Source: Ignavibacteriaceae bacterium (GTDB lineage: Bacteria > Bacteroidota > Ignavibacteria > Ignavibacteriales > Ignavibacteriaceae). From it: a DNA stretch of 37,621 nt. Location of the stretch: contig JACZKK010000221.1 of NCBI GenBank assembly GCA_014860115.1, positions 1 through 37,621 of the forward strand, given 5' to 3'. The position numbers and the translations under genes were made by a program. This document shows, one piece after another, positions 1 through 37,621 of the stretch. Position 1 is the first letter of the stretch; every line of letters begins with the position of its first letter. The notes below the pieces were generated by a model. It ran no database searches. It saw nothing but the letters and a program-made list of their open reading frames with translations, and had not been told where the DNA came from.

Positions 1-912
1 AAATACGCAATACTGGTAAGAGCAATTAATTCGAATACTAATGAGCTGAGCGGTGTAACAATTTATGATTACACAACTCCTGCAAAGATAAATGTTGTTA
101 CTGCAAATACGGGCAAAATTTATTTTACTGCAGATCAGAAAAATCTTGTTATGGATTTATGGCGCGGCGAAATTCATGAAGCAGATATAAAGGAAACAAG
201 TCTTTACAGGAAATTGATATATGATAAGCACAGAATCGTTATGGATGGCTCTCAGTTCTCTTTTCAGCAGTCACAGGGAGGAATACGAGGTGAGAGAGAA
301 TTAGGTGTTGATACCATGAGTGCGATCGTTGGCAATTTTCGGGCTGAGAGAGAGCAGCATCTCAAGTTTCTAAAAGCAGAAACTAATAAATATTTCTTCG
401 CTGATTCATCGTTTATATCATCCTTTCCAAATCGGGCAGTTGTAGTTGATGACAAATTAGTATTAGCCAGAGTGCTCGACAAAATAAGAACCGCAAAAAA
501 TAATATTACTTCAAAATCAAGAAGTGTGGAATTTTCTGACAGGGAAATTGAAAAGTATGAAGTTGAGATTTACAAGAAGTATGCTATCCCCGTAGCATGT
601 ATCGTTTTTATTTTGATCGGAGCTCCTCTGGGCGTTATGGTCCGAAAGGGCGGTTTCGGTGTTGCAGCGAGCATCAGCCTGTTTTTCTTCCTTATTTATT
701 GGGCGTTTCTGATAGGAGGAGAAAAACTTGCCGAGAGAGGATTCTTTTCACCTTTTATCGGAATGTGGGCTGCGAATTTCGTGCTTGGTTTCCTTGGAAT
801 AATTCTAACCATCAAAACAAACCGGGAAACAGTCACAATTACATTTAACTTCTTTAAGAAGCTTATTCCAAAGAGATTCAGGGCACATCAGGAAACAGAT
901 GAAAATTATTGA
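1..912 (+). CDS. LptF/LptG family permease, 5' end missing
   Basis: The reading frame is open from base 1, so this gene begins outside the window; an internal ATG at 151 is not the true start. The visible part has a periplasmic beta-rich region (roughly the first 180 residues), then transmembrane segments near AIPVACIVFILIGAPLGVMV and a further hydrophobic pair close to the C-terminus. This matches the C-terminal half of YjgP/YjgQ (LptF/LptG) permeases, which with LptB form the inner-membrane ABC transporter moving lipopolysaccharide towards the LptC/LptA bridge. It overlaps the next gene by 14 bases (ATG at 899, TGA at 910-912), which suggests translational coupling of two LptF/G subunits. 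Which is LptF and which LptG cannot be decided from this fragment. Confidence 0.85.
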   Translation, partial: KYAILVRAINSNTNELSGVTIYDYTTPAKINVVTANTGKIYFTADQKNLVMDLWRGEIHEADIKETSLYRKLIYDKHRIVMDGSQFSFQQSQGGIRGERELGVDTMSAIVGNFRAEREQHLKFLKAETNKYFFADSSFISSFPNRAVVVDDKLVLARVLDKIRTAKNNITSKSRSVEFSDREIEKYEVEIYKKYAIPVACIVFILIGAPLGVMVRKGGFGVAASISLFFFLIYWAFLIGGEKLAERGFFSPFIGMWAANFVLGFLGIILTIKTNRETVTITFNFFKKLIPKRFRAHQETDENY

Positions 913-1981
913 CAAGTATTTAATCCGGCAATTTCTGCAAACGGTATTTTTTAGTCTGCTTGCTTTCATCCTGATATTTCTTGTGATTGATGCAATGGAA
1001 AATCTTGATGATTTCATTGACCAGAATGTTCCGTGGATTAATATCCTTCATTACTATGTTGTATTCACGCCGGAAATAATAAAACTAATAACTCCTGTTG
1101 CTGTTCTTTTTGGTGCAATGTTCACTGCCGGTAAGGTATCAACGTTAAGTGAACTTACTGCAATGCGGGCAAGCGGAGTAAGCCTTTACCGTTTTATGGC
1201 TCCTTTCGTTGTTACATCTTTGCTCATCAGCATTATCTCTCTTTATTTTGGCGGATATATTGTGCCGATGGCAAACAAAACGAAAATCTATATCGAACAA
1301 ACTTATCTTAAAAAAGGTTTGAGCTTTACTGGCAGTAATATTTATTTCCAGGACAGCAAAACCAGAATTGTCAGCATTTCATACTTTGACAGTAATTTGA
1401 ATTGGGCAAACCGGGTTAGCATTCAGGATTTTAACGAACAAGACTTAACTGAAATGAGAGGAAGGATTGATGCACAAAAGCTTGAGTACGATTCACTTAG
1501 CGGATTGTGGATTGCACGGCAGGGAGTTAAAAGAACTTTTACTGATCAATCCGAAACGGCTGAATATTTTGACAGTCTGAAATTAAATGACCTTCACTTT
1601 CAGCCGGCTGATTTATCAAAGAAGCAGCAGAAACCTGCAGAGATGAACCTGGGTGAACTTTCAGATTTAATTGATTCACAAAAAAGAGCCGGTACTAATC
1701 CGGTTATTGCTCAGATAGAATATCATTCGCGTTTTGCTTTTGCAATGACATGCGTCATAATTGTTCTGTTTGGACTTCCGATATCTGCCAACAAAAGAAA
1801 AAGTGGACTGGCTGCTCAGGTTGGAATGAATATCCTAATCACTTTTATCTATCTTGTATTTATGAAAGTGAGTCAGGCATTTGGCAAGAACGGTGCGATG
1901 GATCCGGTTTTAACAGCCTGGTTTGCAAATCTGATTTTTATGGCTGGTACGTTTATTACATTGCCCAGGATGAAGTATTAG
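899..1981 (+). CDS. lptG: LptF/LptG family permease (LPS export)
   Basis: A complete 360-residue protein of the usual family length. It starts with a short cytoplasmic segment (MKIIDKYLIRQF), typical of LptF/LptG, followed by a hydrophobic helix at about residues 12-35 and more helices near 55-80 and 100-130. A periplasmic beta-jellyroll-like domain covers about 140-270, and three C-terminal helices end in a short tail. The gene overlaps the upstream permease gene by 14 bases, as expected for the paired subunits of an LptB2FG exporter in the inner membrane. The lptG symbol is tentative, because the family alone does not separate LptF from LptG. The stop codon is followed at once by the cassette-like island, so this gene marks the core/accessory boundary. 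Confidence 0.85.
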   Translation: MKIIDKYLIRQFLQTVFFSLLAFILIFLVIDAMENLDDFIDQNVPWINILHYYVVFTPEIIKLITPVAVLFGAMFTAGKVSTLSELTAMRASGVSLYRFMAPFVVTSLLISIISLYFGGYIVPMANKTKIYIEQTYLKKGLSFTGSNIYFQDSKTRIVSISYFDSNLNWANRVSIQDFNEQDLTEMRGRIDAQKLEYDSLSGLWIARQGVKRTFTDQSETAEYFDSLKLNDLHFQPADLSKKQQKPAEMNLGELSDLIDSQKRAGTNPVIAQIEYHSRFAFAMTCVIIVLFGLPISANKRKSGLAAQVGMNILITFIYLVFMKVSQAFGKNGAMDPVLTAWFANLIFMAGTFITLPRMKY

Positions 1982-2303
1982 AAAATCATTTTGAGGGTTT
2001 TTGTTGAAATTAAAAATAATGCTGTATAAGTTTGTTCTGCTCTTATTTGCCTACCCAGCATACAGCAAATCAAGAGGAGAAAAATGTTAATGGCTTAACA
2101 CAGAAGGACCAGATGAGGAGATAAACTAGATTTTATTTATGAAATCTCAAAAGATGATAGATCCACCAGAGGTGGACAAGTATGCACGAGCTATTTTTAA
2201 ATAATAAGATTTTGAGAAGATTTGAAAACAAATGGAACGTAGATATGCAACTGCACGCATATATATGTTCTTTAGTTAATAATTCCGTGCAGTATAAGTG
2301 ATA
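1982..2303 (+). other. Non-coding stretch with decayed coding remnants before cassette 1
   Basis: A 322-base stretch with no intact gene. Bases about 1991-2023 resemble 3261-3298 (shared core GGTTTTTGTTG plus AAATTAAAAA), so this looks like part of an attC-like site duplicated ahead of cassette 1. It holds a 23-codon ORF at 2019-2090 whose peptide looks like a signal peptide (MLYKFVLLLFAYPAYSKS). It is followed by short open stretches in different frames, for example a 21-codon ORF at 2139-2204, which may be a decayed gene. A small inverted repeat (CCACC AGA GGTGG) lies at about 2163-2175. No terminator, tRNA or convincing promoter was recognised. Confidence 0.4.
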
Positions 2304-2315
2304 GTTATAATGCTT
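2294..2315 (+). other. attC-like junction (R' side) ahead of cassette 1
   Basis: ATAAGTGATAGTTAT at 2294-2308 is identical to 3346-3360, ahead of the next gene. The segment GTTATAATGCTT (2304-2315) is the exact reverse complement of AAGCATTATAAC at 3202-3213, just after the gene. In integron cassettes the first bases of a cassette belong to its own attC and pair with the RYYYAAC-type box at its end, so this pairing places the insertion point between G2304 and T2305. The core differs from the GTTRRRY consensus at one of the R positions. Confidence 0.55.
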
Positions 2316-3200
2316 ATTAAAAAAATGAAGTATGTAGTCTATTTTATAATTCTTTTTCAGCTAACACTCTTAGGGCAAAGCAGTTTAGAGTTTGATAAAA
2401 TCGTTTTTTCAAGCGAAGGATGCTATGGTAACTGCCCAATTTTTGATTTAGAAATTAATCGAGATGGAACATTCTTTTATCGTGGCAGAAAAGATTCAAA
2501 GATTTTTGGCGATTATAAGGGAAGCTTTGATAAGAATATTTTTGGTACGATCTGCAATCTAAATTTTGTGAAAGATATTGATACTATAAAAACAGAGATA
2601 GTTTATAATGAATATGAAATAGATGGATATTTAACTAGCATTTCTTTTATAAAGAATGATTCGATTATATGTACAATAATAAATTTATCTACATTTGATG
2701 CTAATCAAAGTGAAAGTCCGGAGTACGATGAATTAGCAAAGTATCTTATAAGCCTGATCACTGAATCAAATATTAGGCAGAAAAGGGGTTTTAATTTTCA
2801 ATATCTGGCTGATGTATTTATTTCAGAAATCACCCGTGATAATGAAAAAATAACTCTTACAAATTCTCAAAATTATTTTCTTATTAATTATCTTGATAAA
2901 TATTCAACAATATCAGAAGGAGATAATTATTTACCTTATTCAACTTCATTCTCAGATTATGCAATGTACAGTGGTTATGATGATTATTATAGTAATATTT
3001 ATCTATCTGGAATTAATATTTTTGAGAAGGATGAAGTAGTAGATAAATTTGATCCTTCTGAAATCGAAAGAATAAAGAAAAAATATGAAAATTTACCGTC
3101 CGTTATAAAAACCAATGGTGAGATATTTTATTTTAAATTCATTTCAGGTAAGGAACAAAGTTTAAGAGTAAAAAAGAATATCATTAAATACTTAAAGTAG
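2310..3200 (+). CDS. Exported DUF6438-domain protein, cassette-borne
   Basis: A 296-residue protein starting with a signal-type hydrophobic segment (KYVVYFIILFQLTLLGQSS). Directly after it is a region with CYGNCPIFDLEI, then DGTFFYRGR and a GDYKG turn. This Cys-x-x-x-Cys-Pro pattern with a following beta-rich segment is characteristic of DUF6438, a domain of unknown function. The rest (about 120-296) is not recognised and is rich in Asp, Asn, Tyr and Ser. ATG 2310 lies inside the GTTATAATGCTT terminal repeat. A GTG at 2298 is also in frame but lies outside the putative cassette boundary, and ATG 2325 is the other candidate start. No Shine-Dalgarno sequence is seen. The gene is visibly more A+T-rich than its chromosomal neighbours, consistent with acquisition. 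Confidence 0.75.
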   Translation: MLIKKMKYVVYFIILFQLTLLGQSSLEFDKIVFSSEGCYGNCPIFDLEINRDGTFFYRGRKDSKIFGDYKGSFDKNIFGTICNLNFVKDIDTIKTEIVYNEYEIDGYLTSISFIKNDSIICTIINLSTFDANQSESPEYDELAKYLISLITESNIRQKRGFNFQYLADVFISEITRDNEKITLTNSQNYFLINYLDKYSTISEGDNYLPYSTSFSDYAMYSGYDDYYSNIYLSGINIFEKDEVVDKFDPSEIERIKKKYENLPSVIKTNGEIFYFKFISGKEQSLRVKKNIIKYLK

Positions 3201-3201
3201 C

Positions 3202-3362
3202 AAGCATTATAACAAGCGCCTCAACCCGACCGCAGTTTTAGTTCGGCGAATTTATAATTTTTGGCGTTTGGTTTTTGTTGGAAATTAAAAAAATTATGCA
3301 AAAGTTGAATGTGGAAAATAATTTATTCCTGCAAGTAGATGCGGGATAAGTGATAGTTATGT
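3202..3362 (+). other. attC-like recombination site between the two cassettes
   Basis: It begins AAGCATTATAAC (R''-like) followed by AAGCGCCTCAACCCGACCGC and ends GATAAGTGATAGTTATGT (R'-like). Internal complementarity supports a long folded strand: CCCG 3225-3228 with CGGG 3342-3345, GCAG 3232-3235 with CTGC 3329-3332, and ATAATTTTT 3254-3262 with AAAAATTAT 3289-3297. TAACAAG...CTCAA resembles the opening of Vibrio-type attC repeats. At about 160 bases it is slightly longer than typical attC sites. The L boxes pair poorly, so it may be divergent or inactive. Confidence 0.55.
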
Positions 3363-3366
3363 GCTT

Positions 3367-4122
3367 ATGAAAAAATATAGATTATTGGAAATCCTATTAA
3401 TTGCAACTTTACTAAGCAGTTGCAATTCTATTGAAGAAGAATATATAAGTATGCTAATAACAAGTAGTCACTTAGAATTTTATAATGACAATACTTTTAT
3501 AGATAAAACTACTTCAGATATAGTTGGACCTGATGGAAGTTCTGAGCCGTTGATTATAAAGGGGAAATATGTAAGGATAGATGAAGGAATTGTTTTATTT
3601 TATGAACGGAATAATTTTGCTGATACTCTTTATTATGTTAATTGGGGAGAAAGAATATTTTTAATAAGCAAAATCGGAATTATTCATTTATGTAATGAAA
3701 TTAATTTAGGAAAGATAGATTATAAAGATTATAATGGCTTAACGTGGTTATGGACAAATATAAAAACTATAGATGGAAAAGTTGATAGCATTCCAAAATT
3801 ACCTAAAAGATATTCTCAATATATATTTCAAGATTCCATAACAGCTAAAGTCATTGATATAGATATGGATTTGTTATCATTACAAATTGATAAAGGAAAT
3901 GATTCAAAATTGTTTATTGGATGTGAATTAATGGATGGAGATTATTCATATACGGTTAAATCTGTTCAAAGTAATATTTCTGTTCTACAACCTACTCGTC
4001 TTTATTGGGATATTTTCTATAATAAAAGTTCTGGAAGTGATACATTATCTCTTCCGCTTGAAGAATATAAAATTGAATTGAATAAATTAGAAGTGGGGAA
4101 AAGTCTATACGCAAAAAAATAA
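3367..4122 (+). CDS. Hypothetical lipoprotein, cassette-borne
   Basis: A 251-residue protein with a clear lipoprotein signal: MKKYRLLEILLIATLLSSC, with the lipobox LSSC placing the lipidated cysteine at residue 19. The remainder is predicted soluble and beta-rich and matches no family I recognise. The segment HLEFYNDNTFID plus a later GKYVRIDEGIVLFYE resembles a generic 'show value against threshold' beta motif seen in small lipoproteins, but this is weak. ATG 3367 is chosen over GTG 3361 because it gives the usual MKK start. It follows the cassette boundary GTTATGTGCTT (3356-3366) directly, and no Shine-Dalgarno sequence is visible. The reverse complement of that boundary lies two bases after the stop codon. 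The gene is strongly A+T-rich, like the preceding one. Confidence 0.7.
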   Translation: MKKYRLLEILLIATLLSSCNSIEEEYISMLITSSHLEFYNDNTFIDKTTSDIVGPDGSSEPLIIKGKYVRIDEGIVLFYERNNFADTLYYVNWGERIFLISKIGIIHLCNEINLGKIDYKDYNGLTWLWTNIKTIDGKVDSIPKLPKRYSQYIFQDSITAKVIDIDMDLLSLQIDKGNDSKLFIGCELMDGDYSYTVKSVQSNISVLQPTRLYWDIFYNKSSGSDTLSLPLEEYKIELNKLEVGKSLYAKK

Positions 4123-4123
4123 A

Positions 4124-4180
4124 AAGCACATAACAAGTTGCTCAAGCCAACCGCTTCTTTCGCTTTCGGCATTTTCATAA
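4124..4180 (+). other. attC-like site after cassette 2, 5' half only
   Basis: AAGCACATAAC (4124-4134) is the exact reverse complement of GTTATGTGCTT at the start of the same cassette (3356-3366). It is followed by AAGTTGCTCAAGCCAACCGC, which matches the equivalent segment at 3214-3233 in most positions, and by a TTCGGC also shared with the first site. No partner R' end was found before the neighbouring gene's terminator hairpin, unless GTTAAAT at 4222-4228 serves. The site is therefore probably truncated. Confidence 0.5.
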
Positions 4181-4184
4181 CAAC

Positions 4185-4209
4185 AAAAAAGGCGAGTCAT
4201 CGACTCGCC
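4185..4209 (-). terminator. Rho-independent terminator of the DUF3467 gene
   Basis: Read on the minus strand, an 8-bp stem GGCGAGTC/GACTCGCC (4191-4209, 3-base loop) is followed by a run of six T (4190-4185). It lies about 60 bases beyond the stop of the DUF3467 gene. The flanks TTGTAGAGGCGA resemble the start of the hairpin at 10782-10819, so this may be a dispersed repeat used as a terminator. Confidence 0.75.
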
Positions 4210-4234
4210 TCTACAATTTATGTTAAATCAGTTT

Positions 4235-4253
4235 CCCTTCCCATCGGGAAGGG
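4235..4253. repeat. Short perfect hairpin CCCTTCCC-ATC-GGGAAGGG
   Basis: An 8-bp perfect inverted repeat with a 3-base loop. A following GGGATGGG (at about 4259) offers an alternative pairing with CCCATC. It lies between the terminator and the stop of the DUF3467 gene, so it would be in that transcript's 3' end. It could be a dispersed palindromic element, but only one copy is seen here. Confidence 0.5.
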
Positions 4254-4269
4254 ACAAAGGGATGGGCTT

Positions 4270-4596
4270 TTAATTCACCTTCTCAGGTCCTTTAGGAGGA
4301 ACAAAACCAAAATGCTGGTCCTGCGGTATTTCCATTTTAATCTCACCAAAGCGTGCTTCAAACTTTTCAATGTTATCTTTTAGCGCTTTCAAAAGCATCT
4401 TAGCGTGCTGTGGGGTGGTGATAATCCGCGATAGCACTTTTGCTTTCGGCACACCCGGCACAATGCGTGTGAAATCAATAATGAATTCTGCCGGCGAGTG
4501 AGTAATAATAGCAAGGTTGGAATAAATTCCTTCCCCTTCTTTCTCACCAAGCTCTATATTTATCTGCTGTCCCTGAGGAGGTTTGTTCTGGTTCAT
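4270..4596 (-). CDS. DUF3467 domain-containing protein
   Basis: A protein of about 108 residues with the hallmark DUF3467 core: INIELGEKEGEGIYSNLAII, THSPAEFIIDF, PGVPKAKVLSRIITTPQHAK and ALKDNIEKFEARFG. The family is small, cytoplasmic and of unknown function, common in Bacteroidota and other phyla. The N-terminal 15 residues and the C-terminal tail (GFVPPKGPEKVN) are low complexity. ATG 4596 is preferred; GTG 4605 is in frame and would add MKK. The gene begins 10 bases after the stop of the upstream TPR lipoprotein gene, so the two are probably cotranscribed, ending at the terminator at 4185-4209. Confidence 0.85.
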   Translation of the reverse strand: MNQNKPPQGQQINIELGEKEGEGIYSNLAIITHSPAEFIIDFTRIVPGVPKAKVLSRIITTPQHAKMLLKALKDNIEKFEARFGEIKMEIPQDQHFGFVPPKGPEKVN

Positions 4597-4606
4597 TTTT
4601 TTCACT

Positions 4607-5770
4607 TTATCTTAATTCATCTGCTTTTTTAAATGCATTATTTGCATCTTCAGTCATTCCAAGAACGGAATAAACTTTACCAAGAAGCTCCCATAACACA
4701 ATATTAGTTGAATCTTTTTCAACAACCTTCTCAAGGTAAGGTAACGATGCTTCATACTTCTTTTTATAATCCTCGCTCAAAATTCCTTTGGCTTCAGCTT
4801 CTTTGTTCATAGCTGTTCCCCAGGTAACATATGTAACACCAAGATTATAAATGGCATTGTCATAATCAGGATCAATTTCAATCGCCTTCAAGAAATGAGT
4901 CTCAGCTTCCTGATACTCGCCCATTTTAAGAAGAACGTAAGCATAATTGTAATGATGGAATTTGTTATCAGGTTCTTTTTCTGTTAAAGCTTTAGCCGAA
5001 CTTGACGCTTCTGCCATTCTGCCTACTCCAATATAAGCATTGAATTTTGTGTTTAATAAATCGGAATTCTCAGGGTATAGTTTCAGTCCTTCATCAACTG
5101 TTTCTATTGCTTGAGCATAATAATCCATTCCCTTAATACTATCTTGAGGATTCTTATCAAATTTAAAATCATTCATAAGATTAGCACCGAGTGCATAATA
5201 AAGTTCACCCAGGTACTGATAACCTTCTTCAGCCTGCTCTAGTTCAATAAGTTTATTAAGTGGTTCAATGGATTCCTCATTTCTTCCAGTAGTCAAATAA
5301 ACGAAAGCAAGACTTCTATATGTATCACTGGAATCTGGTTCAAGCATAATTGCTTTTTTATAAGCTTCGATAGCCATATCAAAATACATTTTGGAGCTAT
5401 CTTCATCAGTGGTTTTGTTTCCTCTTTGGTAAAGATTTACACCTCTGTTAAAGTTATTTCCCCACTGATAGCCTCTATATTCTTCAATTTGAATTGCAAA
5501 CTTATTGCTGATTGAGAGCGAGTTATTAAACGCCTCGATCATTTTTTCTACGCTATCAAGTTCACTGTAAACTCTACCAAGATAATAATATCCTTCATCA
5601 CTCTTAGGATTTTTCTGAATATCTGCTTGAAGCATTTCTATAGCTTTTACCCAATTTTTTTGATCGTAATAAAGCTTGGCACTGGTGAGTTCGGTTGAGG
5701 CACACTGGAATCCAAGGAACATCAATCCAATAAATAACATTACGAAGACAAGTAGTTTGGAATTTTTCAT
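4607..5770 (-). CDS. TPR-repeat lipoprotein
   Basis: A 387-residue protein starting MKNSKLLVFVMLFIGLMF, with a likely lipobox ending at Cys 23 (GFQC), so it is probably membrane-anchored. Tandem tetratricopeptide repeats fill the rest, for example KNPKSDEGYYYLGRVYSELD, LEPDSSDTYRSLAFVYLTTG, NKFHHYNYAYVLLKMGEYQE and DPDYDNAIYNLGVTYVTWG. TPR arrays mediate protein-protein contacts, and no catalytic domain is present. ATG 5770 is chosen because GGAG sits 5 bases upstream and the signal peptide starts there. A frame extension to 5881 lacks these features. The gene is divergent from the adenosine deaminase-family gene, and the 179-base gap between them must hold both promoters. The specific role is unknown. 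Confidence 0.8.
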   Translation of the reverse strand: MKNSKLLVFVMLFIGLMFLGFQCASTELTSAKLYYDQKNWVKAIEMLQADIQKNPKSDEGYYYLGRVYSELDSVEKMIEAFNNSLSISNKFAIQIEEYRGYQWGNNFNRGVNLYQRGNKTTDEDSSKMYFDMAIEAYKKAIMLEPDSSDTYRSLAFVYLTTGRNEESIEPLNKLIELEQAEEGYQYLGELYYALGANLMNDFKFDKNPQDSIKGMDYYAQAIETVDEGLKLYPENSDLLNTKFNAYIGVGRMAEASSSAKALTEKEPDNKFHHYNYAYVLLKMGEYQEAETHFLKAIEIDPDYDNAIYNLGVTYVTWGTAMNKEAEAKGILSEDYKKKYEASLPYLEKVVEKDSTNIVLWELLGKVYSVLGMTEDANNAFKKADELR

Positions 5771-5949
5771 ACTAACTCCATTCTTATAGATGATTAAAGT
5801 TATTGATTTGTTAATTTCAGATGAATTTTGTGCTTCAAAAATACAATTATTCTGCTTAAAAGACAGATATATAAAAATCACAGTACTCCGGTTTAAATTG
5901 ATTTTGGGGGCTTAAAAGGGTAATTTTTGAGTAGAAAATAGAGGAAATT

Positions 5950-7029
5950 TTGATAACCAAAGAAATAATAAATTCTGTTCCGAAAGTTCTTCTGCACGAT
6001 CATCTTGATGGAGGACTGAGACCACAAACCATAATTGATCTGGCTGATGATCTGAATTATAAAAAACTGCCAACAAGGGATAAAGATGAACTTGCTGATT
6101 GGTTTCATATCGGTGCAAACAAAGGCAGCCTCGTTGAGTTTCTGAAAGGCTTTGAGCACACTACTGCAGTTATGCAAACCAAAGAGGGATTGGAAAGAGT
6201 TGCTTATGAAATGATGGAAGATATGAAAGCAGATGGAGTTGCTTATGTGGAAACGAGGTTTGCGCCAATATATCATACAGATAAGGATTTGTACCTTGAA
6301 GATACTGTCACAGCAGTGCTAAAGGGATTAGAGAGAGGAAAAAAAGATTTTGGTGTTGGCTATGGTTTGATTCTCTGCGGTATGAGAAATATGAAAAACA
6401 CTCTTGAGATAGCAGAGCTTGCAGTGAATTTCAGAAATGATGGAGTTGTTGGATTTGATCTTGCAGGTGAAGAAGGCGGCTACCCGCCCAAGAAACATGT
6501 TGATGCATTTCAATTTATTCAGCGTTCTAATTTTAACATTACTATTCACGCAGGCGAAGCATTCGGAAAAGAATCTATCTGGCAGGCTATTCAATGGTGT
6601 GGAGCGCATAGAATAGGACACGCAACAAGATTACTTGAAGACATTGTGCTCAACGATAGCGGTGAAGTTGTAAGCTTCGGTGAACTAGCCCAATATGTGC
6701 TTGATAAACGAATTCCGCTGGAGATTTGTCTTTTAAGTAACCTTCACACCGGTGCAGTAGATAAACTGGAAAATCATCCTTTCGGGATTTTATTCAAGGA
6801 AAAATTCAGGGTTACAATAAATACCGATGACCGGTTAATGAGCGCCACTAATATGACGCAGGAATTTTTAACCGCTGTGAAATATTTTAACCTCACATTT
6901 GATCAAATTGAAAAAATCACAATTAACTCGATGAAATCGGCTTTCATTCCTTACAAAGAAAGGCTTCGATACATTTACGATATTATTAAACCGGGATATC
7001 AAAAATTCCGGGATCAATCAACCAACTAA
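5950..7029 (+). CDS. add: Adenosine deaminase family protein
   Basis: A 359-residue metal-dependent deaminase of usual length. Motifs in order: metal-binding HDHLDG (His16, His18), VETRFAP, GFDLAGEEGG, ITIHAGEAFG (His200 and the catalytic-type Glu203), AHRIGHA, and NTDDRL (Asp293-Asp294). Adenosine deaminase converts (deoxy)adenosine to (deoxy)inosine in purine salvage. Some members instead act on 6-aminodeoxyfutalosine in menaquinone synthesis, which cannot be excluded here. The start is TTG 5950, with GAGGA a few bases upstream; no ATG precedes the conserved N-terminus. It heads a probable operon with the 111-residue unknown protein (10-base gap) and urocanate hydratase. Confidence 0.88.
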   Translation: MITKEIINSVPKVLLHDHLDGGLRPQTIIDLADDLNYKKLPTRDKDELADWFHIGANKGSLVEFLKGFEHTTAVMQTKEGLERVAYEMMEDMKADGVAYVETRFAPIYHTDKDLYLEDTVTAVLKGLERGKKDFGVGYGLILCGMRNMKNTLEIAELAVNFRNDGVVGFDLAGEEGGYPPKKHVDAFQFIQRSNFNITIHAGEAFGKESIWQAIQWCGAHRIGHATRLLEDIVLNDSGEVVSFGELAQYVLDKRIPLEICLLSNLHTGAVDKLENHPFGILFKEKFRVTINTDDRLMSATNMTQEFLTAVKYFNLTFDQIEKITINSMKSAFIPYKERLRYIYDIIKPGYQKFRDQSTN

Positions 7030-7039
7030 CAATAGGCAA

Positions 7040-7375
7040 ATGAAAAAACTCTTCACAAATTATAATTTTGAATTCAATAAAAATGAAAAGAAACTGCTCT
7101 CTTCATTTTGCAAGCAGGCACTTAAACAACTAGGCAGCAACAATCAGAATTTTGCGGATGTCAAAGCATTTAATTCTATTTTAGAAAAGTTAAATGGGAA
7201 TGAAGATAGTATTAAGCTAACAAAGGATGAGAAGATCAGGCTCACAAACAACATAAAACAGAACACTGATTATCTGAAGAATCAGATGACCAAAAGCTGG
7301 TTTCTGAAAAAGTGGCTGATGAAATCTCTTCACAAACAATACGCAGATATTTATGATAATCATTTTAAAGGCTAA
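7040..7375 (+). CDS. Small hypothetical protein between add and hutU
   Basis: A 111-residue protein, Lys- and Asn-rich and predicted mostly helical (for example [19 protein letters not shown] and [20 protein letters not shown]). It has no signal peptide or membrane segment and one Cys. I do not recognise the family. It lies 10 bases after the deaminase gene and only 2 bases before the hutU ATG, so it is almost certainly cotranscribed with both and translationally close to hutU. That context hints at a role linked to these enzymes but does not establish one. AATAGG lies just ahead of the ATG as a weak ribosome-binding site. Confidence 0.75.
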
Positions 7376-7377
7376 AG

Positions 7378-9039
7378 ATGATAGTCACTGATTTAAAAAT
7401 TATTAAAGCACCAACAGGAACGACTTTAAGTTGCAAAGGCTGGATTCAGGAAGCTGCAATGCGGATGCTGATGAATAACCTCGATCCGGATGTCGCTGAA
7501 CGACCCGAAGATCTTATAGTTTACGGCGGAAGCGGAAAAGCTGCACGTAACTGGGAAGCATTCAAAGCAATAGTTGAATCATTAAAAAAACTTGAGGATG
7601 ATGAAACACTTTTAGTTCAATCCGGCAAGCCGGTTGGTATTTTTAAAACACATACAAACGCACCGCGAGTTATCATTTCAAACTCAATGCTTGTTCCTGA
7701 TTGGGCAACCTGGGATGAGTTCCGCAGACTTGAACAGCTTGGCTTAACAATGTATGGTCAGATGACTGCAGGAAGTTGGATTTACATCGGCACTCAAGGA
7801 ATACTTCAAGGCACCTATGAAACTTTTGCTGAATGTGCAAGAAAATATTTTGATGGATCATTAAAAGGAAAGTTTGTTTTAACAGCAGGATTGGGAGGAA
7901 TGGGCGGCGCTCAACCTCTTGCTGCGACTTTTAATAGTGCTGCATTTCTTGGGATTGAAGTCGATCGTTCACGTGCACAAAAAAGAATTGATACTGGTTA
8001 TCTCGATTTCTTAACTGATGATATTGATGATGCACTCGAAAAAGTACTGACTGCGAAAGCCAATGGAGAGTCTTTGTCAGTTGGGTTGGTAGGAAATGCT
8101 GGTGAAATTCTTCCTGAAATCCTGAAAAGAAATATTATTCCGGATGTTTTAACTGATCAAACTTCTGCTCACGATGTGCTAAATGGCTATGTTCCAATGG
8201 GAATGAGTTTCGAAGAAGCTATTGCCCTTAGAAAATCTGATCCGGACAAATACATTAAACTTTCACGTCAAACAATTGTAAAACATGTCGAGGCAATGCT
8301 TGAATTTCAAAAACGTGGTGCAATTACTTTTGATTATGGCAACAACATTCGCGGAGAAGCAAAAGAAAATGGAGTCAGTAAAGCTTTTGATATTCCCGGT
8401 TTTGTTCCTGAGTTTATCCGTCCGCTTTTCTGTGATGGGAAAGGACCATTTCGCTGGGCTGCACTTTCCGGCGATCCAAATGATATTTATGAAACAGATA
8501 AAGCTGTGAAAGAAACTTTTCCGGAGAATAAAGCACTTATCAACTGGATTGATATGGCTCAAAAGAAAGTTCACTTCCAGGGATTGCCATCAAGGATCTG
8601 CTGGCTTGGTTACGGTGAACGCGCGAAGATGGGAAAGATTTTTAACAAGCTCGTTGCTGATAAAAAAGTAAAAGCTCCGATTGTCATCGGAAGAGATCAT
8701 TTGGACTGTGGTTCAGTGGCATCACCAAACAGAGAGACCGAAGCTATGATTGATGGCAGTGATGCAATAGCCGACTGGCCGATACTCAACGCTCTGCTTA
8801 ATGCAATCGGTGGTGCAAGCTGGGTTTCAGTTCATCATGGCGGAGGAGTTGGAATAGGTAAATCAATTCACGCCGGAATGGTAGTAGTTGCCGATGGTAC
8901 TAAAGAAGCTGAAGAAAGATTAGAACGCGTTCTGACTTACGATCCCGGAATGGGTGTAATGCGTCATGCTGATGCAGGATACGAGCGGGCAATTGATAAT
9001 GCAAAGAATTGGAATATTAAAATTCCAATGTTAAAATAA
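7378..9039 (+). CDS. hutU: Urocanate hydratase
   Basis: A 553-residue protein, full length for urocanase. It hydrates urocanate to imidazolone propionate, the second step of histidine degradation, using tightly bound NAD+. Visible marks are [19 protein letters not shown], the NAD-binding glycine cluster [12 protein letters not shown], the SRICWLG motif whose Cys408 matches the active-site cysteine, [18 protein letters not shown], and [12 protein letters not shown] near the C-terminus. The Cys in DHLDC replaces a residue that I recall as Ser in most members. Neither hutH nor hutI or hutG lies nearby, so the rest of the pathway must be elsewhere. It follows the 111-residue gene by 2 bases. Confidence 0.95.
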
Positions 9040-9040
9040 A

Positions 9041-9132
9041 CTCTGTGAACCTCTGTGGTTCTCCGTGCACTCTGTGTTACTTCCTAAGGTAGTTACACTG
9101 AGGACACAAAGAATACACAGAGAACCACTGAG
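9041..9132. repeat. Imperfect long inverted repeat (CTCTGTG-type), MITE-like
   Basis: Starting two bases after the hutU stop, CTCTGTGGTTCTCCGTG at 9051 pairs with CACAGAGAACCACTGAG ending at 9132. The inner halves (CTCTGTGTTAC / GTTACACTGAGGACACAAAG) also pair with small gaps. The left side contains two tandem CTCTGTG units. The element could fold into a long hairpin in RNA or a cruciform in DNA. It may be a non-autonomous repeat, and it also fills the space where a hutU terminator would be expected. No other copy lies in this window. Confidence 0.6.
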
Positions 9133-9141
9133 AAAAAGAAT

Positions 9142-9486
9142 ATGCTTTCAAATTTTAAAAAAATATCATTTATAGTCATTATTAGTTTACTAGTCTTTAG
9201 TTTCAACTCGTTTGCTCAAACAGAAGATGAAATTAACGAAGATGAATGTACTTTTAATGGAATTCAGCTTTTTGGCAAAATCCAATTTGTGGATTCTTTT
9301 CCTGATATTACTGTGCAAGTAGTTGAGTCTTTTCCGGATTTGAAAGTAAAAATAGTTGGATCTTTCGCGGAAGACTGTGGTGAGTGGCAGATTGTTGATT
9401 CCTTTCCGGATATAAAAGTGAAAATAGTTGAATCGTTTGGAGATATAAAAATAAAATTTGTGGAATCATTTCCAGGTATTCCTTAA
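9142..9486 (+). CDS. Small exported repeat protein, 7(1) septoil-knot-like
   Basis: A 114-residue protein with a signal peptide (about residues 1-25, ending NSFA) and an acidic linker. A core of short repeats follows, shaped like (V/I)(D/E)SFPD(I/L)KV. SF recurs at residues 52, 63, 74, 87, 98 and 109, and a divergent middle unit holds Cys79 and Trp82. Cys36 and Cys79 could form a disulfide. The pattern recalls the small 'Septknot' proteins reported to fold as a 7(1) torus knot, but the assignment is from memory of the motif only. It would act in the periplasm or outside the cell; no function is known. Repeat elements flank it on both sides, and its neighbours do not suggest a pathway. Confidence 0.65.
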   Translation: MLSNFKKISFIVIISLLVFSFNSFAQTEDEINEDECTFNGIQLFGKIQFVDSFPDITVQVVESFPDLKVKIVGSFAEDCGEWQIVDSFPDIKVKIVESFGDIKIKFVESFPGIP

Positions 9487-9525
9487 GAAACTAATAGGTC
9501 AAACTGAGCTCATAGTAGTGTGACC

Positions 9526-9552
9526 GTCATCCTTCGACAAGCTCAGGATGAC
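9526..9552. repeat. Inverted repeat GTCATCCT...AGGATGAC
   Basis: An 8-bp perfect inverted repeat with an 11-base loop (TCGACAAGCTC), between the septoil-knot-like gene and the following dehydrogenase gene. The string CCTTCGACAAGCTCAGGATGACA occurs widely as a dispersed element in many bacterial genomes, to my recollection. Without a downstream T-run it is a poor rho-independent terminator for the plus strand. Confidence 0.55.
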
Positions 9553-9584
9553 ATTTGTAAATAAATATAAACACAGAGGTTGTT

Positions 9585-10775
9585 ATGAAACTTAAAGTAT
9601 TAGTAGCCGACAAATTTCCGGATAAATATATCCAGCAGATGAAAGATCTCGATCTTGATGTAATTTATCAGCCAAAACTTGGAGAGAAGGATCTTCCTGA
9701 AGCTGCAAAAGAAGTTGATATTCTTGTAGTTCGTTCAACTGTGGTTAACGAAGAAACTATCAATTCATCTAAGAAGCTTAATCTTATAATTCGTGCGGGT
9801 TCTGGTGTTAACAACATCAATATATCAGCAGCAAACAAAAAAGGAATCTACGTCACCAACTGTCCTGGAATGAATGCAGTTGCTGTTGCAGAGCTTGCAA
9901 TCGGATTAATGATTTCTCTCGACAGATTTATTCCAGATAACGTGAGCGACTTTAACAAGAATGCTTGGAATAAAGACAAATATTCTAAAGGCAAAGGGTT
10001 GAAAGGCAAAACCCTCGGTCTTATCGGTGTTGGAAATATTGGGAAAGAGGTTGCAAGACGAGCACTTGCATTTGAAATGAATGTTTATGGAAAAGATATT
10101 GCCAGAATTGAAGGAGTTCAGATAAAAGATTTCAGCGAGATGGATCAGCTTCTCCCTCTTTGCGATGTTATATCAATTCATCTTCCGGCTACTCCGCAGA
10201 CAAAAGGCTTGTTTAACAAGCAGATGTTCAGCTATATGAAAAATGGAGCTTATTTAATTAATACATCCCGTCAGGATATAGTGATCGAAGACGACTTGCT
10301 GGAAGCAATTAAAGAAAGAAATATTCGTTATGCATGCGATGTTTTCAAAGGAGAACCTGAAGCAAAGTCAGGTGAAGTCACTTCAAAACTGCAGAACAAT
10401 CCGAACATTTACGTTACGCATCATATCGGGGCTTCGACTGAACAGGCACAGGATGCAGTTGCAGAAGAAACAATAAATATAATCAACCATTACATTCACA
10501 GCGGTGTAATTGATCACTGGGTTAACAGAGCAAAGATAACAGATGCACACTATCAGCTTGTCGTCAAACATTATGACAAACCCGGTGTTCTTGCTAGTGT
10601 TCTTGATTTGCTCAGAGAAGGTAACATTAATATCGAAGAAATTGAGAATGTAATATTTGATGGTGGAATTGCTGCAAGCTGCACAATGAAACTAAAGAAT
10701 GCTGCAACTGCTGATATGCTAAAGAAGATGAGTGAAAATCCTAATGTGATAAGTGTTAGCCACGTAGAGATTTAG
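9585..10775 (+). CDS. Phosphoglycerate dehydrogenase-like protein with ACT domain
   Basis: A 396-residue D-2-hydroxyacid dehydrogenase. The N-terminal substrate half contains VVRSTVVNEETI and RAGSGVNNINI. The NAD-binding Rossmann motif is GLIGVGNIGKEVARRA. The catalytic Arg is in NTSRQDIV, the Glu in DVFKGEPE and the His in THHIGASTEQAQ. A C-terminal ACT domain (from about residue 325, DKPGVLASVLDLLREGNINI) suggests amino-acid binding, as in serine-feedback-controlled PGDH. The likely reaction is 3-phosphoglycerate to 3-phosphohydroxypyruvate, the first step of serine synthesis. It lacks the extra intervening domain of the second, 527-residue SerA at 35947, so the two are different PGDH types. 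AGAGG precedes the ATG. It converges with the MqnA-like gene. Confidence 0.85.
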   Translation: MKLKVLVADKFPDKYIQQMKDLDLDVIYQPKLGEKDLPEAAKEVDILVVRSTVVNEETINSSKKLNLIIRAGSGVNNINISAANKKGIYVTNCPGMNAVAVAELAIGLMISLDRFIPDNVSDFNKNAWNKDKYSKGKGLKGKTLGLIGVGNIGKEVARRALAFEMNVYGKDIARIEGVQIKDFSEMDQLLPLCDVISIHLPATPQTKGLFNKQMFSYMKNGAYLINTSRQDIVIEDDLLEAIKERNIRYACDVFKGEPEAKSGEVTSKLQNNPNIYVTHHIGASTEQAQDAVAEETINIINHYIHSGVIDHWVNRAKITDAHYQLVVKHYDKPGVLASVLDLLREGNINIEEIENVIFDGGIAASCTMKLKNAATADMLKKMSENPNVISVSHVEI

Positions 10776-10781
10776 TTTACT

Positions 10782-10819
10782 TGTAGGGCGATTCTCTGAA
10801 TCGCCCAAATTTTCCTACA
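10782..10819. terminator. Bidirectional hairpin between convergent genes
   Basis: GGGCGATTC-TCT-GAATCGCCC (10786-10806) is a perfect 9-bp stem. An outer TGTAG (10782-10786) and CTACA (10815-10819) extend the symmetry. It follows the plus-strand dehydrogenase gene by about 10 bases and reaches the stop of the minus-strand gene, so it may end both transcripts. There is no long T-run, and the sequence type (TGTAGGGCGATTC...) is common as a dispersed palindrome. Confidence 0.6.
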
Positions 10820-11576
10820 CAAACTTCACCTCAATAATTTCTTTAATCATTCCGTGGAAATAAGGCATTTGAAGAAGCTGATTGATGCCTTCCCTATCCT
10901 GTTCTTCAAAATCGAAAACGAGATGCTGTATGTTGACTGAAAGAAAATCGAGAGAGGTTTGAGGAAACACAGGAAATAGATTCTCATAATTATCTGCGTG
11001 CCCTTTGGCAAAGCTGCTTTTATATTTTGAATTAAAATCTTTTAGTACTTCTTCTGAATTACCTGCGAGAACGAAGTTAACATACGGAGCATTTATAAGT
11101 TCAATAATTTCCTCGGCAAAACTTAGCCCGTTAAGAAAAAGCTCTTTCTCATAATTTTCATCACCTATAGTCAAAATATTGTTCTTGAAATCAGTTACTT
11201 CCCTGTTTAACAAAGTTGTTTTGATTTCAACATCATAAAATTCTTTGAATAAAATTTTACTTAGTATTACCTCATTTGAGGTTACATCACCTCTCAGGAA
11301 CAATTCATCAATTATTTCCTGCTCTTCTTTGAAGTGGATGTAAGCGTTAGAGAGCAGTGCATCAAAAGAGATTCCAATTTCAGAAGAAACAAACAAATCC
11401 TTATTGGTGATAAGATCTAAAGTCGGTATAAGTCCAACGGAATTATTGTCATCACTCAATCTTTTTGAAATCATTGATGAAGGAAGAAACTCAATGTAGA
11501 GTTCTGACTTATCTTCAATTTCTGATAAAATTATTTGTGAGAAAATATTACGAGGTAGATAAAACTTTGTATTCAT
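10815..11576 (-). CDS. MqnA-like (periplasmic-binding-fold) protein, divergent
   Basis: A 253-residue protein with a pattern reminiscent of MqnA/MqnD, the menaquinone-biosynthesis enzymes built on a type 2 periplasmic-binding-protein fold. Marks are an early EFLPSSMISKRL, then VGLIPTLDLI, SNAYIHF, DVTSNEVILSKILFKEFY, LTIGD and FAEEIIELINAPYVNFVLAG. The usual N-terminal 'SYLNT' motif is not evident and similarity is weak, so chorismate dehydratase activity should not be assumed. ATG 11576 is chosen; a frame extension to 11606 runs into the rplS terminator hairpin. It lies downstream of rplS but beyond that terminator, so it is expressed by read-through or from its own promoter. Confidence 0.55.
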   Translation of the reverse strand: MNTKFYLPRNIFSQIILSEIEDKSELYIEFLPSSMISKRLSDDNNSVGLIPTLDLITNKDLFVSSEIGISFDALLSNAYIHFKEEQEIIDELFLRGDVTSNEVILSKILFKEFYDVEIKTTLLNREVTDFKNNILTIGDENYEKELFLNGLSFAEEIIELINAPYVNFVLAGNSEEVLKDFNSKYKSSFAKGHADNYENLFPVFPQTSLDFLSVNIQHLVFDFEEQDREGINQLLQMPYFHGMIKEIIEVKFV

Positions 11577-11582
11577 ACAATT

Positions 11583-11604
11583 AAAAAAGCCGCCATAAGG
11601 CGGC
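11583..11604 (-). terminator. Rho-independent terminator of rplS
   Basis: On the minus strand, GCCGCC-TTAT-GGCGGC (11604-11589) is followed by six T (11588-11583). It starts 13 bases after the rplS stop and marks the end of the ffh/rpsP/trmD/rplS transcript. Confidence 0.85.
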
Positions 11605-11617
11605 AATGAAAATATTG

Positions 11618-11962
11618 TTAGCTCTTTTTATCTTTAATTCGTGCAGCTTTACCGGAAAGGCTGCGCAGATAATACAGCTTTGCTCTTCTTACATCACCTT
11701 TCTTTAAAATATCTATCTTTGAAATCTTCGGTGAGCTGAAACGGAATATTCTTTCAACTCCAACACCGCTAGAAATCTTTCTTACGGTAAAAGATTTGTT
11801 GAGCCCATTTCCACGAACGCTTATTACGTCACCTTCAAAAGGCTGTATTCTTTCCTTGTCGCCTTCGATAATACTCACATATACTTTTATGTGATCCCCT
11901 GCTCTGAATTCTGGCAGATCGGTGCGGGGTTTTTCTTTTAATATACTGTTTACTTTATCCAT
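11618..11962 (-). CDS. rplS: 50S ribosomal protein L19
   Basis: A 114-residue protein of the usual length. Motifs [52 protein letters not shown] and AKLYYLRSL...AARIKDKK are those of L19, which sits at the 30S-50S interface and contributes to intersubunit bridges. It is the last gene of the rpsP-khpA-rimM-trmD-rplS set, 28 bases after trmD, and is followed by a strong terminator. A ribosome-binding sequence (AAAGAAGGAG) precedes the ATG. Confidence 0.97.
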
Positions 11963-11990
11963 AATTTACTCCTTCTTTTAAGCCAAGGGC

Positions 11991-12677
11991 TTATTCACCT
12001 TTGACTGAATTAATTTCACGCCATTTTTCTGTTAAAATTTTTGATTGCTCTTCTTTCCATTTTTTAATTTCTTTTTCATTGCCTGATAGAAGAATCTCAG
12101 GAACTTTCATCCCCTTGTATTCAGCGGGTCTGGTAAAATAGGGCGCTTCAACTACTTCACCATCCTGAAATGAATCATCGAGTGCTGCTTCGCTGTCATT
12201 AAGAACTCCCGGTAATAATCTTACAACTGCATCGATTATGATCATTGCAGGAAGTTCGCCTCCGGTAAGAACGAAATTCCCGATTGAAATTTCATCGGTA
12301 GCAAACTTCTGTCTTACACGATCATCAACATCTTTATAGTGTCCTGCAATTACAATAATATTCTTCGAAAGTGAAAGATCATTTGCAATTTTCTGATTGA
12401 ATATCTTCCCTTTCGGAGTAGTAAAGATTATGTGATCATAATTGCGTTCTGATTGCAACAATTCAATACATTCAAAAAAGGGTTCCGGTTTAAGAACCAT
12501 TCCCGGGCCTCCTCCAAAAGGCTTGTCATCAATCTGCTTGTGCTTGTTGTTTGCATAGTCACGTAAATTATGAATAAACAAACTAAGCTTTCCTTTATCC
12601 TGAGCACGTTTTATTATGCTGGTCTTCAGGGGACTATCCAGTAAATCCGGAACAGCTGATAAAATATCAATCCTCAT
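11991..12677 (-). CDS. trmD: tRNA (guanine37-N1)-methyltransferase
   Basis: A 228-residue SPOUT-family methyltransferase that methylates N1 of G37 next to the anticodon of some tRNAs, preventing +1 frameshifts. Seen are the N-terminal MRIDILSAVPDLL, the GGGPGMVLKPEPFFECI loop, the trefoil-knot SAM site around ISIGNFVLTGGELPA, and the C-terminal DSFQDGEVVEAPYFTRP and VPEILLSGNEKEI. Its ATG lies inside the 3' end of rimM (11-base overlap), so translation is probably coupled. The order rimM-trmD-rplS is conserved in many bacteria. Confidence 0.97.
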   Translation of the reverse strand: MRIDILSAVPDLLDSPLKTSIIKRAQDKGKLSLFIHNLRDYANNKHKQIDDKPFGGGPGMVLKPEPFFECIELLQSERNYDHIIFTTPKGKIFNQKIANDLSLSKNIIVIAGHYKDVDDRVRQKFATDEISIGNFVLTGGELPAMIIIDAVVRLLPGVLNDSEAALDDSFQDGEVVEAPYFTRPAEYKGMKVPEILLSGNEKEIKKWKEEQSKILTEKWREINSVKGE

Positions 12678-13182
12678 CTTCTTCCAAAAAATCTTTTGAA
12701 ATATTGAGAATCAATACTTTCTTAGCAGCATCAAATTTTTCAATAAAATTAAGAACAAACGGGACTAAAATTTCTTTTTTATCGTCATCTAAAATTACAA
12801 GCACATCATTAGCCTTACCTTTAATAACATCCGAAACTATTCCAATTTTTTCTGTCTTTATAAATACTTCGCTGCCCATCAAATCGTGCACAAAAAAATG
12901 GTTCTCAGGTAAACTCACCGCATCCTGCTCATCAATGTAAACTTCTCTATCAATCAGGATTTGAGATTCTCTAAGGCCATCAAACTTTTTAAACTTAATT
13001 ATAATCTTCCCTTGAACATCTTTTACATCTTCAACGTAAAATGTTTTCTTATCACCCCAAAAATCTAAATACACTTTCTTTAAGCTAAAGAATCTATCTG
13101 GAAAATCTGAAAACGATTGTATTCTAACAAATCCATTTTTACCAAAAGTTTGCTCTATTCTCGCTATTAAAATGTATTCCAA
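12667..13182 (-). CDS. rimM: Ribosome maturation factor RimM
   Basis: A 171-residue protein with the RimM N-terminal barrel (LIARIEQTFGKNGFVRIQSF, FFSLKKVYL) and C-terminal PRC-barrel domain (HDLMGSEVF, IGIVSDVI, ANDVLVI, ILVPFV). RimM binds S19 and helps late 30S maturation of the 16S rRNA head. The start is TTG 13182: no ATG fits the conserved N-terminus, and only a weak ribosome-binding site is seen, so translation may depend on khpA, whose stop is 17 bases upstream. The C-terminus ends in an acidic tail (LEEDED). It is more divergent than neighbouring TrmD. Confidence 0.92.
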   Translation of the reverse strand: MEYILIARIEQTFGKNGFVRIQSFSDFPDRFFSLKKVYLDFWGDKKTFYVEDVKDVQGKIIIKFKKFDGLRESQILIDREVYIDEQDAVSLPENHFFVHDLMGSEVFIKTEKIGIVSDVIKGKANDVLVILDDDKKEILVPFVLNFIEKFDAAKKVLILNISKDFLEEDED

Positions 13183-13199
13183 AGTTTCTGTAAAAACAT

Positions 13200-13433
13200 C
13201 TAATCTAGTATTTCAAGCATCGCACGCTTATCCTCTTTAGCCGCAATGGCTGTTAAAAGAGTTCGCATAGCGGTGACAGTTTTACCTTTTTTCCCGATGA
13301 CTTTCCCCACATCTTCCTTCTTGACCCTCAAAGTCAAATTAACTTTTCTTTCCTGGTCAATTGTTTCTTCAACAATTACAGCTTCGGGTTCATCCACAAG
13401 ATACTTAGCGATAAATTCAATGAACTCCTTCAT
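13200..13433 (-). CDS. khpA: KH-domain RNA-binding protein KhpA
   Basis: A 77-residue single type II KH-domain protein. The GxxG RNA-binding loop is GKKG in KEDVGKVIGKKGKTVTAMRTL, preceded by beta strands VNLTLRVK. The start MKEFIEFIAKYLVDEPEAV is typical. KhpA-type proteins bind RNA, in some bacteria together with KhpB, and affect sRNA and cell-division regulation. It sits in its usual place between rpsP and rimM. A strong AGGAGG at 13444-13449 precedes the ATG, and a 115-base potentially structured gap separates it from rpsP. Confidence 0.93.
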   Translation of the reverse strand: MKEFIEFIAKYLVDEPEAVIVEETIDQERKVNLTLRVKKEDVGKVIGKKGKTVTAMRTLLTAIAAKEDKRAMLEILD

Positions 13434-13454
13434 AACTAAGAGCCTCCTATGTAA

Positions 13455-13529
13455 GCGCTGTGAGCAGTATTTTATTAAAGTTAGTTAATTGAACTCTTTT
13501 CAACTAATACTGACAAACAGAAGCAGCGC
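13455..13529 (-). promoter_or_regulatory. Nested inverted repeats in the khpA leader
   Basis: Several complementary pairs nest within the rpsP-khpA gap: GCGCTG 13455-13460 with CAGCGC 13524-13529, CAGTATT 13465-13471 with AATACTG 13506-13512, and TTAGTT 13481-13486 with AACTAA 13502-13507. An inner TTGAA 13489-13493 also pairs with TTCAA 13499-13503. In the minus-strand transcript they could form one long branched hairpin just ahead of the khpA ribosome-binding site. It could be a translational control leader or an RNA processing site; no known riboswitch class was recognised. Confidence 0.4.
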
Positions 13530-13548
13530 CATTAACTTCTGTCGTACT

Positions 13549-14004
13549 TTAACCGGCTGTCTCTTCCGGTTTTGCTTCTTCAGCAGGAGCCTGATCTTCG
13601 GCAACTGGTGCTGCAGCTTCGGCTTCCTGTTTGGCTTTCGCTTTCCTGGATAATTTTTTCTCGGACTTTTTCATTGAGCCGGCTTCTTTTAATTTCTGCC
13701 AGTTTTCAAGTTCGGATTTTACCTTCTCTTCATCAAGACCCTTAGATATTAATTCTTTTTTAAGAGTAATACCTTGTTGCCTTAAAAGACTTTTTACCGT
13801 GTTAGTTGGCTGAGCGCCAACGTTTAACCAGTACATTATCCTGTCTTCCTTTAAATCCAGAGTATGAGGTTTGGTTAAAGGATTATAAAATCCAACAGCT
13901 TCCAGAAATTTCCCATCTCTGGGTGATCTTGAGTCCGCCGCAACCATTTTATAAATAGGCTGCTTCTTCTTACCCATTCTTCTTAATCTTAACTTAACTG
14001 CCAA
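13549..14004 (-). CDS. rpsP: 30S ribosomal protein S16 with extended C-terminus
   Basis: The first ~85 residues are a standard S16: VKLRLRRMGKKKQPIYKMV, ADSRSPRDGKFLEAVGFYNP and YWLNVGAQPTNTVKSLL. They are followed by a ~65-residue Lys- then Ala/Glu/Pro-rich tail (KKSEKKLSRKAKAKQEAEAA, AEDQAPAEEAKPEETAG), giving 151 residues against about 80-90 for the core family. Such tails are known in this group of phyla and are probably flexible. S16 is an assembly protein of the 30S body. The start is TTG 14004, with AAAGG ten bases upstream; the preceding ffh gene ends 52 bases away. Confidence 0.96.
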   Translation of the reverse strand: MAVKLRLRRMGKKKQPIYKMVAADSRSPRDGKFLEAVGFYNPLTKPHTLDLKEDRIMYWLNVGAQPTNTVKSLLRQQGITLKKELISKGLDEEKVKSELENWQKLKEAGSMKKSEKKLSRKAKAKQEAEAAAPVAEDQAPAEEAKPEETAG

Positions 14005-14056
14005 GTTATTATGACCTTTCCATTTGATACATTATTAAATCTACTAAATTAAAATC

Positions 14057-15373
14057 CTACCTGCCCATTGACAGGTTTGCTAATGATGATTTGCCTGAAA
14101 AATTTTTCATCATTCTTTTCATTTCTTCAAATTGCTTTAAAAGCTTGTTCACATCCTGTATTGATGTTCCGCTGCCGCGAGCAATTCTTTTTCTTCTGTT
14201 TCCATTTAAAATTTTTGGATTCCCTCTTTCAGATATTGTCATCGAGTTGATAATAGCTTCAACTTTAACCAATGCTTTGTCATCAACCGGTGCATTTTTA
14301 ATCTGCGCACTGAGTCCGGGAATCATTCCAATCAGCGATGACAGAGAACCCATTTTCTTAATGACTTTAATTTGCTTAAGAAAATCATCAAAATCAAATT
14401 GATTTTTTTTGAACTTCTCTTCCAAACGCTCCGCTTCATTTTCATCAAAGCTCTGTTGAGCCTTCTCAACAAGAGAGATTACATCCCCTTTTCCAAGAAT
14501 TCTTGAGGCGAGACGATCGGGGTAAAAAGCCTCTAAAGCGTCTGTTTTCTCACCATTACTGATGAATTTAATCGGTTTCCCAACCACAGACCTGATTGAT
14601 AAAGCTGCACCGCCACGAGCATCGCCATCGAGTTTTGTAAGTACGATTCCATCAAAATTTACAGTTTCGTTAAAAGCTTTGGCAGAATTAACCGCATCCT
14701 GCCCCGTCATCGAGTCAACTACAAAAAGAATTTCGGAAGGATTTACCGTTTTTTTAATATCCGAAATCTCTTCCATCATTTGTTCATCAATATGCAAACG
14801 ACCTGCAGTATCTATGATCACTGTATCAAAATTATTTTCTTTGGCAAACTTCAGTGAATCAGCTGCTGTTTTTCTTGCATCAGGTTCGTTGAGAGAAAAA
14901 ACACGTGTTTCAATTTTTTCACCAAGTTGCTTTAACTGCTCAACTGCGGCAGGTCTGTAAACATCTGCTGCTGACAGCAAAACTTTTCTCTTGTGATCTT
15001 TTAACCTTTTCGCAAGCTTTGCACAGAAAGTTGTTTTACCGGAACCTTGTAAACCAACGACCATAATTACAGTTATACCGGAAGGATTAAGTTTTATCTC
15101 GGTCTGTGATGAACCAAGCAAAGTAACTAGTTCATCATAAATTATTTTTGTAATAAGCTGTCCGGGAGTTATTGAACTAATAACTTCCTTACCTAAAGCT
15201 TTTTCAGAAACTTTGTCAATAAATTCTTTTGCTACTTTGTAGTTGACATCGGCATCAAGCAAAACTCTGCGAATCTCTCTGAGAGTATCAGAAATGTTTT
15301 TTTCATTTAAACGCCCCTGACCCCTGACCTTCTTTAAAGCGTTTTCTATTTTTAATGATAAATCTTCAAACAT
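14057..15373 (-). CDS. ffh: Signal recognition particle protein Ffh
   Basis: A 438-residue SRP54 GTPase with all three domains. The N domain is an N-terminal helical bundle (MFEDLSLKIENALKKVRGQG). The G domain carries VVGLQGSGKTTFCAKLAK (P-loop), SADVYRPAAVEQL, IIDTAGRLHIDEQMM, LTKLDGDARGGAALS and the closing GE(K)TDALEAFYPDR. The C-terminal M domain (from about 300) includes MIPGLSAQ and RKRIARGSGTSIQDVN, which binds 4.5S RNA and signal peptides. With FtsY it targets nascent membrane proteins to the Sec translocon. It lies between atpG and rpsP; ffh-rpsP adjacency is common, whereas atpG-ffh is less so. Confidence 0.97.
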   Translation of the reverse strand: MFEDLSLKIENALKKVRGQGRLNEKNISDTLREIRRVLLDADVNYKVAKEFIDKVSEKALGKEVISSITPGQLITKIIYDELVTLLGSSQTEIKLNPSGITVIMVVGLQGSGKTTFCAKLAKRLKDHKRKVLLSAADVYRPAAVEQLKQLGEKIETRVFSLNEPDARKTAADSLKFAKENNFDTVIIDTAGRLHIDEQMMEEISDIKKTVNPSEILFVVDSMTGQDAVNSAKAFNETVNFDGIVLTKLDGDARGGAALSIRSVVGKPIKFISNGEKTDALEAFYPDRLASRILGKGDVISLVEKAQQSFDENEAERLEEKFKKNQFDFDDFLKQIKVIKKMGSLSSLIGMIPGLSAQIKNAPVDDKALVKVEAIINSMTISERGNPKILNGNRRKRIARGSGTSIQDVNKLLKQFEEMKRMMKNFSGKSSLANLSMGR

Positions 15374-15417
15374 CTTAACTTTTTCTAATAAACATGGAGA
15401 GATTAATAGGGAATTTA

Positions 15418-16290
15418 TTAGCTGGCTTTAAGTGCATTTGCACCGGAAACGATTTCCAGAATCTCTTTGGTTATTGCAGCCTGTCTTTCTTTGTTGTAGG
15501 TTAAATTTAATGAACGAATCATTTCCTGAGCATTGGTTGTAGCGTTATCCATTGCAGTCATCCTCGCACTAAGTTCGGCAGCATTTGATTCCAGCAATGC
15601 TCTCCATAATTGAACTTTCAAATGCTTTGGTATCAGCGATTGAAAAATTGAAAGCTGGTCCGGTTCGAAAATATAATTCGCTGAAGTTTTTTCTTCTTGA
15701 CTTTCCGAAATGAAAGGAACTGGTAACAACTGAACCTTGACAATTTTCTGCTGAATCATAGAAACGAATTCATTGTAAACCAAAACTATCTTATCTATTT
15801 CACCATTCAGATATTTGGGTATCAAATCATTATATAATTGAAGTGTCGATTGATACTCAAGCGAACCGAACAAACCAACTATCTTTCCTTCAATATTGTA
15901 ATTTCTCTTGCTGAAATATTCTGTTGCTTTCTTGCCTAAAGTAAAAACCGAAACGGAATTTTCATTCTTATGTTCTTCATTGATATAGCTTGTTGCTTCT
16001 CTGATAATATTTGTATTAAAAGCACCGCACAAACCTCTATCAGCAGTAACAACCACTACACATATTTTTTTAATTGTTCTTGGTGCAAAGAAAGGATTCG
16101 TCTTCAATGAATCATCAGCAGCAAGCCGGGCAAGCATTTCACCAATTTTATTCGCATATGGCCGGGCACCAACTATTCGTTGCTGAGCACCACGTAACTT
16201 TGCTGTTGCAATCATTTTCATTGCTTTGGTGATCTTCTGCGTACTTTTAACGCCGACTATCCTGTTTTTTATATCTCTTAATGTGGCCAT
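15418..16290 (-). CDS. atpG: ATP synthase F1 gamma subunit
   Basis: A 290-residue gamma subunit, the central rotor shaft of F1. The N-terminal coiled coil begins MATLRDIKNRIVGVKSTQKITKAMKMIA, and the C-terminal one contains ALLESNAAELSARMTAMDNATTNA and NLTYNKERQAAITKEILEIVSG. Between them is the Rossmann-like domain with ADRGLCGAFNTN. It follows atpA by 11 bases. In the common operon order atpD and atpC would come next, but here ffh does, so the catalytic beta and epsilon subunits must be encoded elsewhere. Confidence 0.97.
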   Translation of the reverse strand: MATLRDIKNRIVGVKSTQKITKAMKMIATAKLRGAQQRIVGARPYANKIGEMLARLAADDSLKTNPFFAPRTIKKICVVVVTADRGLCGAFNTNIIREATSYINEEHKNENSVSVFTLGKKATEYFSKRNYNIEGKIVGLFGSLEYQSTLQLYNDLIPKYLNGEIDKIVLVYNEFVSMIQQKIVKVQLLPVPFISESQEEKTSANYIFEPDQLSIFQSLIPKHLKVQLWRALLESNAAELSARMTAMDNATTNAQEMIRSLNLTYNKERQAAITKEILEIVSGANALKAS

Positions 16291-16301
16291 TTAAAATTTT
16301 C

Positions 16302-17852
16302 TTAAGCAGTCTTCTTAAATACCTTCAAAAAGTCCTGCGCTGCACTGATTATCTTTGCTTCGAGATCTTTAGAAATGTCTTTCTCTTTTTTAAGTGTTTC
16401 AAATATATCTTTATGCTTGACTTCAAAGAATTCAAGGGCTTCTTTTTCAAATCTCTTTACATCAGAAACGGGAATTGAATCCATATATCCGCGTGTTCCT
16501 AAAAATATACTTACAATCTGTCTTTCAATCAGTATTGGTGCATACTGATTTTGCTTCAGTAATTCAACAAGCCGTGCACCTTTATTCAAAGTTCTAAGTG
16601 TCGACTGGTCGAGATCAGAGCCGAATTTTGCAAATGCTTCAAGCTCTCTGTACTGAGCTAAATCAAGCTTGAGTGAACCCGCAACTTTTTTCATCGCTTT
16701 GATCTGTGCATTACCTCCAACTCGAGAAACAGAAATACCAACGTTGATCGCAGGACGAACACCTGAGTTGAATAAGCTTGATTCAAGATAAATCTGACCA
16801 TCAGTAATTGAGATTACGTTTGTAGGAATATAAGCAGAAACGTCTCCCTGCTGTGTCTCAATTAATGGTAAAGCTGTTAAACTTCCACCGCCAAGTTCAT
16901 CACTAAGTTTTGATGCTCTTTCAAGTAATCTTGAATGAAGATAAAATACGTCACCAGGATAAGCTTCTCTTCCCGGAGGTCTTCTTAACAAAAGTGAGAG
17001 TTCACGATAAGCAGCAGCTTGTTTTGATAAATCATCATAAATAACAAGTGAATGCATTCCATTATCACGAAAATATTCACCCAAGGTAGCACCTGAATAT
17101 GGAGCTATGTACTGAAGCGGAGCCGGTTCCCATGCAGAAGCAACAACAACTGTAGTAAATTCCATTGCACCATGTTCCTGCAGCTTTGCGACAACCTGCG
17201 CTACTGTAGAGCTCTTCTGACCGATAGCAACATAAACACAATAAACCGGTTTTATACCGAGTGATTTCGCTTCTTCAGTGTGAGTATATTTCTGGTTAAT
17301 GATAGCATCAATAGCAACAGCAGTTTTACCTGTTTGCCTGTCACCAATAATTAATTCTCTCTGACCCCTGCCAATCGGAATCATCGCATCTATTGCTGCA
17401 ATACCGGTTTGTACCGGTTCTTTAACTGGTTGTCTCTGAATCACACCAAGAGCTTTTCTTTCAATAGGTAAAAACTTGTCAGTGTTAATTGCACCTTTTC
17501 CGTCAATTGGTTTTCCCAAGGGATTTACAACACGACCAAGTAATTCTTTACCAACAGGAATTGATGCAACTCGTTTAGTTCTCTTAACTGTATCGCCTTC
17601 CTTTACAAGTGAACTTTCACCGAAAAGAACACAGCCAACGCTGTCTTCATCAAGGTTTAAAACCATTCCAATTACATCGTTCGGAAACTCGACGAGCTCA
17701 GTTGCCATAACTTTGCCCAAACCATAAACCCGTGCAATACCATCACCAATCTGCAGGACGGTACCGACATCATATATATCAACTTCGCTCTCAAAACCGG
17801 AAAGCTGTTTCCTTAATATCGCCGATATTTCGTCGGGTCTTACTTCAGCCAT
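16302..17852 (-). CDS. atpA: ATP synthase F1 alpha subunit
   Basis: A 516-residue subunit of normal length. The N-terminal beta-barrel is at about 25-95, the nucleotide-binding domain has the P-loop [16 protein letters not shown], then [18 protein letters not shown], and [20 protein letters not shown] carries the arginine-finger region. The helical C-terminal domain follows. It forms the non-catalytic nucleotide sites of the alpha3-beta3 hexamer and supplies an arginine to the catalytic sites. A good AAGGAA ribosome-binding site precedes the ATG. The gene lies 26 bases after atpH. Confidence 0.98.
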
Positions 17853-17878
17853 AATTAATTCCTTTTAAACTTCATTGT

Positions 17879-18433
17879 TTAATTGAGTGATATCTCACCC
17901 GTTAAAAATTGTTTCCTTAGTAATTCAAGTTGATGCTTGATTGATGCATCATAAAGTGTATCTTTAACTTTAGCAATGAATCCGCCAACGAGATTCAAAT
18001 CAGTTTTAAAATTTAGTCGAACTTTTTTATCAAGAATCTTCTCCAGCCTGCCTTGCAAAACACTTTTCTGCTCATTAGAGAACTCGGTCGCAGATGTTAC
18101 AAAAACATTTGCAATACCAAGATGTTCATCGCGTAATTCTAAAAATCTTTTGCCGATTGAATTCAACAAACTTTCACGATTCTTTGAAATTACAAACTCA
18201 AGAAAGTCCATAGTTTCTTTAGAAATTTTTTTACTAAATATCTCTCTGAGAATCTTCAGCTTTAATTCAGGTCTTACCACAGGACTATCAAGCATTGACT
18301 GTAATTCTCTACTCTGCTCAAGCGTTTCAACGAGAAGTTGTATATCAGAAGTCACAACTTCAAGATTATTTTTTTCGAGAGAAGTCTCAAGTAAAGAAGT
18401 AGCATACCTATGTAAAATTCTGAAATCAGCCAT
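17879..18433 (-). CDS. atpH: ATP synthase F1 delta subunit
   Basis: A 184-residue delta (OSCP) subunit. The N-terminal six-helix bundle starts MADFRILHRYATSLLETSLEK and the family signature NLVGGFIAKVKDTLYDASIKHQLELL is near the C-terminus. It connects the b-subunit stator stalk to the top of the alpha3-beta3 head. It begins two bases after the atpF stop, which implies coupling, and it matches the canonical b-delta-alpha-gamma order. Confidence 0.95.
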   Translation of the reverse strand: MADFRILHRYATSLLETSLEKNNLEVVTSDIQLLVETLEQSRELQSMLDSPVVRPELKLKILREIFSKKISKETMDFLEFVISKNRESLLNSIGKRFLELRDEHLGIANVFVTSATEFSNEQKSVLQGRLEKILDKKVRLNFKTDLNLVGGFIAKVKDTLYDASIKHQLELLRKQFLTGEISLN

Positions 18434-18435
18434 TG

Positions 18436-18975
18436 TTAATTTTTCGTCACATCATTCAAATATTTATCGATCACCTGCTTACTCTTTTGAGCATCGAGCG
18501 ACTCCCTGATGATCTTTTCAGCAGCAGTGACAGCTATTTCAGCAATCTGTCCTTTTAGTTCTTCAAAGGCGGTATCCTTCTTTCTTTGAATTTCTAATGA
18601 GGCATCATCAACGATTTTCTTAGCTTGTTCTTTACTCTCCTTGATTAATTGTTCTTTCAAAGTTTCAGCATAAGCCCGACTTTGATCAATGATCTTCTTC
18701 GATTCTTCTTCAGCCTTTGCAAGGTTGGCCTGATTCTGTTCAAGAATTTGTCTTGCATCTTCCTTGGCTTTTTCAGCCTGAACTAAAGCTTCCCTGATAT
18801 CGCTTTCACGTTTATCAAGAGCTGTGAGGATAGGCTTCCACGCGACCTTCTTAAGAATTAAAAGAAGAATAATAAAAGTAATGACAGTCCATATCATCAA
18901 GCCGGGATTAACGTCGAGAAGTCCGCCGTTGCCACCTTCAGATGCAATGACTGCTAATGTAATTTGAGTCAGCAT
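18436..18975 (-). CDS. atpF: ATP synthase F0 b subunit
   Basis: A 179-residue protein with one membrane helix (PGLMIWTVITFIILLLILKK, about residues 25-45) followed by WKPILTALDKRESDIREALVQAEKAK. A long charged coiled coil to the end forms the peripheral stator stalk. Length and layout are those of a standard single b subunit; no b' gene follows. An 18-residue N-terminal stretch before the membrane helix is longer than in E. coli. It lies 24 bases after atpE. Confidence 0.95.
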   Translation of the reverse strand: MLTQITLAVIASEGGNGGLLDVNPGLMIWTVITFIILLLILKKVAWKPILTALDKRESDIREALVQAEKAKEDARQILEQNQANLAKAEEESKKIIDQSRAYAETLKEQLIKESKEQAKKIVDDASLEIQRKKDTAFEELKGQIAEIAVTAAEKIIRESLDAQKSKQVIDKYLNDVTKN

Positions 18976-18999
18976 TTATTATCTCAAATAATTATTAGA

Positions 19000-19221
19000 T
19001 TATGCTTTAAGAGCAAGAAGAATACAAATAACTAATCCGAAGAATGACATGCCTTCGATAAGTGCAGCAGCAATAATCATTGATGTTCTGATTGCGCCTG
19101 CAGCTTCCGGCTGTCTTCCACTTGCATCCATTGCTGAGCTTGCAAGTTTACCGATTCCAAGTCCACCGCCGATAACAACTAATCCGGCGCCAATACCTGC
19201 TGCTAACCATGCTAAATCCAT
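19000..19221 (-). CDS. atpE: ATP synthase F0 c subunit, proton type
   Basis: A 73-residue two-helix hairpin. Helix 1 holds the glycine-rich GAGLVVIGGGLGIGKLASS, the polar loop is GRQPEA, and helix 2 holds the ion-binding Glu56 in ALIEGMSFFGL. The Na+-binding signature of sodium-type c subunits (a Gln in helix 1 and a Ser after the Glu) is absent: Ile and Gly stand at those places. This suggests H+ coupling. It follows atpB by 30 bases. Confidence 0.96.
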   Translation of the reverse strand: MDLAWLAAGIGAGLVVIGGGLGIGKLASSAMDASGRQPEAAGAIRTSMIIAAALIEGMSFFGLVICILLALKA

Positions 19222-19251
19222 TTAAGTACTCCTTTAATATTTGTTAATAAA

Positions 19252-20103
19252 TTAATGTTCCTGATGTACTGCCATTCCTATAAACAAGGAAGTGAGCATT
19301 GTAAAAATATAAGCTTGTATAAGTGCTACTAAGATTTCTAAAAGATAAATGAAGACTGCAAAAGCAACTGAAATAGGTGCAATGAATATTGTACCCATAA
19401 AAAATATCAATCCTATCAGTGCAAGAATCACAGTATGACCGGCAATCATATTTGCAAAAAGTCTTATCGCCAGAGCAAAGGGCTTTGTAAACAATCCAAG
19501 TATTTCAACGGGTATCATTAGTGGAAGCAGCCACATAGGAATACCGTGCGGTACCAAACCTTTGAAGTATCCAAAAAATCCGTTATGTCTTATTCCTCCA
19601 AGTTGAATCATTAAAAATGAAATGATTGCCAGTGTAGCAGTCACTGCTATGTTACTTGTAAAAGTTGCTGAGAATGGAATCAATCCTAAAAAATTTCCAA
19701 AAAGAATAAAAAAGAATAACGTTAACAAAAACGGGAGAAATGTTTTATATGCTTTTCCCAACGTTGGCTCTGCAATTTCATCTCGTACAAAGATGATTAT
19801 CACTTCAAAAAAATTGGCGAGTCTCTTTGGGATAAGAGAAGTTTTGTAATTTCTAGCTACCAGGTAAAGTGTTAACAAAACTAAAAAGGCTGCAATCCAC
19901 ATAAACACAACATGCTTTGTCGGGGTTACATCAATTCCAAAAACAGGAGGAAGTTGAGGAATATGAACATATCCAAGGAAAGGTAGTTCTATCTCCTTTG
20001 CATCCAAAATATGATGCATAATCCAATCACTGTCAGATCCACTGGAAGTTTTAAGTGTATCCGAAACCGTCTTCAAAGTATCGATGTTATTACTTGCCGC
20101 CAA
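19252..20103 (-). CDS. atpB: ATP synthase F0 a subunit
   Basis: A 283-residue membrane protein forming the proton half-channels next to the c ring. The essential arginine is Arg214 in KPFALAIRLFANMIAGH. Further membrane segments include HVVFMWIAAFLVLLTLYLVA, FLPFLLTLFFFILFGNFLG and, near the end, LLEILVALIQAYIFTMLTSL. The roughly 60-residue hydrophilic N-terminal extension is longer than in E. coli. The start is TTG 20103, overlapping the preceding gene by 14 bases, with AGGGAG about ten bases upstream. The next ATG lies 28 codons in and would still keep all membrane parts, so the exact start is uncertain. Confidence 0.95.
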   Translation of the reverse strand: MAASNNIDTLKTVSDTLKTSSGSDSDWIMHHILDAKEIELPFLGYVHIPQLPPVFGIDVTPTKHVVFMWIAAFLVLLTLYLVARNYKTSLIPKRLANFFEVIIIFVRDEIAEPTLGKAYKTFLPFLLTLFFFILFGNFLGLIPFSATFTSNIAVTATLAIISFLMIQLGGIRHNGFFGYFKGLVPHGIPMWLLPLMIPVEILGLFTKPFALAIRLFANMIAGHTVILALIGLIFFMGTIFIAPISVAFAVFIYLLEILVALIQAYIFTMLTSLFIGMAVHQEH

Positions 20104-20488
20104 ACTGGCTTTTTCTCCCTAAATTCAAATAAAATATCTCAATTAATAAGTAAAAAACGTAAAAAAAGAGGATAGAAAATATAAACCCATATGTGTTTAT
20201 TTCCAAAAAAATGAGGGTAATTAATACCAGAGATAGTCCCAGAATAAGTCTAAAAAGAAGTCCGCTCCATAGTGTAAGCAAGAATATGTTAGCAGATTTC
20301 TTTAAGCTGAATTTTATTAGTAATAAGCCAATTATGAAGTTTATTCCTGAAAGAAGAGCCCCGAGTAAAATAGATATAAAAATTAAACCTGTTATACCTG
20401 ATAAAAGAAAGATTATCGAGACAATGAGAAGTGCTAGAAAGGAAATTATGATGCTGACAATAAGTAGCTGTTTCTCATTTTTTATCAT
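20090..20488 (-). CDS. Small four-helix membrane protein, AtpI-like position
   Basis: A 132-residue hydrophobic protein with about four membrane segments (LLIVSIIISFLALLIVSIIF, LIFISILLGALLSGINFIIG, FLLTLWSGLLFRLILGLSLV and a last one at about 95-118). Sequence alone does not place it in a family, but size, topology and position between the AtpZ-like gene and atpB fit the ATP synthase 'subunit I' group, thought to help c-ring assembly. It overlaps both neighbours by 14 bases, so it is translationally embedded in the atp operon. Confidence 0.65.
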   Translation of the reverse strand: MIKNEKQLLIVSIIISFLALLIVSIIFLLSGITGLIFISILLGALLSGINFIIGLLLIKFSLKKSANIFLLTLWSGLLFRLILGLSLVLITLIFLEINTYGFIFSILFFYVFYLLIEIFYLNLGRKSQFGGK

Positions 20489-20717
20489 TTCCGGCTTTCA
20501 GAACAGATTTGATAAATGTGTACATACCAGCGAATACACCGAAAAAGGCGAATACTACAGTCAAAATAGGCTTGGTTTCAAATTGACCGTCTAACCAGAT
20601 CCCTAAAAAAACCATCACAGTTACTGTAACTGCTAGCTGAAGACCTAATCCAACATAAGGACCCACCTCCTTATAAAAGTTATTGGTACCTTTAATCTTA
20701 TCAGGTTCTAGTTTCAT
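20475..20717 (-). CDS. AtpZ/AtpI-family small membrane protein
   Basis: An 80-residue protein with two hydrophobic helices (YVGLGLQLAVTVTVMVFLGI and VVFAFFGVFAGMYTFIKSV) separated by a short turn with GIWLDGQF. This is the ATPase_gene1/AtpZ pattern: GLGLQLA, then LGxWLD, then a second helix with FxGxxAGMY. AtpZ, often paired with AtpI, is found at the head of F-type ATPase operons and has been linked to cation transport or ring assembly. Here it starts 3 bases after the bactofilin stop, and its own end overlaps the next gene by 14 bases. Confidence 0.85.
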   Translation of the reverse strand: MKLEPDKIKGTNNFYKEVGPYVGLGLQLAVTVTVMVFLGIWLDGQFETKPILTVVFAFFGVFAGMYTFIKSVLKAGNDKK

Positions 20718-20720
20718 ATT

Positions 20721-21101
20721 TTATGAAGTTGACGGTGTGGATGCAGATGACCCTGTAGATTGTCCCATATTACTCTTTCCATCGAAACGAGCACCAGCTT
20801 CAACTACTAAAATTTTAGTGAAGACATCTCCCTTTAGATTAGCTTTCGACTCGAGGATAAGTTTTTCTTTGGCATTTATCATTCCTTCTACTTTACCGCC
20901 AATAGTAATAATCTGACCATCGACTTTTCCGAAGACTTCCCCCTGATCACCGATTGTAACATTGCCTTGACAATTAATATCTCCCTGAATTGTTCCATCA
21001 AGTCTAATGCTTCCGTCGCTGGAAACTTTGCCTTCAACTTTTACCCCATTACTTATAATGGTTATTTCTTCGGGATCTCCGTTCATAGATTTGCTTTTCA
21101 A
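20721..21101 (-). CDS. Bactofilin
   Basis: A 126-residue bactofilin: a right-handed beta-helix of short, regular strands (ISNGVKVEGKVSSDGSIRLD, GTIQGDINCQGNVTIGDQG, EVFGKVDGQIITIGGKVEGM, INAKEKLILESKANLKGDV). A short disordered Ser/Thr-rich tail (STGSSASTPSTS) follows. Bactofilins polymerise into cytoskeletal filaments without nucleotides and often organise cell-wall enzymes. The start is TTG 21101, supported by AAGGAG 7 bases upstream; ATG 21086 is an alternative. It is 13 bases downstream of an M23 peptidase gene, a recurrent pairing, and leads directly into the atp operon. Confidence 0.92.
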   Translation of the reverse strand: MKSKSMNGDPEEITIISNGVKVEGKVSSDGSIRLDGTIQGDINCQGNVTIGDQGEVFGKVDGQIITIGGKVEGMINAKEKLILESKANLKGDVFTKILVVEAGARFDGKSNMGQSTGSSASTPSTS

Positions 21102-21114
21102 ATTGTTCTCCTTT

Positions 21115-21951
21115 TTATTTGTTGATGATTAAAAGAGTTTCGGGGTCAACTGGTTTACCATTGTGCCAGATTTCAAAATGCAGATGAGGACCTGTTGTTG
21201 CTAAACCACTGTTTCCACTCTGAGCAATCAGCTCACCCTGCTTTACAAATTCTCTTTCTTTTTTAAGAATAACTGAGCAATGCTTATATACACTTAAATA
21301 ATCATCCGAATGACTAAGAATAATAATATGCCCAAAGTTATTTGTGTATCCGGAAAATACGACAAACCCACCTGCCGATGCATAAACAGGTGTGCCATCC
21401 TTAACTACTAAGTCAATACCGAAATGTGATCTATCAGGATCAAAACCTCTGCTGATATATCCATTAACTGGTAGAATGAAAAAAATTGTATTCTCCTGCT
21501 GACTGAAAAGATTCTTTACAAAACTTATCAAGCTTCCAAAAACAGTACCCTCTTTTGGTGTTTTATATAATTTCTGAAGCGTATCTGAATTAACTTTGAA
21601 TGAGTCAATTAGTGTGGAATCGCCCAATGCCATAGCATATTTTAATTTTTGATTTGCAGATTTTAGGAGTTGTAATTCTTTTGCTAAGAAAATAACTTTT
21701 CCATTTAGTTCCTCCATTTCCTCAATCGTCTCCTTGCTTTGAGAATAATTTCCGGGTAAGACCTTTTTACCAATTCCTGTAATATTGAAAAAGTAATAAC
21801 CTAATACAGCTGTGAAGATTGAGTAAATAATTGTAAAAGTAAAAATTCTTATCAAGGTAAATTTTTTAGATTTCGCTTCATGAGAAGCATCATCCGGTAC
21901 GATTATTATTGAAAAGCTTTTTAAGTTTTTGAAGTATTTGAATATTGGCAT
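21115..21951 (-). CDS. Membrane-anchored M23 (LytM) peptidoglycan hydrolase
   Basis: A 278-residue protein. A membrane helix lies at about residues 31-55 (FTIIYSIFTAVLGYYFFNIT), then a coiled coil (SQSKETIEEMEELNGKVIFL and on to about 115) and a C-terminal LytM domain. The zinc-binding set of M23 is present: HFGIDL (His and Asp) and HLHFEIWH (the HxH motif), with PVDPETLL at the end, so it is probably an active endopeptidase acting in the periplasm. Bactofilin follows 13 bases later, and the two may form a localised wall-cutting unit. Confidence 0.9.
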   Translation of the reverse strand: MPIFKYFKNLKSFSIIIVPDDASHEAKSKKFTLIRIFTFTIIYSIFTAVLGYYFFNITGIGKKVLPGNYSQSKETIEEMEELNGKVIFLAKELQLLKSANQKLKYAMALGDSTLIDSFKVNSDTLQKLYKTPKEGTVFGSLISFVKNLFSQQENTIFFILPVNGYISRGFDPDRSHFGIDLVVKDGTPVYASAGGFVVFSGYTNNFGHIIILSHSDDYLSVYKHCSVILKKEREFVKQGELIAQSGNSGLATTGPHLHFEIWHNGKPVDPETLLIINK

Positions 21952-21983
21952 TTAAATTAAATCGATATAAAAACTGCACTAAT

Positions 21984-22616
21984 TTAACTGAAGTTTTGCA
22001 ACAATTCTACAAACTTAATTGAGCCTTCCCTGATTAATTTGGGCTGTTTTGAGGTTAGATCAACTATCGTGGATGATTTTCTTTCGGTTGAATCAGATTG
22101 AAACAAAAATGCATCAACATGCGGTGAAAATTTTTGAACGATCTGATCTATTTGATTTATGGGGTCTTCACCGGATTTATTAACACTTGTGGAAATTAAT
22201 GGTCGTGAGATTTCCTTGAGGAGGTTGAGGCAAAAATCATTTTGCGGAATCCTTACCGCGATTGTATCCTGGTTTATTATTTCCTTTGTTCTTGCGTTCA
22301 AGTTAAGAATAATGGTTACCGGAGCTGGCCATATTTTTTGAAGAAAGTCCAGATGAGTATTATATAGGACATCGACATAATTCATAAGGTTTTCAAAATC
22401 AGATAGCAACCAGATGAATTGTTTTTTTTCGTTCCTGCCTTTGATCTCGGAAATTCTTTTTACGACATTTTCATCAAATGGATTTCCACCAATACCATAG
22501 ATTGTGTCCGTCGGATAAATAAATATTTTTCCCAAGTGAAATAATTCAGCTGCTAAACTCAATGCTGATTCCAGATTCTCATCGATGTTGATTATAAATT
22601 TTTTATCAGCCTGCAT
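21984..22616 (-). CDS. tsaC: L-threonylcarbamoyladenylate synthase (TsaC/Sua5/YrdC)
   Basis: A 210-residue YrdC-domain protein. Marks are YPTDTIYGIGGNPFDENVVK, IKGRNEKKQFIWLL, WPAPVTIIL, TIAVRIPQN and the substrate-loop STSVNKSGEDP. It makes threonylcarbamoyl-AMP from threonine, bicarbonate and ATP for the t6A37 modification of ANN-decoding tRNAs. The length fits TsaC rather than the two-domain Sua5. Its ATG overlaps the end of the GT9 gene by 11 bases and it is followed 32 bases later by the M23 peptidase, so it is in the same operon. Confidence 0.9.
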   Translation of the reverse strand: MQADKKFIINIDENLESALSLAAELFHLGKIFIYPTDTIYGIGGNPFDENVVKRISEIKGRNEKKQFIWLLSDFENLMNYVDVLYNTHLDFLQKIWPAPVTIILNLNARTKEIINQDTIAVRIPQNDFCLNLLKEISRPLISTSVNKSGEDPINQIDQIVQKFSPHVDAFLFQSDSTERKSSTIVDLTSKQPKLIREGSIKFVELLQNFS

Positions 22617-23628
22617 TTGCTAATAACTTTTCTGCTCTCTCGATCACCAGGTTGGGAACGAGTAACTTTGCACAATCAAACGTGTCAAGCGGACATTTGC
22701 TAAAACCATGAATTCCACAAGGCTTGCAAATCAAATCATCGAAACTGATATAATCGCTTTTTTTATTATAAGGGTAAAAACCAAATCGCGGAACTGTTGA
22801 ACAATAAATTGTTAGCACAGGAATATCTGCACACATTCCCAGATGAGTCGGGGCACTATCATTGCAAATTAGAAGACTGGCACTTCTAAGCAGCTCGATT
22901 GTTTCAACAAATGAAAAGTCCCCTGCAGTTATGTAAACATTTTCTTTTTTCAAAGCTTCACATAATAATTTATCCTCAGCTCCGCCAATAAGTATCATTT
23001 TATATTTCAAGTTGGTGAAATGTTCAACTATCTGTTTGAAAAATTCAATAGGATATTTTTTTGTTTCCCATAATGAACCCGGTGCAATTGTCATAAATTT
23101 ATCAATCTTATTTTCAATCAAAAACCTTGTAACCTTTTGTTTGGATTCTTGTGCAACCTTTACTTCCGGAATTATTCGCCATTTATCTTCTTGATATTCA
23201 TCACCTATGAATTCTAAATTCCTTCTAACTTCGTGAGCTGTTGGATCATACGTAACGGTTTTTTTGAATGCAAACTTCAAACTGCTATTTTCAAAGCCAA
23301 TTGTTTCCTTAGATGAAAGATTCAATGCGATCAATGCACTTCGAAGCGAGCGATGAGGAGAATAAACAATTTCGTACTTGTTTGACCGGAGTTGTTTTAT
23401 AAACCTGACGAATGCGACAATGGATTTCTGCTTACCTTTTTTGTCAAATGGAATTGCAGAATTTACATACGGAGAGGCTGCAAATATATCTACAGTTGAT
23501 GGTATGCAAAGGACATCTATTAAATATTCGTGCTTCTTCTTTTTTAATTCCTGAATTAAGGGCAATGTAAGAATGGCATCTCCTGGAAAAGCAGTCTGTA
23601 TAACAAGTATTTTCTTTTCTTCACTCAT
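22606..23628 (-). CDS. Glycosyltransferase family 9 (heptosyltransferase-like)
   Basis: A 340-residue protein with a GT9 fold: ILVIQTAFPGDAILTLPLI at the N-terminus, LSSKETIGFENSSL, TIAPGSLWETKKYPIEFFKQ and the donor-site segment LLICNDSAPTHLGMCADIP, then the usual KPCGIHGFSKCPL Cys-rich turn. GT9 enzymes add heptose to lipid A-core in LPS synthesis; WaaF is the closest well-known type, but the exact sugar and position cannot be told. It starts immediately after the acyltransferase (1-base separation) and overlaps tsaC by 11 bases, consistent with an envelope operon. Confidence 0.88.
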   Translation of the reverse strand: MSEEKKILVIQTAFPGDAILTLPLIQELKKKKHEYLIDVLCIPSTVDIFAASPYVNSAIPFDKKGKQKSIVAFVRFIKQLRSNKYEIVYSPHRSLRSALIALNLSSKETIGFENSSLKFAFKKTVTYDPTAHEVRRNLEFIGDEYQEDKWRIIPEVKVAQESKQKVTRFLIENKIDKFMTIAPGSLWETKKYPIEFFKQIVEHFTNLKYKMILIGGAEDKLLCEALKKENVYITAGDFSFVETIELLRSASLLICNDSAPTHLGMCADIPVLTIYCSTVPRFGFYPYNKKSDYISFDDLICKPCGIHGFSKCPLDTFDCAKLLVPNLVIERAEKLLANAG

Positions 23629-24498
23629 TTAATGTTTCCATCTGTTATGCATCCATAGCCACTGTTCAGGATTTTTACGTATAACTTTTTCAAGATAAGA
23701 AGTATATCTCTGACTAATCTCCAGGATTTTTTCTTCTTCACCATCCGGAAGATTTTTCTGTGATATTTCCACCAGATCCATTTTATACTTATAGTCTTTT
23801 TGCCTTACGGCAATTCCACAAATAAGTGGTGCACCGGTTTTAAGTGCTAATGCAGCGGGACCAGTATATACTGAAACTTTTCTGCCGAAGAAATCAACCT
23901 TTACTCCTTCCCTTGGACCCCTCTGATCAGCAACCATCGCTACAACTTTCTTTTGTTTGAGCGTTTGATATGTTTTTCTTATAGAAATACCAAGAGGAAC
24001 AACTTCGTTTCCAAATTTCGTACGAAAGTTATTCATCCACTCATATACTAAAGGATTTCGTAATGGTTTAACAATTACTGAAAACTGCAGCTGAACCTGC
24101 ATTGCTATTGAGATTGCGCCAAACTCCCAGTTACCGAAATGCGATGAAAGGAGAATCAACCCTTTTCCTTCTTTAAATTTCTCAATAATCAGTTCAGGAT
24201 TGCTGCACATAACTTCATTAATTAATTTCTCTCTTTTTATATAAGGAAGGTACAATATCTCAACCAGCGTAATTGCAAAACTTAGATAAATATTAAAAGC
24301 TAATTTTTTGTTAGTTTGATTATCGTTTTCAGGGAAGGCAATTTTAAGATTATTAAAAACAACTTTTTTTCTGATTGGAATGAGATAGAAAAACACAAAT
24401 GCAAGAATTGTTGCGAACTTTCTCGAGAGGTTTATTCCGAGCAGTCTGAAACACCAGCTAAATAAAATAAAGAGGATATATTCAATTCTGTTCTTCAT
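23629..24498 (-). CDS. Lysophospholipid/lipid A acyltransferase (LpxL/LpxM type)
   Basis: A protein of 289 residues with a hydrophobic N-terminus (ILFILFSWCFRLLGINLS) and the acyltransferase H-x4-E motif SSHFGNWEFG (His at about 120). It also has PLRNPLVYEWMN, VADQRGPREGVKVDFFGRKV, GPAALALKTGAPLICG and a WLWMHNRWK end. It belongs to the HtrB/LpxL family that adds secondary acyl chains to lipid A at the inner membrane. ATG 24498 is chosen; TTG 24501 is directly upstream. Followed at once by the GT9 gene, it fits lipid A-core assembly together with the Lpt genes at the other end of the window. Confidence 0.9.
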   Translation of the reverse strand: MKNRIEYILFILFSWCFRLLGINLSRKFATILAFVFFYLIPIRKKVVFNNLKIAFPENDNQTNKKLAFNIYLSFAITLVEILYLPYIKREKLINEVMCSNPELIIEKFKEGKGLILLSSHFGNWEFGAISIAMQVQLQFSVIVKPLRNPLVYEWMNNFRTKFGNEVVPLGISIRKTYQTLKQKKVVAMVADQRGPREGVKVDFFGRKVSVYTGPAALALKTGAPLICGIAVRQKDYKYKMDLVEISQKNLPDGEEEKILEISQRYTSYLEKVIRKNPEQWLWMHNRWKH

Positions 24499-24594
24499 CA
24501 ATACTCAAAAATAATATCGCAAAAATAACCAAAGATCAGCAATAAAGTTGATGAAGAAGAACACTCATTAATTGGATGATATTACAATAAATGA

Positions 24595-25962
24595 TTATTG
24601 AATTGCTATCCTGCGCTGCCAATAATCATCTCTCAGCTCTCCTCTTTTAGTTGAATGGAGAAGCTGATAATCTGTGAAGCCGGTCAGATCACCAAAAATA
24701 AATTCTACACCTCCTTCAATACTTTCATATCTCCAGATCTCATATGGTCTCGCATCTGTTTGGTTCGGATATCTCTGAATTTCAGATGGTTCACCGTAAA
24801 CAATGTATACTCTTCCACGATCAGTTTTCCAGCCCTTTTTCCCAAGGGAGGCGAATCTTGCATCACTTTCATTTACTCGCTTTACATAGTTGAGATAATT
24901 TTCGTTTCTATCATCTGAAGGATTTTCATCACGAGCTTTCCAGAAGTTATAGATGAATTCTCGCTTTGCATCTTCCGTTGAGAGTGCTTCATACCTGTCA
25001 ATTTCAGGAACCGTTGCAACGTATTTTGATTTATTAAATAAATCATCTATTTCCTCTTCCGACATAGCTCCGAAAGTGGTGCTTAGAACCGGTGATATTG
25101 TTGTTTGAAATGTATCAGTCGAAACAATCGAGGGATTATAAACAAAAAATCTTTTTGATGATGAGACTCCGTAATTTGCAACACTGTCAATGAGATTTAA
25201 AAGTAATGTGTAAGTGTCTGTTGGAAACTTATAAGTTTTTACAAGTCCAACTTCAACTCTCGTGTCAACAGATTTACTAATTTTTTTAGATTTGGAACTT
25301 ACTAGCTGTCCCCTGCTGTTTATAATCATTTCATCTAACCGCATATCAGTATCATTTGCCTCACCCTGAAGATTATATAGTTCAGTGTAATAAAACATAA
25401 CGGGCTGCATTTCTCCAGCGACAGAAGCTGGCAGAGGGGTTACTTCAAAAGTATTCTTATAAAAAATTGACGAAGTGTTTTCACTATTCGGGACAATATT
25501 TGAAGCAAGTTGCACATCACTTAAAGCCGTATTAGAATTAAGAAATGGATCAATATAAATTTTTTCATTAATAGTTTTTTTATTCAAAGGATTGTTAAAG
25601 TCGCTGCCAGTTATATTCACAATGTATGATCCCTTATCAATTACAAATCCCACCATCCCAATTAGGCTTCGGTCTAAATTTGCTGAATCAGTAATTTCAT
25701 TGGAGATAATCCAATGCTTGTCGATTATATTAGCCGATGAAATCGAATCATTAATTTCAATTTGCAAAAGTCCCTGCACAAAATCTGAAGTATCAGTATC
25801 GACATAAGTTAATCCCACCTGATTAAATGAATAATAGAACTCGACATAATTCGATAAAGAATCATAGCCAAACTGAGCGTAATCAAATTCAAAATTTATC
25901 TTTTGAGGAAAGATAAAAGTCAGGCAGGATAAAAATGATAATGACAGAAAGAATTTATTCAT
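24595..25962 (-). CDS. GWxTD domain-containing exported protein
   Basis: A 455-residue protein with a hydrophobic signal (MNKFFLSLSFLSCLTFIFPQ; whether it is a lipoprotein at Cys13 is unclear) and a long beta-rich middle. The C-terminal GWxTD domain carries YEALSTEDAKREFIYNFWKA, RDENPSDDRNENYLNYVKRV, FASLGKKGWKTDRGRVYIVYG, and then PYEIWRYES and FIFGDLTG. GWxTD proteins are widespread in Bacteroidota, Ignavibacteria and Acidobacteria; their function is unknown. It lies 84 bases after the PorV/PorQ-like gene, but a hairpin terminator separates them, so it may have its own transcript as well. Confidence 0.9.
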   Translation of the reverse strand: MNKFFLSLSFLSCLTFIFPQKINFEFDYAQFGYDSLSNYVEFYYSFNQVGLTYVDTDTSDFVQGLLQIEINDSISSANIIDKHWIISNEITDSANLDRSLIGMVGFVIDKGSYIVNITGSDFNNPLNKKTINEKIYIDPFLNSNTALSDVQLASNIVPNSENTSSIFYKNTFEVTPLPASVAGEMQPVMFYYTELYNLQGEANDTDMRLDEMIINSRGQLVSSKSKKISKSVDTRVEVGLVKTYKFPTDTYTLLLNLIDSVANYGVSSSKRFFVYNPSIVSTDTFQTTISPVLSTTFGAMSEEEIDDLFNKSKYVATVPEIDRYEALSTEDAKREFIYNFWKARDENPSDDRNENYLNYVKRVNESDARFASLGKKGWKTDRGRVYIVYGEPSEIQRYPNQTDARPYEIWRYESIEGGVEFIFGDLTGFTDYQLLHSTKRGELRDDYWQRRIAIQ

Positions 25963-25993
25963 AGCAATTCCAGGATTTTATTGCTGTAAAAAT

Positions 25994-26027
25994 AAAAAAG
26001 CGTCCATTGAAAAATCAACAGACGCTT
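25994..26027 (-). terminator. Terminator after the PorV/PorQ-like gene
   Basis: On the minus strand, AAGCGTCTGTTGA pairs with TCAATGGACGCTT (13 pairs, two G-T) across a 3-base loop within TTTTT and is followed by a T-run. It ends the receptor/surface protein/PorV transcript 20 bases beyond the PorV-like stop and separates it from the GWxTD gene. Confidence 0.8.
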
Positions 26028-26046
26028 CTTCAATTAACTCAATAGC

Positions 26047-27060
26047 TTATTGGAAGCTAAGCTTAATCGTAAACACGTGATTTGCAGTCGGGAAATCTTT
26101 AACATCCCTGAATGCGTAATCGAATACAAAACCAACTTCGCCGCCAAGCTTATAATCTAAACCGGCACCGAATGTTAATCCATAAATGTACTCGCTAGAA
26201 TTATCAAAAAGGAAATTATAACCACCTCTTACGAAGAAGTTGTTCATAAATCCGTATTCCATACCTAAGTTTGCTATATCCTCGAATGAGTTATTAGCTG
26301 TGTATGCACCCGCAAACATCAAGTTGTTTTGCTCGTTAATATTAAGTGCATAAGTCATACTTAGCTGGAAAAAGCTGGGGATCTGAAATCCTTCTGTAAT
26401 AACCTCGTAGCTTCCTGATGAAGCACCGGGGATTGTACCTGGTATAATAGTTCTTGAAGCAAGGTCCTGACCGGAGTAATTCATGTCACTTCCAATATTT
26501 TTAACGGCAGCACCAATCATCAATGCCTCTGAGAACCGATATTGAACACCGGCATCCAAGGCAAAACCTGTAGCATTTGTGTTCTGAATATTCTCAGATA
26601 TTATCTTCAGGTTTGTTCCGATTGAGATTCTGTCTGTCAAAACTTTTGAATAAGTGAATCCAATAGTTAGAAACGACGGAGAGTATGTTTCACCGGTTCC
26701 ATCAGGAAAGGTTTCTGTTGTAACCGGAATATCTCCGAAGTCAAAAGTTTTTAGATCCAGGCCTATGGATCCTATATCACCAAGGCTTGTTCCAATTGCA
26801 AAGTAAGATATGTTAATGTCGGCAAGATAATTAACATAACTAAACATTGCTTCGGTTTGCGGATAAACATCCAAACCGGCAGGGTTGTAGAATATAGATT
26901 CCAACCCCGTAATATTAGCCAGGAATGCACCTCCTGTAGCTATTCCACGGGCACCAACAGGTATAAGAACTTGTTCAGCACCCGTTGTTCCTTTTCTTGC
27001 AACATCACCTGCATAGATTGAAGTTGCAATCAGGATCAGTATTAGTATTATTTTTTTCAT
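26047..27060 (-). CDS. PorV/PorQ family outer-membrane protein
   Basis: A 337-residue protein with a signal peptide (MKKIILILILIATSIYA). The family's N-terminal signature follows: GTTGAEQVLIPVGARGIATG, then GLESIFYNPAGL and a series of amphipathic strands ending FDYAFRDVKDFPTANHVFTI and LSFQ. This is a FadL-like barrel of the UPF0164/PorV-PorQ group. In T9SS bacteria PorV captures cargo proteins at the outer membrane and delivers them to the sortase PorU; paralogues vary in role. Its place directly after a large T9SS-type surface protein is suggestive of a dedicated partner. A terminator follows. Confidence 0.9.
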   Translation of the reverse strand: MKKIILILILIATSIYAGDVARKGTTGAEQVLIPVGARGIATGGAFLANITGLESIFYNPAGLDVYPQTEAMFSYVNYLADINISYFAIGTSLGDIGSIGLDLKTFDFGDIPVTTETFPDGTGETYSPSFLTIGFTYSKVLTDRISIGTNLKIISENIQNTNATGFALDAGVQYRFSEALMIGAAVKNIGSDMNYSGQDLASRTIIPGTIPGASSGSYEVITEGFQIPSFFQLSMTYALNINEQNNLMFAGAYTANNSFEDIANLGMEYGFMNNFFVRGGYNFLFDNSSEYIYGLTFGAGLDYKLGGEVGFVFDYAFRDVKDFPTANHVFTIKLSFQ

Positions 27061-27093
27061 TTTTTAAACTCCACTATTTTAACTTAAAATAGA

Positions 27094-27121
27094 TGGCAGG
27101 CAACATTTTATATACCTGCCA
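27094..27121 (-). other. Hairpin between the surface-protein and PorV-like genes
   Basis: TGGCAGG/CCTGCCA is a perfect 7-bp inverted repeat with a 14-base loop. In the minus-strand RNA it lies 14 bases after the surface-protein stop and 33 bases before the PorV-like start. It lacks a proper T-run, so it looks more like an attenuator, partial terminator or mRNA-stability element than a full terminator. Confidence 0.5.
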
Positions 27122-27134
27122 ATCTTAAATTTAG

Positions 27135-30100
27135 TTAGAACCTTTGTATTTGTTTCTGAGGCATTATTATTGCAAACTTCAATACTTTATCACCATACTT
27201 TGGGTTTGTTACTATTGCAAGATACATTCCTGAAGCTACTCTCAATTCAGATTCATTTTGCAAATCCCAGCGTAAAAATGGTGATGTTGGTGAATCTTTA
27301 TCATCAGTTGTGAGAGTTCTTAGAAGAGTTCCGGATAAAGAATATATCTTAATTGTTACATCTTCAGGTAAGTTTGTAAAGGTAACAAACGGTTCATCAG
27401 GTGTATTGGAATAGTAATTTGATAATGTGTTATATCCGAATAAAGGATTCGGGTACACATTTACTTTCTCCCAGCGCGCACGTTCGTCTTCTTCCGTTAC
27501 AGTCGTACCCGCAAGCGTACTGAACTGGTAAACATCCTCTTCTGTGTAAGGATAAACATCAAGAGGGATAGTCATAACATCTCCGGGTGTAAACCAGGAC
27601 GTTGAATCTATTCTTGCCAACCCAAGCAGATACATGGTGCTAAGGCAAGGAGAATTAAATACAGATCTCTGTTCATCTGTAATGCCTTGAGCATCGGCAG
27701 GAATAAAAGGTAACGCTGGATACCAACGAACAAAATCTGCCCAAATAGTTACCGGACCACTGCCAGTTTGGAATTCTCCACCAGTCAATTCAATCTGATT
27801 ACCGTCCGGATCGTAAGGAGAATCAAAAATTATAAGGTATTCACCAGTTTCAGGTATAAAAGTACCGGGATCCCAAATACCATCGGGGTTTCCTTTTGAA
27901 AAGAAAGCACTTTTTGCTTTAGATTCAATGAACCCTACTGCCACCTGATAGTTTTCATTATTTTGTTCATCAACAACCCATGCCTGAAATGGAACATCAA
28001 CATATCCCATTGCTCTGTTATTAACTTCATCCCATTTACCAATTGGACCTTTACCAACTGTATCGGTACTGGTTATCTTTGAGGCATATGGAAAAAGATT
28101 ATTGGCAACTTGTCCGGGACCGGCAGCTTTATAACCATTTATATATCTATATGCTTTCCCAAAACCCTCCTCACCGAAACGAAGTTCAACTTTCCGTAAT
28201 TTATTGGTAGTCAGGTATGTACTTTTTACAGTATCACGATTAGAATTAAGTCTGAATGGATATGGTGTGGTTTCATTCTCAGGTAAGAACAAATAAGAAG
28301 GCTCCTCTGTAACCAAATCCTTACCCATATACCAGATTCCTCTTCCTCTGAGGGAATCAATAGGACTACGAGTAAAATTATACCAGACTTCACCAGTGTA
28401 GGTTGGTAGGCCAATCGTAGCATTCTGTCTTTCAACTTTAGTGATAAATCCATCTGTAATTTCCTGATTTACTACAGGTAATCCATAATTATATAATCTA
28501 CCCGTATCTTCCAGGACAGTGCCCGTTGAAAGGTTGGTTAGTTTCCAAAACATTGAATAAGGAATCGATGAAGAATCTTTAAAGAAAGTTACTTCATAAT
28601 TATGACCGGTAAGATCTTGATTATTAATAACATCGTAGCCAACATTTCCAAGTGATGCGCCACTTATTTTGTTTGCAGGCTGAACAGCTACAGGTGGATT
28701 AATTGCACTTTCACCGACTACAATAGATCTGATCGATCTGATATTTTCTGCTTCCTGGGCAAAAGCAAAAGAGCTTAAGTAGTAATCACCGGGTGTTCCG
28801 ACAGGATTTTCAGGTCCGGCTTTATAAACCAATGCTAGGTAATTAAGCGCATAACTTGTTACCGCAAAGTAATAAGGTCTTCCCTTAACAACCGGAGTGT
28901 TCGGTGAGAAAGGATCATTAAAAATTCTTAATCTTATTCTCCCTGTTGCAGGATCAACGTAGAGAGCAGAATCCATTTGAAACTCAGGAGAAGAAACTTC
29001 GTATAAAAGTTCAATTCCTCCTGTTTCAGAATTTTCCTTGTAAATATTGTCAATAAAATTATCGAGATCGTATTTGGCAAGCAGAACTGAATTCGGCTGA
29101 CCTGACACTATATCTTCAGGTATATTAGTTTTGAAAGCCCATATCTGGTATCCCTCGAATCCTAAATCCCAGGTAGGTGTTACACTCTTATATCCAACTT
29201 GATTTCTTGTTTCCCAGCTTATATCAATAAAATCATCACTGGAAGATAATGTTACTTGAGGAGCTGGAGGTGGTGTTGGTGCCAGGAAGTTCAGATCAAA
29301 TATATTTTGAGCACCATCATCAATTGCGCGGGCTTTAGTAATTCCATCAAGCGGATCTGAACCACGACCAACTACATATGCAATGACAATTTCGTTCTCC
29401 TCATTTTTATTAAGTAAAAATGGGCCGGTGTTTGTCATCTGGCGTACGTCACGATTCTGGTTACAAATCCACCCCACATCAGTTACCGGATCACCTGAGT
29501 ACCAAAATCGAGAGTCAACAGTTGCACAGTCAACTCCGCCTCTTACTTCACCAAAGGCAAAATTACAAGGGTCAACTTCCTCACCAAATCTGTCGAAACC
29601 AAGGGCATAACTTCTTGCTTCATCTTTATCATTAGGATCACCAAGAGCGGCAACACCATTAAAATAAACAACGAATGATGATATAGGAAGATTCGTTGCT
29701 CCGGGGTATTCAACAATACCTTTTATCTGTCCTTGAACTGAATGAGCAGTATCAAGAGGAGTATCTATCCCATCATCATAGACATTATTCCCGTTATTAT
29801 CTATATAGGTAACTCCAGCTATGTAAGCGCGTGGCCCAGAGAAAAAGTCTATCATAAAACACGGAACCTGAGCTCCATATTGGGCATCCGGCCCATTTCC
29901 ATAAGTATACCCTGAATTTCGAGGTACATCAACACCGATAACGTCATCAGTGGCATCGCCAAGATCCGGATCTGCCCAGGCGCCAAAATAGACTTCGGTA
30001 AGTTGATCAGGATCAGTCGGTGTAAGACCAACGTATTTAATTCTATAACGTACAAAAACAATGTTTCCTATAGCTCCGGCAGATGCAAATGCAAAAACTG

Positions 30101-30776
30101 ATTGTCTTACTTCAATACCAGCTTCAATCGATGTATTCCATCTACGCTGAGCAACGGGTAATCCATCGTGGTAAACACACCAGGCTAATTCATCGCCAAT
30201 TAAGTCCGGCATATCTTCGTCAGGATCGTACAAACCGTTTCCATTTTTATCAACAGGGTTGTAAATCCCATCACCATCACCGTCGACAAAATCAGCACCT
30301 AAAGCAACAGCATCGGCCCAATCCTGCCAGCTTTGCCCAAACGGTTCATCTTGAGAGTTAATAACATATATAACAGCGTTTGGATCATTCTCACCATCCA
30401 CAACACCTTGAACATAATCCTCCACAAGGCTAGCCGAAGCAGCAGCATTTGCCCAAAGCACTCCACCTTTATAACCGCTAAGGAAGAACCCCGAGGAAAA
30501 GAGGAAACCACCTCCGGCATATTGTCCAAGACTACCATTCGGGGGAATATTTACATCTGCGATTATACCCCTTCGATTCATAGGCATCCAGATGTTGTTA
30601 ACATTCATACCGTAAGCATCTCCCTGCTTACCGGATTCTTGCGTGCCGGTAATTTTATAAATTGGTTTAGGAGTACGAACACCGTTGTTATCGTCTCCTA
30701 AAAAACCAAACGCAATAAATGCTGCCCCTAAAAAAAGAAGCAGCAATTTATAACTGTATTTAATTTTTATTTTCAT
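27135..30776 (-). CDS. Large T9SS-type surface protein
   Basis: A 1213-residue exported protein. The N-terminus is a hydrophobic signal (YKLLLLFLGAAFIAFGFLGD). At residues 165-188 an Asp-rich segment (DGDGDGIYNPVDKNGNGLYD) resembles calcium-binding loops of the thrombospondin type 3/dockerin sort. A fibronectin-like stretch lies near 530-600 (PPPAPQVTLSSSDDFIDISW). The end (VNVYPNPLFGYN..., TIKIYSLSGTLLRTL, SGMYLAIVTN, DKVLKFAIIM) is a T9SS-type C-terminal sorting domain, although the usual charged tail is replaced by PQKQIQRF. ATG 30776 is chosen because AGGAT lies eight bases upstream; an in-frame upstream extension to 30833 overlaps the receptor gene. The gene lies 37 bases after the TonB receptor and is probably cotranscribed. 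Function unknown. Confidence 0.85.
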   Translation of the reverse strand: MKIKIKYSYKLLLLFLGAAFIAFGFLGDDNNGVRTPKPIYKITGTQESGKQGDAYGMNVNNIWMPMNRRGIIADVNIPPNGSLGQYAGGGFLFSSGFFLSGYKGGVLWANAAASASLVEDYVQGVVDGENDPNAVIYVINSQDEPFGQSWQDWADAVALGADFVDGDGDGIYNPVDKNGNGLYDPDEDMPDLIGDELAWCVYHDGLPVAQRRWNTSIEAGIEVRQSVFAFASAGAIGNIVFVRYRIKYVGLTPTDPDQLTEVYFGAWADPDLGDATDDVIGVDVPRNSGYTYGNGPDAQYGAQVPCFMIDFFSGPRAYIAGVTYIDNNGNNVYDDGIDTPLDTAHSVQGQIKGIVEYPGATNLPISSFVVYFNGVAALGDPNDKDEARSYALGFDRFGEEVDPCNFAFGEVRGGVDCATVDSRFWYSGDPVTDVGWICNQNRDVRQMTNTGPFLLNKNEENEIVIAYVVGRGSDPLDGITKARAIDDGAQNIFDLNFLAPTPPPAPQVTLSSSDDFIDISWETRNQVGYKSVTPTWDLGFEGYQIWAFKTNIPEDIVSGQPNSVLLAKYDLDNFIDNIYKENSETGGIELLYEVSSPEFQMDSALYVDPATGRIRLRIFNDPFSPNTPVVKGRPYYFAVTSYALNYLALVYKAGPENPVGTPGDYYLSSFAFAQEAENIRSIRSIVVGESAINPPVAVQPANKISGASLGNVGYDVINNQDLTGHNYEVTFFKDSSSIPYSMFWKLTNLSTGTVLEDTGRLYNYGLPVVNQEITDGFITKVERQNATIGLPTYTGEVWYNFTRSPIDSLRGRGIWYMGKDLVTEEPSYLFLPENETTPYPFRLNSNRDTVKSTYLTTNKLRKVELRFGEEGFGKAYRYINGYKAAGPGQVANNLFPYASKITSTDTVGKGPIGKWDEVNNRAMGYVDVPFQAWVVDEQNNENYQVAVGFIESKAKSAFFSKGNPDGIWDPGTFIPETGEYLIIFDSPYDPDGNQIELTGGEFQTGSGPVTIWADFVRWYPALPFIPADAQGITDEQRSVFNSPCLSTMYLLGLARIDSTSWFTPGDVMTIPLDVYPYTEEDVYQFSTLAGTTVTEEDERARWEKVNVYPNPLFGYNTLSNYYSNTPDEPFVTFTNLPEDVTIKIYSLSGTLLRTLTTDDKDSPTSPFLRWDLQNESELRVASGMYLAIVTNPKYGDKVLKFAIIMPQKQIQRF

Positions 30777-30813
30777 TTCAATCATCCTGTTTGTAATTAA
30801 AATCAAATTTTTG

Positions 30814-33750
30814 TTAGAAAGTAATTCTATCAAAATTCAACTTGAGTCCGAGTCTGATAAGTCTCGGTATACCAAAATTATTCGGGTCTTTTTCCAGTGT
30901 TTCATAATCTTTGACATAGCCTTCTCCGATCTGCTGAATATTACCCTGCGCATCAGGATCGTTTAACCAGCCAGTTGTATATGGGCTTCCGGTAGATCTC
31001 CAAACTCCTGTGATATTATCCGAATCAAGAAGATTTTCAATCCAGACATAAGGAGTTAAATAGAAACTACCAATCGGGAATCCTTTTTCAACCTTCAGAT
31101 CAATCCTGAAGCTACCCGGTGCATAAGCTGAGTTGATATAGCCAGTATTATCTGCTACCAATCCAGCATCTCCAAGAATATCCCATTGATCGACCGGCGT
31201 ATATGGTCTTCCGCTGCTATATGCTAATATTGCATTTGCGTTAAACAACTCAAAGAAGCCAAGTTCACCTTCTGGTACGTAAAAATCAATTATCGCTATG
31301 GCAGTGTGTCTCTGGTCGAAGGCTAGTGGAGCGATAACTTTTGGAGGAAGATTATCGAGATTTCTGAATACGGCAGTCTGACTGGAATTAGTTGATGAAC
31401 CGGTTCCATCAGCAAATGACAATGTATACTGCAATGAAGCACTGAAATAACTTAACTTTGTAACATCAAAAGAGAATGCAAATCCTTTAATCGTTCCGAA
31501 GTCTGCGTTTTGAGAACCGATTGCATTAATGGTTTCACCGCCCTCCGTACGTTGATATTGACTAACTTCAACATTCACGAGTGACTTAGTGTTTTTATAA
31601 AAAGCAGTTATATTCAGAGATGAATTTGCGCTTAATAACTGTCTGAAACCTACTTCGTATTGAGTGGTTTCTTCGCTGATTAATCCACCATTAAAACTAT
31701 TTTGAGGTGACATTGTGATATACTGGTTATAATCGAAAGGACCAGCATACATATCATTAAGCTCGGGTGTCTGGAAAAATGTTCCATACTGAGCATGAAA
31801 AACTGTTGCTTCAGTTACAGGGAATCCGATTCCAATTCTTGGAGAGAATTTTACTTCAACATCCTTTATTTTAAAGTCTTCGATGTCAAATTGATTCGGA
31901 TCTAAACCTTTTGCATAAGGTAAAGAAGGATCAATAAGTTCATGAGACTTAATGTCGAAATAATCCATTCTTATACCAAGATTCAAAACTAAATCCTGCA
32001 ATTCGAATCTATCTTGTAAATACATATAACCTAGTATTGGCTTTCTCGGCCTTAAAAACTCAGCCATGGATGGATGAGATTGAATACTTGGATCAGCAAA
32101 CCAATCAAGCGATGCGGGATCATCAGAAGTAGTCTTTGTATTTCCTGTTACATCATAACCAAACACGAAGGGTTGGTTTTGAGCAAACCTGATATAATCT
32201 GGTTGAGTGGGATCAGTGCCGGCAACAATATAAGCAAAGTTTCCGTAACCTCTAACAGTATGCTGTTCAACACCGAAACCGAATTCCAACAAGTGATTAT
32301 CAAGCTGTGATGTTAAATCAAAATCTGCACCTATTCTCATATCTTCTCTCTGCTGGAAAAGACCACTAGAATATCCATAAGGTCTGTAAACACCGTTTAC
32401 GTCTTCTGTTCTCGTTCTGCGCCCATCACCTAAAAGGGTAACATTCATACCAGATTCGTTAGCCCACCACAAACTGTCTCCATAAAGAATCTGATTCTCT
32501 GATCCTTTTAGATAAGGATTGTAGCGTTGGTATTCAAACATTCTGTACCCAAGGTTCAAATTCCAAAATGTGCTATTGCTTACAGTTTGAGATACTCTCA
32601 GACTATAAGAATCATTCGATTCATCAATTTCTTCTAAAAACTGAGAACTGTTCTTATAATATCTTGGAATAGTTCCACCTTTAGAGTTTTTAGAAATCCT
32701 ATCATTCAGTAATGCGCTTAATTGAACATTCCATCCGCTGAACCGGGAATTCAATTTGCCGCTGAATCTCCAAATGCTTGAAGGGTTATTAGGAACCGTC
32801 TCATAAACTATTGGCTCATCTAATATAGTCCCATCTTCAAGTGTATAAAATTCAAGTGGAACTGCGGGTGGATCTGCATCTCTATACCATCCTCTTTCAC
32901 CCGATAAGAATATTGTATGCTCAGGTATTCCGGGAATTATTGGACCGCTTAACGATCCTGAATATAGGTTGGAGCCTGAAGGATCTGTCTTTAACAAATC
33001 AGATGACATAAGATCAAAAAACACATTGTAATATGGCTGACCAGATTTTGTTGTAACATTCACGATACCAGATTGTGCCTGTCCATATTTAGCCTCGTAA
33101 CCGCCAACCTGAAATGATATCTGGTCAATTGCAGTGTTACTTACCTGTGCAACCGTTCCTCTGTTATAAAGATTGTTCTGAGGAACACCGTCAACTATGT
33201 AAAGGACTTCACTACCTCTGCCACCGCGAACGTTTATTGTAGCGTTTCCTTCCTGTCCGCCGCTGCCTTCCTGTACAACAACGCCTGATTGCAGCGATGC
33301 AAGATTCTGAATACCACGAACTGGCAGTCTTGAAATCTGATCGGAGTCAATTACTTTAACAGTGTTGGTAGACTTTGCCTCGAAGAATTTCTTGTCGACA
33401 ACAATGATATCCTCCAAAGTAAAGTCAGTGGATAGCTCAACATCCAATTCATAAGTGATGTTTGCAACGACTCTCACTTCCTGAATTGTCTTAGGGGCAT
33501 AACCTACATAGCTGATTCGAACTTCGTAGGTTCCGGGAGTAATATTTAGTATAAAGTAGTTTCCATCGATGTCTGTGGCAGCCCCAAGATTAGTGTTCAA
33601 CAATATTATGTTTGCACCAATCAAAGGTTCTTTAGTATCTGCATCTAAAACTTTACCACTCATCTTGCCAACTCCCGTTTGAGCAAAAATTGAGGTTGAG
33701 CTTAGCAGAAAGACTAAAAATGCCAGAAGATTTGTAGATATTTTTTTCAT
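30814..33750 (-). CDS. TonB-dependent receptor with carboxypeptidase-like N-terminal domain
   Basis: A 978-residue outer-membrane receptor. It has a signal peptide (ending STSIFAQ), then a CarboxypepD_reg-like beta-sandwich at about 28-110 (GKVLDADTKEPLIGANIILL, PGTYEVRISYVGYAPK). The plug domain spans about 130-245 (LPVRGIQNLASLQSGVVVQE, ATINVRGGRGSEVLYIVDGV, GQAQSGIVNVTTKSG). A long beta-barrel ends in the usual aromatic residue (NFDRITF). Substrate cannot be read from sequence; no SusD partner is present, the next gene being the large T9SS-type protein. It might act in surface assembly or nutrient uptake energised by TonB. It is the first gene of the module, with GGAGAAGAG before its ATG and a terminator upstream. 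Confidence 0.93.
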   Translation of the reverse strand: MKKISTNLLAFLVFLLSSTSIFAQTGVGKMSGKVLDADTKEPLIGANIILLNTNLGAATDIDGNYFILNITPGTYEVRISYVGYAPKTIQEVRVVANITYELDVELSTDFTLEDIIVVDKKFFEAKSTNTVKVIDSDQISRLPVRGIQNLASLQSGVVVQEGSGGQEGNATINVRGGRGSEVLYIVDGVPQNNLYNRGTVAQVSNTAIDQISFQVGGYEAKYGQAQSGIVNVTTKSGQPYYNVFFDLMSSDLLKTDPSGSNLYSGSLSGPIIPGIPEHTIFLSGERGWYRDADPPAVPLEFYTLEDGTILDEPIVYETVPNNPSSIWRFSGKLNSRFSGWNVQLSALLNDRISKNSKGGTIPRYYKNSSQFLEEIDESNDSYSLRVSQTVSNSTFWNLNLGYRMFEYQRYNPYLKGSENQILYGDSLWWANESGMNVTLLGDGRRTRTEDVNGVYRPYGYSSGLFQQREDMRIGADFDLTSQLDNHLLEFGFGVEQHTVRGYGNFAYIVAGTDPTQPDYIRFAQNQPFVFGYDVTGNTKTTSDDPASLDWFADPSIQSHPSMAEFLRPRKPILGYMYLQDRFELQDLVLNLGIRMDYFDIKSHELIDPSLPYAKGLDPNQFDIEDFKIKDVEVKFSPRIGIGFPVTEATVFHAQYGTFFQTPELNDMYAGPFDYNQYITMSPQNSFNGGLISEETTQYEVGFRQLLSANSSLNITAFYKNTKSLVNVEVSQYQRTEGGETINAIGSQNADFGTIKGFAFSFDVTKLSYFSASLQYTLSFADGTGSSTNSSQTAVFRNLDNLPPKVIAPLAFDQRHTAIAIIDFYVPEGELGFFELFNANAILAYSSGRPYTPVDQWDILGDAGLVADNTGYINSAYAPGSFRIDLKVEKGFPIGSFYLTPYVWIENLLDSDNITGVWRSTGSPYTTGWLNDPDAQGNIQQIGEGYVKDYETLEKDPNNFGIPRLIRLGLKLNFDRITF

Positions 33751-33823
33751 CTCTTCTCCACGAAATGTTTAAATAATCTTCTGAGTTAATCTCTGAATTA
33801 TAAAAAAGAACAAAAACGCTTGT

Positions 33824-33877
33824 AAAAAAAAACGGGCGAATTTACCAATGATTAAATTGGAAAACCCACCCGTTTTT
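33824..33877 (-). terminator. Long-stem terminator of the Asp-box T9SS gene
   Basis: On the minus strand, AAAAACGGGTGGGTTTTCCAAT pairs with ATTGGTAAATTCGCCCGTTTTT over about 22 positions (with G-U pairs and one mismatch) around the loop TTAATC, and ends in nine T. It lies 21 bases after the stop of the 603-residue gene and separates it from the TonB receptor operon. Confidence 0.9.
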
Positions 33878-33898
33878 CATAAAAATTTCATGACTAAA

Positions 33899-35710
33899 TT
33901 ACTTGAGTAACATCATCTTCTTTGAAGAAGTAAAGTTTCCAGTATTTAGTGTATATATATATAATCCTGATGAAAGACTGGAAGCATCAAAATTAATTGA
34001 GTGCTGTCCAGCTTCCTGTGTTGTATTTACTAAATTAGCAACCTCATTTCCAAGAACATCATAAACCTTCAATGTTACAGCACTTCTCTCACCTAAAGTG
34101 TACTTTATAGTTGTACTCGGATTGAAAGGATTCGGATAATTCTGTTCAAGGTTAAAATTGTTAGCTACTATTTCATCATCAACTCCAACAACTAATATCT
34201 CTGTCGTAAAGTGATAATACTGTGCTGTAATGCTTGGAGGCATTATTCCCCAGCCGTTTGCAGTACTTGCAGGCATAGGATCACCCTGCATAGCAAGATG
34301 AACAGTAATTATATCATCATCTGGAGCTGCTGCAACAGGAGCAACCGGAGTTATACTCGCAAAACTGAAATCTATAGGAGGTGTAGATGTAGGAGTAAAT
34401 TGTTCGGGGTCTGTCCATGTTTCACCACCGTCAGTGCTATACATAAACATGCCACGGAAAAATGCAGTAGAATCTGCGCTTGAAGCTCCTGGCCAATATT
34501 CACCAGTAGTTGTTTGGAAAGCAACAAATAAATAATCGTGCATTTCTGAACGACCTATTACTGGTCTGGCCATGTGCCACATAACATCAGACACACCATA
34601 ATTAGGAAAGAAACCGCCAACATTATTAGAGTCTGCAATAACTTTTGGAACACCACCGTTAATATTAGGTGACCAGAAACGGATATCAGCTTCTCTACCG
34701 GGATAATATGTAGCAGAAGTAGTCTGCCAGCCAGCTTCAAAAACTACAACCGGTTCTTCACCATAAAAATTAACATTTACACCTCTTATCGGTCCATAAA
34801 TATCTGTGGGCAATGTTGGATCCGGAATAGCTGTAAAAATTGTGAGTGGGGTTGACCATGTTAATCCATTATCAGTCGACTCTATGTAAGTAACATTGCC
34901 ATCTTGGCCAATTCCACCTACCCATGCTAATCCAACTTTGCCGCCATCAGAAAAATTCAATGAATGGGTTTCAGCCTGATCACCATTAAATACTTGCCAG
35001 CCAGAGAAGACACCACCACTCAATGTATTAACATAAAAACTATCTCCAGTATTTACTGATGAAGCGAAAACGATATCATCGCTCGCATTTATAGCAAGCA
35101 AAGGCCAAATAGGGTCACCATTATTAAATGGAGCTGCCGGAGGGGCATAATTTGTAAAACTATATTCAAATGCTGAATTATCAATAAATACAGTAGATCT
35201 TGTTGGTGTTTCAGCATTGTTGTGATTTGCAATGACTGCAGCACCTGTTGAGGTACCAATTATTGAAGGGAAACCTGAACGACCAGTGGTTCCATTATTA
35301 ACCGGCACACCACCTAATTCAAACCAGTTTGCACCGCCATCGGTAGATCCAAAATATAAACAGGTTCTGTCTGCCCAGGCATTATCACAAACACCTGAAT
35401 AGGTGAAAACTGCATGAACATATCCAGGATTATTAAGATCATACCAAACCTCCTGGGTAGATCCATTTGACTGCAAATCATAACCTGATTGTCTGTCGGT
35501 AATGTTGTTTACAGTCCATACAAGGCTTCCAGAATTAACTGGACCAAAAGAAACTGGCTCAGAAGTAAAAGCATCAACTTCTACGGGTTGACCCATTTCA
35601 ATACCGGAAACAACGGTCTTGGGCTCAACTCTGGATCGAGCATCCTGAGCGAGGGTTACACTGAACCCTATTAAAAGAACAGTAATGAGTAAAGCAGTAA
35701 GTTTATACAT
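33899..35710 (-). CDS. T9SS type A sorted protein with Asp-box repeats
   Basis: A 603-residue protein with signal peptide (LTALLITVLLIGFSVTLAQ). A probable beta-propeller region contains Asp-box motifs (YFGSTDGGANWFELG, YIESTDNGLTWSTPL, MYSTDGGETWTDP), as in sialidases and BNR-repeat proteins. The T9SS type A C-terminal domain begins at about residue 515: NFNLEQNYPNPFNPSTTIKY, VTLKVYDVLGNEVANLVNTT, SSGLYIYTLNTGNFTSSKKM. The domain directs outer-membrane secretion and anchoring or release by T9SS. No catalytic residues of a sialidase are evident to me, so it may be a binding propeller. AGGAGAG lies just before the ATG; a sigma70-like promoter is upstream and a strong terminator follows. Confidence 0.9.
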   Translation of the reverse strand: MYKLTALLITVLLIGFSVTLAQDARSRVEPKTVVSGIEMGQPVEVDAFTSEPVSFGPVNSGSLVWTVNNITDRQSGYDLQSNGSTQEVWYDLNNPGYVHAVFTYSGVCDNAWADRTCLYFGSTDGGANWFELGGVPVNNGTTGRSGFPSIIGTSTGAAVIANHNNAETPTRSTVFIDNSAFEYSFTNYAPPAAPFNNGDPIWPLLAINASDDIVFASSVNTGDSFYVNTLSGGVFSGWQVFNGDQAETHSLNFSDGGKVGLAWVGGIGQDGNVTYIESTDNGLTWSTPLTIFTAIPDPTLPTDIYGPIRGVNVNFYGEEPVVVFEAGWQTTSATYYPGREADIRFWSPNINGGVPKVIADSNNVGGFFPNYGVSDVMWHMARPVIGRSEMHDYLFVAFQTTTGEYWPGASSADSTAFFRGMFMYSTDGGETWTDPEQFTPTSTPPIDFSFASITPVAPVAAAPDDDIITVHLAMQGDPMPASTANGWGIMPPSITAQYYHFTTEILVVGVDDEIVANNFNLEQNYPNPFNPSTTIKYTLGERSAVTLKVYDVLGNEVANLVNTTQEAGQHSINFDASSLSSGLYIYTLNTGNFTSSKKMMLLK

Positions 35711-35836
35711 GCTACTCTCCTTTTATTTATTTATGGATGAATTAATTAAGAAAGATTCTTTCAACAAATCTTTAATTTCAATAAAAATATTGTGAATGAT
35801 GACCCCACAATTGAAAAATAATTAAAATACTGGGTC

Positions 35837-35865
35837 AAAATAACACTCCTTATTTTCTCTGTCAA
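35837..35865 (-). promoter_or_regulatory. Candidate sigma70-type promoter of the Asp-box gene
   Basis: On the minus strand, TTGACA (35865-35860) is followed 17 bases later by TATTTT (35842-35837). It lies about 120 bases ahead of the ATG at 35710, implying a long leader. That leader holds a GACCC...GGGTC inverted repeat (about 35802-35836) that could fold near the 5' end. The -35 is a perfect match to the consensus; the -10 is 4 of 6. Confidence 0.45.
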
Positions 35866-35946
35866 GCTTTGAATTACGAATTATTTTCTGGTTTAGAAAT
35901 AAGCTTTTTTGATAAAAATGTCAAGAGATCGATTTTTCCGCTAAAA

Positions 35947-37530
35947 TTAAATGCAAACCATGTAAATATCCTTTATACCGTCTATCGCTGAAATCGAATT
36001 CTTAACTTCTTCATTTATTGGACTATCAATATTTACAATTGTTAATGCGTAATCTCCCTCTGATTTTCTGCCAAGAGAAAGACTCGCGATATTAATATTT
36101 GATAACGATAACTCCCTACTTACTGATGCAAGCATACCTGGTTTGTCAATATTTTTATAGATTAAAATGTTGCCTTCAGGTTTGAATTCAACAGGATAAT
36201 TATTTATTTCAACTATGCGCAGTTCATTGCTTCCGAATACAGTGCCCGAAAATTTCCATTCACCTGAGTTAGTTAAAATTTTTGTTTCTATAAGATTGTG
36301 ATATTCGCTATGATCAGTAGAAACTATTTCCTCCAAAACAATTCCCATTTCTTCTGCTAACACCGGAGCGTTTATATAGTTAACCGTAGAATCAAGTTCT
36401 TCGGAAAGAAATCCTTTTAGTAACGCAGTAGATAATAATTTGACAGTGCTGCGAAATAATTCACCGTTAAAACTAATTGTAAGTTTTTGCAGCGAGTCCT
36501 TCCGGATCTGTGAAAGAATTTTTCCCTGCACTTCAGCAAGCTTTAAGAACGCTTTAAGATTTTCATTTGATATTTCTTTTAATGCAGATGCATTAACGGC
36601 TCCTGCCGTAGTTCCATTATTGAAATATACAACTATCTGTTCTGCAATTTGAACAGCAACTTTCTGCTGAGCTTCATCTGTTGATGCACCAAGATGCGGT
36701 GTGCAAACAACCGAAGGATGTTGAATTAATCCAAGACTAAAGTCAGGTGGTTCAGATTCAAATACATCTAAACCTGCTGCAGAAACTTTTCCGTCTTTTA
36801 ATGCCTTTAGTAAATCTCTCTCATTTACGATTCCACCACGAGCACAGTTTATTATCACAACGCCTGTTTTACATTTTGAAAGTTCACTTTGAGAAATCAG
36901 ATGTTTTGTCCGATCATTCAGAGGAGTATGTACAGAAATGACATCAGCATTTTTCCAAATTTCGTCAAGCATAACAAGTTGAATATCCAGATCAGAAATT
37001 GCATCTGCAGAAACTATGGGATCGTACGTAATTATTTTCATCCCAAATGTCTTTGCTCTGATTGCAACTTCCTTCCCAATTTTACCAAGTCCAATCAGCC
37101 CGAGAGTCTTGCCAAATAATTCAGAACCTTGAAATCTTTTTCTGTCCCATTTTTTAAGATGAAGAGATATGTTTGCCTGTGGTATTTTTCTGGATGCCGC
37201 CAGCATAAGAGCAATTGTATGTTCAGCAGCAGAGATCGTGTTTCCGCCAGGAGTATTCATTACAAGAATTCCTTTGCGAGTAGCAGATTTCACATCAATA
37301 TTATCAACACCCGCACCTGCCCTGCCAATAACTTCCATGCTTTGCATCTTCTCAATCAAATCCGCATCAACTTGCGTTGAGCTTCTTACAATCAGGGCAT
37401 TATAATCAGCAATAACATTTGACAATTCATCCTTTGAAAAATCAGTTTTATAGTCTACATCAAATCCAGCAGACTTCAGAAACTCAGTACATTTTTCATC
37501 AACGGAATCGCTGATTAGGATTTTTTTCAT
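35947..37530 (-). CDS. serA: D-3-phosphoglycerate dehydrogenase, full-length type
   Basis: A 527-residue SerA of the long form. The substrate domain contains ALIVRSSTQVDADLIEKM and IGRAGAGVDNIDVKSA, and the Rossmann motif is GLIGLGKIGKEVAIRAKTFG. The catalytic Arg is in INCARGGIVNE, the Glu in LDVFESEP and the His in CTPHLGASTDEAQ. An intervening domain of roughly 140 residues (from about 310) and a C-terminal ACT domain (KPGMLASVSRELSLSNINI) follow. It makes 3-phosphohydroxypyruvate for serine synthesis and is the better candidate for the main PGDH; the second, short form is at 9585. A thioredoxin gene ends 32 bases upstream on the same strand. Confidence 0.95.
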   Translation of the reverse strand: MKKILISDSVDEKCTEFLKSAGFDVDYKTDFSKDELSNVIADYNALIVRSSTQVDADLIEKMQSMEVIGRAGAGVDNIDVKSATRKGILVMNTPGGNTISAAEHTIALMLAASRKIPQANISLHLKKWDRKRFQGSELFGKTLGLIGLGKIGKEVAIRAKTFGMKIITYDPIVSADAISDLDIQLVMLDEIWKNADVISVHTPLNDRTKHLISQSELSKCKTGVVIINCARGGIVNERDLLKALKDGKVSAAGLDVFESEPPDFSLGLIQHPSVVCTPHLGASTDEAQQKVAVQIAEQIVVYFNNGTTAGAVNASALKEISNENLKAFLKLAEVQGKILSQIRKDSLQKLTISFNGELFRSTVKLLSTALLKGFLSEELDSTVNYINAPVLAEEMGIVLEEIVSTDHSEYHNLIETKILTNSGEWKFSGTVFGSNELRIVEINNYPVEFKPEGNILIYKNIDKPGMLASVSRELSLSNINIASLSLGRKSEGDYALTIVNIDSPINEEVKNSISAIDGIKDIYMVCI

Positions 37531-37562
37531 TGAACAGAAATTATTTTTTGAGTGATTAAGAC

Positions 37563-37621
37563 TTAAAGCGCTGCGTTGAGCTTTTCAACTATTTTACTTT
37601 TGGGAACGGCTCCAATTATAG
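37563..37621 (-). CDS. trxA: Thioredoxin, C-terminal end only
   Basis: Only the last 19 codons lie in the window. Read on the minus strand they give IIGAVPKSKIVEKLNAAL and a stop. The 'VGA(V/L)(P/S)K..(I/L)...L' ending is that of thioredoxin, where the glycine and following residues close the last helix. The active-site WCGPC segment is outside the window, so the call rests on the C-terminal motif alone. It ends 32 bases before serA on the same strand, so the two may be cotranscribed. Confidence 0.65.
   Translation of the reverse strand, partial: IIGAVPKSKIVEKLNAAL

Follow-up and report, generated by a model that had tools for sequence, protein, structure and literature searches.

A small cassette array headed by a predicted attI site, without an adjacent integrase gene, in an Ignavibacteriaceae genome

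How did two gene cassettes come to lie in a chromosomal gap in which no integrase gene stands beside them? This question is raised by a stretch of 37,621 nt from an Ignavibacteriaceae bacterium (the window), which is an entire contig (C70) of a draft assembly of 3.93 Mb in 222 contigs (this genome is labelled G000 below). Integron surveys rely on intI and attC for detection, and an array in which intI is missing is often read as a degraded integron. We hold with moderate confidence that positions 2153-4180 are a small attI-headed integron array without an adjacent intI, the attI of which would have been gained in this lineage, in a group in which attI modules would be copied and served by an integrase in trans.

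The two cassettes and their chromosomal setting

Both cassettes were delimited by their own ends. The sequence GTTATAATGCTT (2304-2315) is the perfect reverse complement of 3202-3213 and GTTATGTGCTT (3356-3366) that of 4124-4134, with no extra base pairs beyond; R' and R'' of each unit, as tested for gene cassettes, are thus perfectly complementary over 12 and 11 nt. These two are the only GTTA-initial inverted pairs of 11-mers more than 100 nt apart in 1900-4300, while 300 dinucleotide-preserving shuffles yielded a mean of 0.017 pairs and never two pairs (0/300). The initial annotation, in which this self-complementarity had been noticed, is borne out here, as is its argument that cassette-circle recombination predicts pairing of each cassette with itself. 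At 21 of 33 attC sites in arrays of relatives, 9-12 nt of own-end complementarity to a later cassette end were counted; the other 12 sites have 0-8 nt, several of them lying at the end of the sequence examined. Cassette 1 is placed at 2305-3356 and cassette 2 at 3357-4180 (both forward strand), the latter being truncated inside its attC, with an approximate right limit.

The cassette 1 ORF (2310-3200, forward strand, ATG at 2310 or 2325) encodes an exported-looking protein with a DUF6438 domain (PF20033, E 6.1e-13), for which three partial matches of 27-34% identity were obtained among 163 other genomes of the order. The cassette 2 ORF (3367-4122, forward strand) is lipoprotein-like; its product had no Pfam match at E 0.1 and no match at E 0.001 among the same 163 genomes. 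Read by eye, both translations open with a hydrophobic signal-like stretch and the second has a lipobox-like LLSSC near its N-terminus, in keeping with the exported proteins that had been proposed. The genes are also as A+T-rich as had been described, with GC contents of 26.8% and 26.3% vs 37.2% in the remainder of the window, where 337 overlapping stretches of 800 nt range from 31.0 to 44.9%. The shared TAACAAG...CTCAA...ACCGC block was again seen 3' of both genes, and a 15-mer, ATAAGTGATAGTTAT, has exactly two copies in the 3.93-Mb assembly, both in this array.

The array is flanked by lptG on the left (899-1981, forward strand; Pfam LptF_LptG, E 2.9e-81) and by a DUF3467 gene on the right (4270-4605, reverse strand; PF11950, E 1.8e-31). 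In three congeners (G003, G002 and G001) lptG is 93, 88 and 75% identical and the DUF3467 gene, which lies near it, 95, 95 and 85% identical; among Ignavibacteriaceae MAGs, identity of lptG is 93% in L065, 81% over 215 residues in L137 and 75% in L066. The two genes are 2295 nt apart here vs 273, 92 and 413 nt in G003, G002 and G001, and attI and cassettes are absent from the gap in all three congeners having both genes, so that the search for empty sites after lptG that had been suggested was successful. At 16 more distant loci the distance from lptG to the DUF3467 gene is about 3-5 kb. Among the lptG-DUF3467 loci compared, the cassette ORFs were matched in the window's own genome only. A hairpin at 4186-4212, coming from the ancestral gap, marks the right limit of the insertion (4185-4218 is 85% identical to L065 over 34 nt, and the hairpin in L069 is similar). 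On the left, the stretch between the lptG stop codon and the attI module (1982-2152) has no significant match in the congener gaps; it may predate the insertion as intergenic sequence or belong to the insert. Because three congeners lack attI and cassettes in this gap, comparison of the loci shows that both entered it within the lineage of this species.

The attI site and the incomplete attC sites

The block preceding cassette 1 was compared with a model (R3) of six attI sites adjoining intI in relatives (G023, G012, G046, G045, G043 and G039), from which the window was excluded. R3 matched 2225-2307 with 74.2 bits (own-genome E 4.7e-20). According to this model match, the block is the end of a complete, predicted attI site, and the expected recombination point is G2304/T2305. 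It had been read as a part common to both cassettes before their boundaries; it is indeed present twice, but is the end of attI and no part of attC. Together with an upstream repeat region, the site forms an attI module at 2153-2304 (forward strand). By blastn, window positions ~2153-2299 are 76% identical over 149 nt to the region that follows intI in G039, and the similarity to intI-adjacent loci reaches upstream to ~2153, which is just past the end of intI in those loci. The same block is found 3' of intI in relatives, at a distance of ~120-180 nt (L020, L024, L029, L030, L034 and L017) or ~520 nt (L033). The intI-adjacent sites of relatives comprise several attI types, and the type in the window matches that of the six genomes of the model. 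The attI is nearly palindromic at 2232-2270 (GGAACGTAGATATGC...GCATATATATGTTC), where R3 also matched the reverse strand (19.5 bits).

An earlier idea on this region was given up. The upstream block had been taken for a right half belonging to a third attC, with a two-cassette circle opened within attC, which was dropped as the block is attI. Three loci of relatives seemed to begin with a right half and to end with a left half; a closer scan revealed at least one weak partner half in each of them.

An alternative in which attI has no part is that a distant integrase placed the cassettes off-target, at an attG site of the chromosome. Insertion at attG is described as a process (PMC12901181; Loot 2024 as cited in PMC12444791) and an intI exists in the genome. 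However, cassette 1 is joined to attI (E 4.7e-20), which contradicts the attG reading, and the final attC is incomplete, whereas a single insertion at attG would leave a complete one. We therefore regard this alternative as very improbable.

For the attC sites, a left-half model (R1, 33 sites from the arrays of relatives, window excluded) and a right-half model (R2, 32 sites from relatives) were used; in the arrays of relatives both halves are conserved. R1 matched the end of cassette 1 at 3206-3251 (39.7 bits, own-genome E 1.3e-9) and that of cassette 2 at 4125-4174 (24.9 bits, own-genome E 6.0e-5), so that the left half (R''-L'') of this clade is present at both cassette ends, as a proposed check with an attC model had led one to expect. 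With filters off, R2 found no right half (L'-R') above chance in 1-6600, its best score there being 1.3 bits (E 2.4) at a place away from the cassette ends. Tested as a CALIN, the locus has two attC left halves near no intI and no complete canonical attC. The cluster of attC sites put forward in the initial annotation is upheld for the left halves only: both predicted sites are non-canonical, site 1 (3202-3363, forward strand) being a hybrid and site 2 (4124-4180, forward strand) a left half without its right half.

In the hybrid, the attC left half (3206-3251) is followed by an attI-like core at about 3340-3360, which is identical to the local attI (2288-2308) at 19 of 21 nt. The two share a G (ATAAGTGATAG), a position at which the nine intI-adjacent sites compared have an A. 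On its own, the core is matched weakly by R3, which scores 3333-3359 at 9.2 bits (E 0.015 for a search of 6.6 kb). Our reading of 3340-3360 is that of a putative attI-derived core fused onto the left half of attC1. A similar fusion, with another attI type, occurs in G002 (L200), and two further ones were recognized by eye in G004:C263, one of them with a left-half match of 12.1 bits. When the bottom-strand pairing of the two halves was calculated, site 1 gave -10.1 kcal/mol (z -1.24; equalled by 25 of 200 shuffles) and the hybrid of G002 -7.3 (z -0.48; 59 of 200), while 32 canonical sites had a median of -18.9 kcal/mol and a median z of -3.9 (range -6.2 to -0.26). The halves of site 1 in the window thus likely pair weakly, and when site 1 was folded as single-stranded DNA, it was equalled by 147 of 200 shuffles (z +0.61). 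A repeat (1996-2032 vs 3270-3306, 78%), which was first taken for an attC spacer, was not relied on.

That R2 found nothing above chance and that the single strand of site 1 folds no better than shuffles would suit a non-integron explanation, by which two genes merely have inverted ends by chance. Against it, the separate models for attI and attC left halves, the end complementarity and the empty sites in congeners all agree, and we give this explanation practically no weight.

The genome-wide search for more sites that had been recommended did yield further attC sites outside the window. Isolated attC left halves are located at C79:2141-2172 (L196, 22.8 bits) and at C12:53690-53717 (L203, 14.4 bits) of the same genome, the latter resembling, on visual inspection, an attC that has lost its central part.

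Integrase genes and detached attI sites

The window (C70) contains no match to TIGR02249 over the cut-off and no IntI-like sequence by tblastn at E 0.01, including the 2.2 kb upstream of attI. With regard to a complete integron, an attI was thus found at the head of the array and no intI adjoining it. The initial annotation had noted the lack of an integrase, which is right for the locus but not for the genome: contig C69 encodes an IntI (ORF of 330 aa, 401 bits vs a curated cut-off of 265) with its own attI and cassette. Its orientation is classical, with attI upstream of intI and on the opposite strand. The C69 attI (C69:10196) reads ATAAGTATTAG|TTATATGGC and is followed by a cassette ORF running off the contig end. 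The beginning of contig C156, VYK*, is compatible with the terminus of the G002 (L200) homologue of this ORF, and the first attC end of C156 is complementary to the cassette start of C69. On account of these two observations, C69 (9029-10769, L015) and C156 (1-2000, L195) are most likely parts of one integron with about three predicted attC sites, one strong and two weaker. The cassette ORFs of this integron and those of the intI-less G002 array (L200) appear homologous by eye. Since C69 IntI has 49-60% identity to 20 IntI proteins of relatives and since the C69 attI differs in type from the attI in the window, use of this integrase in trans at the window can be inferred only.

Sites of the window type recur in relatives. 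Over 59 genomes, R3 yielded at least 28 matches at E <= 1.1e-9, a count that omits shorter opposite-strand matches of the palindromic part; attC and attI counts are lower bounds, as the best 150 or 76 candidates per genome were scored, and other attI types are covered poorly by R3. Six of the matches are the model's own sites beside intI, and at least 22, the window included, are near no IntI over the cut-off. As the sites in R3 were chosen for an adjoining intI, 6 vs 22 is a biased ratio. The intI genes of G023 and G043, both in the R3 set, contain an in-frame stop. Counts of an exact attI-core pattern were rejected as evidence (44 matches vs 25 for a reversed control in 59 genomes), and because of this noise the R3 model was used instead; a third match to the pattern in G000 (C221) scored only 9.3 bits with R3 and is probably due to chance.

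The surroundings were examined for 23 detached sites, namely these 22 and a weaker one (G012:C83), with 21 IntI proteins as queries. In 22 of the 23 stretches, no IntI-like sequence was detected at E 0.01; the upstream sequence covered was 20 nt for G052:C93, 381 nt for G025:C43, 1300 nt for G004:C116 and 2.2-3.1 kb otherwise. The exception is G025:C57, where a 33-residue IntI fragment is retained at the attI. Same-strand attC half-sites of more than 11 bits lie within 6 kb downstream of 19 of the 23 sites, and the four sites without them had 0, 335, 574 and 1179 nt of downstream sequence. No stretch had attC half-sites on the opposite strand (0/23), and two had one each upstream on the same strand. 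The complete genome of G002 contains three sites of the window type and one of another type at 137 kb.

Probable copying of attI regions and loss of intI

The intI-less attI at 137 kb in G002 and the intI-adjacent attI of that genome share 98.8% identity over 252 nt, about the last 65 nt of intI included, which argues that attI copying occurs. The left flank of the same copy matches the amidohydrolase gene beside the C69 intI of G000 (79% over 222 nt; relatedness of loci, both here and for the type-A sites below, was judged by blastn only), and from this match the array at 137 kb would be an old integron locus in which intI is gone and attI has been replaced. Related attI copies are also present within G018, G001 and G025. 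Copying of attI and loss of intI thus both seem to happen in this group, as judged from these alignments. In one apparently orthologous pair, G002:1547k and G004:C116, the conservation of attI does not exceed that of its flank (78% vs 81%). The attI core of this pair is intact in G004 (L239, L336) and altered in G002 (L202, L333), and the gene upstream of both arrays is one that we take to be yajQ-like. At G018:C154 (L033), the intI match is limited to positions 1-292 of 315, the last part apparently lying beside attI some hundred nt further on; the attI copy at 137 kb in G002 begins at nearly the same point of intI as this break.

Loss of intI bears directly on the window, since the array could be the relic of a complete integron between lptG and the DUF3467 gene, in which intI was deleted and attI, two cassettes and broken attC sites were left. 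Such loss is one of the three origins proposed for arrays without intI, including CALINs, in PMC8618304. The IntI fragment at G025:C57, the G002:137k array, which sits on the integron locus of G000 with only the intI end remaining, and the lack of a canonical right half in both attC sites of the window are consistent with it. On the other hand, the 2.2 kb upstream of the window attI contain no IntI-like sequence, there are ~170 nt between the lptG stop and the attI module, the three congeners have neither attI nor cassettes at this locus, and in the type-A sites compared the likeness to intI-adjacent loci starts past the intI stop codon. We consider a relic the less likely reading, but one to be taken seriously. 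Because no trace of intI was found upstream and three congeners lack the unit, arrival of the attI without a lasting intI neighbour is favoured.

For the favoured attI-headed array, the following course may be proposed. The attI modules would be dispersed as copies of the attI region, and a distant intI, in this genome perhaps that of C69, would supply the enzyme that acts in trans on an attI without intI. From the anatomy of the array, the integrase would have captured cassette 2 first and cassette 1 second, both at G2304/T2305, which would result in the order attI - ORF - attC-left::attI-core. As the right half of attC2 is lost, the array is probably mostly frozen; cassette 1 may perhaps still be movable. 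Use of intI-less arrays in trans is stated to be possible (PMC12444791, PMC9668308). Going further, we tentatively suggest, as a doubtful extension, that attI in Ignavibacteriales is a dispersible module: a genome would carry several attI-headed cassette arrays remote from any intI, as with the three sites of the window type and the one of another type in G002, and a single integrase would act on many of them in trans. This would amount to a 'distributed integron', in which a first cassette has several possible positions. PMC3607928 states that an integron has one attI only. If free attI sites were used in trans, such arrays would be live capture sites, a genome could have several first-cassette positions, and many CALINs would need re-reading.

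Integrons have already been reported in Ignavibacteriae (PMC9024848), contrary to the earlier remark that attC sites are little described in this phylum; for the detached, attI-headed layout we found no counterpart in print. In the open-access literature, no description was found of an attI at the head of a CALIN, nor of an attI-headed array without intI or of multiple or orphan attI sites, which is weak evidence of novelty. The array resembles a CALIN in its attC-type cassette ends and in having no intI nearby, but CALINs are defined by attC alone, whereas this array is headed by attI and has no complete attC. With the complete chromosomal integrons of relatives (G023, G012 and G046) it shares the attI type, and with these and C69/C156 the kind of attC left half and the one-way cassettes, but not the intI beside attI. 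Its order, with the putative core, also resembles that of the delta-attI cassettes known from class 1 and class 2 integrons, which consist of attI, an ORF and a partial attI with a short core ending in GTT; excision has been demonstrated for several of them (PMC12901181). In those cassettes the partial attI replaces attC, whereas the hybrid site retains an attC left half ahead of the core, and the present case is chromosomal and in Ignavibacteriales. The hybrid sites may be chromosomal cases for the origin of partial-attI cassettes. As in the reversed-intI integrons described for Treponema and archaea (PMC3607928, PMC9668308), attI lies 3' of intI and the cassettes are co-directional in the arrays of relatives; the attI sites of Treponema and archaea adjoin intI, unlike the one in the window, and the C69 intI is classical in its orientation. 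In the arrays of relatives that were examined, intI and cassettes run in the same direction, unlike in C69.
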